From assembly GCF_011075055.1 (NCBI RefSeq), contig NC_058150.1:5332001-5396000 (forward strand): a stretch of DNA of 64,000 nt. Direction: 5' to 3'. Below are positions 1 to 64,000 of the stretch, piece after piece (positions within the stretch are counted from its first letter, which is position 1; every line of letters starts with the position of its first letter). The notes under the pieces were generated by a model. It was not told the origin of the DNA, made no database searches, and was given only the letters and a program-made list of their open reading frames with translations. The translations under genes were made by a program, and so were the position numbers. This DNA comes from Mangifera indica. Lineage: Eukaryota; Streptophyta; Magnoliopsida; Sapindales; Anacardiaceae.

Positions 1-385
1 TGAAACCCACAATTCCTGCAATGTTACCATGTAGTGTCATTGGACATCTTAATTCGTCTGTTTTTGGTTTTTGAATTTATATAACTGATTGTTCTATTTT
101 CTTTATCTCTACAAATTTTAGTAATCATCGTGTGATTAGGTTTTACTTAATCTTTAATTCAAAATCACCCCATAACATAATAATACATCATCCAAGTATC
201 CAATTGGATATTTAAAATTAGGTGCATATAATTTTATTTATAGAAAAAATATGGTGATATATAGATGCATGTCCATACATCTTTATTATGGTGTGAATAA
301 CACTAAGCATTCTGATTTTTCATGTCATGAATATTTATTCCCGATTTTCCTAGGAGAATTGTAAGTATATTTTGTTTATTTACAG
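1..385 (+). other. Intron 4 of TAT copy A (3' part)
   Basis: AT-rich sequence ending in a pyrimidine tract and the acceptor tttacag at 385. It aligns with the end of intron 4 of copy B (around 3620-4179), which shows that the two genes are recent duplicates. Copy B carries about 260 bp here, including a MITE, that copy A lacks. Confidence 0.8.
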
Positions 386-1094
386 GGTGCAGTGCCCCAA
401 ATCCTTGAGAAAACAGAGACAGCTTTCTATTCCAAAATCATTGACATACTGAGGGTGGCTGCAGACATTTGCTATGACAGAATTAAGGAGATACCTTGCA
501 TATATTGCCCAACGAAACCAGAGGGGTCCATGTTTGTAATGGTAATTGATTGTTTATAATTCAATTTTCTATATATCATAAAATGAATGCACAGTTAGCA
601 TGAACTTTTATTGCAGGTGAAGCTGAACCCATCATTGTTAGAAGACATTAATGATGACATGGAATTCTGTCTCAAGCTCGCTAAAGAGGAATCGGTTATC
701 GTTTTACCAGGTAAGAATAAGATACTTAAAAGCTTCACGATTTTAGGCAGACTGAATTCCTAAGTTTATTAGCATAATACTGCCTAGCTTCAGTTTGCTG
801 TAGAAAGGGACTGAAATTAATCACCATCAGTTGAAGTTTTAACTTTCTTTGGTGGGCATATATTTTGTATTTTCAGCAATTGTGGGTGGATAAATTTTGT
901 ACCTTTTACTCTCCTAGAGTACTGAACTAGATTTGATCACGGGCCATCTTTAATGCCGATGATAAACAAATTCTGCAGGGACAGTTCTGAAAATGAAAAA
1001 TTGGCTTCGGATAACATTTGCCATTGAACCTTCAGCACTTGAAGATGGGCTCAGGAGGATTAAAGCCTTCTATCACAGGCATGCCAAGAAATAA
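386..1094 (+). CDS. TAT: Tyrosine aminotransferase-like, copy A, exons 5-7 (5' part outside window)
   Basis: Three exons, 386-541, 617-710 and 979-1094, encode the C-terminal part of a fold-type I PLP aminotransferase of the plant TAT family. They run from [12 protein letters not shown] through PEGSMFVM to the end HAKK. The arginine of [11 protein letters not shown] is the expected carboxylate-binding residue of the family. Exon lengths (156, 94, 116) match copy B exactly and the residues are almost identical, so this is a recent tandem duplicate. All splice sites are GT-AG and no stop interrupts the frame. The active-site lysine and N-terminal domain lie outside the window, so intactness of the whole gene cannot be judged. 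A possible poly(A) signal AATAAA lies at 1159-1164. Confidence 0.92.
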
Positions 1095-1773
1095 TGAATC
1101 TGTATGAAATTCTGAGGTGTAGCATGGTGATCAAAATAGCTCGTTGATCTCTTTTGCAAATAAAATCAGCTTTTTCTCTGTATCTGCAATTCAATAAAAA
1201 GAAAAAACATAAGCGGCAGTGGTGGTTGGCAACTCCTCGTTGGACCACAAATGTGATTTGCCATTTACATAAATGTTCATATATATATGTACGTGTTGTA
1301 CTTTACTTGATTTATTCAGTTCACCATTTTATGAACAGAATTCTTTGGATTTCATTATTCCTTCCGTCTGCAGGAATTTGTGCCATAACATTAATCTTAT
1401 TTTGATTTATAGATAACTCGTTTTCATTGTTTTTATACATAATCTACATGAATGGAAGTTCTGAAACTTCCGCCAGAACCGCCAATCGGGGTATCAAAGA
1501 AGCAGAGCTCAAGAAAATTACACTGCTCAGATCCATGATCGATTAAATAAAATATAAAATCAGGCACGTGAAACAAAACCAGAATTAAAAAGTATACATG
1601 GAGCCACCTCAACTTTTGGTTGGTAGCACATTCACAGCAAGAGACATGGAAGACAGATCAGCGAAGAAAGCGGGCTTGAGTTTGGAGCAAGAACAAGGCC
1701 AAGAGTTAAGTGCAATTTGTGTTGTTCGGTAAAACTCATTAATACACTCCGAACTCCCCCTGGAGCGCAGAAC
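1095..1773 (+). promoter_or_regulatory. 3' flank of copy A and promoter region of copy B
   Basis: About 680 bp with no coding frame. The first part is the 3' UTR of copy A. From about 1450 the sequence is the 5' flank of copy B. It contains a G-box CACGTG at 1565-1570 that is preserved in the orphan promoter copy downstream (5511-5516). Which factor binds it is inference only. Confidence 0.6.
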
Positions 1774-4700
1774 ATGGACAACGAATCATCACAGAAATGG
1801 GGTTTTCAAGTTCACCAAAAGTTCAAGACAGAATCAGCTATTACAGTTCGAGCAGCACTTATTAGCTTAATGGAAAATATTGACCAAAACGACTCAAGAC
1901 CAACCATTCCTTTGGGCCATGGCGACCCCTCTGTGTTTCCTAGCTTTCGAACTGCTAAGGTAGTGGAAGATGCCATCATTGATGCCGTCAGATCCACCAA
2001 GTTTAACTGCTATGGACCCTTATTTGGCATTCTCCCAGCTAGACGGTTAGTACCATATATTAAACATTCGCATGAATGCCTGGTGAAGCAGGTAGATTTA
2101 ATTCCAGTTTTAGTCATGTTCTGAAAAATCTGAAATTGAAAATGAAAAAAAAGAACTCAAAAAGATAAAAATTAGATTAGTTCAAGATCAACCAGAGGCT
2201 TAGGGTGAAAGATGTATGTTGAAAAGTCAATAAGATGTGAAGAGAATTTGGAAGTACCTACAACTGTAAAAATTAAATTTTCTTGGTAGAAAGCAACAGC
2301 GAGGATGATGCTAATTTGTGATATCTTTTCATTTTATTTGATGTTAAACCCGACAGGGCGGTTGCAGATTATCTGAACCGAGATCTTCCATATATGTTGT
2401 CACCGGATGATGTTTATCTTACGCTTGGATGCAAGCAAGCAATAACAGTTATATTATCTGTCCTTCTCCATCCTGGTGCCAACATATTGCTTCCTAGACC
2501 TTGCTGGCCGTACTATGAATTTTTCACAAGACAGAACAATGTTGAAGCTCGCCTTTTTGATCTTCTTCCAGAAAAGGGTTGGGAGGTTGATCTCGATGCT
2601 GTGGAAGCTCTTGCAGATGAGAATACTGTTGCCATGGTTATCATAAATCCTGGCAATCCTTGTGGAAATGTCTTCACTGACCAACATCTGCAGAAGGTAT
2701 CACTAATTAAACTACTTTTTCCTTCTTTCTTTGTTCTCCTTCTTTGCTTTAACATTTGTTTCCCTGAGAGTCTAGGATAAACTTTTAGTCATCTGAAGAA
2801 TCAGAATCGTCTCATTTGGTAATGATACAAAATGATAGAGAACATCAAATTAATCTCATTTGGTAATGATACAAAATGATAGAGAACATCAAATTAAGAA
2901 AAAATGTTAGCCACTCTGTTGCAGTTATTTTAAAACGTTATACACTTGCTATGGTTGATAAGTTGCTCTAAATTGTTGCTTCAATGTTAAGTTTTATAAG
3001 TACAGTTCATAAGTGGTTGTTTATTTATCTAAACATCAGATTGCTGAGACAGCAAGAAAACTTGGGATTATGGTGATTTCTGATGAAGTCTATGACCATC
3101 TTACATTTGGGAATAAAGCTTATGTGCGAATGGGTGTATTTGGATCAACAGTGCCTGTTATTACCCTAGGATCTATATCAAAGAGATGGATAGTTCCTGG
3201 CTGGCGGCTTGGTTGGCTTGTGACATGTGATCCCAATGGCATTCTCAAAAAATCAGGGGTTGGCTTCTCCCTCCCCATGTCTTGCCCTTAATTTGTTGAT
3301 TAATGATGTATGTCAAGTATGTTGTAGAAATCCTGAGAGTAATGCTCCTAATTTGCTTGTCAGGTTGTTGATGCCATTAGGGAATATATCAATATCACCT
3401 CTGATCCTGCAGCAACATTAATTCAGGTTTGCGATTATTGATTTTTTTTTCTTTTCTTTTAAAAGGTTTTACTCCAGGTAACAGGATTTGCAAATATTCA
3501 CCATGACCCTATTGTGGTTTATCTGATATAACTTATATGTCTATTAACCTAAAAGGGTTTCTCATTGAACACCCTAACTAAACAAGAGATATGTTTCATA
3601 AAATTGTGTATTACAAATATTGAAACCCACAATTCCCGCAATCAATAAAACGATGTGTGTCTATTTTAGCACACTAATATATACACACATAGATATATAA
3701 TAATGTAATTAGATGATTTTAAATTAATGATAAAGTAATATCTAATCATATGATACACATTCATGTGTATACACATTTATATATAAAAAAATAGATACAC
3801 ATAATATTACCTTTCCTGCAATATATGATTTTGAAGCTTTAAATACTACTTTGACACATCCTTATGATTTATGGCAACTTCGTTGACTTGAACTTCTAAA
3901 TTGTTACCATGTACTGTCATTGGGCATATTTATTTGTCTGTTTTTGGTTCTTGAATTTTCTTTATCTCAACAAACTTTAGTCATTGAAAGGTTCAGTGTC
4001 TTAAATGTCTTGTAGCAATGCTAGTGGGTTCCAATATAAAAAATATGGTGATAAATAGATAAATATCCATGCATCTTTGTTACGGTGTGAATAACACTAA
4101 GCATTCTGGTTTTTCATGTCAAGAATATTTATTCCGGATTTTCCCATTAGAATTGTAATTATATCTTGTTTTTTTATAGGGTGCAGTGCCCCAAATCCTT
4201 GAGAAAACAGAGACAGTTTTCTATTCCAAAATCATTGACATACTGAGGGTGGCTGCAGACATTTGCTATGACAGAATTAAGGAGATACCTTGCATAAATT
4301 GCCCAACGAAACCAGAGGGGTCCATGTTTGTAATGGTAAGTGATTGTATAAAATTCAATTTTCTATGCATAACAAAATGGATGCACAGTGAACATGAAAT
4401 TTTATTGCAGGTGAAGCTGATCCCATCATTGTTGGCAGACATTAATGATGATATGGAATTCTGTCACAAGCTCGCTAAAGAGGAATCAGTCATTGTTTTA
4501 CCAGGTAAGAATAAGATACTTAAAAGCTTCAAGTTTTTGTGATTACGGAGACTGAATTCCTAAGTTTATTAGCATAATACTGCCTAGCTTCAGTTTGCCG
4601 TAGAAAAGGACTGAAATTAATCACCATCAGTTGAAGTTTTAACTTTCTTTGGTGGGCATATGATATGCATTTTCAGCAGTTGTAGGTGGATAAATTTTGT

Positions 4701-4893
4701 ACCTTTTACTCTCCCGAGTGCTGAACTAGATTTGATCGATGGCCATTTTTAATGCCGATGACAAACAAATTCTACAGGGACAGTTCTGAGGATGAAAAAT
4801 TGGCTCCGGATAACATTTGCCATTGAACCTTCAGCACTTGAAGATGGGCTTGGGAGGATTAAAGCCTTCTATCACAGGCATGCCAAGAAGTAG
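1774..4893 (+). CDS. TAT: Tyrosine aminotransferase-like, copy B
   Basis: Seven exons: 1774-2045, 2357-2696, 3040-3258, 3364-3426, 4180-4335, 4411-4504, 4778-4893. Together they give 1260 nt and 419 aa, close to plant TATs such as Arabidopsis At5g53970. The family moves the amino group of tyrosine to 2-oxoglutarate using PLP, usually in the cytosol, feeding tocopherol and other tyrosine-derived pathways. Key residues seen: GHGDPS near the N-terminus, N191 in NPGNPCG, D219 and Y222 in ISDEVYD, PLP lysine K252 in GSISKRW, R260 in PGWR and R392 in WLRITF. I chose the ATG at 1774 because MDNE matches the start of copies C and D; an upstream in-frame ATG at 1717 is less likely. Exon 4 has one residue more than in C and D (DPAATLIQ). 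Residues 140-141 are Cys-Trp where C has Gly-Phe. All introns are GT-AG. Intron 4 holds a MITE. Confidence 0.93.
3643..3813. mobile_element. 171-bp MITE in intron 4 of copy B
   Basis: Member of the window-wide MITE family with ends like CAATAAAACGATGTGTGTC and, on the other side, ATAGATACACATAATATTAC. Flanked by TCCCGCAAT (3634-3642) and TCCTGCAAT (3814-3822), a 9-bp target duplication with one mismatch. Copy A lacks it at the aligned position, so it inserted after, or was lost since, the A/B duplication. Confidence 0.75.
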
Positions 4894-5538
4894 TAAATCT
4901 ACATGAAGTTGTGAGGTGGAGAATGGTGATCAAATTGGCTCGTTGATCTCTTCCGCTCCACTGTTGACTGCAAATAAAATCATTCTCTGTATCTGCAATT
5001 CAGTTAAAATTTAAAAAAAAAAAAAAACTTCCAGTGGTGATCGGCAACTCCTCGTTGGACCACAAATGTGATTTTCCATTTACATAAATCCTTGTTCTTG
5101 ATTTGTTCAGTTCACCATTTTATCAACAGAATTCTACGGATTTCATCATATCTTCCTTCTGCATAACATAGCACTGCAACCAAACTTACCATCAATAAAT
5201 CAAAATAAGATTAATTTTAATATATATGATGCAAAATTTTCACGTCCCATAGGTTAAGAAAGATGCAATTACAATTTTCTCTTATCTGTGATTTATATAG
5301 TCAAATTCTTCTTTCTATATATTTAAACCCGTTTTCTTTCTTTCTTTCTTTCTTTTTTTTTTCACATATCTCCACAAATGGAAATTCTAAAACTTCCGCC
5401 AGAACCGCCAATGGAGGAGTATTAAAGAAGCAGAGCTAAAGAAAATTACACTGCGTTTTCGTGATCGACTGCTCAGATCCACGATCGATTAAATAAAAGA
5501 TAAAATCAAGCACGTGAAACAAAAATATAATTAAAAAA
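4894..5538 (+). promoter_or_regulatory. 3' flank of copy B and first half of an orphan TAT promoter
   Basis: The 3' UTR of copy B has a possible poly(A) signal at 4973-4978. From about 5380 the sequence repeats the copy B promoter (about 1450-1590), with the stretch CTTCCGCCAGAACCGCCAAT and the G-box CACGTG at 5511-5516. It stops at 5538, where a Mutator-like element is inserted. No gene follows this promoter copy. Confidence 0.75.
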
Positions 5539-6288
5539 GGAAAATTGAAATTTTTACCACTATTTTATTCTGTGTATACAAAAATGTCACCTATCCTAAA
5601 ACTTAAATAAATATACCACAACAGTAATCACCTTTCCCAAAATACCCCTCTTTAATCTTTCATGCATATAGTCTCTATCCTCTTCTTTGCAACTTTTTTC
5701 TCTCTTCTTCCTCTTCTTTCAAAGTGATAAAGAAATAAATCATGCAGAGAGATCCTTACTTTCTTCATCCTCATCTTCAAAAACAAAAAGAGAAAGGAAA
5801 AACTGAATTCTTTATATTAAGAATTCTTCAAAGTGGGGATATAAAAAAAAATAACCCATAAAAAAAACTCAATCACATCCATTTTATATCCTGGAAGAAA
5901 TGACCATCGAAGAAGATCATTTAATAGGATTTAATTGAAAAAAATTTAGTATTTAAAGATTAAAACTGAAAAAAATTTACGTTTAACTGAAAAAAAAAAA
6001 CGTTGACATGAAAGTTCTGGGTATTAAAGGTTGGCGTTAAACGCCAACCCTTAATATATGTGCATATAAGGGTTGTTGGGACCTATAATATAAAATAAAA
6101 AAAAGAAAATTGGATTAAAAATATGGTTGGCTTGTTAGCATTATTTTAGGGTGGGCCTGCTTTTTATAAACTAAAACACTTGGTGTAGGAAAAAGTTGGT
6201 GTAAAAATTTAGGGTGGACCTACTCTTTATAAACTAAAAGTTGGTATAGGAAAGGGTTGGCGTTAAAGTCAACGCCAACGTCAACCCT

Positions 6289-6364
<76 letters not shown>

Positions 6365-7056
6365 TTATTTATTTATTTATTTATATATATATTTATTTAT
6401 TTATTTATTTATATATTATATTATAATATTTAAAATATAATATATATTGTAATATATAATTATATTATATTATATAAAAGGTTGGCGTGGTGACTTTAAC
6501 CCTTTGCTTTTTTAATATTTGGGAGGGTTGGCGACACCACACCAACCCTTTGCTTGTCCTTTGCTTGTTTTTATATTTTTTGAGGTTGGCGTCAACGTTA
6601 AGAGTTGGCGTGTGGCCAACCCACGCCAACTCTTTTTAATTTTTTCAGTTTTTTTTTTAAATTAAATATCTATCTTATTATAAAATCTGAAATTTGAAAT
6701 CTACAGAGCAAGGTTTCATAGGTCCGTCAACCATTTTTTTTTTGCCAACTTTTTTTAACTTTTTTTCAGTAAATAATTCTTAATCTAAAATCTATTTCTT
6801 TTTTCAGTTTTTTTCTTTTTTCTTTTGTTTTTTAAGCATTTATTCTATTTTCTATATGATTGTTTTATCACTTTGAAAGAAGAGGAAGAAGAGAGAAAAA
6901 AGTTACAGAGAAGAGGAGAGAGAATATATGCATGAAAGATTAAAGAGGGGTATTTTGGAGAAGGTGATTACTGTTGTGGTATATTTGTTTAAGTTTTATG
7001 ATATGTGACATTTTTATATACACGTATTAAAATAGTAATAAAAATTTCAATTTTCC
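5539..7056. mobile_element. Mutator-like element, non-autonomous, 1518 bp
   Basis: Long terminal inverted repeats of about 195 bp: both ends begin GGAAAATTGAAATTTTTA when read inward. The 9-bp direct repeat ATTAAAAAA flanks it at 5530-5538 and 7057-7065, a perfect match and the size expected for the Mutator superfamily. The undisturbed copy of the site is in the copy B promoter (attaaaaag at about 1585). No transposase frame is visible. The interior holds a TA microsatellite (about 6293-6360) running into TTTA repeats, and many GTTGGCG / CGCCAAC palindromic motifs. Confidence 0.9.
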
Positions 7057-7065
7057 ATTAAAAAA

Positions 7066-7235
7066 TATATACTTACCCAGCTCCACCTTTGGATGTTGGC
7101 CCAAACACAGCAAGAAACATGGAAAACAAATCAACGAAGAAACGAGGCTTGAAGTTGAGCAAGAACAAGGGCAAGAGTTGAAAGTTCAGTGTTGCGTTAT
7201 TCGGTAAAAACTCATTATCGACTCAAATCATGTAA
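7066..7235 (+). promoter_or_regulatory. Second half of orphan TAT promoter
   Basis: Aligns with 1585-1740 upstream of copy B, including CACAGCAAGA, GCAAGAACAAGG and TTCGGTAAAA. Similarity fades about where the start codon of a further TAT copy should lie. The following 3 kb contains no TAT exon until copy C. Confidence 0.7.
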
Positions 7236-8144
7236 CGACAACTAAAGAGATGATAAACTGGCCAAAAATCCCTCTACACCAATCTACCCGATGCAGGTGA
7301 GTAATTTCCATTTTCCCACCCAACGTTTGGTGCAAAAACCGTTCTCTACCCGTAGTTTGCATTAATAACATTTTCCCGCCCAAATTATATCTTTGGTTTT
7401 GGGAAATTTTGAATAAAAAGATAAAAACCTAATTTCGTTTTAATAAAAATTGATTAGCTTTGTAAACATGGGCTTAATGCAGAAGAATATTTTTATTTAA
7501 TGAATGCAAAGTCTCTCTTGCTCTCTTTCTCCCAACTATCGAAAGAAATGATATCTATCTACTAATTTTCTCTCTAGATTCTGATTGTTGTCCATAAGTA
7601 AAATTTTTTTACTAAAACCATTGTTGGTATAGCTTAAACTATTACTTAGTGGAATTAACAGAATCGGTCTTATTTTTTCTCTCCAATTTTGCTTTGTTTT
7701 CTATATCATCTTCATATATAAAATTTACGAAAATTCGTCAATTTCATAATTTTAATCAATTGAACAAAATACATGATAAATACGAATAACTTAGTAAGTT
7801 AATTATAAATGAAGAGTATTTAAATAATTTTATATCAATAAAATTATGTAATAATTAAAAAAAAAACTTTAAAAAGGTATTATAGTAACCGTTACCGTAC
7901 CTTTGAAAAGTTACAATCTAAATTAAAAAAAAAATGTTATTAATGCCAAAAAAAACAAAAAGGTTAATTCCTCAACGCAGATAGATGCCCCTTGTGTGGA
8001 GGTTAGGTATTCATTTCTTATCTCGTCTGTCAGTTGTTGCTTCCCTTAGTCTCCTACGTTTTCCAGCGAACCAGTGTACCTGATTTTTATAACAATAAAT
8101 AGTCCCACAGCTATCTGAAGCGATGAATCAAACAACTGTTTAAA
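7236..8144. other. Intergenic, no gene seen
   Basis: AT-rich, short frames only. At about 7262-7390 there is a piece resembling one end of the GGCCAAAAG-type elements (ggccaaaaatccctct followed by ttcccacccaacg); no second end was found, so it may be a truncated copy. Confidence 0.4.
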
Positions 8145-8314
8145 CAATAAAATTATGTAATAATATTTTTTATATTTTTTTAAATATATAAATAATATAT
8201 CATTATATAATTAAATAATTTTAAAGTAAAGATAAAATAATACTCTATCATATGATGATAAATTATTTATATACATAATTGATACACTAAAAATATATAT
8301 ACATAATATCGCTC
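8145..8314. mobile_element. MITE of the 171-bp family
   Basis: Begins CAATAAAATTATG and ends CATAATATCGCTC, with the same internal order of motifs as the other members. The flanking duplication is not clean: TGTTTAAA occurs just left of it and again 7 bp beyond the right end. Confidence 0.6.
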
Positions 8315-8733
8315 ATACTTATGTTTAAAAATTGAATAGACAAATAAAATGTATTTGTTCTCCACACAAAAGGGTACATTGTCACAGGGTGAATTTTCTT
8401 AACTTGCCTGTGTGGCATTCCCTGATATGTTGTCTCGAGGATTAGTCTTGTGTGCATCCACATTTTCGCTTAGAGTCATTAGTTTTATCTTGTTTCGGAC
8501 TCATCAAGGGAGTGATTCCAACTCTCGACCAATTTATGCAAGGTTGGACTAGTCCTCTCTTCAATATGCCACCACAACAATATTATGTATACCGCGTGGT
8601 TGGAGCACTCATAACTATAAATATTGTATCCACAAACACAATGACCATGCACAATCACTCGTAAACATCTCATCGTTCGTAGTTGTTTAGAGCTTTGTCA
8701 CGGCTCCCACCCTGAGCTTGTGATAATATACAC

Positions 8734-9039
8734 TAGGGATGATAATGAGAAGGGGATTTCAATCTCTATGCTCTTCCCAGCATAGGATATCAAATCCCCT
8801 CCCTAGAAAAAAAATCTCTTCTCCATCCTCATACTTTTAATTACAATATAAATATATTAAATAACAAAATTAATTAAAATTAAAACTGATTTATTATTTT
8901 AATTATCATATATATCCACCTCAACTCATTATCAACTATCACATTTATACATCTCCCCATTCTCTTCTTTATTTTTATCGAAAAATCTTCTTGTTGTTAG
9001 GATAAAAATTTTAAATTCGAATTAAAATTACCGTCTCTA
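8734..9039. mobile_element. hAT-type MITE, 306 bp
   Basis: The ends read inward TAGGGATGATAATG and TAGAGACGGTAATT, imperfect inverted repeats. A perfect 8-bp duplication ATATACAC flanks it at 8726-8733 and 9040-9047. An 8-bp duplication with TAG-type ends fits the hAT superfamily. No protein is encoded. Confidence 0.85.
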
Positions 9040-9047
9040 ATATACAC

Positions 9048-9315
9048 GGCAAAAAAATCTTGCCAGAAGGGCAAGCCAAGGGTAAACAAACTCTCAATTT
9101 GAAACTCAAAAGAAAAATGCTTCGCTTCTCAAAGGGATAAAACTCTTAATACCGCAGCGGGCAGATTTTTCAATCCCGCTGCATTGAGCTAATTCTCTAC
9201 CAAAGGAAATAAACTCCAATTTTGGAAACCATCTGAAACTTGGAAGGAAATTTGTTTTTTCTTTTCTCAAACACCACTAGAAATTTATTAATTATGCAAC
9301 CGGCAAATTTATTTA

Positions 9316-9348
<33 letters not shown>

Positions 9349-10467
9349 CCGACCAAACCAAATGCAAAAACCAAATTTTACACGACTTTGAAAATCCACC
9401 TTCATATTCCCTAACTTGATATGTCAATGGTGACAATCGATTTTATAAGAAGTTGATAATTATAAAATAATCATAGAGATTTAATAAATTAATCAAAATG
9501 TGGTATTACTTAAACCTCTAAGGGCTTAACAACCCCCTTAAAATTTTATTGCTTTCGGTTTCATGTGTTGATGGTGAAAGTTCTACCACCGAGACTACAT
9601 AGAATTATCGTTTTTATTTTATACAAGCAAACTAAGAATATAACAAAATTGGTTTAATCTTTTGTTCGAAAGTCTATATCTATTATTAAATTAATAATTG
9701 TTCCATAGAAAATTCAACAGAACAATAATAGAAGAATACAATTTGTCATATCTTTGGTTTTGTAAAATTTTGTATTTGTAAAATAAGAGAAAATAATAAT
9801 TATGTAATTACATAAAAGAATTATGTAATTATATAAAAATACATATATTGAATTAAGATGTCTAATAAAATACATTTTTAAGGAATTTTTTTTTTTTGGG
9901 TATGTTTGATATTCCATAAAAATAGGTATAATAAGTGATAAAAATGACATAAAAATATGGGATGAAGATTGAAGATTATATTGCGAAATTATGAGATAAA
10001 AAGGGCATAAAAATAGGATATAAAGATGGAAGATTATAAGTGAAATACAAGATAATACTAACTATCATAGAAATTTTTGATATTGCAAACCTACTATTTA
10101 GCTGGATGAATAAATTCGGGATAGAGTGATTAAACTTACAATTACGTTATTAAAAAATGCAATATTTGATTTAGTTTAAAATTTAGGGTTTAAAATTTAA
10201 GGTTTAGAATTTAATGTTTAGGTTCCGAATGCAGTCTTGTCAACGTTCGGGTCATTTAAAAAAAAAAAAACCCACTGTTCTCTCACGTATTTCTTCAAAG
10301 AGTAAGGCTGCTGAGTGCTGAGTAGGTAGGCTTATGCGTTCCACCCAAAGAAACGAAATGAAACACTCCACATGAAAAAATACAAACAAGGATAGTAAAA
10401 GTCTGTATGTATATTGTCTGTTTTTTCTGTCTTTAGTTGGATTTGATACCATTTTATTACCCTCCAT
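9048..10467. other. Intergenic, no gene seen
   Basis: AT-rich sequence upstream of TAT copy C. It contains a (TAA)n microsatellite at about 9317-9348. Open frames here are short and low-complexity. Confidence 0.5.
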
Positions 10468-10468
10468 T

Positions 10469-10478
10469 TATATATAAT
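10469..10478 (+). promoter_or_regulatory. Probable TATA box of TAT copy C
   Basis: The run tatatataat lies about 50 bp before the ATG at 10526 and is followed by a CT-rich stretch, as in many plant core promoters. This is position and composition only. Confidence 0.45.
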
Positions 10479-10525
10479 ATCTCAGCTCTCCCACTCAACT
10501 CAACCACTATTCTATACTGCAAAAC

Positions 10526-13266
10526 ATGGAGAACGGAGCATCAACCCGATGGCGTTTTGGGGAAAACAAGTACTGCAACACCAACATCGAAACGGCAGCC
10601 ACCTTCACCGTTCGAGCTCTCCTCAACACTTTACTGGCTAATCTTAACCAAAACGACACAAGACCCGTCATTCCTTTGGGCCATGGCGACCCCTCAGTCT
10701 TCCCCTGCTTTCGAACCACTTCTGCCGCCGTAGACGCAATCGTTGATGCTGTCCGCTCCGCCCACTACAATTCCTATTCATCTACTGTTGGTATTCTCCC
10801 GGCTAGAAGGTAAACACAACATCCTTGGCATAATCATGTATGATGCTTGTTTGCCTTCTGTTTTGTGCGTCCAATAAAATTATTAGCGATATTGAAATTT
10901 TTGCCAAAAAAAATCAATTTCATAAACAAAATTATTGCACATATAAATGTTTAAACATTTTTATTACAAATTGAGAAGAATTTCACAAACATCTCTCGTT
11001 TGACTAACTATTGTTGATGGTTTCTATTCACACGTAAACTTTGATTTTGCTACTATTCAGTTACACACAAACTTTTATATTTTCGTCATATCTTGTGAGC
11101 ATCTTCTTTTTGTTTATACAAAAATATTAAGAATGAATTCAAATTCTGAATTATTGATTATTGATGGTGGGATTTTTTAGTTAAATCTAGGGTTTTATGA
11201 GTCATAATAAAAGGTTTTAATTTAGGTATTATATTATCTTTGTAATATAAATATTCAATGCGTGACAAAATGTGGTAGATTTATATAGGCAAACCCATTC
11301 GTAGGTAAAAATTTCATTATCCCATATTCTTATTGCCTTAGTCATGATTTGCAGAAGATTTTATTCTTCCACTATTCAAGTAATAACAAGAAAAAAAAGA
11401 AGTCCAATCATAGACTAATAGAGTTAAAAATGAAGACGGTCACATAACTTGGAGGTCTTAAAATCCCATTTGGATTCTTGATAAAGAATACCAAGGAAAC
11501 TACGAAAATATAATATTTGGTAGTGGACAGTGACTTTTTTCTATTTTATTTAATATAAAATTTGGCAAGTATAATATTTTAATGATAGTGGAAAGGAAGA
11601 TCAAAAACCAAACTAAAGAAATGTGATACCATTTTAGTTTCTGACAGTGCAATTGCAGAGTATCTGAATCGTGATCTCCCATACAAGTTATCACCAGATG
11701 ATGTTTTTCTAACAATTGGATGCACACAAGCCATTGAAGTCATTTTAACTGTCCTGGCCCAGCCTGGTGCCAACATTTTGCTTCCAAGGCCTGGCTTCCC
11801 ATACTATGAAGCCCGTGCAAAACATAGCCATCTCGAAGTTCGCCATTTTGATCTTCTCCCGGAAAAGGGTTGGGAGGTTGATCTTGATGCAGTGGAAGCT
11901 CTTGCTGATGAGAATACTCTTGCCTTGGTTATCATAAACCCTGGCAATCCTTGTGGAAATATCTATTCTTACCAGCACCTGCAGAAGGTTGGTTATTAGA
12001 ATTGAACTTCTTATAATGTTATAAAAAGCTTTAATTTGCATGCTAAATTGTGATGCTAATATAAAAAAGTAGCAAGCTTCTGTATTAAAATGATTTTGTA
12101 AGTTCACTTACCTGTAATTATGTAAACATGTAAGAGCTTAGCCTCATTGGTACAAGTTTTAAAGAGTTGATCTGTTGAACAGATTGCAGAGACAGCGAGA
12201 AAGCTTGGGATTATGGTAATTGCTGATGAAGTCTATGCCCATCTCTCATTTGGGAAAAACCCTTTTGTCCCAATGGGAGTTTTTGGATCAATTGCACCTG
12301 TCTTTACACTTGGATCTATATCCAAGAGATGGATAGTTCCTGGTTGGCGTCTTGGTTGGATTGTCACAAGTGATCCCAATGGCATCTTTCAAAAATCAGG
12401 GGTTGGTTTCTCTCCCTCTCCATATCCTGTTTTATGTTAAAAAAAAAAAAAAAACCCATATGGCTGTTGTAAACTTACAACCGATCCAGAAGGATTGATT
12501 TTATTTGCTTTGTGCGTATCAGATCGTTGATTCCATTAAGGACTTTCTTAATATTTCCTCTGATCCTGCAACCTTCATTCAGGTTTGTGATTTATGATGC
12601 TTTTAATGAAGAATGTAATTATATTGAAACAACAATTTTCTTGTTTCAATCACTGAAATTCATAAATTTGACTAGCCCTTCTGTTGTTATACATTTGAGG
12701 TCAGATTCTCTTTTATTATTCTAATGCTTTATGCATCAGGGAGCGGTTCCTCAAATACTTGAGAATACAGGGGAAGATTTTTTTGCAAAAACCATCGACT
12801 TACTAAGGGTGACAGCAGACATATGCTATGATAGAATTAAGGAGATTCCTTGCTTAACCTGCCCAAACAAACCAGATGGATCTATGTTTGTCATGGTAAA
12901 GACATCATATATAATCATATTGTAATGCCTCAGAAATAAACATGCTGTGATTATGACCTTTTATTGTAGGTGAAGCTGAACACATCACTGTTGGAAGACA
13001 TAAAAGATGACATGGAATTCTGTCTCAAGCTTTCTAGAGAGGAATCAGTCATTGTTCTACCCGGTACGTGACACGGCCCAGACCCTTTTTTTTTCCCTCG
13101 GCCGTAACTTGGTTAGTGCTAACGACCAATAATAATAAATGTTGCAGGGATAGCAGTAGGAATGAAAAATTGGCTCCGGGTAACTTTTGCCATTGAACCT
13201 AGCGTGCTTGAAGAGGGTCTTGAGAGAATTAAAGCCTTCTATAACAGGCATGCCAAGAAGCAGTAA
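10526..13266 (+). CDS. TAT: Tyrosine aminotransferase-like, copy C
   Basis: Seven exons: 10526-10809, 11648-11987, 12183-12401, 12523-12582, 12740-12895, 12970-13063, 13148-13266. They give 1272 nt and 423 aa. PLP-site residues are all present: the NPGNPCG loop, [11 protein letters not shown] lysine K256 in GSISKRW, R264 in PGWR and R395 in NWLRVTF. The start MENGAS resembles that of Arabidopsis At5g53970 and copy D. The protein keeps [10 protein letters not shown], the usual family sequence, where copy B differs. The codon split by intron 1 is AG|T, giving Ser95 where B and D have Arg in PARR. Intron 1 is long (838 bp). All introns are GT-AG. Expected role as for copy B; substrate preference among the copies cannot be read from sequence. 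Confidence 0.94.
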
Positions 13267-13736
13267 GAGCTGTGTCAAGATACAAGCTGGAGTTTGGTGA
13301 TCCACAACAGCTCGTTGATCCCTTGCTCTGTTGCAGTGCTGGATTCCTCTTATACGTATGGAATAAAGTACCCTCTTAGCAGGGTGGGTGGTGAGCAGCA
13401 ACTTCGTGTTGCATCTCAGTGTTTAGGGTTTGCTTTCTTGTTTTCAGTTCACAGAAAAAGTGTTGTTCGATTGTTTTTAAGAATTAAGAATGTGCTTGAC
13501 GCTGTTAAATTATTGATCTTATAAAATGGAATATATAAACCCCCCACCACAGTTTGCCTGCGCAGATAGACAGAGACAAATGCCTTCAACACGGGAAATG
13601 CGGGACATCGATTGTATAAGATGCTGATTCCAACGGTCATAATTTAAGCAGTGGTCGAATCTGATTTGTTGAGTTAGTCCCTAGAGTTTAGAATTGACCA
13701 GACTTGACGTGAATGACGTGACCGCTATTACAAATA
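13267..13736 (+). other. 3' flank of TAT copy C
   Basis: Downstream of the stop, with moderate GC content and some short frames that show no family resemblance. Probably 3' UTR followed by spacer. Confidence 0.45.
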
Positions 13737-14730
13737 GGCAAAAGGGCTTCTTCCCACCCGACATTCCTTCCCCCACCGCCCCTCCCTCCTTCTCTCTTTT
13801 TCTTTTTTAAGTTTTTGAAATTTTATTCAGAAAAATAATAAATTATCAATATTTTTTATTTTAATTTTGAAAACTAATAATTCTTAAATTTAAAAGCTAA
13901 TTTTTCCTTTTAAATCTAGAATTTCAGCCTCTCATATTTTTTTTATTAACAATCGCCCTTCAGTCTTTTAAAAAATTTAGTTTCACTCCCTCTTTAGCTT
14001 TCAAATAGTCATTAACATCTTTTTCCCTTCTTCTTCAACATCTGAAACTGAGTCTTCATGACGTCTCCTTCGTCTTCTTTCCATTTCTCTTCAGTTTGAT
14101 GCAAAATTTAGTTGAAATCAAGCAAGACATTTTGCTCAATTTTAGTTGGATTCACGCCAATGGGAGGGAGAAGGACGTCGCGAATCCTCTCTAGTCTATT
14201 CTTTGGTCTGTTTTGTTCTCGTCCTCCTTGGTGACTCGCATTGTCCTTCTCTTTCATGTCGACACAAATCCTATCGAAATCAAGTGAGATCTCTCACTCA
14301 ATTTTGATTCAATTTTACATCACACAAGAGAGAAATGGGAAGAAGATGAAAAGGATGTCAAAATAACTTGGTCTTAAATGTTAGAGATGAGGGGAGAAAG
14401 ATGTTGACAATGATCTAGAAGCTAAAGCTGAAGAAGGGGTGAAACTGAAATTTTTTAGAAGGTTGGGATGCAGTGTAAATGAGAAAAATATGAGAAGCTA
14501 AAACCCTAAATTTGAGAGAAAACGGTCAGTTTTTAAACTTGAAAAATAAAAATTAAGGGAGAATTATTAGTTTTTAAAACTAATTAGAAAATGGGGATAA
14601 ATTATAGTTTCTTAAAATAAAATTTCAAAATAATGATTTTACCATTGACAATGATAGCAAAATTTAACAAATGGGTAAGTATAACGAGTGGAAACTTGGG
14701 AAACTTTGGGTGGGAATAAGTCATTTGGCC
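13737..14730. mobile_element. Mutator-like element, GGCCAAAAG type, about 994 bp
   Basis: Left end GGCAAAAGGGCTTCTTCCCA; right end read inward GGCCAAATGACTTATTCCCA. The 9-bp flanks TTACAAATA and TTAAAAACA match at 7 of 9 positions. The interior has short CT-rich and GA-rich tracts facing each other and no transposase. It is one of five related elements in the window. Confidence 0.65.
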
Positions 14731-16313
14731 TTAAAAACATATATAACCAAATTCTATTATTGGGAAATAAATAATAGAAACTATTGAGTAATTATACCTA
14801 AATCATAAGTCTAGAGTGTTTAGAGATAGAAATGATCATTTGGTAAATACAAGATATAGAAAAAAAATGTAATTGAGGAAATTAGTGGTTAACCCTAAAA
14901 TTTTGATTTAGCATTCATGGCATAGGTTATGCATCTATAAAGAGTTGTTGTATTTATATAAATGATGTGTTATTCGTCATATGCACTCATAGAGAGATTT
15001 TATGAGAGAAAGTTCATTGATAGGCATCCATAAAGAGATTGGGAAAAGTTTATATATATTATGAACAGTAATGATATAAGAGATTTGGTCACAAACTAAG
15101 GCATCGAATCTCAACCTCAACTTAGTTTGATTGGTATAAAGATGAGAAAAGAGAAAAATGAATATGAATGTTTTTCTCCAGTAAGAGTAAATGTTATATA
15201 TGTGAAATATTTTGTCATCTAAGAAATAGTAGAAAAGAACCTAAGATGATGAGAGAGATACAAATTATAAATGTGAGTTAGATTATCAAAGGGAAAGAAT
15301 GAGAATTTATTTATTATACGATAAATATTCATACTTACTAACAATTTTATCATTCATCTCCTTTTATTAGATTTTTTGCGAGCGAGAGATGTTGTGATGG
15401 TTGTGTGGCAGTGGTTCAACTTTGAGTGGGACATGAGAGGACTCTCAAAATTATGTTTTTGATTTATGTTTAAGATACTTTGATGTTTATGTTTATGTTG
15501 TTTTATGGATTTATCTACACACACTAGATGTTATTTTATGTTTAAGACACTTTGACTTATTTTTTCTATAGTTGATTTTAATAAATGGTTTTTCAATAAT
15601 TTTTCTTATTTTAGAGAATGCATTAAATTACTTTTGTTGTTTGAATAGTCTAAGAAGTATTTTCCATTGGAGGGTAGGACCTCAAGTATAGTGTGTTACA
15701 CTAGACATGTGCAAACGATACTCTTTCATTGTTAACAACTTGATACAAGTAATGAACGATCATGTGTAATCTATGAATGATCATGCATCATGTACTTCAA
15801 TCCAAAAATTTTGAGCCCTAAACAGTTGAGGCTTACGAATTGTACATGCTCATAAACATGTTGTCATATGCTATTTAAAAATGTGCTCATTATTTATGAA
15901 TGAGCGTTTATTTACATGTTTCATGCGTTTTTTCAACTTTAGTGCTTTTTAGTTATGACATAAGTTATGTCTCAAACAAATTAGTATATTTTGTTTGTTT
16001 TTGTTAATCATTAAAACACTTTGGGGTCCAACAATTTTCCAGAAAATATTTTCCGAATTTGAATTCGTTCATTTTTTTTTTTAAGTTTTCATAATCATGT
16101 TGTGCATTTGTAAGCCAAAAAAAACAGGTTATAGTTTGTTTAAATTAAGTGTTTTAAGAGGTTCCTATCTATTGATCTATTCTCACGGTAACTTGTATTC
16201 CAAATCAATTTTTTTAGTTTCAACAGAAAGCATTTTGTTTATCACTAGTTCTTGAAACATTCATATATAAACTTTATGGTTTTCTGTGTTTTCATTTTAC
16301 ATGTCTATTTCAT
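14731..16313. other. Intergenic, no gene seen
   Basis: AT-rich, no long frame and no recognisable repeat boundary. Possibly old, eroded transposon DNA. Confidence 0.4.
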
Positions 16314-16452
16314 CAATAAAACTATGTATACTTATTTTGGGTATATATTTGATATATACTATCAAATAATTAGACGATTTTAAATTAAAGATAAAATAAC
16401 ATGATAATACATATAAATATATATTTAAAATAGATATACATAATAGTACTTT
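16314..16452. mobile_element. MITE of the 171-bp family (139 bp)
   Basis: Begins CAATAAAACTATGTATAC and ends ATATACATAATAGTACTTT. The 8-bp duplication TATTTCAT is perfect at 16306-16313 and 16453-16460. Slightly shorter than the 171-bp members. Confidence 0.75.
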
Positions 16453-16778
16453 TATTTCATATTTATTTTATATATTTATAAAAAAATTTTAATGGTTTTC
16501 CACATTCACATGGAAGTTTGATGCTTCTGCAAATATTTTTTTTTTTTTAACTGGTTCACGGCATCTGCATGTGGTCTGGTAATGTACAATACTTTATAAT
16601 ATTCTTTTTAACATTTATTTAATATTAATTAGTATAAAAATTGATTTAATCGATATGACAATTACACAACTCAATCTGTCATTTTTAAGATTGATTAGGG
16701 ATAGTAGCGGGTTGAATTGACCTACAGCTCTGTCCAAACTCCTGTTTTTGGCGCGGTCTGTAAAGCATAATCTGCAAA

Positions 16779-16949
16779 CAATAAAAGTATGTATATTTAT
16801 TTTAGGTACATAAATATATATATATTTATATGTGTCATTATATGATTGGATGATTTTGAATTAAGAATAAAATAATAATCAATTTTATGATAACACATAT
16901 GAGTGTGTATGTATTTGTGTACTCAAAATGAGTACACATAGTATTACTC
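16779..16949. mobile_element. MITE of the 171-bp family, best preserved duplication
   Basis: Exactly 171 bp. Begins CAATAAAAGTATGTATAT and ends TACACATAGTATTACTC. The 9-bp duplication ATCTGCAAA is perfect at 16770-16778 and 16950-16958, which points to the Mutator superfamily. Confidence 0.85.
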
Positions 16950-17069
16950 ATCTGCAAAATTGTCAGCTTTGTCAGGTTTGTCGGTCACGCTAAAACTTTG
17001 TAGTAAGATTTGCGGGTAACTTGATCAGGCCCATCAAAAAAAACAATAAGGTGTGGTCTGATTTTGGGG

Positions 17070-17490
17070 GTTTAAAATTTATTTTGATAATTTATTATTT
17101 ATTATTTATATTATTTTATTTAATTTATTAATAAAATTATGATAATTTTTTATTATTAACATTAACATGATAAATAATTTAGATAATAATTTGATTATTA
17201 TTTTTATTTTAGATATTAAAATATTATTAAAATAACTAGATTTTATTTTAATTATATTATTATTTATTAATTTTTTGAGATAAAATAATTTTATATTTAA
17301 TTAATATAACAAATATTATAAAAAATATTTAAAAATAATTATATTTAAGAGTATTTAAGTAAACTAATTTATTAGTATTTTTTTATTATTTTTAATTAAA
17401 TACAATAATTATTTATATTTATTATATTTTATCAAATATAATAATTATTTATATCTAATAATCTATTTTTAAGATAATCTTTTTATTTTG
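17070..17490. repeat. AT-rich interspersed repeat (also at 52140-52575)
   Basis: Very AT-rich block with a recurring order of short motifs (gataatttatta, taattaatataacaa, atatttaagt, taataattatt) found again in the same order around 52140-52575. Likely a diverged transposon family; the ends are not clear. Confidence 0.5.
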
Positions 17491-17690
17491 ATAATAAATT
17501 CTGACAATTATACCAAAAACAATAAAAATTTATAAAGATGTATATAATTTTACAAACCAACCTAGTTAGAATACAAAAACACGACTCAAAAAGCTTTGGG
17601 ATGTACCACTTGCCACAACATATTAGCGGCCTAGATCGATCCACTAAACCTTTCAATTGGCAGGGTAGACACAATTCGGCCCGTAATCAT

Positions 17691-17917
17691 TGTCCACTGT
17701 CATGTCTAAGGAATTGACATGGGTAGCCACCTTACACTTCTCTCAGACACGCTTAAGGAGCAAGGAATGAAACAAGTTGTTAGTTCGCCTAAGCAGCTCG
17801 AATCATAATATCCTTGCGTAAGGAACCTCCCTTCTTTCTAACCTCGGTAGGAAATCGGCTCTATTTGCCCCCTGGTCGTCGGTAAGCATCTCTACCTGAC
17901 TTTCGATTCAATAGACC
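17691..17917. other. Possible organelle (mitochondrial) DNA beside the plastid insert
   Basis: The base composition is more balanced than anything nearby and the sequence joins the plastid block directly at 17918, but it is not the continuation of atpE. One explanation is a mitochondrial fragment that already carried plastid DNA. I do not recognise a gene in it. Confidence 0.35.
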
Positions 17918-18198
17918 TACTAAAATAGTGATCTCATTATTACCTGTTCTAGCAAAACCACCCATCAGGGCCATAGTTAACTATTGGTCGTTAAAGCGTA
18001 TTCTGAAAATACCTATATCTACAGCTGTGGCAATAGGCACGTGATTTGGTAATACGCCAATTTGTCCACTATTAATAGATAAAATTATTTCTTTCACTTT
18101 TGAATCCCAAACAATTCGAGTAGGGGTCAGTACACAAAGATTTAAGGTCATTTCTTCAAATTGTTCTCCATTTCTAAGTTTGTAGCCTTTGCAGTAGC
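17918..18198 (-). pseudogene. atpE: Nuclear copy of plastid atpE 5' part with atpB 3' end
   Basis: Reading the minus strand from ATG at 18151, the frame gives [17 protein letters not shown] and on through [19 protein letters not shown] to LTMALMGGFARTGNNEITILV, the N-terminal part of the plastid ATP synthase epsilon subunit. An in-frame TAG replaces the tryptophan after FNDQ. Just before the ATG, in the overlapping frame, [16 protein letters not shown] and a stop is the atpB C-terminus, with the ATG/TGA overlap normal for the plastid atpB-atpE pair. The insert stops at about 18198, roughly 45 bp before the ATG of TAT copy D, so it forms part of that gene's upstream region. Non-functional as atpE: truncated and interrupted. 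Confidence 0.92.
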
Positions 18199-18243
18199 AA
18201 CACACAAACGACACACTCAACTTCCACCAAACACCATTTCAAA

Positions 18244-18692
18244 ATGGAGAATGGAGCTCAACAAACACAACCATGGGTTTTCCGAGGTACTCAAAAGTTT
18301 AGTGCAAACCAGTCTAATGTCTCTGAACAGACGATAACCATCCGAGAAGCTCAGGAAGAGTTGATGAAAAATTTGAACCAAAATGATGAAAGGCCCTTCA
18401 TCCATCTCGCCCATGGCGACCCTTCAGCTTATCCCTGCTTTCGGACCACTCCTTTGGCCGAAGACGCCATTGTTGATGCTGTCCGATCTGCTCAGTTCAA
18501 CGGTTATCCTCCCGCCGCCGGTATCCTTCCTGCTAGAAGGTAAAATATCAGTTTTAAACTTCCATTAATATCAGTTTTTCTAAAGAGGAACAGTTTTGTT
18601 TTATTTTTAATCGTACGGATTTTTTCAAATTAGAAAATCAATCAGTTCTCACATTAATATAATTGAGTGGCTGTAATTTTACATACATACAT

Positions 18693-18746
<54 letters not shown>

Positions 18747-21583
18747 GTTGTATTTAGCTTCAAGTCAGGGTACATTGTTCCACCAAATATTTGATCTTAC
18801 AACGCTTTCCCACCTATTAAATCCAAAAATCAATTTTCCACTTAAAACTTAACTTTGTTAATGAAAAAAAATTCGGACAAAGTATCATAAAGTTAAGTTA
18901 TTATATTACCTCAAATTATTTCATTTTACAAAATTATCATATTTCCTCAAATTAACAAATTTTTAAAATTGACCTTTGCTTATCAAATTTGTCATCTCCC
19001 TTGTAAAATTTGTTAATTTTATTAAATTTGTAGTGGGTTTGGGTTTGGATGGGTCACAGTTGTGGCGACTAAGTTTTTAAAACTTGAATTGTAAGACTAA
19101 ATTTTAGATTTTCAAACTTGTAAAATGTTCAAATTATCGTGTTTGAGTTCTAACTGATTTAAGAAGGTGGTAGTTCTGGTGGATTTAGGCTTAAATAATT
19201 GACAGTTCTAGTAGGTTTTATAGCTGTTAGGAGTTTAAACTAAATTCGTAGGAACTGCATTATATGTTTTTAAACCTGTAAAAAGGACAGACTATCATGC
19301 TTGGGGTTTTGGTAGGTTTGTGCTTAGAAGGGTGGTTGTTCTACTAGGTTTGAGCTTGTGTGGGTGGTGCTTCTGATTGGTGATCTAGAGTTTCCAAACT
19401 TAAATTATAAAACTTAAAATTGTAAGTCAAACTATCAGGTTTAAAATATTAAAATAAGATATGTGAGAAAGTAATATATTCGAACATATCATGTTTTGCT
19501 CTGCTGTGCTTTAGCTTTCGAAGAGTTCTCTCTCCTGTTCATTTTTTCAAGAGCTTCGTGGATATTGCCTTGAGCATATTTCATTTTAACTTTGTAATAT
19601 AAAATGATCAAAAGCTATCAATGGACTGGACATTACAAGACATCATGCTATAAGAATACATCAGTTCAGATGACACAGTAACATACATATTTTGTTAAAT
19701 CATCAGTTATATATCTGGCAGTACTGAATTTGTATATAAATACCTTGGAAAGATAGTAACAAGATATTGACATGGTCTTACAGGGCTATTGCAGAATATG
19801 TCTCCCGTGATCTTCCTTACAAATTGTCAGAGGATGATGTTTATGTCACAGTAGGTGGCAACCAAGCAATTGAGATCATCATAACGGCCCTCGCTCGTCA
19901 TGGTGCTAACATTTTGCTTCCTAGACCAGGGTACCCACTGTATGAAGCTCATGCAGCTTTTAGTCAGTTAGAAGTACGCCATTTTGATCTTATACCGGAA
20001 AAGGGATGGGAAGTTGATCTTGATGCTGTTGAAGCTCTAGCAGATGAAAACACTGTTGCTATAGTCATCATTAACCCTGGCAATCCTTGTGGAAATGTCT
20101 TCTCATACCAGCATTTGAAAAAGGCATGTCATTATATAGCCTAGTATTATATTGGCCCTACAAATTCTTGGTTATCACTGTGTTTGATTCCAGAGTCTTG
20201 ATTATTTCATAGGGTGCCACTAATTTAGAATCAACTATGTTCAATAACTTGGAAACTCCGACATTGTTATTAGTTCTGTTTCATGTGTTTTGTGCAAATG
20301 CAGATTGCAGAGATGGCACAAAAGCTTGGAATATTTGTGATTGCTGATGAGGTTTATTCCCATCTAGTCTTTGGGAATAAGCTATTTGTACCAATGGGTG
20401 AGTTTGGATCAATTGTTCCTGCACTTACAATAGGGTCTATATCAAAGAGGTGGATTGTTCCAGGTTGGAGACTTGGCTGGATTGCGACAAACGACCCCTG
20501 TGGCCTCTTGAAAAAAACTGGGGTTAGTGTCTATCTTCTCAGATTGTTTCTCACATTTCTATGCTCATTGAATATAAAGCTGGTTCACTTCTCCTAAAAC
20601 TTTGTGTCTATGGTTAGCTTTTATGACAACTTAACATGTAAGGGAGAATCAAGAACAGTATATATTATGAATTCAATTCAGATTGTTGATTTCTCTGTTT
20701 CATTCTTACCAGATCTTGGAAAGCATCAGGAATTATGTTAACCTCTCTAGTGATCCTGCAACCTTCATTCAGGTATGTAGTTTAAGATTTTTCCTTGTAG
20801 ATAACGTATCGATAAGGAAAAGAAACTAACAACAATGGAGGAAGCTGATTTTCATGAGAGTAGTGCTCATCAAATGAAATATTTATGCTTCATTTCTTCT
20901 GCTTGAATATGCATGCTCAATTTGCTTACTATCATGCATAAATTCTCTGGTTTCCTTTTCTTATTATAACTTTAAGCTATAATAATCTGATTTTATTTCA
21001 GGGGGCAATTCCCAAAATTCTTGAAAACACAAAAGAAGATTTCTTCTCCCATATATTACACACCATTAAAGAAGATGCAGACATTTGTCACAGTAAAATC
21101 AAGGAGATCCCTTGTATTGCTTGTCCAAACAAACCTGAAGGAGCCATGTCTGTAATGGTAAAGACTTATAAATCCTGTGCTAATCCAGTTATTTTTCTTT
21201 TCCCTCGGAAAAATGAAGATTTTGATTCCAAATTGTTGACAACAACAGGTAAAGCTAAACCTCTCATTACTTGAAGGAATTAACGATGATATGGACTTCT
21301 GTGTCAAGCTGGTCAAAGAGGAATCTGTGATTGTTCTACCGGGTAATCAACATTGTTTAGAACCTAATATTTACTCTTCCTGAAGTGAATAGATTCAGTA
21401 TCTTCTTGGAAAAGCTATCTGAACGTCTTGTTTTTTCTCTTACTGATGTTTCTTTCAGGGACTACAGTGGGAATGAAAAATTGGGTGCGCTTAAGTTTTG
21501 CCATTGAACCTGTGAATCTTGCAGAAGGCCTTGACAGGATAAAAAGCTTCTGTGAGAGGCATGCCAAGAAGCTATTACATTAA
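18244..21583 (+). CDS. TAT: Tyrosine aminotransferase-like, copy D
   Basis: Seven exons: 18244-18539, 19784-20123, 20304-20522, 20713-20772, 21002-21157, 21249-21342, 21459-21583. They give 1290 nt and 429 aa. Catalytic set present: [18 protein letters not shown] lysine K260 in GSISKRW, R268 in PGWR and R399 in NWVRLSF. The N-terminus has [11 protein letters not shown] where B and C have [11 protein letters not shown]. Intron 2 starts with GC (AAG|GCATGT), a rare but known GC-AG intron; a GT 3 bp further in (aaggcat|gtcatt) would shift the frame. Intron 1 is 1244 bp and carries a GT microsatellite. The most diverged of the four copies. A plastid-derived insert ends about 45 bp upstream of the ATG, so its core promoter probably differs from those of B and C. 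Confidence 0.93.
18695..18746 (+). repeat. (GT)n(TA)n microsatellite in intron 1 of copy D
   Basis: About 20 GT units followed by about 6 TA units, within the long first intron. Confidence 0.95.
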
Positions 21584-22297
21584 TTATGTGCTTGTTTTTC
21601 CATGTTTTTCCAACCCTTTGGGAGCTTTGTGTTGAGGTAATTTCATCAGATCTTCAATAATTGCAGTTACATGCAGTAAGGTAGACATAGAGATCTACAA
21701 GACTACAACTCAAAGTTCTATGAACATGTCCTGTTTATTGCTTTTATGAATGATATGCCCATTAATAATTTGCTTTGTTTACTTTTAATGATAAGTTTTT
21801 AATTAACGGAAGTTACAAATTATGTATATTGCACATAGAGCCCGAAGCTTTGAATCATCACCCTGATAGAATTTTGTGCAATCTTACACCTCTTCTATGT
21901 ACTACTTCTGCTATCTCTTCATCTATTACATGAACAAAAATGATATTAGTAATCTCATTTGTTTTTATTTCATAACTCATGTTAACATGATTTCGCATTA
22001 TCAACCGATGTGCACAATTCAGAGTCTTACATAATTTATACTATGTTAGCAATTATTAGGATCTCAGAAAATATGGGATGGTTTGTTATGAGTGTGTAAG
22101 AGGATAAACTGAGTTAAACAAGAGCGTAAATGAGACACATGATTTTTTACGTGGTTTGGCCTAATAATCAATCTGCATCCATAATGTTGTCTCTAATATG
22201 AGTGTAATATAAAAATAGAGCAATATTATGCATTCCCACTTTGAAAACATAAATGGATATAACTTATATATGTTATCATGTAATTGAATGTTACTGT
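21584..22297 (+). other. 3' flank of copy D and intergenic
   Basis: 3' UTR followed by AT-rich spacer. The piece tttacgtggtttggcc at about 22146-22162 resembles a sequence often found in plant LTR elements, so part may be retroelement debris. No gene seen. Confidence 0.4.
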
Positions 22298-22306
22298 ATT
22301 CTTAAT

Positions 22307-22477
22307 GAGTAATACTATGTGTCTCTACTTTAGGTACATAAATGTATACACACTCATATGTGTCATCATTTGATTGGTTATTGTTTTATTTTTAACTCAA
22401 AATCATCCAATCACATGATGACACATATAAATGTGTACATATTTGTATACCCAAAGTGGGTACACATAGTTTTATTG
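22307..22477. mobile_element. MITE of the 171-bp family
   Basis: Exactly 171 bp. Begins GAGTAATACTATGTGTC and ends TACACATAGTTTTATTG. Flanks ATTCTTAAT (22298-22306) and ATCCTTAAT (22478-22486) match at 8 of 9. Confidence 0.8.
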
Positions 22478-22486
22478 ATCCTTAAT

Positions 22487-22568
22487 TTAAAATCACTCGG
22501 TCACATAATAACACATATTAAGTGTGTACTCATTTGTATACTTAAAGTACGTATACAAAGTTTTATTG
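22487..22568. mobile_element. Half copy of the 171-bp MITE
   Basis: Directly abuts the previous element and repeats only its right half (tcacataataacacata to gttttattg). A truncated member or a remnant of a nested pair. Confidence 0.6.
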
Positions 22569-22868
22569 ATAAGAGTATTACAAGATAATATATATAATTG
22601 TAGTGTCTACTATTGTTGTGTTTCTCTTTTTAGTTTACTTTTTCCTCTCTTCTTCTTCCCATGTTTGTTTATATACAAGATTTTTGGAGGAAAATACATT
22701 TTAAACTCCACTAAATTGGATCTTAATCCATAATTTTAATTTAAATGAGAGGGAATGATGTCTCTGTTAGAGATATCTTGTTAAAAGGGAAGTTAAAATC
22801 TCGATGGATTAGTGTTACAAGGATGTTGTGTTGTAGAATCTAGACAAGTCTCTCTCTTGATGGGATTG

Positions 22869-23440
22869 TGTTAGGAACCTGATGGAACTATGCTACTGCT
22901 GGAACTCAGAAACTGTAATCTCACCTACAAATCCACTCCGTTGTAACCACAACTCTCACAAACGATGCAATCGTAGGCAATTTGTAAATCAATAAACTTA
23001 TGCTAGCAACTTTTAATGGAACAGTAAACTATTCATAAAGATACTCAATAGTTCATTCTTACAATCATTCAACTGAAATTAATCCAAATACAAATTCATC
23101 ACATTCAAATCTGCAGCACCCAACTGAACAACAACCCTAACACAAACAAAACCAAGTAAATTTCCCCAAGTTTCCCTAGGCAATTCTAGAGGCCTAGTAC
23201 TCTCCCAAAACCATTTTTACTTCAGCTCCCCCCTTCCTTTTGCTTCCCCCCTGCTTTATATTGTTATCAGTCATTTTCTTTTCTGCTGATGGTCCTAGTG
23301 CCTGCATGCATGCCCTCTGCTCCACTATTGCGCTGCCACATGTCTTTGCATGAATTGATTTGTTGTTGATCCTGCTACCGCCACGTGTCCCATCCTCTAG
23401 TGCTCTCTTTTTCTGGTTAATGTACACTCGAGACCTAACA
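22869..23440 (-). mobile_element. Solo LTR, 572 bp
   Basis: Starts TGTTAGGAACC and ends GAGACCTAACA, the TG...CA ends of an LTR with the inverted pair TGTTAGG / CCTAACA. Flanks GATTG and AATTG match at 4 of 5. No internal retroelement domain sits beside it, so this is a solo LTR left by recombination. Orientation is not certain; the minus strand is favoured. Confidence 0.75.
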
Positions 23441-23445
23441 AATTG

Positions 23446-24575
23446 TAATTATGGAATTGTTTTGAAGAAAATATTTTACTTCTCGAGATGTAAAGTCAGA
23501 GTCATCTAGTTGCTAGTTGTTTGTCGAGATGTCTACACTTCGGATAGGATTTCATTTAGCTACAGACTTTGGACTAGAGTATTGCTTAGTTGTTATTTGT
23601 TGATCAATCACATTTGATTACATTTTGAAGGTTGTTCAGGGACGACTTTTTAGTCATACAACAATTGTCATAATTCTTAGAGTATGAAGAAGATGTTAAG
23701 AACTTCAAGAATCTTCTATCACATTGAAATATCACCATATCCTTTGGATTATGTAAGTTAATGTTATCATAATTTTGTATGCCTTAAGTTCACTTTTCTT
23801 GTAGGGAATGATTCGATGTACATTATTTGTATCATGGGATTATCGACACACGTTCATGGGTAATTTGAATAGGCAAGATGAATTCCTCATTTATTTTTTC
23901 ACTATAAAAGGAGGGACTTGCAATGCATATTCTCATAAGGTTTTCTTACTTCCCTTTGAAAATGTCTTGTAAGTCATCCTTACCTTTTTATTATTTTAAA
24001 TATGACGGAGGAGAAAAGTTTGGAGTTTGGGGCTTCCATAGAAGAGAAAAAGATAGAGAGTCATTTTCATGGTGACTTTTCATGTTTGTTGGCAAGTGGT
24101 TTATGTTCATCTATCACTATATTTGTTGTTATTATGCACTTCAATTGGCTAGATGATAGTGTTGCTCATTATGACGACATTATTTATGTGGACGTGTCAT
24201 TATTCCTTCATAAATCTTTGCAGTCTTAAAGCATGTTTCTATGTTCTTTCCCACCTTAGTCTTTAGTTAAGGTTCTTTTTAATTGGCAACACAGGAACAA
24301 TGTGTCTTATTGAGTCTCAAGTTAGACTAATGGTGAAGATATTACTTGAAGTGCCTTTCGAGGATCTTCTCGGGAATCCAACATTTCCTTCATTCCATGC
24401 CTTTCTTGCAAGGGTAATCCAATAGTAAGCTATATTTATGACCTTGTGAAATTTCCTTGTTTGTATAACTTGTATGGAACCATTCTTCTTTGCGTTTGCA
24501 GACTGCCAATTTCATTCTTCTATTGAATAAATGAAAACAGTAATATCTATTTAGGAATTCCTTAAAGTATTCTCG
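23446..24575. other. Retroelement-like debris, no gene seen
   Basis: Contains ctataaaaggaggg (about 23902), which resembles the TATA region of an LTR promoter, and a 75-codon frame at 24002-24229 with no recognised similarity. Probably old LTR-element DNA. Confidence 0.35.
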
Positions 24576-24785
24576 TTAGATGAGGTCTTTCACAACATCT
24601 TTTTGGACGCAACACTTATTAGTCCAATGCTTGATATCACTGTGGTTACGACAAAACTTACTGAGATCCCATTTAGCATGTTCTACCTTTATTGGAGTAG
24701 GTTGTAGGAATATGCAGTCAGAGTAGGATTTCTTACGGTCTACCTTCATGATCTCTTCATTGTTTCTTGGCAGAGTGGTCTTCAA
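24576..24785 (-). pseudogene. Ty3/gypsy gag relic
   Basis: The minus-strand frame contains WDLSKFCRNHSDIKHWTNKC followed by an acidic/basic stretch ending KDVVKDLI. This is the pattern seen before the zinc knuckle in plant gypsy gag proteins (KYC-x2-HxDxxH...C...L). Only about 70 codons survive. A second relic with the same motif lies on the + strand at 45780-46240. Confidence 0.5.
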
Positions 24786-25339
24786 GGATTGATCTTAAGC
24801 AAGATTTTTTATGCATAACAAGAATATTTTGTTAGAATTTGCAAATTTGAACTTCAAAAATTCAAGTAAAACAATTATTTTACCCATACGACACAACCAA
24901 GAGGTTTACATCATTTCCATAAATTTGACAAGAAAGAGTTTGATATTATAATAAGGGAAATTTTAAAAAATGGCCAAAATGCCCTCCCATTAAGCAAAAA
25001 TACCCAAGATCACTATTTTCAAGCCAAAATGCCCAAAATCACTGTTCCAAAAAAAAAATGCCTATGCCTTTTTTTAATACCAAAACTACCCTTTCCCTTA
25101 TATTTATATAACTCTCCCACTTACTATAGGGTTTTAATGTAATTTTAGATAAATATGAGGGGTTTTTGGATATTTTACATTATAAAGGCATTTTGATATT
25201 TATTTATTTATTTCAAACTTTTTCTAAAATACCAAAATTACCCTTCCCTTCATTTATATAACTCCCCTCACTCATTATAGGGTTAAAATAATTTTAGATA
25301 AATATGAGGGGTTTTTGGATATTTTACATTGTAAAGGCA

Positions 25340-26640
25340 TTTTAATTTTTCAACTTTTAGAATTCGAATTTCAGTTCCGTTTTTTGGAATTTCACCGTTT
25401 TACGATATATCGATTCGTATTTTTCAGATTTCTGAAGGATTTTCCGTTTGTTGTCATTATAGGGTTTTTCAACTTTTACAATTCGAATTTCAGTTCCGTT
25501 TTTTCGGATTTCATCGTTTTACGAGATATCGACTCATATTTTTCAGATTTCCGAAGAATTTTTCGTTTGTTGCCATTCTAGGGTTTTTCAACTTTTAGAA
25601 TTCGAATTTCAGTTTCGTTTTTTCCGATTTCACCGTTTTACGAGATATCGACTCGTATTTTTCAGATTTCTGAAGGATTTTTCGATTGTTGCCATTCTAG
25701 GGTTTTTCAACTTTTAGAATTCGAATTTTAGTTCAGTTTTTTCGAATTTCACTGTTTGACGAGATATGGACTCATATTTTTCAGATTTCCGAAGGATTTT
25801 TCGTTTGTTGCCATTCTAGGGTTTTTCAACTTTTAGAATTCGAATTTCAGTTTCATTTTTTCGGATTTCACCGTTTTACGAGATATCGACTCGTATTTTT
25901 CAGATTTCTGAAGGATTTTTCGATTGTTGCCATTCTAGGGTTTTTCAATTTTTAGAATTAGAATTTCAGTTCCGTTTTTTCGAATTTCACCGATCGACGA
26001 GATATCGACTCGTATTTTCAGATTTCTGAAGGATTTTTCGATTGTTGCCATTCTAGGGTTTTTCAACTTTTAGAATTTGAATTTTAGTTCCGTTTTTTCG
26101 GATTTCACCGTTTTACAAGATATCGACTCGTATTTTTCAGATTTCTGAAGAATTTTTCGATTGTTTCCATTCTAAGGTTTTTCAACTTTTAGAATTGGAA
26201 TTTCAGTTCCGTTTTTTCAGATTTCACCGTTTTACGAGATATCGACTCGTATTTTTCAGATTTCTGAAGAATTTTTCGATTGTTTCCATTCTAGGGTTTT
26301 TCAACTTTTAGAATTGGAATTTCAGTTCCGTTTTTTCAGATTTCACCGTTTTACGAGATATCGACTCGTATTTTTTAGATTTTTGAAGAATTTTTCGATT
26401 GTTTCCATTCTAGGGTTTTTCAACTTTTAGAATTCAAATTTCAGTTCCGTTTTTTCGAATTTCACCGTTTTACGATATATCGACGCGTATTTTTCAGATT
26501 TCTGAAGGATTTTTCGATTGTTGCCATTCTAGGGTTTTTCAACTTTTACAATTCGAATTTCAATTTTATTTTTTTGAATTTCATCATTTTACGAGATATG
26601 GACTTGTATTTTCCAGATTTTCGAAGGATTGTTGGATTTG
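25340..26640 (+). repeat. Left arm: about 10 to 11 tandem 119-bp units
   Basis: The marker gggtttttcaactttta recurs at 25462, 25581, 25700, 25819, 25938, 26056, 26175, 26294, 26413 and 26532, a period of 118-119 bp. Units differ by only a few bases. Short frames across it are by-products of the repeat. Confidence 0.95.
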
Positions 26641-26673
26641 GTGTTAATTTATTTCATTATTACTATATTTTCT

Positions 26674-26865
26674 CTAATTTGTTTCAAGTGTGTAAATGTC
26701 CGAAAGTGTCCTCTCAAATAGTCGTAGCTGATCTGGGGTCAATGTAGCAGTAATCCGAGATAATGCGGCACGCTGTGCACGACATATCGCCTCTGCCCGG
26801 AAGTGTCTGGTCTCGTCAGGGATTCGCAGCTCGCTGTCAACCCGTCTTCTTTTGCGAGAAATATC
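26674..26865 (-). pseudogene. Exon-like fragment in the spacer of the Mutator-like element
   Basis: On the minus strand, a pyrimidine tract and acceptor ctcag at 26866-26870 are followed by 63 codons (RKRRRVDSELRIPDETRHF ... TPDQLRLFERTLSDIY) to a stop. Codon content is GC-richer than the surrounding arrays. It looks like a captured last exon of a host gene or of the ancestral element. I do not recognise the protein. Confidence 0.4.
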
Positions 26866-26947
26866 CTGAGACAATGTAAAAAATTCGTTAGACATGAGTA
26901 AAAACAAATATGTAAACAAATGTATACGTGGAAAAAACATAAAAATA

Positions 26948-27920
26948 TGAAAAATCCTAGAATGGGAACATTCAAAAAATCCTTCGGAAATCTGAAAAAT
27001 ACGAGTCTATATCACGTAAAACGATGAAATTCGAAAAAACGGAATTGAAATTCGAATTCTAAAAGTTGAAAAATCCTAGAACGGGAACAATCGAAAATCC
27101 TTCGGAAATCTTAAAAATACGAGTCCATATCTCGTAAAACGATGAAATCCGAAAAAACGGAATTGAAATTCGAATTCTAAAAGTTGAAAAATCCTAGAAC
27201 GGGAACAATCGAAAATCCTTCGGAAATCTTAAAAATACGAGTCCATATCTCGTAAAACGATGAAATACGAAAAAACGGAATTGAAATTCGAATTCTAAAA
27301 GTTGAAAAACCCTAGAATGGAAACAATAAAAAAATCCTTCGGAAATCTGAAAAATACGAGTCCATATCGCGTAAAACGATGAAATCCGAAAAACGGAATT
27401 GAAATTCGAATTCTAAAAGTTGAAAAACCCTAGAATGGGAACAATCGAAAAATCCTTCGAAAATCTTAAAAATACGAGTCCATATCTCGTAAAACGATGA
27501 AATCCGAAAAAACGGAATTGAAATTCGAATTCTAAAAATAGAAAAACCCTAGAATGGAAACAATCGAAAAATCCTTCGGAAATCTGAAAAATACGAGTCC
27601 ATATCTCGTAAAACGATAAAATTCGAAAAAACGGAATTAAAATTCGAATTCTAAAAGTTGAAAAACCCTAGAATGGAAACAATCAAAAAATTCTTCGGAA
27701 ATCTGAAAAATACGAGTCCATATCTCGTAAAACGATGAAATCCGAAAAAACGGAATTGAAATTCGAATTCTAAAAGTTGAAAAATCCTAGAATGGGAACA
27801 ATCAAAAAATCCTTCGGAAATCTTAAAAATACGAGTCCATATCGCGTAAAACGATGAAATTCGAAAAAACGGAATTGAAATTCGAATTCTAAAAGTTGAA
27901 AAACCCTAGAACAGAAAAAA
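26948..27920 (-). repeat. Right arm: about 9 inverted units of the same repeat
   Basis: The reverse complement of the left-arm unit recurs at about 26948, 27066, 27184, 27301, 27421, 27539, 27659, 27778 and 27897, a period of 118-120 bp. With the left arm it would form a hairpin with a stem of nearly 1 kb around a 300-base loop. Confidence 0.95.
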
Positions 27921-28052
27921 CGGATATAAAATTCGAAAAGTACACAATCAAAACCCTAGATAAGAAAAATCTCAATTTACCCCCTCATGAAAACTGAAAA
28001 TCTAAAGGTCCACTGAAAATCTAAGGAATTTCCCCAGCTTCCCAATATTTTA

Positions 28053-28990
28053 AAAAAGCTACTTTTCCCCCCCAAAAACAGCCAATCTTGGCTGCACGTG
28101 GACTGGACGATTTTGACGTGGGAAACACTGTTCCCACGTCGGACTGCCGATCTCTTCGGCAGTCATTTTCGGCCAAATTTTGGTCGTTTCAGCCTCCGAT
28201 TTTCACATAAATCAAATCTACACCTTGTCTAACACAAAACCCCTCAATCAATTTAACAAAAACAACCAAGAATCAAAACATTTTAAGCATTATTCAAAGC
28301 GTAAACCCTAAAATTTCAAACCGAAAAATCTCAATCAAATCTCAATAATATGAGCAATAATTTGATCCAAACAAGATTAAGGGAGATATACTAACCTTCT
28401 TTGCCATTTGTGGGTGCCGGAAATCAAGAAAATTGACGGAAATCGACGGAAATCGGATCGCCCGTGGGATGAACGTGGGTACGTGAAATTTGAGAGAAAT
28501 TTTAGGGTAATTTCGTAATATTAACGTGGGAAATAGCAATTTTTTCTGTGTAATATATATGGACATTTTCGTAATTTTGCAAAACTCGCGTTGACGTGAT
28601 AAATTTCAAAAAAACCCCACGTGGGATAAGAATTTCCCACGTCACCCCAATTGTTTCAAAAAGCTATGTTTCCCCCCCGAAATTAGGCTGAACGTGGGCT
28701 TATTGATTTTAACGTGGGAAACACTGTTCCCACGTCGGACTGCCGATCTCTTCTGCAGTCTTTTCCGGCCAAATTTTGGTCGTTTTAGCCACCGATTTTC
28801 ACATAAATCGAATCTACACGTTGTATAACACAAAACCCCTCAATTAATTCAACAAAAACAACCAAGAATCAAAACATTTTAAGCATTGTTCAAACCGTAA
28901 ACCCTAAAATTTCAAACCTAAAAATCTCAATCAAATCTCAATAATATGAGCAATAACTTGATCCAAACAAGATTACGGGAGATGTGATAA
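28053..28990. repeat. Duplicated segment in the right part of the element, period about 600 bp
   Basis: The sequence from aaaaagctacttttcccccc (28053) is repeated from about 28654 with small changes. Shared parts include gacgtgggaaacactgttcc, cggccaaattttggtcgtt and caaccaagaatcaaaacatt. The duplicated stretch is about 340 bp. Confidence 0.9.
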
Positions 28991-29244
28991 CATTATTTTC
29001 CATTTTCGGTTGCCGGAAAGCAAGCAAATCGGCGAAAATGACGTTCCCCGTGGGATTCCCGTGGGATGCGTTAAAAATTCGAATTTTCTTTGAATTGCAC
29101 AGTGAAAAATTGCTGTGTTTATATATGGGGGCATTTTCGTCATTTCACAAAACCTGGGTATTTTTGCTTAAACCTTAATTTTTTGGGCAATTTCGCTTAG
29201 ACCCCTTTAATTTTGCCTAATTTTTAAAATTTCCCTTATAATAA

Positions 29245-30266
29245 TTAATATCATTGTCTTTCTTGAGTCTTTGTGGTATGTTACTTGAAGTTGTTCTTCA
29301 TTAGTAACCACCTGCTAGTCATTGGCTGTTGGATTACTCTTTGAAGCTTGATTTTGAATCAGATTTTTGACATTATATTAGCTTGTATCACTATCATTCT
29401 CCAGTCTCTGTCCAGGTTGCTGGAACCTTGAGCAATGCACGTAAAATTACATGCCCAATCAGGCTCCTCAGATTTAACGGGTGGATCCGATTCCATTCAC
29501 CGTCTATTAACGTAAGCATCAAATGGATAAGACGTGTCAATAAATTCCGTTATCTTAACTAATCTTTTTCAACATGCCTCCTCACGTGATCTACAAACAA
29601 GTATTCATCAATCTCCAATTACAAAGAGACTACTGGTTGTCGTACCCTGCACGCGCATTAAATGAGAGTTGAAAGCGGCTTTAAAAATCACGCGCATGAG
29701 AAAATTGGATCACTAGAAAAGGACACATTCACGCAGCTGAAATTAGGTGATTGCACCGAAACATCGACGAGGGGGCCTCATGTCAAGGACGCGTCAATAG
29801 GAAGAAAGGACGCGTGTCATTATTTAAATGGTTGTGGATTTACGCTCTTTATCTGTCGGTCCAACAGAGCTATTCAAAAGGTCTAAGTGATAGAGAGAGA
29901 GAGAGCGGGCGATTTGGCGGATAGCGCTGACAGATGTTAAGAATCGGTCGTTAGCTAATCCAAACCACCTCACTTTATGCTTACTACACACAAACTCACT
30001 AGGGGAGCGTGCAAAACACCTTTCCTTTGTTTGTTTTGAATAAATTATGAATATAATATAGGAAAGTGAATTCATTGTCCTCAGGAAAGCGTGATTTTTG
30101 ATGCAAAAGTCAAGGGCGTGCATTAACCACAGCGTCAGGCAAAAGCCGGCAAACATCAAGATTCAAGAGTAGCTCGCCGCTCGTCTCGACATTCCCGCGT
30201 GACACGTTTCAACAAGACAATGTTATCATTTTGTCTCCTCTCTCTACTCGCTTGGGCGGCGCCTCA
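29245..30266. other. Intergenic and distal ERF promoter
   Basis: No gene seen. The GC content rises from about 29640, with a short GA repeat at about 29891-29906. The frames here are short and overlap on both strands. Confidence 0.4.
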
Positions 30267-30285
30267 GTCAAATCCCGCATTGACC
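30267..30285 (+). promoter_or_regulatory. Pair of W-box cores upstream of the ERF gene
   Basis: GTCA at 30267-30270 (TGAC on the other strand, part of AGTCAAAT) and TTGACC at 30280-30285 lie about 130-145 bp before the ATG. WRKY factors bind TTGAC-type sites; use in this gene is inference. Confidence 0.35.
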
Positions 30286-30326
30286 GCACTTTTTTAATAC
30301 TCACCCTTCACCCGTCCTCTTCTCTT

Positions 30327-30333
30327 TATAAAA
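30327..30333 (+). promoter_or_regulatory. TATA box of the ERF gene
   Basis: TATAAAA, about 80 bp before the ATG at 30412, in a CT-rich leader. Confidence 0.65.
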
Positions 30334-30411
30334 GCCAACCCTCCGTCTCCTCTTGTATCCAATACAAACCACAAAATATCATCAAGTTTCTCTATCTATC
30401 TTTTTCAGGCA

Positions 30412-31077
30412 ATGGCACCCACAGATAAAACAAATAATGGCGGTACTAAAAGAAGCTCTGGAAACACCGAGGTGCATTACAGAGGAGTCAGGAAGAGACC
30501 ATGGGGCCGTTACGCCGCCGAGATCAGGGACCCCGGTAAGAAGAGTCGCGTCTGGCTCGGTACCTTCGATACCGCTGAGGATGCGGCCAAAGCGTACGAC
30601 GCGGCGGCTCGTGAGTTTCGTGGCTCCAAGGCTAAAACCAACTTCCCTTTACCCAATGAAACTGTTTCCGTTGTAAACAGCAATAATAACAATAACAATG
30701 GTCAGCAGAGTCCCAGCCAAAGCAGTACGGTGGAGTCCTCCGGGGATGAAGTGGAGCGTGAATTTACGCGCCAGATTTGCGGTGGGAACGGGTTTGCGAG
30801 TCGTTTTCCGTTTGTGTATCAGCAACCGAGTTTTGTGGCGCTGGGTGGGGATAGAATTGGGTGTGTAACCCACGCGCCTCCTGTTTTGTTTATTGACTCG
30901 TTGGCAAGGCCAGATTTAATGGGTCCGGTTTATCCAGTTCGGTTTGAACCGATTGGGGCTGCAAGAGTTAGTGGTGGGGTTCAGAGCGAGTCAGATTCAT
31001 CATCCGTCGTCGATTGTAAGCCAATAAGAGGTCTCAATCTTGACCTCAACCTGGCTCCACCAGTTGTGGATGCATGA
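30412..31077 (+). CDS. ERF3: Ethylene-response factor, class II (EAR-motif repressor), ERF3-like
   Basis: Single-exon gene of 221 aa. The AP2/ERF DNA-binding domain spans about residues 22-79 ([20 protein letters not shown] ... [20 protein letters not shown]) and has the Ala and Asp typical of the ERF subfamily that binds GCC boxes. A serine/asparagine-rich linker with [14 protein letters not shown] follows. SDSSSVVD precedes a C-terminal EAR repression motif [10 protein letters not shown]. This order matches tobacco ERF3 and Arabidopsis ERF3/ERF4, nuclear repressors of ethylene and stress-responsive genes. Length is as expected. An in-frame upstream ATG is absent within the leader; other ERF repressors of group VIII remain possible names. 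Confidence 0.95.
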
Positions 31078-32294
31078 TGGATGAATCATAACCGTTGATT
31101 TTTAACAAATTTCTAGAGATAAAAAAATTTTTAGTGTTTAGTATTAATTTCTTCCCTTCTGTTTAAATGGGTGATGGAACTAGAGAATCATGAACCTCCT
31201 GGTCAAACGATGTAAATTAATTTGATCGTTATTTTTTGCAGCTAAGAGAAGTTATGAAAGTTTCTCTGTCCTGTTTCTCCTGTAACCTCTAATCGCACTC
31301 CTTGTAATTCTCTGTTTCCTACAAATTTCTCCAAATAACCATTGATGTCAAATTACGATTGGATTTGAATTAAATCGAATTTTTTTAAACTCAAACTGCA
31401 TTCAATTTTAGAGGAGATAAGCTTCGAATTTGAGTTCAAATTTGTCAAACTCACTTAAAAATATTCAGATTTAGTTCATGAGTTTAGTTCTATAATAAAA
31501 CAACCTTATTTTTATATATTATAATAAAAATAATATTATTTTAATTAATTTATATCAAATTTAAAAAAAATCGTAAGTTGAATGAATCAAACATATTTTG
31601 AATATGAATTAAAAAATATTAAATTCATAAATTTAAATTTATTTGAATTAAATTTACACCAACTCTGGTAGAATCAATCCAACACTATTTCAATTCAACC
31701 TAATTACGGCAATAAAATGATTATAAAATTATCAGATAATCGGTGAGAAAGCAGATCTCTCCGTGTTCTCTGAGTAAAGGTGGGGCCCTTACATTCCATG
31801 TCGAGGGGTTACATGTCTGTGCGCTTGGAGGCCGGCACGTGTAACATTTTGCCGTCCAAACAGTTGAAGTACTAATAAATCTAGTAATTTCCTGGAAAAA
31901 GAAGCGTAATCGGAGGCAGGTGTGGGGCCAGTGGATCCTACTTTTTATTTGTTAATGAATTTCAGAGTGGAGGCGCCGCTGCCGCTTTCGGTGGGGTCCT
32001 CCTTTTTATTCGGCCAGATATGTTTGTCCATGCATGCAACGTATCCCATAATATGGTCCATGTTCATGTAGGCATGTATTATATAATTTTATCGGACGCT
32101 AGAGTCAAAAAGATATAACATTGCACAGGCAGAGGTGTCACTCGACGTGTGCAGTGCAGCGTAACGCGTTTTATGACGTAGATACCAATCACTAATGTTG
32201 AACGAAAGTCTATTTTGATAAATTCATTTAATTTTAATATGATGAATTAATTATTATATTAATGACAGATTTAGATGTATGGTATTATTTTTTT
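31078..32294. other. 3' flank of ERF and intergenic
   Basis: 3' UTR to about 31330. At about 31345-31690 lies an AT-rich stretch with gaatt/aattc-rich ends (ttggatttgaattaaatcg at the left, gaattaaatttacaccaac at the right) that resembles interspersed repeats common in plant intergenic DNA and a similar block at 45365-45706. No gene seen. Confidence 0.4.
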
Positions 32295-33064
32295 GGGGCA
32301 AAAGACTTATTCTTATCTATTGTATAATAAAAACTCAAATTCTTATCTTTTAATTTAAAAAAATTAAAATACTTAATTATAAATAATTTTTTATTATAAA
32401 TCTCAATTACAATTAAGGATAAAAGTAAAATTGTTATACTAAAAATTTTAAAAAATTAAAGTTTTATCATATTTTTTTTTCAAATTTAAAAATTTCATAA
32501 TTCTCCTTACAACCTAAAGTTTAAAAAGTGGCAAATACTCTTTAGGGTTTGTTATTCTTTTCTTCGATGACGATTTATTGTCTCTGGCTATTAGACGTCC
32601 TTTGTCCTGTTTTGTCTCTCCCTCCCAGTCTCTCTTCCTTCTCTCTCTGATCGTTTTTGTCTCAGACTAAGACAATTGGTCTTCATCTAAGACAAAAATA
32701 ATTTCATCTTCATCTTGATTAAAGATGGCTAGAGAAAAAAGGGAGAGAGATAAGACAAAAAGGAGGATGGCTGACACTCAGAGATAGCAAATTAACGTCG
32801 GAGAGTAGTGGAAACAATCTTAGGAGGTATTTGTCACTTTTTAAACTTTGAGTTAGAGAGAAATTATGAGTTTTTTAAACCTATGTATAAAAATATAATA
32901 AAACTTTAGTTTTTTTAATTTTTTAATAAATAACTATTTTATCTCTAGTTCTAACTAAAATTTAAAAAAAAAAAATATTTATAAGTAAATGTTTAAGTTT
33001 TTGAAAATTAAACAGTATAAATTTGGATTTTCACTATACCTTGGGTGGGAATAAGTCTTTTGAC
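32295..33064. mobile_element. Mutator-like element, GGCCAAAAG type, about 770 bp
   Basis: The left end GGGGCAAAAGACTTATTC and the right end read inward GTCAAAAGACTTATTCCC form an inverted pair. Flanking T-rich tracts make the duplication hard to score. The interior has facing CT-rich and GA-rich tracts (tctctccctccc / gggagagagata) like its relatives. Confidence 0.6.
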
Positions 33065-36000
33065 TTTTTTTTTTTTTAAATTGATGTGTAGTTAAACTTC
33101 TCCTTACAAAAATTATAATATAACAACATCAAAGATACAATTTACCATGTAAGTAATATTTGATGATTAGGTATATTATTTACGTGCAAATTAATTTAAA
33201 ATTCAAATAGAAACCTTTCTAAAAATGCATGATAATAGCACAAGAAAATGACTATCTATGCAAGTAACATATATAATAATTAGACATTTTATCTACACGT
33301 ATTGATTCAAAATATATATAGAAGTCTGTCTATTCATAAACAATGGGATGAGTGAATCTTGTCAATCCCCCAATTTGCTCAATCACATCTCATTTCTATT
33401 TTTCACATTTATAAGGTAGCAATTATCTCATATTTTTATGACATAGCAAAATTGTTAAATGATAAAACTCTTTTTTAGTCAAATTCACAAAAAACAACAC
33501 CCAAAAAGTGACTAACCAACACCAAATTGCTCAAACAGTGAATTTTAAAGTACAGATAGAAGTCTCTTAACTCATAGACAACATAAAAGACACAACTTGA
33601 TAGTTTAATGTCTTAGTATTCACAAAATTATCTTTATATTATATCTTGTGTTTATATAGGAAAGTTATCACTTCCTACCAAATCAGGATCGTATAATTGA
33701 TATAATTTTTTTTTTGTAGAGTTAAAAATAAGATGAAAAACTACAAATCAGACAAATTGAAGGTATACTTTATTGTGGTATATCATACTTTTAATCCAAA
33801 GAACTCTTGTAGTAAAAAAAACTTGTAACCACCTAGATCTATAATTACAAATTGGATTAACCAGAGGTAAATTTTATTGTGATACAACACACTGAAGTCA
33901 TTCAAACTCTAAATATTTATAAATACCTTTAGTCTTTCACCATTTAAATCAATCCCTGAATCTTTATATCTCTAATTTTTTGTATAATTTATTGGTGAAA
34001 TTTTAATATCAAACTTGAAAGAGATAAGTTTCATTACAAATGGTAACTTAAGTCAATTATAATATTATTTTTAACATTCAATAACGTTATGGAATTAAAA
34101 TTTGGTTATAGTTTTGCCACCTCCCTAGAAAAAATTGCATACGATTTATCGATCATTTTATTAAAAATCATTTATTATTTTTTAGGCTTACAGGATTAAG
34201 TCTGACCAGTAGTCATAGATGTTTGATGAAAATGCTCTATTGTCTTGCATACTTTTGTCGTGATGAGATGAATCTGATGCGAAGCAACCGCCACAAGAAA
34301 TGCAACAAACAATGTGTACAGGTAGTACGCTGAGGGCGTGCGCGTGACAATCAAACTCTCCTAACTGATAACACGCAACAGTCCAACGCGTGAATTGGCG
34401 GTGGTTATGAGTACGGCGCAGTGAAGCCGTGTGGAATTTGTGACGTGTTGAAATTTTAGAGACAGAAAAAGCCTTCGCCGCATTAGGTCCAACGCCCATC
34501 ATGTGTTCGTTGTGCAGTGGGGCCCGCAATCTCTGAGCCTTCTTTCACGCTCCACGTGTCACTAGCTTTCTCTTTGTAACTGCCGTCAGCTGCGCAAGTA
34601 CTAGGTGTGGTGTGGGCCCCTTCTCAAATCAAGGTGCGTGTGATTTCGGCAAAAAACGACACGCCGTCTGTTAACTGATCGTTAACCAAGAATTCCACTG
34701 ATTTTTGCAATCTTCGTGAAAAGAATATTTGATGCTAAAAATCGTACAATCGAAAAATACACTTAATTATGAAATCAATCTAGTATAAGCAATTAAAAAA
34801 TACGATGAGAAGAGTAACGATCTTAAACTTGTTAGATCTACTATTAGATAGTGTATGAATAATATTATATATATATTTATTTTAAATATATAAATATAAA
34901 AATATTTATATATATTATCATATAATTTATTATTATTTTATTTTTAATTTAAAATTATTTAATAATATAATAATATATATAGATATATACATATTTATAT
35001 AAATATATATATATATATAAATAATTACATAATTGAATAAAAAATAATATAATAAATTTAGACAAATTCTTGTTAAAAAAAGTGAATGATTATGTGCTCT
35101 TAATTTGGTAAGAATGCGCATTATCCCATAATGACAAAGATTAAAAATTACATATTAAGAGATTGTGGAAAACAGTTGTAACTATTAAGAGTTATTCTTT
35201 CTATTATCTCAAAAGACTTTTTTTTTCCCATGTTGTATCATTGACTTGTAAGTAGATATTGAGGCTAACCATTACATGTAGTTTGTGTAACTAATCACCT
35301 TTTGATGTCACTTATACGGGTTTGATTAAGAAAAAATTTGACCGCACAACAATCAACCCTTTAGTTTTTATAGTGCGAGTAGAACTTCAAAAACTCTTAC
35401 TTATTTCTGTGGATGAATGACACGTGAATGATAATAATTTTTGTCTTGAAGCATTATGTGAAAACAATGTTTCCTTTTCACATTTAATGCAATGTATAAA
35501 CATATCGTAAGTTTGTCATGAGGATTAAACTTGCAATGATTTTTTATTAAGTACAATTCGTTTACCTAACTAGATCAATGGTGCATGTCACTAACGTGAC
35601 TTGAAAAATTGGTATTGTTTTATTCTCAATCTAAAACTATCAATAAACATGCTACAAACCAAATTGTCTACTTCTTATTTACCTTTGAATAATTCAAGCA
35701 TTCAAAATTTCAATCTTTGTAAATCCTAAAAACTTTACCAAGCGTCTCAAACCCTTTGCACTTTCACAATTTTCTCATAACTCTCTTAAAATCTTCTTTA
35801 GTTTCTTTCAAACAAACATGATCTCTTTTTGTACTCAAACATATCTGAATACTTTTCTCACAAATCAATTAGAGGGCGGGTTCATGTTTGGGATTCTTGG
35901 ATTTTTTTTTTTTTGTTTGTGTATTATTTATGTATGATGTTGTTTAGGTATGTTTTTATCTCTAAACACGACTTTTGGGTAGTTTCTAAGTTTGACAATA

Positions 36001-37500
36001 ACGCTTAGAGGAGAAACATGTCGTTAAGGTTTCTATCTAAGTTTATGATTATGGTAGGAATTTACTTCTAGACTTATAAATAGTTGGTCGTTAGTCAAGC
36101 TTCCTAAATATTGATAATAGTCTCTTTTCCCATTTCCAGATGTTTTTTGAAAGCTTTGCAAATGTAAGGTTTAAAACTATCATACTGGCTCAAATGCCTA
36201 CTTCACAAGTAACAACATCCTATTAGCGAGGATGAGGGCTACATAGTCAACAATAATGGACTCATTAGTTGAGGTCAAGGTAGGATGTAGCCTAATGGGA
36301 AACGGTTAGAAGAGAACATACCTTTGCAAGTTGTAGACTCCTTGCCATCTAACCTAGGTGATGAGGAAATCATAAAGATTGAGGACGAAAAGAGTTTTCC
36401 TCAATCATGACTATGAATGTATAGTGGATAAGGCATCACTGCTGCATTCCAATCAAAATGCAAGAATTGGGGATCACCTTGTTAGATTGTGATCTCATTA
36501 TAAATCTTATAAACAACAACGAAAACATTATAAAGACATCACTTACACATCCCTTAGGATTAAGAGATCGTTATATATGTAAATGTAATAAAACAAATTT
36601 AAAGTCTTAAACATACATTTAAAGGCTCACCACGCAATACTTCACCTCGAATTCATTTTTGCATACTTTGTCACTTCAACGAAGCCTTACTTGTCCATAA
36701 AGAGATGCTACGACACCACCACTAGCTGGAATCAGTTAGGGATGCCTCAAAGGTGCTAGCTTGTATGATTAAGTGAATGTATATGTGATTACAAACCATA
36801 AATAACTTCTAACAACACATCATAATCACTTAACTAATAGAGAATCAACATTAAATCAATTATACTTTTCAGTAGTATAATAACCATGTAATCAAATCCT
36901 TTTATTATACTGATATTTTTTTAAATTTAAGGCATAGAAATAGTATCCACCTCAGGTTCTCTTGACTTCATGATTTGACTTTCAAAGTAACGATTGAATA
37001 TTATTGGATTCAAACACTAACCTGTCCCACTGTCACAATCATTTGTTAATTAGTGTCATGAGATATGTTCTCCTATACTTTAGAGTGTTGAATATTATGT
37101 CAAACCATCATAGCCTCACCATACTTTTTGAGATAACCAATAACAATCGTGTTAATAACCCTAACAAGAAAACTACGTTAGGTTTGATCAAATTGGACCA
37201 ATTGATATATAACACACTGTAGTATTTTCAAGTCTAAAGATCACATGTAACATTATCTATTAAAAGATTTATTCTATAAATACTAAAATCTGGTGAACAT
37301 GCACTTATATGTTATACAAAGTTGACAATGCAGCCTCAACACAAAGAAATAAAATAAAGATTGGAAATGAAATTGACGGTTGAGATCCAACTATTAAAGT
37401 GGGTCTAGATCAACTTGGCATTTCACCGTACGATATGGAAAAAAAGGCGGGTAACGCACCTACCAAATCATACCCTTACTAGTTGATGGGAGACACATAC
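33065..37500. other. Intergenic, no gene seen
   Basis: About 4.4 kb with no supported gene. A GC-richer patch at 34180-34680 has a 113-codon minus-strand frame without family resemblance. A likely diverged copy of the 171-bp MITE lies at about 34857-35027. The rest is AT-rich with scattered short frames. Confidence 0.4.
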
Positions 37501-40027
37501 AGAGAGAGCGGGACTAACAGCTAAGTTTCGGGAGGAACAATAGAATTAACAGCAGGTACAGTATCTCGCCATTTCTCTCTTCCTATTATTTTAATCCGTC
37601 GTGATTTTCAATTGTACGTTATAATTTTGTTATTGCAATATATCTTCGTTGTCGAATTGAGAAATTAAGATATTGTTATCTTTTCTTAAGATTTTGAGTG
37701 AATTATCGCTCAAATTTTGGAATCAACTGTTTGCAAATTGTAAAATTAGCTCGAATCCATGTCTCCTATTTGACTAATTTACAAATGCAAATGCAAATAA
37801 TAAATTGATGACTTTGCTGCTTTTTTCAATGAACCGAATTGTTTTTCTTTCCTTCTCTCTGTTTCTTTTTTTCTAGTATTAGTGTCTGTTTGAATGATTT
37901 CACTTACTGTAGCTTCTGGTGAATCGTTAAAGGTCATTGGGACCTGACTGTTCAGTCAAGCTGAGGGTATTGCAACTGTGTGCTTTGACTGAATTGAACT
38001 TCACATTTTCCTTGAAACAAAAATGACCAGAATTTTGTTCTTAGTTGCATTTTTTGAATGCATTTTCCGTAGAAATGTATCTTCAAGAAACGGTGAGTGA
38101 GGTCTGCCATTTTCTGGTAGGTTTCATTTTCTTCAGAAACTAGAAACCAAGAGCACCATCTTGATGTCCCATTGATAGGAGACTTTTAAGGGAAAGTGGT
38201 ACAATATTGTACTCACAAATATGCGTTTTCTCTTATAACCACTTTGAGAACAGAAATTGTGTCTAGGCACTAAATCAAAATGGCACTTTGTGTTATCTCC
38301 ACCGGGTTATTTTTTGTTTTAAATGTTGATTGTGTTCTTCAGTTTCAAATTTTGCACTCATGTTCTGCACTAGAATAGGGTATTCAATGTATTACGGGTG
38401 TGTGGTTTTATTTTTAAATTAAATGTTAACTGTGTTGTTCTTGAGTTCAAAATATTGTATTCACAAATACCTTGATGCTTTTTTTGGTTGACTTTCTCTT
38501 ACATAGACGTTTGGTCAGTGACATTTCTGATGGCATATATGCCCAAAATAGTTGCACTGTGTTATTTTTCCTTGACATGCACTAAAATTGAATTTGATTG
38601 TTTGACAGGGCACTTGCAGTTAAGATCTGTTGAAAACTTGGATAGAATGTGTTGACCATGGTCATTTGCTTCTAAGTAAAAATTAAGCGATATGTTCACA
38701 TCAATGATGATGAAGCATCACCGGACCATTATTGTGACAACCGTTTATCTAACAGGAAATATAAATTACTGAACTTTCTACCCAAAAATTTATTGGAGCA
38801 GTTCAGGTGATTTTGACTCTGTTAATCTTATTGGCTCTCATTTTCTGTTCTTGTTAGCTGAAATCTAAGCTTGGTGCTCAAAGGAAATTATCCAATTTCT
38901 ATAATAAGATCTTGTGCTACATCATCATACTTTCTGCTTTTATTTGTTTGACTGCCAGAAGCATTCTTTATTATTAAAAATTCTGTTCTTGAATAGTTTA
39001 GAGTTTATCCATTCATACATAAAATCTAGTATGCATTTCTGAAATATCTTTCTTTCTCTCTTTATTTTTATCCTTCTCTCTAGCTCTCCTTTTCTAACTT
39101 TTTCTTTCTTCCAGCCGTTTTATGAATCAGTATTTCTTGTTGATTGCCTGCCTCCAGCTGTGGTCACTTATTACTCCAGTAAATCCTGCCAGCAGATGGG
39201 GTCCACTAATATTTATATTTGCAGTCTCATCTTCGAAAGAAGCTTGGGATGATTACAATAGATATCTCTCAAACAAGAAAGCGAATGAGAAAGAAATTTG
39301 GATTGTCAAACAAGGGATCAAAAAACATGTAAGGAGACTTTTCTATATCTTCTTTCCATTTCATATTTCTCCTGCTTAATATTTGAAATTTAATTGGAAA
39401 ACAAAGATACAATTTTTGGCAGTTGATCAAGAGTTCTTTTTTTTCTTGATGCACTCTTTCTTCCTATAGCTTTATGACGTTATTGTCGTTATTGAATTAG
39501 TTAGTTCCCTTTTAAGATGAATGAATATGACTATTAGATTAGGCACATTGGAACTGCCTTGAAAGTTTTTTGGCTTTGTCTGTTACTGAAGTGTTTCTTT
39601 GATTTTGCAATGATTTTCCAAGGAGTTTTTTTTTTTCCAAATGAGAAATTTTGAATTCCAATTATCAACACTAAACCTAGCCCAAATTCTCTCCCAATTA
39701 ATGTTGAAAGCATAGGAAAGAAATATCTCAAAATTATAATTACTAGCACTTGGTTAGGAATTTAGACGTAATCGGTCAACATAGGAGTCTGTAAACCTAA
39801 AAATGAAAGGAAATTTTTTTTTTTATAGAAAGCACTTTATCTGATTCAGAAGTTTATAGTATAATTAATTTTAGATGAATTCTGAAGTTTGTTGTAATTG
39901 CATGTTAAATTTCTATAAAACAATTAAGTTCATTGATTCAGGTTTTTGTAAGATGAAAGTCTTTTCACCTGTAAGTTTTTGTTTATCTTTAAATCCTGTG
40001 AAATTAACAGTTTGTCTTTTTGTACAC

Positions 40028-40306
40028 TGTTAGAGAACTCATCTAACAATTCAAACTCACTTAATCTAACACAAACAGTTGGACGTGATCAAACTGTTTT
40101 ATTGCTCTCAACATACTGGTACACTAAATTATTACAAGAAAAATGAAAAATGAAGATTGAAGAAGAAAAGTTTTTTTGCAATAAGAGCTGCCAATCCTCC
40201 CCTGGGTTGAAGGCCCCGTGAATAATCCCTGAATAATTTTCTGTGTTTCACCTCCTGTTCTCTCCTCCTTTTATATTTGTAAACTTGCTTTATTGATGGT
40301 CTAACA
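40028..40306. mobile_element. Solo LTR (279 bp) inside the ALA2 pseudogene
   Basis: Begins TGTTAGAGAACTC and ends ATGGTCTAACA. The 5-bp duplication TACAC is perfect at 40023-40027 and 40307-40311, as expected for LTR elements. It lies in the intron between the second and third surviving exons. The small size would also fit a TRIM-type element. Confidence 0.85.
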
Positions 40307-41814
40307 TACACATCGGTGGTTTTGCAGATCCAAGCACAGGATATTCGTGTAGGTAATATAGTATGGCTTCATGACAATGATGAAGTGCCATGTGATCTTG
40401 TACTGATTGGTACCTCTGACCTGCAAGGCGTTTGCTATGCAGAGGTATATTTACATACTACATATCAAAAGCTAATATGATGTTTATGCTGTACAGGATA
40501 CACCAGTATCAGGTTTTGAAGTTTCTTATTCTTCATTCAAATGAAAATTTTATGACTGCAATTTCTTGTCAATACAATTACTGTTTTCTTGAGAGCACTT
40601 ATTGTGTATCCCCTTGTAATACGCAGATTTTTGTCATTGTACTACTTTCTGGTGGAGTTCAGGTCAGTTTCACTGTACTCAGAGCTCAATACAAGCATAC
40701 AACACTGATAAAAAGCTAGGCTGCATTTATTACAGCTTAGCCAAATTTACAATCCTACATCTTGGGTGTTTCCTTCTGTTCACCTGGGATATTCATTTTT
40801 AATCAAAGATGAAACCTGAAAATCTTTTAACTTTTGGTGGTAGCATAAAATGTAAACTACTCCTGCAGCTATCTATCTAACGATATCAAATCTTATATTC
40901 TTAAGATGGTGAATGTTAACTTGATAATTTCTTGTGTTGACTGCAGCCCTAGATGGTGAAACTGATCTGAAGACAATGGTCATACCAGCTGCTTGCACAG
41001 GAATAGATTTGAATTATTGCACAAAATTAAGGCAACATTTATTCTTCTTCTTTTTTTTTTTTTTTTAATTCATTATAAATGCAGTATTCTTTGTAATTTT
41101 TCTAGCTTTATTCTCATTATGACTTTTCATTATTAATCTACCATGGCCACAGTGTGATTGAATGTCCTGGTCCAGATAAGGACATTAGAAGATTTGATGC
41201 ACATCTATGTCTTTTTCCACCATTTATTGATAATGATGTGTTCCCTTTGACCATTAAAAACACAATTCTTCAGTCATACTATCTACGGAATACAGAGTGG
41301 GCTTGTGGAGTAGCCGTCTACATGGGCAAGTTCCTATTTGAATGAAATGGCTGAGTCATAATTAATTGGAGGACTAGTTTGTTCTTTATGAGCTGTTTAA
41401 ACTTTCTTAAAATGTTGTTACTTTAAGGGTTGTTTATTAAAGAAGCACAGTGTGTCTACCTTATGCATGTTTTCTGCGGTGAAAACATCTATGAAACGGG
41501 AAAACAGAATGTCTACCGTTTAGGTCGATTGTCCTATGCCTGCTCATAGGATAAGTTTGGGTTGATTCACTCTTCTTTAAACTGTACTGGAGGTCAAATT
41601 TTTGATATTGTATTATATCAGTTTTAAGCTACCACTAAATTTATCTTTTTTAATTGTCTTTAATTACTTTTAATGAATCTATAATTACATAATAAAAGTA
41701 GTCGTTTGAATCTGGTAGTAGTTCTAAAATTGAGTTTAAAGCCTTAGAACAAGGAGTGTTTGCAAGTTATTCTGGGTAAAAAGAGTAATGGTAGACTTGA
41801 GGTTTTTTTGAATA

Positions 41815-42330
41815 GGTTCTATGAAGCTCTATAGTGATTGTAAATTTACAGTCAACATTACATGCAATTCAGTGCACCATGATCAAACTAAGCATATAGA
41901 GATTAATAGGAACTTTATTAAGGAGAAAGTGGAAGAAGGGATTATCAACTTATATTTTAACTAAGTTTCAGGAAGTTGATCTACTTATGAAGGCATTGAC
42001 TAAACCTGGATTTAAATTCTTTGTAAACAAGTTGGAAATAATAGACATTTATTCTCTAGATTGAGGGAGAGTACAGAAAACCAGGGATAAAGCCTTAAGC
42101 TTTGAGGATTAAAATTTCAATTTAGTCATTGAATATTTCTTTTTCCTTGTTTAGATTGATTTGATTCTTTTTTCTAGTTTAGGTTGATTGTTTTCTTAGT
42201 TTATTATGAAATATGTATGAATTCACATATTCATTATTGAATGAAATCAAGCAATAATTATTTAAATTTTCAGTCTTGTTTCAAAATTCTATTTCATCAC
42301 ACACAATTACATTACAATCAGCTTCTTCTT
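41815..42330 (+). mobile_element. Ty1/copia relic (RNase H end and LTR) in the gap of the pseudogene
   Basis: The + strand gives, with stops, HHDQTKHIEINRNFIKEKVE and GIINLYF, which is the C-terminal RNase H motif of copia polyproteins (HxRTKHIEI-x-F-x-E). A purine tract ttgagggagag at 42061-42071 follows, then probable LTR sequence to about 42305. It lies where the ALA2 catalytic exons are missing. Confidence 0.75.
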
Positions 42331-44755
42331 ATAGGGAAGAAAAGTTCTAATTTATGGAACTACAATAACCCTTGGATTGTTACACAATTTTTATTTATGT
42401 TATTTAGAAAATATCCTAGCCCAAGAATAGGATACAATGTCTCTGAAAAATCAGAATATTGAGATTGGGAGAATCAGGAAACCCAATTTGGATTTCTTTT
42501 CCACATTTTGCCACTTTTACAAATGTGCACATGTGAGGATATTTATCCATACGAAGCCCACAAAGAAATGCTATATGTGGAAAATTTTTCTCATGCTTTT
42601 TTTTTTTTTTCTTTTGTTTAAATTACTTCAAAGTTATAAAAAAAGTTTTATTTTAGGATGAAATTTTATTGTGAAAATGCTTTTTCTGAATGCAGAGTTC
42701 AGGTTTCTAAAAAGATTGATACTTGTCCATGGGCGGTATTCTTACAACCGCACAGCATTTTTATCCCAGTACTCATTCTATAATTCCCTCTTGCTGTGTT
42801 TTATCAGATCTTGTGAGTTTCAATATATTGCTTTTTCCTATCTTGGTTCTTCCTGAAAGAATCAGGTTGTTGCTTTGCTTCTGATATTCTGAAATTAGGC
42901 CATATTCAGCTTCTCTTTTATTTCAGGTATCTCTGGAACTAGTCTTTTCAATTCTGTTAGCTTGATGGCTTATAATGTCTTCTATGCTAGTGTTCCTGTT
43001 CTGGTCAGTGTCCTTGACAAAGATCTTTGTGAACAGACTGTGATGCAGCATCCTCAAATTTTATTCTACTGCCAGGCAGGAAGGTAAGCTGTTTCCAATT
43101 TTTTTTTATTCGCTTTATAGATTTTTTTGGGGTGTATAACTGGGAACTTGCTGTATAAGGTATTTTACATCTTACTGACTCAGGATCTTTATTGAAACAG
43201 GCTTCTTAATCCAAGTACATTTGCTGGATGGTTTGGCCGGTCCCTATTCCATGTGAGTGCAATCATTTGGTTTTCCTTTCAAGTTTACATTTTAAAAATT
43301 CTTTGTGGTTCCAGCCTTTTTGTTTTGTTTTTTCCCTGAGAGTTAGGCCAGTTTTTAAACTTCTAGAGATCTATTATATCAACATAACTTTATATTACGT
43401 CATTGAAACTGGATAGAGTTACAGACATCCAAATCTTCCTATCTAATTTGAATAAACATGATAAACTAATTGAATATCAAGATGTAAGATTGAAAATAGT
43501 TCAAGCAGCTGGCTGACAAAACTGAATGGAAAACTTAATCTATAATGAAAGGTGTCAGAAATCTCCATAGGTAGAATGATTTCTGAGTAGTTCTTTCAAT
43601 TTTGATATGTTTCTCCCTTCGTCTCTTTGTTATGAGATTATTAGGAAGCCCTTGTAAATGGCTGTAGCTCTAGGAGTTTGGACAGTCATGACCGCCTGTT
43701 GTGATCTTCTCTTAGTTTGTACTAAAGTAACTTTAGTTCCCATCTGAAGAGTTGATTTGCTTGATCATGAGATTGATGGTGGATTTTCTTGTTGAAAGTT
43801 GTAATATTTTCTTGTTGTATCTCCATTTAATACTTGAGGTGATTATAGGCGATTGTCATGTTTGTAGTCAGTATAAATGCCTATGTGTATGAAAAAAGCG
43901 AAATGGAGGAGGTTTCAATGGTAGCACTGTCCGTATGTTTATGTTTGCAGGCTTTTGTTGTGGCATTGGAAACCAAGTAAGTTTCCATCACATTAATATG
44001 TTTGCCAAATATTTTTTAAAAAAAATTAATGAGGCCTTGTCAACACTGGCTTGAGTGCATATATTAATCTTTGTAGGTAGAAACGAAGAGGAGAGTGTGA
44101 TGACTTTTCCTCTCTCACCAATGATTAATCTTGTTCTAACTGTCTCTGAGTTTTGATTGTTACGTGCGATACCTTTACAGTGTTCCAACTTCTTGCCATA
44201 TGGGGGAATTTAGCTGCCTTCTATGTCATAAATTGGATATTCAGTGCTATTCCATCATCCGGGATGTACACAATCATGTTCCGATTGTGTCACCAACCGT
44301 CTTATTGGTTAACTATGTTTGTAATTATCACCCTTCGACATTTAAGTTATGGAAGGCTTGCCTATTTATTTAGGTAGAAAACGAGTCCAATCCATTTCAC
44401 TGACTAAAATTGTAATTCCACTACAGCTCATAGTTGCAGCAGGAATAGGTCCAATCATGGCTTTGAAATACTTCCGTTATACCTACAGACCAAGTAAAAT
44501 CAATGTACTTCAGCAGGCTGAACGTATGGGTGTCCCATTTTGTCTGTGGGGACTATTGAACCTCAGCCAAGATGTTTTAAAAAAGATGTTTCTCCATTAT
44601 CCATTACTCAACCAAAGAGCAGAAATCCAGTTTATGAACCTTTATCATCTGATTCTCCAAATACTAGGTCTTTCGGGGCAGCTACTCCATTCGACTTCTT
44701 TCAGTCCCAGTCCACATTGTCTTCTGTTTACTTAAGAAACTGTAAGGATATCTGA

Positions 44756-45779
44756 CTTTACTACTTATTTGATGGCTAGAAAATTTATGTTTGGGCTGTA
44801 GTTTTTAAATACCACATTATGTTGAGTAGTTTCATAGGCCATTCATTCACAAGCTCCATCCAAAAATTAATTGTCTAAGGCATCCTCTACATCCATTTTT
44901 GTGTTTTAAAATCCAGTAAAAACACAGCTGCAAATTAATTACCTTGCTTATGGTTGAACTTACTCTGTTAGATGTACCTCTATATATTTCAACTGAGTGA
45001 TAACACAAGGATTTATTGTTGTATGAACTCATATTGGATGGACCCAATTTTCTATCTACCACTAAATTGAGAATAACTCATGTTGAGTAGATAAGTCCTA
45101 ACAAGTAAAAGATAACTCATGTTGAGTAGATATTATTAACTCGATGCTTGAGAAGTGTATTTGACAGGCTAGGCAACCCAAGGTGTCAAGCTTAAAAATC
45201 GGATACGTACAACCACCTAAATGTTTAATGAACCTCTCCACATAAGCTGATCAAGAACAACCTAGTGAGTATTCAATTACATGGGCTCAGACAAACACTT
45301 GATATTCTAGTGGGAGGAGAAGCCAGACACAAAATGACTTTAAGAAATATTCAATAGATACATTCAAGGTTAGATTCGAACTGAGTTAAGCTCAAACTCG
45401 TCTGAGCTAGAGCTTGACTTGATTTGCATAGAATTAAACTTGACTTGATTTGTATGGAACTAAGCTCGAGTTTTTAGCTTAACTCATTATAAAATGACGT
45501 TGCTTTAATGTATATTAATCAAAACGATATCGTTTTATATCAAATTTTTTAAGCTTACGAGTTTGATAAATTAAACACCCTAAAACTTGAGTTCAAAAAT
45601 ATTGAATTTTCATATTCAAATTCAAGCTTACTTAAGCTCAGTTCGTTCAAACCGAGTTTGAACTCAAATAAGTTTGAATTCGAAAATTTGATTTGAATCC
45701 AGCCTTAGATGCATTCGATGGAATTAGCTAGCCATACAATCACTTGTGTTCATTAAATAACATTGTTCAGCGAATGTGT
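44756..45779. other. Intergenic with foldback-like repeat
   Basis: The phrase gataactcatgttgagtagata occurs twice (about 45110 and, slightly changed, at 45072). At 45365-45706 a 340-bp AT-rich block has imperfect inverted ends (aaggttagattcgaact at the left, gaatccagcctta at the right). No gene seen. Confidence 0.45.
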
Positions 45780-46240
45780 GTTTGGCCATTTCTACAAGAT
45801 GTCCAAAAAGCATAGTTGGATAGAAAGCTATATAGATGTTGGCTTGAAAGCTTTAACTGGCACCCTTGCAAAGAACCTTGATAAGTCAGAAGGGAAGAGA
45901 AAGGATAATAGGGGCGGACAAAGAGACTTTAAGAAACAGTAGACAGAAGAGCCAAGAAAGAATACAGCTTTGCATATTCATTGTAACAATTGCCTTTGTC
46001 AAGTCACTCCCATCGAACACATATATGTGATGTTTGAAGAAGCAACTATATTCTCGCGTCTTGGAGCGATGAAAGTAGATCGCACCAGGCGAGATCTCAA
46101 CAAGTTTTGTCATTACCACAACTACATTGGGCATGACACAAACTAGTCTCGAAATGATGGAGTTAAAGCCTTATCAGGAAAGGATACTTGAAGGAATCCT
46201 TGAATAAGTCGTGGCATGCCAGACAACAAATCTACAATAC
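45780..46240 (+). pseudogene. Ty3/gypsy gag relic
   Basis: The frame reads NLDKSEGKRKDNRGG, then TPIEHIYVMFEEATIFSRL, then RRDLNKFCHYHNYIGHDT with stops and shifts. This matches the gypsy gag layout: an arginine/lysine-rich stretch, the TPxxHV motif, then KFCxYHxxxGHDT before the zinc knuckle. Protease and polymerase are not found nearby. Confidence 0.65.
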
Positions 46241-46375
46241 TAAACAACGAGAAGAACCTCAAAAAGACGTTAACTTATATATTAAGCCGCAAAAAACGGA
46301 ATACATGTATATTGCAAAGATTACCCACAAAATTCATTCCTACTTTGCTTCCACAACTTCCTTATTTATAACTAT

Positions 46376-46850
46376 TAGAGACTAAAGAGTTTTATATCAA
46401 ATAAAAATAATATAAATGAGTGATATATAAACGTGATAAATTAAACTTTAATATAAACTAATTGGTATAATATAATATGAGTTTCAATCTCTACTTATAG
46501 GCTCAATTTATTTTCACATGGTTTCATAACTTAAAACCAAATAGGTGAATCTAACTATTTAAAATGATATTAGATAATAAGTGATAACGCACTTAACTGA
46601 ACGGTGAATTTAACAACCTATGATGATTGCACTTGAGAGAGAGTATTAAAGACTAAAGAGTTTCATTTCAAATAAAAACAATATAAATTAATGATATATA
46701 AGTGTGGTAGCTTGACAACAACCTATGATGGTTGCACTTGAGGGAGAGTATTGGAAACTAAAGAATTTCACTTCAAACAAAAACAATATAAGTAAGTAAT
46801 ATATAAGTGTGATAGATTAAATCTTAATACAAACCAATTGTTTTTAGGCC
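46376..46850 (+). repeat. Three copies of a 60-bp LTR-like segment
   Basis: gactaaagagtttcatttcaaataaaaacaatataa-type sequence occurs at about 46378, 46651 and 46753, the last two after a purine tract (gagagagagtatt, gagggagagtatt). It looks like repeated ends of a retroelement. Confidence 0.55.
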
Positions 46851-48664
46851 AAACAAAGTGTTATTTATACTGTCTAAGAAGGGGAAAATTCGTTTTTTGG
46901 CCAAACAGTTAGTGGGAACATGTAATTTACTCTTTTATTTATTATTTTTGAATGTACCATTATTTACCCATACTGGGATCAGCACTTTCAATTCAATTCG
47001 TTGGCCTTCTTCAATGACTATTAGTTTACCATTTTCTGTCTTTCCAAACAAACAAAATAAATAAATGAATTTAGAAAGAAAAAAAGATGTGTATATGAAC
47101 ACAAAGTTAGATATGTAGCCATACCTTGATCTTTGATGTGAAGCAGCAAGAGTACAAAAAGTATGGACCAAAGTATCCCATATCACCATATGATATGAAA
47201 TGGAAAGTGCATTGAATTGAATGAAGAAGATGAATGAATGAATGCATGAATAAAAATACCAGACAAGAAGGGGACCCCAAAAACCCTATCTAACCTAATA
47301 TCAGTATGGGCAATAGCAGCTGCTCCCTCACCACCTAACCCCAACAATCCCTATTGCCTGCCTTCATCCCCCCTTCTCTAGCTTTCATTAATTTAAAACT
47401 CCTTTATGGCCCCCTTCCCCACCATTATAGCTGTCTTTCAGATAAGTTGCTCTCCTAGGAAACAAATTATTATTCCATCAGTAATCCTATTCTTTTTCTT
47501 TTCTTTACATGTGGTGTTGATTAATCTGCTGCATATTTGCTGTTTCCCACCAATAAATTCAAATTTGGTCAGTTGGTATTGTGAATTTAATAACCTTAAT
47601 TATATGTAGTGTGATCCATCTACATATCTATTATTCAAACTTCAATTATGATTTCTGACTTCTCCCATCTACTCTATCTTTTGCTTAATATCTGCATTAA
47701 GATTCAGCTACATGTTGTCTGTGTACTCTCTAATCGAAGTTATACATGCCCATCAATTGTTGAATGCTAACTAAACTATATGCTTATCATATGTAAGTGT
47801 TGAACCGACATTCCCCCTTATGCCAAACCAACTTACTTTTTTTTTTATGAGGATAACTTAAATGATTAAGTGTGAAATTTTCTCATAAATTTAAAAGGTT
47901 TTGGGTTTAAAATCTTAATGCATTAATTATAGGGTTAATCATTGAATCAAGTATCTTATTTATTTGATATAATTGATTTGACCTTAAAATAAGGGTTTGA
48001 TTTAAATAAATTCCTCTTTATTAAAAAAAAGAAAAAACCTTTTAACCAAAATTGAGAGATTATATAATATTTTTTATGCATCTGTAAACTGCCAAATGAA
48101 AATTTAAAAAATATATCAACAGAATCAGTTCCATTGTTGATGCCCTGAAATTCTCAAAACCTACTCACCATTCTGTGCATGTAATCCACGTATCACCACA
48201 AGATCTTCAATGAAAGCCAAGCCAACAACTGGTAGATTTAGAAAAATTATCAAAATCCTGATTTTCTGATTGTGCTGTTAGGTTAAACATGTAGTTCTCA
48301 ACTCATGTATACTATAAATGTATACATTCATTCATAGCTTTACTGAAACAAAAGTAAAAGAGAGATTAAGAAAGATAATAGATTCTTCATTATCACAACT
48401 TGCTTACAGTTCAAGTCAGTACATGAAACAAAGATCAAATTTGTCTCTACTTGACAGTGAGAAGACAATACTTGAAACAAACAACAAACCAACAAAATGC
48501 TAAAGAAAAGTCAGTACATGAAACAAAGATAACAAATCTCGCTCCACTGTCGACTAGATAGGTTTAAACAACAGGAATACTCGTGAAAAAAGACATTAAC
48601 GAGGAAGTGAAGCACTGGAAAACCAATAATAACAATAATAATACACACCAAATCACATGTATAT

Positions 48665-48670
<6 letters not shown>
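46851..48670. other. Intergenic, no gene seen
   Basis: Between the gypsy relic and the CCCH gene. AT-rich, short frames only; no repeat with clear ends. Confidence 0.4.

Positions 48671-48733
<63 letters not shown>
48671..48733. repeat. (TA)n microsatellite just after the CCCH gene
   Basis: About 31 TA units, followed by about five CA units, starting some 50 bp beyond the stop codon of the minus-strand CCCH gene, so it is probably in that gene's 3' UTR. Confidence 0.95.
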
Positions 48734-48744
<11 letters not shown>

Positions 48745-48785
48745 GGGGCTGGTGCAGGCTGTGTATGTACACATATCTTCTTCTT

Positions 48786-49922
48786 CTACATCAAGAGCTC
48801 ATTCACCCAACCCAGATCGGGATCGGGACAACCCAGCTGCCCGCCATTGATGTCATTGATCTTCTGATCATCAACCAAACATTTGTTTGAAGAATCACCT
48901 CCAAAAGGATTCATTGACCCTGATGGGATTGGAGTTGAAGGAGAAAGAACAAATTGTTGTTGATCGTCAATATTAAAAGAATTCGCATCGATCCATGGAA
49001 CAGTATAATTGATGCTACTACCACCAGGGAGAGACAAAGGAGAAGAAACTTCATTAAAATTCATTGCATCCAAAGAGCTCATCAACTCATTAAGCATATC
49101 ATTGTAACTCAGGGCCGCATCAGAAGTACTGCTAAACTTTGTCAAACAATCAGTGTAGCGCGAAATGGGTGAGAATTTATGATTTACCGGCGACAATGGT
49201 GGTGACAGAGACGGTGACCGTGACAAATGAGACATACACAATAAAGTACTAGTTGGAGAGGAATTGACAGAATGATTGCAGAGTGTGCAACAGTGATTAT
49301 TCTTATGATTGTTCATAGGAGATGATGAAATCTCAGGCAAAATGCGAAGCTGACGTGTAGAGTGAGCAAAAAAACACACCTTTCGTTTGCAATTCTTGCC
49401 GTCTTTGCAAGCTTCAGTTCTATATCGTGATGGATGGAGCCAGCACTCAAAGACTCCATGAGCAAACTCACAATCATCTCCACGGCTACACCCGCCTCCT
49501 TTACGGAACTCAGAACAAACAGTTCCAGAATAATGAAACCTGCGAGGATCCCGGCGGCGAGCCTTCTCCCCAGGATGAGCAAAAGGACAATCAGTCCAAT
49601 CATGGCTCCGGCTGCGAGTACAGCGACGGATCTTGAACTCGTACATCCGAAAGTGATCCGAGGCATAAGGATCCGAATCAGAGTCAGGATCAGAACCAGC
49701 ATCAGTATTGTTGAAAGGCAAAAACTTATAAAGACTGCTGATTTCTTCAGGGAAAAACATATTATTGATTTCTTGATGATGGTGATGGTGCATCAGTTTC
49801 TTGCTGTTGAGAAGAAGTTTCCTGGGAGGAACCTCAATATTCTTAAAGGGTTTGGTAGAACCTTTTGATGAAAGAAGATGCTGGAGTTTCTGTTGATGCT
49901 GGTCAGCACAAACGGTCGTCAT
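48786..49922 (-). CDS. Arginine-rich tandem CCCH zinc finger protein (RR-TZF)
   Basis: Single-exon gene of 378 aa. Plant RR-TZF proteins bind RNA, shuttle between nucleus and cytoplasmic granules and act in hormone and stress responses. The N-terminus has VPPRKLL, a motif shared with this family. The RR region is C-x5-H-x4-C-x3-H ([18 protein letters not shown]), followed by CCCH finger 1, C-x8-C-x5-C-x3-H ([19 protein letters not shown]), 16 residues, and finger 2, C-x5-C-x4-C-x3-H ([16 protein letters not shown]). The C-terminus has low-complexity Ser/Pro stretches. I chose the ATG at 49922 (MTTVCADQ), the usual family start. An upstream in-frame ATG at 50015 would add a hydrophobic 31-residue stretch that is not typical. 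No ankyrin repeats are seen, so it belongs to the ankyrin-less RR-TZFs. Confidence 0.93.
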
Positions 49923-51264
49923 AGCTGAACATACAAAAGAGATATCAAATGAAATGAAACAAGTGATGAGAAATAGGATGATGGTTGATAATGGTGTTGA
50001 GAAAGAAGGGAACAAGAGAAGAGCCAGTTAAATAAGTCAGAGAGAAAGAAGGGCATGGGAGGAGGGACAAGGGGTGGGGCTTAAAGATGCGTGGCAAAAT
50101 AGCATTTGGGATGATCATGCAGAAAAGGGTTATGTGGCAACTTCAAATACAATGGCACACAGGATTTTGCTATGTGTTCCATTTTCAGACATTTGATTAT
50201 CTTCTACACTCTGCTCAATTATTCTTCTTGATTGATATACAATCGCCATCAACCCAAATACTGCTACGTTGTACTTGTTTGTACTTAACCCTTTTTAATC
50301 CTTAATATTCTGCGATTAGTTCCATCTACCTCGCCTATTTTAATTAGGGTTTAGTAATAACATTTTGAATATGAACACTTAAAAGATCAGTGTGCCTATA
50401 CAAATCTTCATATTCCACATCCAAGGGACAACATCGAAAGATCTCAAAAGTTTAATTTTAATATATTATTAAAAAAATTTAAATTTAAATTTTTTTATTC
50501 ATAAAATTTTCTCTTATATTACTTCAGTTAAAATAATAAGTGAAATTTTCTATCTTATATTATATGACAAATTAAAGAAATATGCAATTCTAAAGTTAAA
50601 GATAAAATTATAGTAAAAAAATTTTTAAAAAATAATTTGAATGATAAAATAGTAGACTTTATATATAAGAAAATATTGATTTAATTTTCCTCTAATAATA
50701 TTAAAATTTTGATTTATCTAATTAAATGATTATAAAATTGATTATTAAATTAAAAATTTATTATATTTAGTATAATTAATTTATCTTCAATAATTATAGA
50801 ACTAATTATTAAATTAAAATTTTATTTTATTTAATATAATTAATTTAATTTAATTTTAAAAATAAGACCTAAGTCGTGTGAGATTACTCATTTAAAAAAA
50901 AATTATAACATTCGACATATACGGATAAGGATATATGACCAAGCAAAATCGATTTCGAATACTTTGGGATGCTCAACAATGATGACAAGTGATAATATTG
51001 GAAAAGCAAAAGCTAATTTCATCTGGGCTTCTTAACCATCATACTTTGTAAACTGGTTCAGGGTACAAGCCCATCTGTAAAAGAACCTGACAAAACACGA
51101 TTATCCGCACCGTTTTATTGTACGTCAGCAAAATAGAACTACAAAAAAACAAACAGCGACGGTTGGAATTTTGCAAGGGCTTGAACTTGGAATTTTGCAA
51201 GGGCTTGAACTGCCCAAGACGCCCACAAATTTAACGAGACGTCCACAAATTTTAATATTTTTGG
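49923..51264. other. CCCH gene promoter side and AT-rich spacer
   Basis: Upstream region of the minus-strand CCCH gene to about 50100, then AT-rich spacer. At about 50720-50860 a 70-bp AT-rich unit (ttattaaattaaaa...ttatatttagtataattaattta) is repeated in tandem, with variation. Near 51165-51205 the phrase ggaattttgcaagggcttgaact is doubled. No gene seen. Confidence 0.45.
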
Positions 51265-52078
51265 GGCCAAAGGGTTTATTTCCAGCCGAAGTATCTTTTT
51301 TTAATAAATTCTCCTTTAATTTTAAAAATTTTATTTATTCATCTACAAATAATTAATTTTATTCATTTTAAAAATAAAATTATCATTTTATATATAATAT
51401 TAAAAATAAACTTAAATTTTATTTCTTTTTTCTCCTTAAACTATAAAAATTAACTATTTTCTCTCATAAGTCAAATTTTAAAAAATAATATTTCTCCTCG
51501 TAAGGTTTAGTTTTCAAACTCCAATATTATCTCAAGTCTCATTGCTAGTAGTCTCTCTCTCTCTCGAAACTTTCTCTCCTTTCAATAATCTCTCTCCTTT
51601 CCCTTGAACTTTTGATCAACGTCAAATGAAGTTGAGAAGAGAAAAAGTTTTATCGAGAAGATGAAGATCTCATCTTCGTCTAGAAAGAAATGAGAAAGAC
51701 GATCATCTTCCCATACAAAGATGAGATCTTCATCTTTGTCTCTTCAGCTTCATTCGACGTAGATTAAATGTCCAAGTGAGAGGAGAGAGATCGCCGAATG
51801 GAGAGAAAGCATTGGGAGGGAGCAACTGCCACAATGGCATCAGAAATGGAGTTGGAGTTTGAAAACTAAACCTACGGGAGAAATATCATTTTTTAAAACT
51901 TAGCCTATTGGGGAAATGGTTAGTCTTTAGAGTTTAGGGAGGAAAAAGAAAAAAAATTTAAAGGGTTAGAGTTTCGTTAACTTTAATCATCTGTGGGTGA
52001 ATAAATAAGATTTTCAAAATTAAGAGATAGAAACTTGAGAAAGGAGGATACTTTAGGTGGGAAATAGTCCTTTGGCCG
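51265..52078. mobile_element. Mutator-like element, GGCCAAAAG type, about 814 bp
   Basis: The left end GGCCAAAGGGTTTATTTCC and the right end read inward GGCCAAAGGACTATTTCCC form an inverted pair. The interior has facing tracts such as tctctctcctttc and gaagatgaagatctc. No clear target duplication. Confidence 0.6.
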
Positions 52079-52139
52079 ACTGCGAATTGAAATTGGAAAT
52101 ATATATAGAAAGTATTTTCGAGAATTATTAAAAACTATC

Positions 52140-52575
52140 AATATTTATTTAAGAGGTGTTTGGATATGGATAGATAAAAAATATTTTGATAATATATTTT
52201 TTATTATGATTTATTAATAATGATGTGATAAGTAATATAGAGGATAATCTTATTATTATCTCACATTAAATATTAAAAAATTATTAAACTAATTTTGAAT
52301 TTATTATAATTATATTCTTATTTATTAAATTGTAAAGACAAAATAACATTATTTTTAATTAATATAACAAGTAACATAAAAATATTGTAAAATAATTATA
52401 TCTAAAAATATTTAAGTAAAATAATATACTAATATTTTTTTATTATCTCTAACTAAATATAATAATTATTCATATTAATTAAATTTTATTAAATATAATA
52501 ATAATTTATATTTAATAATTTTTTAAATAATCTATATTTAAAATAATTTTTTAATACTTAAAACAAATGCAGCCT
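52140..52575. repeat. AT-rich interspersed repeat (partner of 17070-17490)
   Basis: Starts near ggtgtttggatatgg and ends near aacaaatgcagccttag. The motif order matches the block at 17070-17490. Possibly a diverged MITE. Confidence 0.5.
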
Positions 52576-52979
52576 TAGTTATATTGTTTGTGGAGGTATA
52601 TTCAGATCAAAAACACTTCCTAGAGTGGTAGCTTTTGGTTGTTGAACTTGATCCAATCCTCTTTAGTCATACAAGTTCTGTTTCCTCATGTCTCAATTGA
52701 AGGGACTAAAAAAGCACAAATTCTTGAGTTAATTGAGTTAAATACGGTACCAACGATCAACTATAGTTAGAAGTGTGTATAATTTAATTCAAATCATAAA
52801 ATCAGTGTAAACCACTTAAGAATTACAGTTTGATTTGGTTTAGTTTAGATTGATAAATTTTTTAAAAATAATTTTTAATTTGAGTTACGATTTTCAGACT
52901 GAACTAAATTTTAAACCATATTTTTTTAATATATATATATTTGACAACATATTTTGAAAAATAATTAGGTGTACAATTT

Positions 52980-53560
52980 TTTTTTATATTTATTTTATCA
53001 TTTTCTTTACATGTATAGTATATATATTTCATATTTATTTTACATATTTATATTATGTTTTAAAAAATCATAATCTGATTAATTTTATTAAATAATATAT
53101 TTTTAGAAGAAGATGATTTTAATAGGTTCAAATCGTAATCTAAACCAGACTAAACAATATTTTTTTAGTTTGGTTTGATTTAGAAATTTTATAAACTTTT
53201 TTTTTAGTTTAGTTTGAAAAAGTTCTTACATTTATATTGAATATATATTTCATATTTATTTTATATATTTATATTATGTTTTAGAAAACTATAATTCAAT
53301 TAATTTTATTAAATAAATATTTTTAGAAAAAAATAATTTTAATATGTTCAAACCGTAATTCAAACCAGACTAAACCATATTTTTTTAGTTTAGTTTACTT
53401 TAAAAAAGCTCTTACACGTATATTGTATATATATTTCATATTTATTTTACATGTTTATATTATATTCTAGAAAACTATAATTCAATTAATTATATTAAAT
53501 AATATTTTTTTTTAAATGAGTATTTTTAATAGATTCAAACCATAATTTAAACTATATCAA
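52980..53560. repeat. Tandem repeat of about 190-220 bp, three units
   Basis: The string tatatttcatatttatttta recurs at about 53025, 53245 and 53430, each time followed by ttatattat and aattttattaaataa, and by a phrase like caaaccagactaaac. Degenerate, AT-rich. Confidence 0.65.
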
Positions 53561-53699
53561 ATCGTATTTTTTTAGTTTGATTTGATTTAAAAATTTTACA
53601 AATCAATTTTTCAGTTTGATTTGATTAAAAAAATTTACGAAATGATTTTTTAATTTAATTTGAAAAAACTCGCAGAGCGTATCAAATCAGTGTGCACAC

Positions 53700-55387
53700 C
53701 TCTATCTATAGTGACAAAATTCATGTTTGCAGGGAAATCAGCATCGTTGAGTTAATCCTGGAAAATATATTGCATCCATAAAAAAATAGCCATCTATCAA
53801 ACCAACCACTTTTGGCATTAAATTTTCCGTGGCACTCATTAATAATGCAAGTAAAACACAGATTGCGGAGGGCATGAAACATGAAGAAGGTGACATGATT
53901 TTCTGTGGGCATGTTTCACCATGTGCACATGAGTTTTCGCATTCCTGATGCCATGCCACGAATTCGTGCTTTTAAGCCTGTTTCATGCACACACAAACAA
54001 ACAAAATAACTGACTTTCGTTTTGGCCTTTTTGCAGAATTAAATCGGAAGGCTGAACCCAAGTGGGGCATGTTAAGCTAGTCTATTATTATACTGTTCTT
54101 GGCGAAAGCATACATCAATAGGGACTGCACTTCTCTAATTTAATGGATGGATAAATTCAAAGTAATAACAGGCACAAACAGACGGTCAGTTATGAGCTGA
54201 AATTTTTCTCTTTCCTTCCACGTGACATGCTTTTCAGATCATCATGTAATTTGACTCACCAAATGCCAGCTGAATTGAATGTGCAACTAGCTAGCTACTA
54301 CACTGGACTCCATCACTTCTGAAATTCGGACTTCTAAATTGCACTCTTTCTTTCATACTCGCATGTTGCAGGGCCATATCCATTTTTGGATTAGCCACGG
54401 CATACCATGGTACCATTGAGAAATTTCTTAAACCTAAGAAGACCAATAAAATCTATCCAAGATTATTCATATATTTGGATTGTACCTTGAATCTTGTTCC
54501 TAATTGATTGTTCAGGGAAAGTTGTAAAGGGGTCTTTTGTTTGTTTAGAATATTTGTTAGGAATTTTTTTTTCCTTACAAATTGGTTGCTTGTTCGTAAG
54601 TGGTACAATCCCAAATTGTAAGAGACACCAATCAAATAGTTAAAGTTACTTAACGGTGTAACGGGACTCTTTGGAATTAAGAGTTGAAATAAATTTTTAT
54701 GAGTTTTTTTGTTTTAAAAATCACATAATTGTAAAGAATCACCTCACTTTTCTCTACCAAGCTAAACTCGTCTCATAATTTCAAGATAAATAAACATTTA
54801 TTTGCAAAATCACCAAATTATAGGACTTTGAGAGGCATCAGAACATGGTTGGCTGCAATGCATTCCCTCCCACATGCCAATTGCTTTGGATGAATCATAC
54901 GGGGTAAATGAAAACGATTATAAAACATGAACACCATTCCTGTCATAACATAACTTCAACCAGCCAAAAAGTGGCATGGCAGGGCAAAAGAAGGCCAAGA
55001 AAAGTAAATTGCAGACTCAAATGTTATGGTCCACCCAGATCCTTATATACTTTCCTAACTTCTATTTGGTAAAAGAGCAAATTATGGTAAATTATGTTTA
55101 GAATGCAAGCTTTTTAAATAAATATCAGACGACACCAAAATGGCTACCTTATCAGGACAGTATCCATAAAATCATCAAATTTTGCATAGCAAGTATAGTT
55201 TCAAGTTAAAGCTATCAACTTTATAGTGCTCTATTGTACATGCCACGGTTCTGAAACCATTAACATTTACCACAACTCTCCATGGTTGCTACAAAAGAAA
55301 TTTACATATGGTAATACGGCAAATCAATTTAACATTTTTCCTTCATTGGAGAGAGGCCAAAAGTACTTGGCTTATAAAAGAAAACTT
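53700..55387. other. Intergenic downstream of PP2C, no gene seen
   Basis: Moderate GC in 53700-54000 with overlapping minus-strand frames of 63 and 73 codons that show no known family. The rest is spacer and the PP2C 3' flank. Confidence 0.4.
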
Positions 55388-57239
55388 TCAACGCAATTTT
55401 ACAACTATGCAGGACATGTCATCCTTGCTTTTCCTAGAAATGGCCTCGTCTATCAAGAGCTTTGCTGCCGATTGAGCGTCTTTTATCTTTTTGATCAAGT
55501 CCACAGCTTCTTGGTTTGACATTACCTGTAAGGTAATGAGATAAGTCAGAAAATCCAAAACTTCAGTCACATTGAAACTATAACTAGCCATAGCAAAGGG
55601 TGGAAAGAGAAAATAGATTCGAAATCTGGTTACTCTGATTTTTCCATCATAAAAAACAAAGTTTCACATCCAGTTTTATCTTCAGGAGATATAAAACAAC
55701 ATGAAGGTGATAATCAACATAAAAACTTGGCTGACCTTCCATATTCCATCACTTGCCAGAATAATGAACTCCGTATCATCACCAATCATCTCCACTTTTA
55801 TATCTGGTTCTGAGCTAAGGTGTATTTTCAAGCTCTTGTCACCAAATGCCCTTGCCACAGCCAGTTGCCCATCAACACGAGGAACATCCCCTGTGCAACA
55901 GATTGTGAACTTAATTTCTAAGACCAATATATAGCATAAAAATTTTCAAGTTTATCTCAGTCCCTATATGCACTCATGAGGCTGTTTAATAGAGATGAAA
56001 ACCTAGCCAAGAACTTTCAATTTAAAATTTTAATACACTAGAACATTTTTTCCAAACAAGAATAAGTGTTCCAGCAAAAAGTTTCACTTCTAGAGTTAAA
56101 AAAAAAAAAAATGTTGCAGCAGGACAGATCATTCAAAGACAATTTAGCTAAGCCAGCTAAAATTTATTAAGTTATTTCTTTTCAGCATGAAAGTTGCTTT
56201 AAATTCCAAGTGATCAAACTAAGCTAAAAGCAGAACTAGATTTTCCGGTTCATATTTCAAAAAGCCTAATACCTGGAAGATTTGATACAAAGCCACCACG
56301 GTTCTCAATTAGCTTCTTCTCCTTGCTTGGTTCATGGTCAACTGATAGTTGTTTGGCCACACCATTCTTGCATATAACAGCTCGAGAATCTCCCACATTT
56401 GCAACAACAAGTTTTTCACCATTAATTAGTATTGCTGTCACTGCAGTTGACCCTCCTTTTCCCAGTTCAAACGCCTTCTCCAATATTTCAGCATCCGTTG
56501 TACGATAAGCTTTCTTTATTGCATTTTCTGTTTCTGTCCAAAAGTCGCGCTGCTTGCAAAACATCAGAAATAAAAGCAAAAATGACATCCTAAAACATTT
56601 TTTTTAAGTCAGAAAGGCAACAACGCATACTGAAAACCATAGGAAGAGTACCTCTTTCAAAATATTATCGAACAGATGAGTTTGCAAATAATTTGCTACA
56701 TCATGGCCCAAATGGCCATCAAATATGGCAAACAAACCCAAGTTAGCGTCATTTACTTGCTTGAATTCTGAAACTACGTAATCCTCCATGGCATGGTTTG
56801 ATTTTCCCTTCATTAAGTGAAAACCATGCGTGATATGCTTTGATACTTTACTCTTCCCCTTCCCCGTATCAATTGCAGATGAACAAAAAGCCTTAACCTA
56901 AAAAACAAAAAGTAAAAAACAATTAAATCTAAGTTAATGATTATCACAAAAATAAACTTCCTCCGTGGAACATTTTCTACAAATTTCAAGAAAAGCAAAA
57001 CTAATTAAAGCTTCATTAGCAAATGCCTAAAAGAAATCACTTTCTGGAAAAGCACCTATACTTCAAGTCTCATGAAAACCAACATATCTATCAAGAAGCA
57101 ACATCAATTGAAGATCAATTTCATTTCTTAATCTAGTCAATTAACGAAAACTCATCAACTCAGGAAAGTTAATTACATAACAACAACTTAATTAAGCTGA
57201 AGATACCTTCATCTTGTGAAGAATCTCTCGGCCAGCCAT
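55388..57239 (-). CDS. Protein phosphatase 2C, similar to Arabidopsis PP2C58 (At4g28400)
   Basis: Five exons on the minus strand: 57207-57239, 56652-56897, 56273-56549, 55736-55890, 55388-55525. They give 849 nt and 282 aa, against about 283 in the Arabidopsis relative. This is a Mg/Mn-dependent serine/threonine phosphatase. The start MAGREILHKMK matches that clade. Metal-site and core motifs are present: MEDY (D50), FDGHLG (D71, G72), GKGGSTAV, NVGDSRAV, VDHEPSKEKK, RVDGQLAVARAFGD, SDGIWK (D233) and KDDMSCIVV (D272/D273). SDGIW carries Lys instead of the more usual Asp, as in its clade. No targeting extension or kinase domain. All introns are GT-AG. Confidence 0.95.
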
Positions 57240-58311
57240 GGTGTTGTTTAATCTATTCTTTTCGTTCCTTCGGTTAGAAGCCTAGAGAGAGAAATGAAGA
57301 AGGAAAACAAGTGCAGTGCCGGTACATAATAAATAAGGCGTTTGCTTGTTTGACTTTAAAAACACACAGGAGCCACAATGGCTGCTGCGTATATCACAAT
57401 TGAACGCGTCCTTGCCGACGACTTTTCTCCCTATTTAATTGATTCAGATTTCAGCGTCAATCAATTTAACTGTTGGTTGAATGAATTTATTGTTTGTCAA
57501 ACAAGTCACTGTGTGTGACAGACAAGCTGGATAATTATTTATCGAGTGAATGATTTTCTCACCCCAGATTTGTTAAAAGTAAAACCATTCAATCTTTAAA
57601 CTAAAAATTATGGCTCAAAATTTGTTTTGAAGGCCGGACTGGATAAATTGGTTCGATTGATTAAATAATAAATTATTTTATAATTTGATTAAACTTATAT
57701 ATAAATATTAATTTATTTAAAATTTAAATAATTTGAGTAAACTTGTTAAATTGGAATGACTATTTAAAACTAATAAAATTAATTTTTATTAAAAGTTTAA
57801 AGAGTTATAATTTATAATATTTTACTTGAATTAATGATGAAATTTATAATTAATTTTTTATTTATATAATAAATTGTCAGTTATTTAATTAATATATTTG
57901 AAATTATATTTCATATATTTTATGCTTAATATGGTAATATACTTATCAAGTATTGTGTCTACTCACTTCTCTGTTTATATGGTTACATTTTTTTTTTTTT
58001 TTTGTGAGAATTTATAATTTAAAATTCAAAAGTGGGCAATGTGATTTTCCCAAAACTTTGGTGAAAAAAATTATATAACTACGTGGATGGTTTTTATGCC
58101 ACTAATATTTCCCGTAATAGGTCCTTATATTACTAAATATTTATTTATTTATAAAAATGTAATTAAGTAAGTTAATAAGGTCAATTTTGGCGTGCCCTCT
58201 TTGGTATACTGTGTCCCCCATAACATGGCATGATTTCAAGGTTTGGTGAACTATAGCACTCTCTCGGGAGTTCATTAATAAATTTTTTCAATTTCATAAA
58301 TGTACAGTATT
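57240..58311. other. PP2C promoter side and AT-rich spacer
   Basis: Upstream of PP2C. Probable 5' UTR to about 57330, then AT-rich DNA. No gene seen. Confidence 0.4.
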
Positions 58312-58473
58312 ATGTGTATTTATTTTAAATATATAAATAAATAAATATTAATATGTGTTATCACATGATTAAATGTTATTTTATTCTTAATTAAAAATCA
58401 CCTAATCATATAATAACACATATAAGTATATACTTATTTATATACTCAAAATAGATATACATAATTTTATTGC
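58312..58473. mobile_element. MITE of the 171-bp family (162 bp)
   Basis: Begins GTACAGTATTATGTGTAT and ends ATATACATAATTTTATTGC. The 8-bp duplication TCATAAAT is perfect at 58304-58311 and 58474-58481. Confidence 0.75.
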
Positions 58474-58577
58474 TCATAAATTTAGTACATAATTAAAATG
58501 TACATATGTGTTAAATTGCTTTAATCTAAACTTCCACAAAGGGCAAAATACATTTATTCATATTATTATTACGGATA

Positions 58578-59292
58578 GGCCAAAAGACTTATTTCTATCC
58601 AAACTTTGGTGAAAACTCTAATTCATACTTGTTAATTTTTAAAATTTCAAATACTTATCTTTTTATTAAAATTCATTATTAAGGTTAGAGGTAAAAATAT
58701 TATTTAGCTAAAAATATTTTTAAAAAACTAAAAATTTATCATATTTTTCCCTTTAAGTTTAAAAACTAATAATTTTTTTTCCATTAAAAGTTTGAAAAGT
58801 AACAATTTTCCCCCTAGGGTTTCATTCTTTTCCTTTTCTTCCCTGGCCAATCTCCCATGTCAGCGCTCCCTTCAGTCTACCAAAAGAAGATGAATCATCG
58901 GCCAATCGACGACCGACCAATGATACGTCAGTCAAAGTTTGTGTGATGCATAGATTTGTGCGGATCGACCAATGTATAGATCGATCAGACATATTTGATT
59001 CATTTTCTTCTGGTAGACTGGAGAGCACATCGGTATGAGAGGTTGACAGGAGAACGGTTGTTGAAGAAGGAAATAAAAATAATGAAACCCTAAAAAGGAA
59101 ATAATTACTTTTTAAACTTTAGATGAGAGAAATAGGATAAATTTTTAATTTTTTTAAATATTTTTAACTAAATAATATTTTTATTCTTAATTCTACTAAT
59201 AAATTTTAATAAAAAGATAAATATTTAATTTGTAATTAATAGGTATGAACTTATATTTTCACCTAATCTTGGGTGGGAATATTTTTTTTGGC
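58578..59292. mobile_element. Mutator-like element, GGCCAAAAG type, about 715 bp
   Basis: The left end GGCCAAAAGACTTATTTCTA and the right end read inward GCCAAAAAAAATATTCCCAC form an imperfect inverted pair. No clear target duplication. Middle part GC-richer (58840-59040). Confidence 0.55.
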
Positions 59293-61470
59293 GTTTCGCA
59301 TACTAAAACTTTTGTATTAGTCACGGGGATCTTGACACATGTAAAAAGAGAACGGGCAATATGTGTGATTTTAAAATTAGCCACTTTGCTGTCAGGAAGA
59401 AGGGAATATAAAATTCATGAAATGAAGTTGGTTGGATGCATGCGTGGATGTTATGGATTGGTTAGTAGCTAACTAATTTGGTCATACGTGTAAAATTCAG
59501 GTAAACCCCCTATATTCAATCGAATCACTATTCATTCTAATGAAACATCGATTTTATCAGGGTAATGCCAATATACTAATATGTGTTGATAGGGAAATTA
59601 CATCAATACAATTACGTAATTTCTTAGAAATATTGGGTGAGAAGTGTCTTGGAATTGCAATTGGAATGTGTGAAAAGATCTAACTTTTCATATTTTGTAT
59701 CATGTGGTTCTTTTTTTTAATAAAATAATAATACATTTTAAAAAATAAATTAAAGTTTTTTTTTTATTTTTCTTTTTTTATTCCACTACAATTTAATGTA
59801 ACAAATGTTTCCGATCCAAATATAAATAAAAGACTAATATTATCTCATCAAATTATAATTAACTCAGTCAAAAAAAAAATAGAAAAAATAATTTAGAATT
59901 AAATTTCAACTTGGCAAATAATAATGCAATATTATATATTAAATATCTAACTTTATGGTAAGAAAATCATTCTTATTTCAAACTTTAACGTATCCTTAAA
60001 TATCATACCCATTAACTAAATTAAAATAATCCAAACATTATATATTCAACTTTTTACTATTGAATGGACTCAACTTTTGCTCCCGATCATTCAAGTTTTC
60101 ATTCTTTAATTAAAAAGATGAAGAATGAGACAAAAACAAGTATTTCTTTTCTTATGTGTTGGGTTGGGTTGTCACTAACTCAACATATATAATATAATTT
60201 TTTTATCTTATTGTAAGCAAATAACATGTATATGAGTAAAAGATGAATTAATTTACTTTTACTGTATTGCTTAATCACTTGCAGAATCTTTAATGCTTAT
60301 GTGGCGTTGGGTTTTGTTGGTGCTTGCTACAACATAGTTTCTGAATTAGGGATTTGAAAAGTTTAGAGAAAATTACTATAAAGTATTGTTGATAGCTTGA
60401 CGCATTTATAAATTTATGTGAAGATAAATTTTAAAAATTTAAAATAATTTTTTAAATCGGTTTTATTTGAATTCGATTTGATGACTCGTTTTTGAATGTG
60501 ATCTGTCCAATTTAGTTTATCAATCTGTATTATTAATTTTATCAATATATATCACATTATACAATACATACACTGTATCAGATCAACTTTTGATACATCT
60601 TAAAACATGTATCGTATTGTACGATATGTATCACATATCTTACAATACTAATTACCATGATCAAAAGAATCTGAGTGAGCATATAAACTACTCCCTTCAC
60701 CTTTTGGAGAGAAAGCAAACAAATAAACAAGACCAAAATCAAACTCTCTTCCTCTTGATTGAACTATGTGGAAGCAAATAACAATTGAAATATGATTTTT
60801 TTTCATACTAAACAATAAAAAACAAGTAAAATGGAAATAAATTTTACAATTTAACGTGAAAAGTTCTTCGATGTGAAGAGTAAAATTATGACACATTGCA
60901 GAAAAAAACTAATTCACTATATCCAAAATAATGGTATACATACACACAGAGACAGTTTTGTTATGCTGAAATTTATTTTCTCTTATCCTAACTCATGAAG
61001 ATAACGGGCTGGACTTTTCATATAAAACAAATTTGGTTCTCCAGGTAAGAAAGGCCCAAAAGCCTGACAACACCTTCATTTCTTAACCTGAATATTACCT
61101 TTTATGTATCAAGCCTTTTTTCTCTGGGTTTGTACCATGGTTCTCCTTGTTTTCTTAGTAGCTTTGTTCTGCTTCCTTTTGCTGATTACTCTCCTAGATT
61201 CTTTTGGCAGGTGGTTTCTCTATAGAGATCATTGACCTCTCAAGCTTTAGGGATTTTAGCTCAGTCATTCAAGGGGATCTTGAAAATATTCGTGCCTATT
61301 TCAGATCTTTGTAACTAGTGCTAATATGGTTTAAGATTCAGTTATATAAGCTTAAAGTGAGCTGCATTGTTTCGAGTTGATGTTTTTACTTGTATTTAAC
61401 ACTTTGATTATGTTATAATGGATTATTTACGTAATAATTGAATATAACTAACATGTTTTATAAACGATTA
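59293..61470. other. Intergenic, no firm gene
   Basis: Mostly AT-rich. The stretch 61040-61330 has more balanced composition and a 32-codon hydrophobic frame at 61137-61235 (MVLLVFLVALFCFLLLITLL and on to a basic end), reported as a finding only. Confidence 0.4.
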
Positions 61471-61640
61471 TAATAAAATTATGTGTATCTATTTTAGATA
61501 TGTAAATATATAATACTTATATGTGTTATTATATGATTGTATAAATTTAAATTAATGATAAAATAATACTCAATTATATGATAACAAATATAAATGTGTA
61601 TATATTTTTATACCTAAAATGAATAAATATAGTATTGCTC
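61471..61640. mobile_element. MITE of the 171-bp family (170 bp)
   Basis: Begins TAATAAAATTATGTGTATC and ends ATATAGTATTGCTC. Length and motif order fit the family; no clean flanking duplication. Confidence 0.65.
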
Positions 61641-61753
61641 AATTATATATCATGCTTTCGTGTACCACTTAACATTTTGAAAAATCAAGCATTTTATTGT
61701 TACAGCATAATCGTTGAAAGATTGTGTCATGGTAGAATCATTTGTGCATAATA

Positions 61754-62740
61754 GGGAGAAGGACTATTTCCCACCCAACTTTTGATGCGTTCTCAAAATG
61801 CCACACACGCCAGATGAAAATCCAGTTTTCCCACCCATGAGCTGTTAATTTGGATGGTTTCTGTTTGCATAAGGATAAAATGTCCATTTTACCCTTATTA
61901 GATGAAATGACAAAAATACCCCTCTGCAAAATTCATCCTAAAATTGATGTGAGGTTTTCCTTCACCCCCCTTAGGTTTTAGAAACTAACATTTCACCTTA
62001 CCTAAAGTTTTTAAACTTTGAAAACTAACATTTTCACCCCCAAACCTAGGGTTTCCAAATTTTTCAAAAAAACAGCCGCCCCCCATAACTTTCAAAACTA
62101 GCAGTTTCACCCCCATTCTTCAACTTCATCTCCCGACGTCGTCTCCGGCATAGTCACTTGCCTCCTCCTTCTCCTGGTGCGACGGCGGTGGTGGCCGAAG
62201 AAGGAAGAGACAAAGATCTCCTTCTCCTGGTGCACGGTGCGACGAAGAGACAGAGATCTCTTCGTCGCACCACCGTGCGACGAAGAGGTCTCTCTTCGTC
62301 GTTCCACCTAGACGACAAAGGACGACTCTTCGTCGCTCGTCGCGTTGTCCTTCGTCTGTTCTTTCAGATCTGGACGATGCTTCGTCGTCCAGATCTGGGC
62401 GACGAAGGGTCGTCCTTCGTCGTCCTTTGTAGTCAGACATCTCCCATTGATCGATTGCAGCGGCCATCGGTGGTGGCCAGAGAAGGAAGCAAAACCCTAG
62501 GGGGTGAAATTAAAGTTTTCAAACTTTGAGGATGGGTTATTTACTTTTTGAAACCTGAAGGGGGAAATGGTAAAATTTTAAAGTTTTAATGTTTTAAATA
62601 GTAAATGACGATTTTGCCGCTGTTCCTAACTGAAAAAATGGACGGCAGTTTGGTCATGGGTGGGAAAACTGGATTTTCATCTGGCGTGGATGACATCTTG
62701 AAAACGCATCAAAAGTTGGGTGGGAAATAGTCCTTCTCCC
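61754..62740. mobile_element. Mutator-like element, 987 bp, well preserved
   Basis: Terminal inverted repeats of about 90 bp: both ends read inward GGGAGAAGGACTATTTCCCA and continue nearly identical through the phrase GCCAGATGAAAATCC. Flanks GTGCATAATA (61744-61753) and GTACATAATA (62741-62750) match at 9 of 10. The interior 62140-62480 is GC-rich with many CTTCGTCG / CGACGAAG motifs and overlapping frames on both strands that look like repeat by-products. Confidence 0.88.
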
Positions 62741-62750
62741 GTACATAATA

Positions 62751-63176
62751 AGATTTATACTTGTTTCCTAAACCTAATAACCATAAAAACCGACCCGAAT
62801 TGGCCAGCCAAAATGGTCGGATCATAACCCACTAAGAAAACGAAAATGATTTGCTAAAAGCCATTTTAGGAGTTAGACTAAACTACGTAAAAACTTAGGT
62901 TTGGCCTGGTTGCTAATGTTAACCAAAAACATTTTCAATTTTTTAAAGTAAAAATTTAATTTAGAATATACATACCATCAAACTAAATTTATTTTTATGG
63001 TAAAATAATTTATATTATATATTTAATAATTAATTATACAAAATTATTTTAATTTTTATTTAAAATAATTAATTAGTCCAAGTACTAATTAAACCGAGCC
63101 ACCCTGTTCTCGCCATGTCCATCTCTGGTCCCTTGCATAAAACACAAAACAAAACAACCAATGTTTCATACTTAAT
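62751..63176. other. AT-rich spacer, no gene seen
   Basis: Short stretch between two mobile elements. No coding frame or repeat boundary. Confidence 0.4.
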
Positions 63177-63326
63177 TAATAAAAACTATGTATATAATTT
63201 TTTATGTACAAATAATGATTTGTCTTCTTATGATCGAATATTAATTTTAGTTTTAATTTTTAATTATCTAATTATAAAATGACACATTGTTATTTATACA
63301 CAAAAATTATATATATAACATTACTC
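63177..63326. mobile_element. Probable member of the 171-bp MITE family (150 bp)
   Basis: Begins TAATAAAAACTATGTATA and ends TATATAACATTACTC. Diverged inside, no clear duplication. Confidence 0.5.
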
Positions 63327-63496
63327 ATATTTATTTATCACAGACTATTACACTTTTTTATTAATTTAATATCATCATTATTTATCACAGACTTGAACGA
63401 TTCCACCACAAACCACGCTTGAACATGAACTTAATATTTGTAGTTCCGTCATTAGTATCCAAAAGAGCTTCCAAATACTGCAACTCAACCCCCAGC

Positions 63497-63932
63497 TTAA
63501 ACCCTGCAATAAGGCAATAGAACATTAGTTAGATTTTGCTTCAGTAGAAGAGAGATGGTTCGTTTATTTCTAAATTATTTACATGGAACAGTCCATGTTT
63601 TCGGAAATGGGAAAACTGAGATGTGTATCGCATTGGTTTGGAAGCTGCTGAATTCGAGAAAACTGCAATGGAGGCTGCATTCCCCTCACCATGCCCTCAA
63701 TGCAACTGCACAACAGCCTCACATTCCCCTCGCCCCGTTTTGCAATTTTATTTAGTTTGTTGATGTGGTTGCAGCACTTAGTTGATGGTTTATAATACAA
63801 ACCGGTGAGAAACTCCAAGCAATAAGGGATGGATACAAAAGCCATCTCACATGGTGGCTCAGCCATGGCAGATTCAGAAACCAAAAGGAGGAAGAGTGTT
63901 AAAAACCAAGCAACATTATTATGGCGACCCAT
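63497..63932 (-). CDS. Non-specific lipid transfer protein
   Basis: Exon 1 is 63583-63932 and exon 2 is 63497-63503, giving 118 aa. nsLTPs are small secreted proteins that carry lipids in the cell wall and cuticle. The signal peptide MGRHNNVAWFLTLFLLLVSE ends near AMA (residue 24 or so). The mature part has the eight-cysteine pattern C...C...CC...CxC...C...C (PPCEM, IPYCLEF, TKCCNH, LLCSCIE, PNQCDT, MDCS). An intron just before the stop is usual for this family: donor after TCCAT, then acceptor tattgcag and GGTTTAA. Read through without splicing, the frame stops at once and the protein is one residue shorter. The cysteine spacing is normal; basic residues are few. Confidence 0.85.
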
Positions 63933-64000
63933 TAACTGGTAAGTAACCGCTAAATGACCGTGAAGTTGGTGCTTGTAATATTGTGAAGGAGAGGGTACAT

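Follow-up and report, generated by a model that had tools for sequence, protein, structure and literature searches.

The locus examined here raises the question of why a Mutator-like element (MULE) in the mango Mangifera indica should carry two facing arrays of one and the same repeat. The window, i.e., the whole stretch of DNA analysed, comprises 64,000 nucleotides (NC_058150.1, positions 5,332,001 to 5,396,000), and all coordinates below refer to it. Our data indicate that the element very probably arose by internal deletion from a two-gene mango MULE and is non-autonomous, and that the arrays are the noncoding repeats of its genes.

The element is 4,281 bp long (24955–29235) and is flanked on either side by TTATAATAA, the two copies of this 9-bp target-site duplication (TSD; 24946–24954 and 29236–29244) being identical at 9/9 positions. 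The preliminary description had proposed a 4.28-kb Mutator-like element inside a perfect 9-bp TSD, and this was confirmed; its limits of 24946–29244 are therefore those of the element together with both TSDs. Short terminal inverted repeats (TIRs), as are found in MULEs, are perfect over 15 bp (24955–24969, plus strand; 29221–29235, minus strand), and a weaker match reaches about 81 bp at 67% identity. The left end block (24955–25345, plus strand) contains no CpG at all, and a 149-bp duplication detected by Tandem Repeats Finder (25076–25350) lies mostly within it. On the right, a block of about 420 bp carrying the first exon and a putative promoter occurs twice on the minus strand with 86% identity, as an inner copy (28026–28448) and an outer copy with a changed start region (28630–29043). 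Both duplications had been overlooked earlier.

The left array (25346–26638, plus strand) consists of 10.9 units of 119 bp (Tandem Repeats Finder score 2096), and the right array (26940–27911, minus strand), inverted relative to it, consists of 8.2 units (score 1676). The gap between them is 301 bp, in agreement with the earlier estimate of about 10 units facing about 9 inverted units around a 300-bp spacer. When 10 left and 8 right units were aligned, with the partial 11th left unit (104 bp) excluded, the mean divergence was 7.8% among left units, 4.8% among right units, and 9.9% between the arms. The predicted fold of a minus-strand transcript of 25346–27911 has an energy of -1374 kcal/mol, with 904 of 1,073 pairs formed between the arrays, and that of the plus-strand transcript -1392 kcal/mol, with 898 of 1,077. 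A control with the right array flipped to direct orientation gave -572 kcal/mol, so that the kilobase-scale hairpin potential noted previously was supported. An assembly artefact or an orphan is unlikely, because many other loci also carry arrays of the 119-bp unit, and in differing unit numbers.

A search for other copies, which the preliminary description had called for, was successful. Left ends with 96–100% identity were found at 40 or more places in the 391-Mb genome (window included), a lower bound obtained by scoring 40 of 1,002 first-look candidates. As the whole-copy sample consisted of the 19 lowest-ranked among these 40 left ends, the statistics given below lean to copies that are about 96–97% like the window in that region. 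All 19 copies share a common frame of left end, units, variable interior, and right blocks, and 17 carry arrays on both sides. The exceptions are L038, which has a perfect TSD and no right array, and L032, whose sequence piece is incomplete on the right and whose right array was seen in L050. In the 21 elements with both ends read (the 19 sampled copies, the window, and L002), the 9-bp TSD characteristic of MULEs was perfect in 19, namely the window and 18 of the 20 others, and matched at 8/9 positions in L035 and L039. L034 and L040 agree in TSD and structure; they may represent a single insertion that lies on an unplaced contig. Five relatives (L002–L006) differ from the window by 1–4 substitutions across about 1,747 bp (99.66–99.83% identity) and have different left flanks, which indicates recent movement.

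The spacer between the arrays holds a coding exon that had escaped notice, namely a truncated exon 2 of a DUF1985-Ulp1 gene (26677–26868, minus strand; 84% identity to the mango protein P0001 over 45 aa). Exon 1 ends with the first codons of this gene, M-A-K-K (28396–28407, minus strand), and intron 1 (26869–28395, minus strand) extends from the donor GTTAGT, which begins at 28395, to the acceptor CAG ending at 26869; the right array sits within this intron. Both exon-edge splice motifs are present in 7 of 20 copies and bracket the right array in each, and the acceptor is mutated in L036. The joined residues MAKK-DISRK occur in the annotated mango proteins P0001 and P0007, and MVKK-EISRK occurs in P0002, so that three annotated proteins among the eight sequences examined show the junction; their genomic places were not found, and this evidence stands at the protein level. 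A Pfam search of the spacer open reading frame (ORF) matched no family. A Pack-MULE with a captured host exon was rejected, since this exon belongs to the DUF1985-Ulp1 gene of the family itself, of which it is the N-terminal coding exon.

In L032 and L035, exon 2 runs on into DUF1985; in the window it terminates in 10 residues foreign to this gene, followed by a stop. Two deletion junctions are evident. At the first (26638/26639), which is common to L035 and L043, the transposase gene is missing (2.0–3.1 kb in five relatives), and at the second (26699/26700), the body of the DUF1985-Ulp1 gene is missing (3.0 kb in L035 and 3.7 kb in L032).

What was deleted can be read from the relatives. The largest copy read, L032 (11,764 bp, perfect TSD), has convergent MULE transposase and DUF1985-Ulp1 genes, the former being frame-shifted. 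By tblastn against 20 elements, the transposase exon (520–577 of 577 residues) was found in five (L032, L034, L036, L039, and L040), and the window copy itself has no transposase. The DUF1985 piece was whole in two elements (L032 and L035) and fragmentary in seven, including the window, and the Ulp1 piece was whole in three (L032, L035, and L043) and fragmentary in six. L036 and L039 retain just 28–35 Ulp1 residues and lack any match to DUF1985, the transposase had no match in L035 and L043, and none of the three pieces was matched in L038, L041, L042, L047, and L048 (5 of 20). Pfam searches identified the MULE domain (PF10551) in L036 (3e-20), L039 (1e-20), L032 (2e-21), and L034 (2e-10), SWIM in L036 and L032, and both DUF1985 (PF09331) and Peptidase_C48 in L032 and L035. 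DUF287, which is the other domain of VANC, gave no match at E 0.1 in 10 ORFs, among them seven pieces of the DUF1985-Ulp1 gene, which was scanned piecewise. The autonomous partner, for which the preliminary description advised a search, was thus found only in part: both genes exist in the kin, but no element of the 20 had both intact by tblastn. In all five transposase-bearing copies, the left units stop 210–260 bp upstream of the transposase, in the same orientation.

We propose that, in large members of the family, the MuDR-type transposase is read rightwards and the DUF1985-Ulp1 gene leftwards, and that the left array would lie upstream of the former as a 5' noncoding repeat, the right array being a first-intron repeat of the latter. 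Since both arrays keep a single orientation with respect to their respective genes, which are convergent, the arrays face each other. From the window copy, the transposase and the greater part of the DUF1985-Ulp1 gene would have been deleted, with the ends, the first exon, and the arrays retained; it moved recently, presumably with transposase supplied in trans.

This gene arrangement has parallels in the literature. Arabidopsis VANDAL21 and VANDAL6 are described as combining a MuDR-type transposase with a DUF1985 gene, as the mango family does, and as carrying same-orientation tandem repeats of variable number, both before the transposase and within introns of their DUF1985 gene (PMC5735166). 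According to the same source, VANC carries DUF1985, target motifs vary among VANC families, and the VANDAL21 repeats lie 'in the introns of VANC21 and VANB21, as well as in upstream regions of VANA21'; the anti-silencing shown in Arabidopsis acts on such repeats, both those before VANA and those within VANC introns. The mango family has a DUF1985 gene, and its tandem repeats lie in an intron of that gene and upstream of the transposase. In contrast to VANDAL, the second domain found is Ulp1 and not DUF287, short TIRs are recognisable whereas VANDAL is called non-TIR, and a CpG-rich 119-bp unit identical in kind stands at both genes; the element contains no YAGTATTAY, the motif of VANC21.

Kaonashi (KI) MULEs are described as encoding an Ulp1 domain on the strand opposite to the transposase (PMC2528002), as was found in L032, and their Ulp1-carrying genes (KIU) are called VANC genes in a review (PMC13317346). 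However, KI elements are described as non-TIR, in passages that do not mention paired arrays; since the mango family has a short TIR, we did not file it as Kaonashi, and it is best described as a VANC/Kaonashi-like MULE. In melon, rice, and grapevine, MULEs bearing ULP1 also join this domain to a MULE transposase, in both orientations and in TIR and non-TIR forms, and those of grapevine share the 9-bp TSD; the passages describing them mention no arrays, and the text of the paper nowhere uses the word 'tandem' (PMC2528002). The statement that no named family has this layout was too strong, in view of the VANDAL21 repeats (PMC5735166) and the repetitive ends of FARE and Tm1 (PMC3169594).

The shape of the element, together with its predicted fold, is indeed reminiscent of FARE in Arabidopsis and Tm1 in Meloidogyne, foldback MULEs with facing, internally repetitive arms, a MULE transposase and, in Tm1, a 9-bp TSD (PMC3169594). 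If the arrays were part of very long composite TIRs of this type, their repeats would be transposase binding sites, but we consider this very improbable. A very long TIR was rejected because, outside the arrays, the arms match just over about the terminal 81–137 bp, at 66–67%. The left array begins 391 bp from its end of the element and the right array about 1.3 kb from the other, and these outer stretches are mostly unrelated; in the account of FARE and Tm1, the repeated units are part of the terminal repeats themselves, whereas the mango arrays are subterminal and at gene starts. Moreover, the consensus sequences of the left and right arms differ at four columns, and L038 has its perfect TSD without a right array, although this array may have been lost after insertion. 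Tandem-TIR MULEs of tomato and other species likewise have a repeated end sequence and are amplified and mostly non-autonomous, but there whole TIRs are duplicated, with no 119-bp internal unit in their description (PMC3310237).

The arrays themselves bear on two further explanations. One is that they are neutral by-products, a CpG-rich founder unit having multiplied through slippage or unequal exchange and then been passively carried along in transposition, which is possible but in our view doubtful. CpG was counted in the arrays of the window and in those of seven among the 19 sampled copies; in the window's arrays its density was 56–66 per kb, compared with 15 per kb for the remainder of the window. 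This richness favours the reading proposed above but could also stem from one CpG-rich founder, as at least eight CGs occur outside the element in 25 of 994 tiles (119 bp each). Tandem repeats expand easily, and the unit number in 20 copies ranges from 3 to 29 on the left and from 0 to 23 on the right (the zero of L032 reflecting its incomplete piece). Among 276 units of at least 110 bp from 20 elements (shorter units, including the right units of L043, were dropped), 185 had their nearest relative in the corresponding arm of a different element, 76 in their own array, and 15 in an opposite arm elsewhere; the arrays are therefore mostly inherited. Against mere by-products stands the placement of one unit at both gene starts with a fixed orientation for each gene (17 of the 19 sampled copies). 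Left arrays are also longer without a transposase (3–29 units in 15 copies versus 3–4 in the five with it; Mann-Whitney p 0.003), although this contrast is confounded with subfamily history and L034 and L040 are perhaps a single insertion. The other explanation, somewhat less likely still, is that the inverted arrays form a natural silencer, in which read-through of a gene-less copy would yield a kilobase-long hairpin whose dicing gives siRNAs that silence the family in trans, the mode proposed for Mu killer in maize. The predicted fold is consistent with this, as are the near-perfect foldbacks L041 (9+10 units, no spacer), L042 (4+2, 1 bp), and L048 (29+23, 197 bp), and the raised C-to-T decay at CG and CHG sites of the units, which points to past methylation. 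Maize Mu killer, an inverted duplication with a proposed hairpin RNA of about 4 kb, offers a comparable kilobase-scale arrangement, but it is described as duplicating transposase and TIR (PMC3440606), whereas the mango element has noncoding arrays only. Gene-bearing copies, however, have arrays in the same places (intron and upstream region), at least 2.5 kb apart, and the window subfamily multiplied recently, the opposite of efficient self-silencing. Nor are the facing arms homogenised, opposite arms being on average 0.12 apart in one and the same element and 0.121 apart in different elements, so that gene conversion between the facing arrays is unsupported.

With the arrays read as repeats of the family's two genes, the Arabidopsis analogy suggests a role for them. 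It is plausible, with a chance somewhat short of even, that they serve as dense, same-orientation cis targets of the DUF1985 protein in countering DNA methylation, as VANC acts on VANDAL repeats; array retention would then let gene-less copies profit from this anti-silencing. The C-to-T decay at CG and CHG sites speaks against such a role, in that it shows the arrays to have been methylated. The best-kept stretch of the 119-bp unit contains the dyad TACGAG-N7-CTCGTA. A contrast in CG-site retention was seen in left units only, being weak in right units, where column 66 is mostly lost, and it was drawn from units that are related and not independent. More tentatively, the same analogy allows an independent VANC-like system in mango, in which the CpG-rich unit at the starts of both convergent genes would be the target of DUF1985-Ulp1, and gene-less copies, keeping and lengthening nothing but their arrays, would spread as parasites or decoys of this protein while being potential siRNA hairpins. 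Offence and defence would thus meet on one repeat, at once an anti-silencing target and a source of siRNA hairpins.

These findings illustrate how convergent genes with a common leader repeat can produce a foldback shape in the absence of long terminal repeats. With its DUF1985-Ulp1 gene and near-identical copies, the mango family offers a test of DUF1985 targeting of leader repeats outside Arabidopsis and would also allow us to ask what Ulp1 adds, and its array-only derivatives are a test case for exploiting versus damping the anti-silencing system. The mango element may therefore serve as a testable case in a tree crop, with an array placement that matches that of the silencing-resistance repeats of related Arabidopsis elements.

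The element in the window measures 4,281 bp (24955-29235) and is bordered by perfect copies of TTATAATAA, in agreement with the preliminary description of a Mutator-like element (MULE) of about 4.28 kb inside a perfect 9-bp target-site duplication (TSD). A left end block of 391 bp (from 24955) is followed by a left array of 10.9 units of the 119-bp repeat (25346-26638), a middle of 301 bp, a right array of 8.2 units in inverted orientation (26940-27911), and a 1.3-kb right part in which a 420-bp block is present twice, so that the described arrays facing each other around a spacer of about 300 bp were recovered. Unit divergence was 7.8% in the left array, 4.8% in the right array, and 9.9% between the arrays (10 left and 8 right units), and the terminal inverted repeats (TIRs) are short (15 bp perfect; 67% across 81 bp). 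A transcript is also predicted to form the hairpin described, as the computed fold (-1374 kcal/mol, versus -572 kcal/mol for a control with the right array reversed) connects the two arrays by 904 of its 1,073 pairs. The right blocks carry perfect dyads, GACGTGGGAA-N6-TTCCCACGTC at 28115-28140 and a form 1 base shorter on each side at 28712-28735; CCCACG/CGTGGG occurs 12 times in 27912-29235 versus twice in the window's remaining 59.7 kb.

Elsewhere in the window, an ORF with an AP2 domain (ERF-like; 30298-31077) lies about 1.1 kb beyond the right end of the element, which may be inserted in its upstream region. Three groups of similar plus-strand ORFs (1627-4542, 10478-11999, and 18178-21274) resemble tandemly arranged class I/II aminotransferase genes, with Pfam run on one ORF, and a 186-bp tandem duplication at 53203-53593 is located within very AT-rich sequence (GC 0.21).

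The genome search for other copies proposed in the preliminary description was productive: the left-end query gave 40 matches, the window included, with 96-100% identity across 387-391 of the 391 bases, a lower bound because 40 of the 1,002 first-look candidates were scored. Nineteen of the 39 non-window copies were sampled in 10-kb pieces (L032 completed with L050), and all 19 have the common frame; L002, completed with L051, was sampled in addition. In these and the window copy, the left units number 3-29 and the right units 0-23; the zero for L032 reflects a cut piece, where five diverged right units were later found, and L038 has zero right units. The TSDs are perfect in 19 of the 21 elements having both ends sequenced and match in 8 of 9 bases in L035 and L039. 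Copies L034 (C9) and L040 (small contig C30) have a common TSD, CCCATTTTA, and structure, and may represent a single insertion that the assembly contains twice. Copy L033 has two right ends (L033:4193 and L033:5711), the outer one alone fitting the TSD. The left arm is different in L038 and in the five copies that bear the transposase (L032, L034, L036, L039, and L040): only 3-4 of the 119-bp units are present, preceded by another tandem repeat, of about 394 bp, derived from the left-end sequence.

Recent movement is indicated by copies L002-L006. Across about 1,747 bp in the left half they are 99.66-99.83% identical to the window element, with one gap and 1-4 substitutions, and the nine bases to their left are unlike those of the window and unlike one another. 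L002 is a complete element of 4.5 kb, flanked by a perfect TSD of its own, and, together with L051, is 99.7% identical to 24955-29235 in the left half versus 98.2% in the right half. The two halves therefore have different histories, perhaps through recombination or template switching.

Comparison with kin revealed two deletions in the window copy. At 26638/26639, five kin copies hold 2.0-3.1 kb including the transposase, and L035 and L043 have a junction identical to that of the window; at 26699/26700, the kin copies L035 and L032 hold 3.0 kb and 3.7 kb, respectively, of the DUF1985-Ulp1 gene. Rightward frames of 577-579 aa with MULE and DBD_Tnp_Mut domains were found in L036 and L039, with a SWIM zinc-finger exon beyond the frame in L036, and the leftward gene contains DUF1985 (L032, 1.4e-23; L035, 1.1e-22) and Ulp1 Peptidase_C48 (L032, 1.6e-13; L035, 7.5e-21). 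In a tblastn census of 20 elements, the transposase exon was near-complete in 5, the DUF1985 piece whole in 2 and fragmentary in 7 (52 residues in the window), and the Ulp1 piece whole in 3 and fragmentary in 6, while 5 elements matched none of the three pieces; this patchy content therefore indicates separate losses from one two-gene parent. As for the autonomous partner sought by the preliminary description, both genes do occur together within one 11,764-bp element, L032, but its transposase is frame-shifted, and none of the copies sequenced has both genes intact. P0019, an annotated mango protein listing both DUF1985 and MULE transposase domains, is perhaps a gene model spanning both genes of such an element.

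At 26868-26700 the minus strand encodes the first part of DUF1985-Ulp1 exon 2 (DISRKRRRVDSELRIP...LFERT), after which the frame in the window continues for ten unrelated residues to a stop. The final codons of exon 1, at 28407-28396, give M-A-K-K (donor GTTAGT), and the intron 1 acceptor ends at 26869. Among 20 copies, the exon-1 edge motif was found in 13, the exon-2 motif in 11, and both in 7, all 7 of which enclose the right array between them; in L036 the acceptor is mutated. Eight related annotated proteins (P0001-P0005 and P0007-P0009) were compared: the junction reads MAKK-DISRK in P0001 and P0007 and MVKK-EISRK in P0002, the N-terminus of P0003 is different, and the remaining four begin further on. 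From the motifs and these proteins, the right array is thus predicted to lie inside intron 1. The left units stop 210-260 bp upstream of the transposase match in all five transposase-bearing copies.

Every array is single-oriented relative to the gene it precedes or occupies, and the convergence of the two genes makes the arrays face one another. Internal deletion then draws the two arrays together into foldback shapes, such as those of L041 (no spacer), L042 (1-bp spacer), and L048 (29 + 23 units). The anatomy shows that the facing arrays and foldback shapes arise from convergent genes plus internal deletion.

Unit statistics were obtained from 276 units of at least 110 bp in 20 elements. Transition rates were 0.096 at CG, 0.192 at CHG, and 0.067 at CHH versus 0.017 and 0.021 at T or A, which points to past methylation of the units. 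The window arrays contain 56-66 CpG per kb (observed/expected 2.3-2.7; 2.0-3.2 in the arrays of 7 other copies and 0.58 in the remainder of the window), with zero CpG in the element's left end. This high content is unusual, but it could derive from the founder unit, as 25 of 994 119-bp tiles elsewhere in the window have at least 8 CGs. CGs at columns 51, 58, 66, and 71 are retained in 84-88% of left units versus 26-75% for five others; the contrast is weak in right units (86, 84, 26, and 78% versus 58-81%). These four columns surround the dyad TACGAG-N7-CTCGTA, a candidate core site, both six-base arms being exact in 119 of 276 units and the spacing not being enforced.

These features can be compared with the VANDAL elements of Arabidopsis and their anti-silencing protein VANC. 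According to Hosaka et al. (PMC5735166), VANC targets are tandem repeats in VANC21/VANB21 introns and upstream of the transposase gene VANA21, and VANC carries DUF1985 and DUF287; Sasaki et al. (PMC10398659) describe RdDM silencing as striking the same noncoding regions. The mango family has identical repeat placement, in an intron and upstream of the transposase, and a DUF1985 gene, in which the second domain found is Ulp1. Ulp1-carrying VANC genes are termed KIU in a review (PMC13317346), and Ulp1 genes within TIR-MULEs are described from melon and grapevine (PMC2528002); therefore, the combination of Ulp1 and a TIR-MULE is already known. Among the matches listed in a search of titles and abstract starts, none describes the mango family, which is weak evidence of absence, subscription papers being mostly outside the coverage of the search.

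Against a VANC-like target function count the presence of TIRs, the lack of a DUF287 match in the scanned gene pieces, and the absence of the VANC21 motif from the element. Copies with and without the transposase have arrays of different length (p 0.003), but gene content cannot be separated from subfamily in this comparison. Based on the VANDAL-like placement of the repeats together with the DUF1985-Ulp1 gene, we infer that the mango arrays may be targets of the family's own DUF1985-Ulp1 protein.
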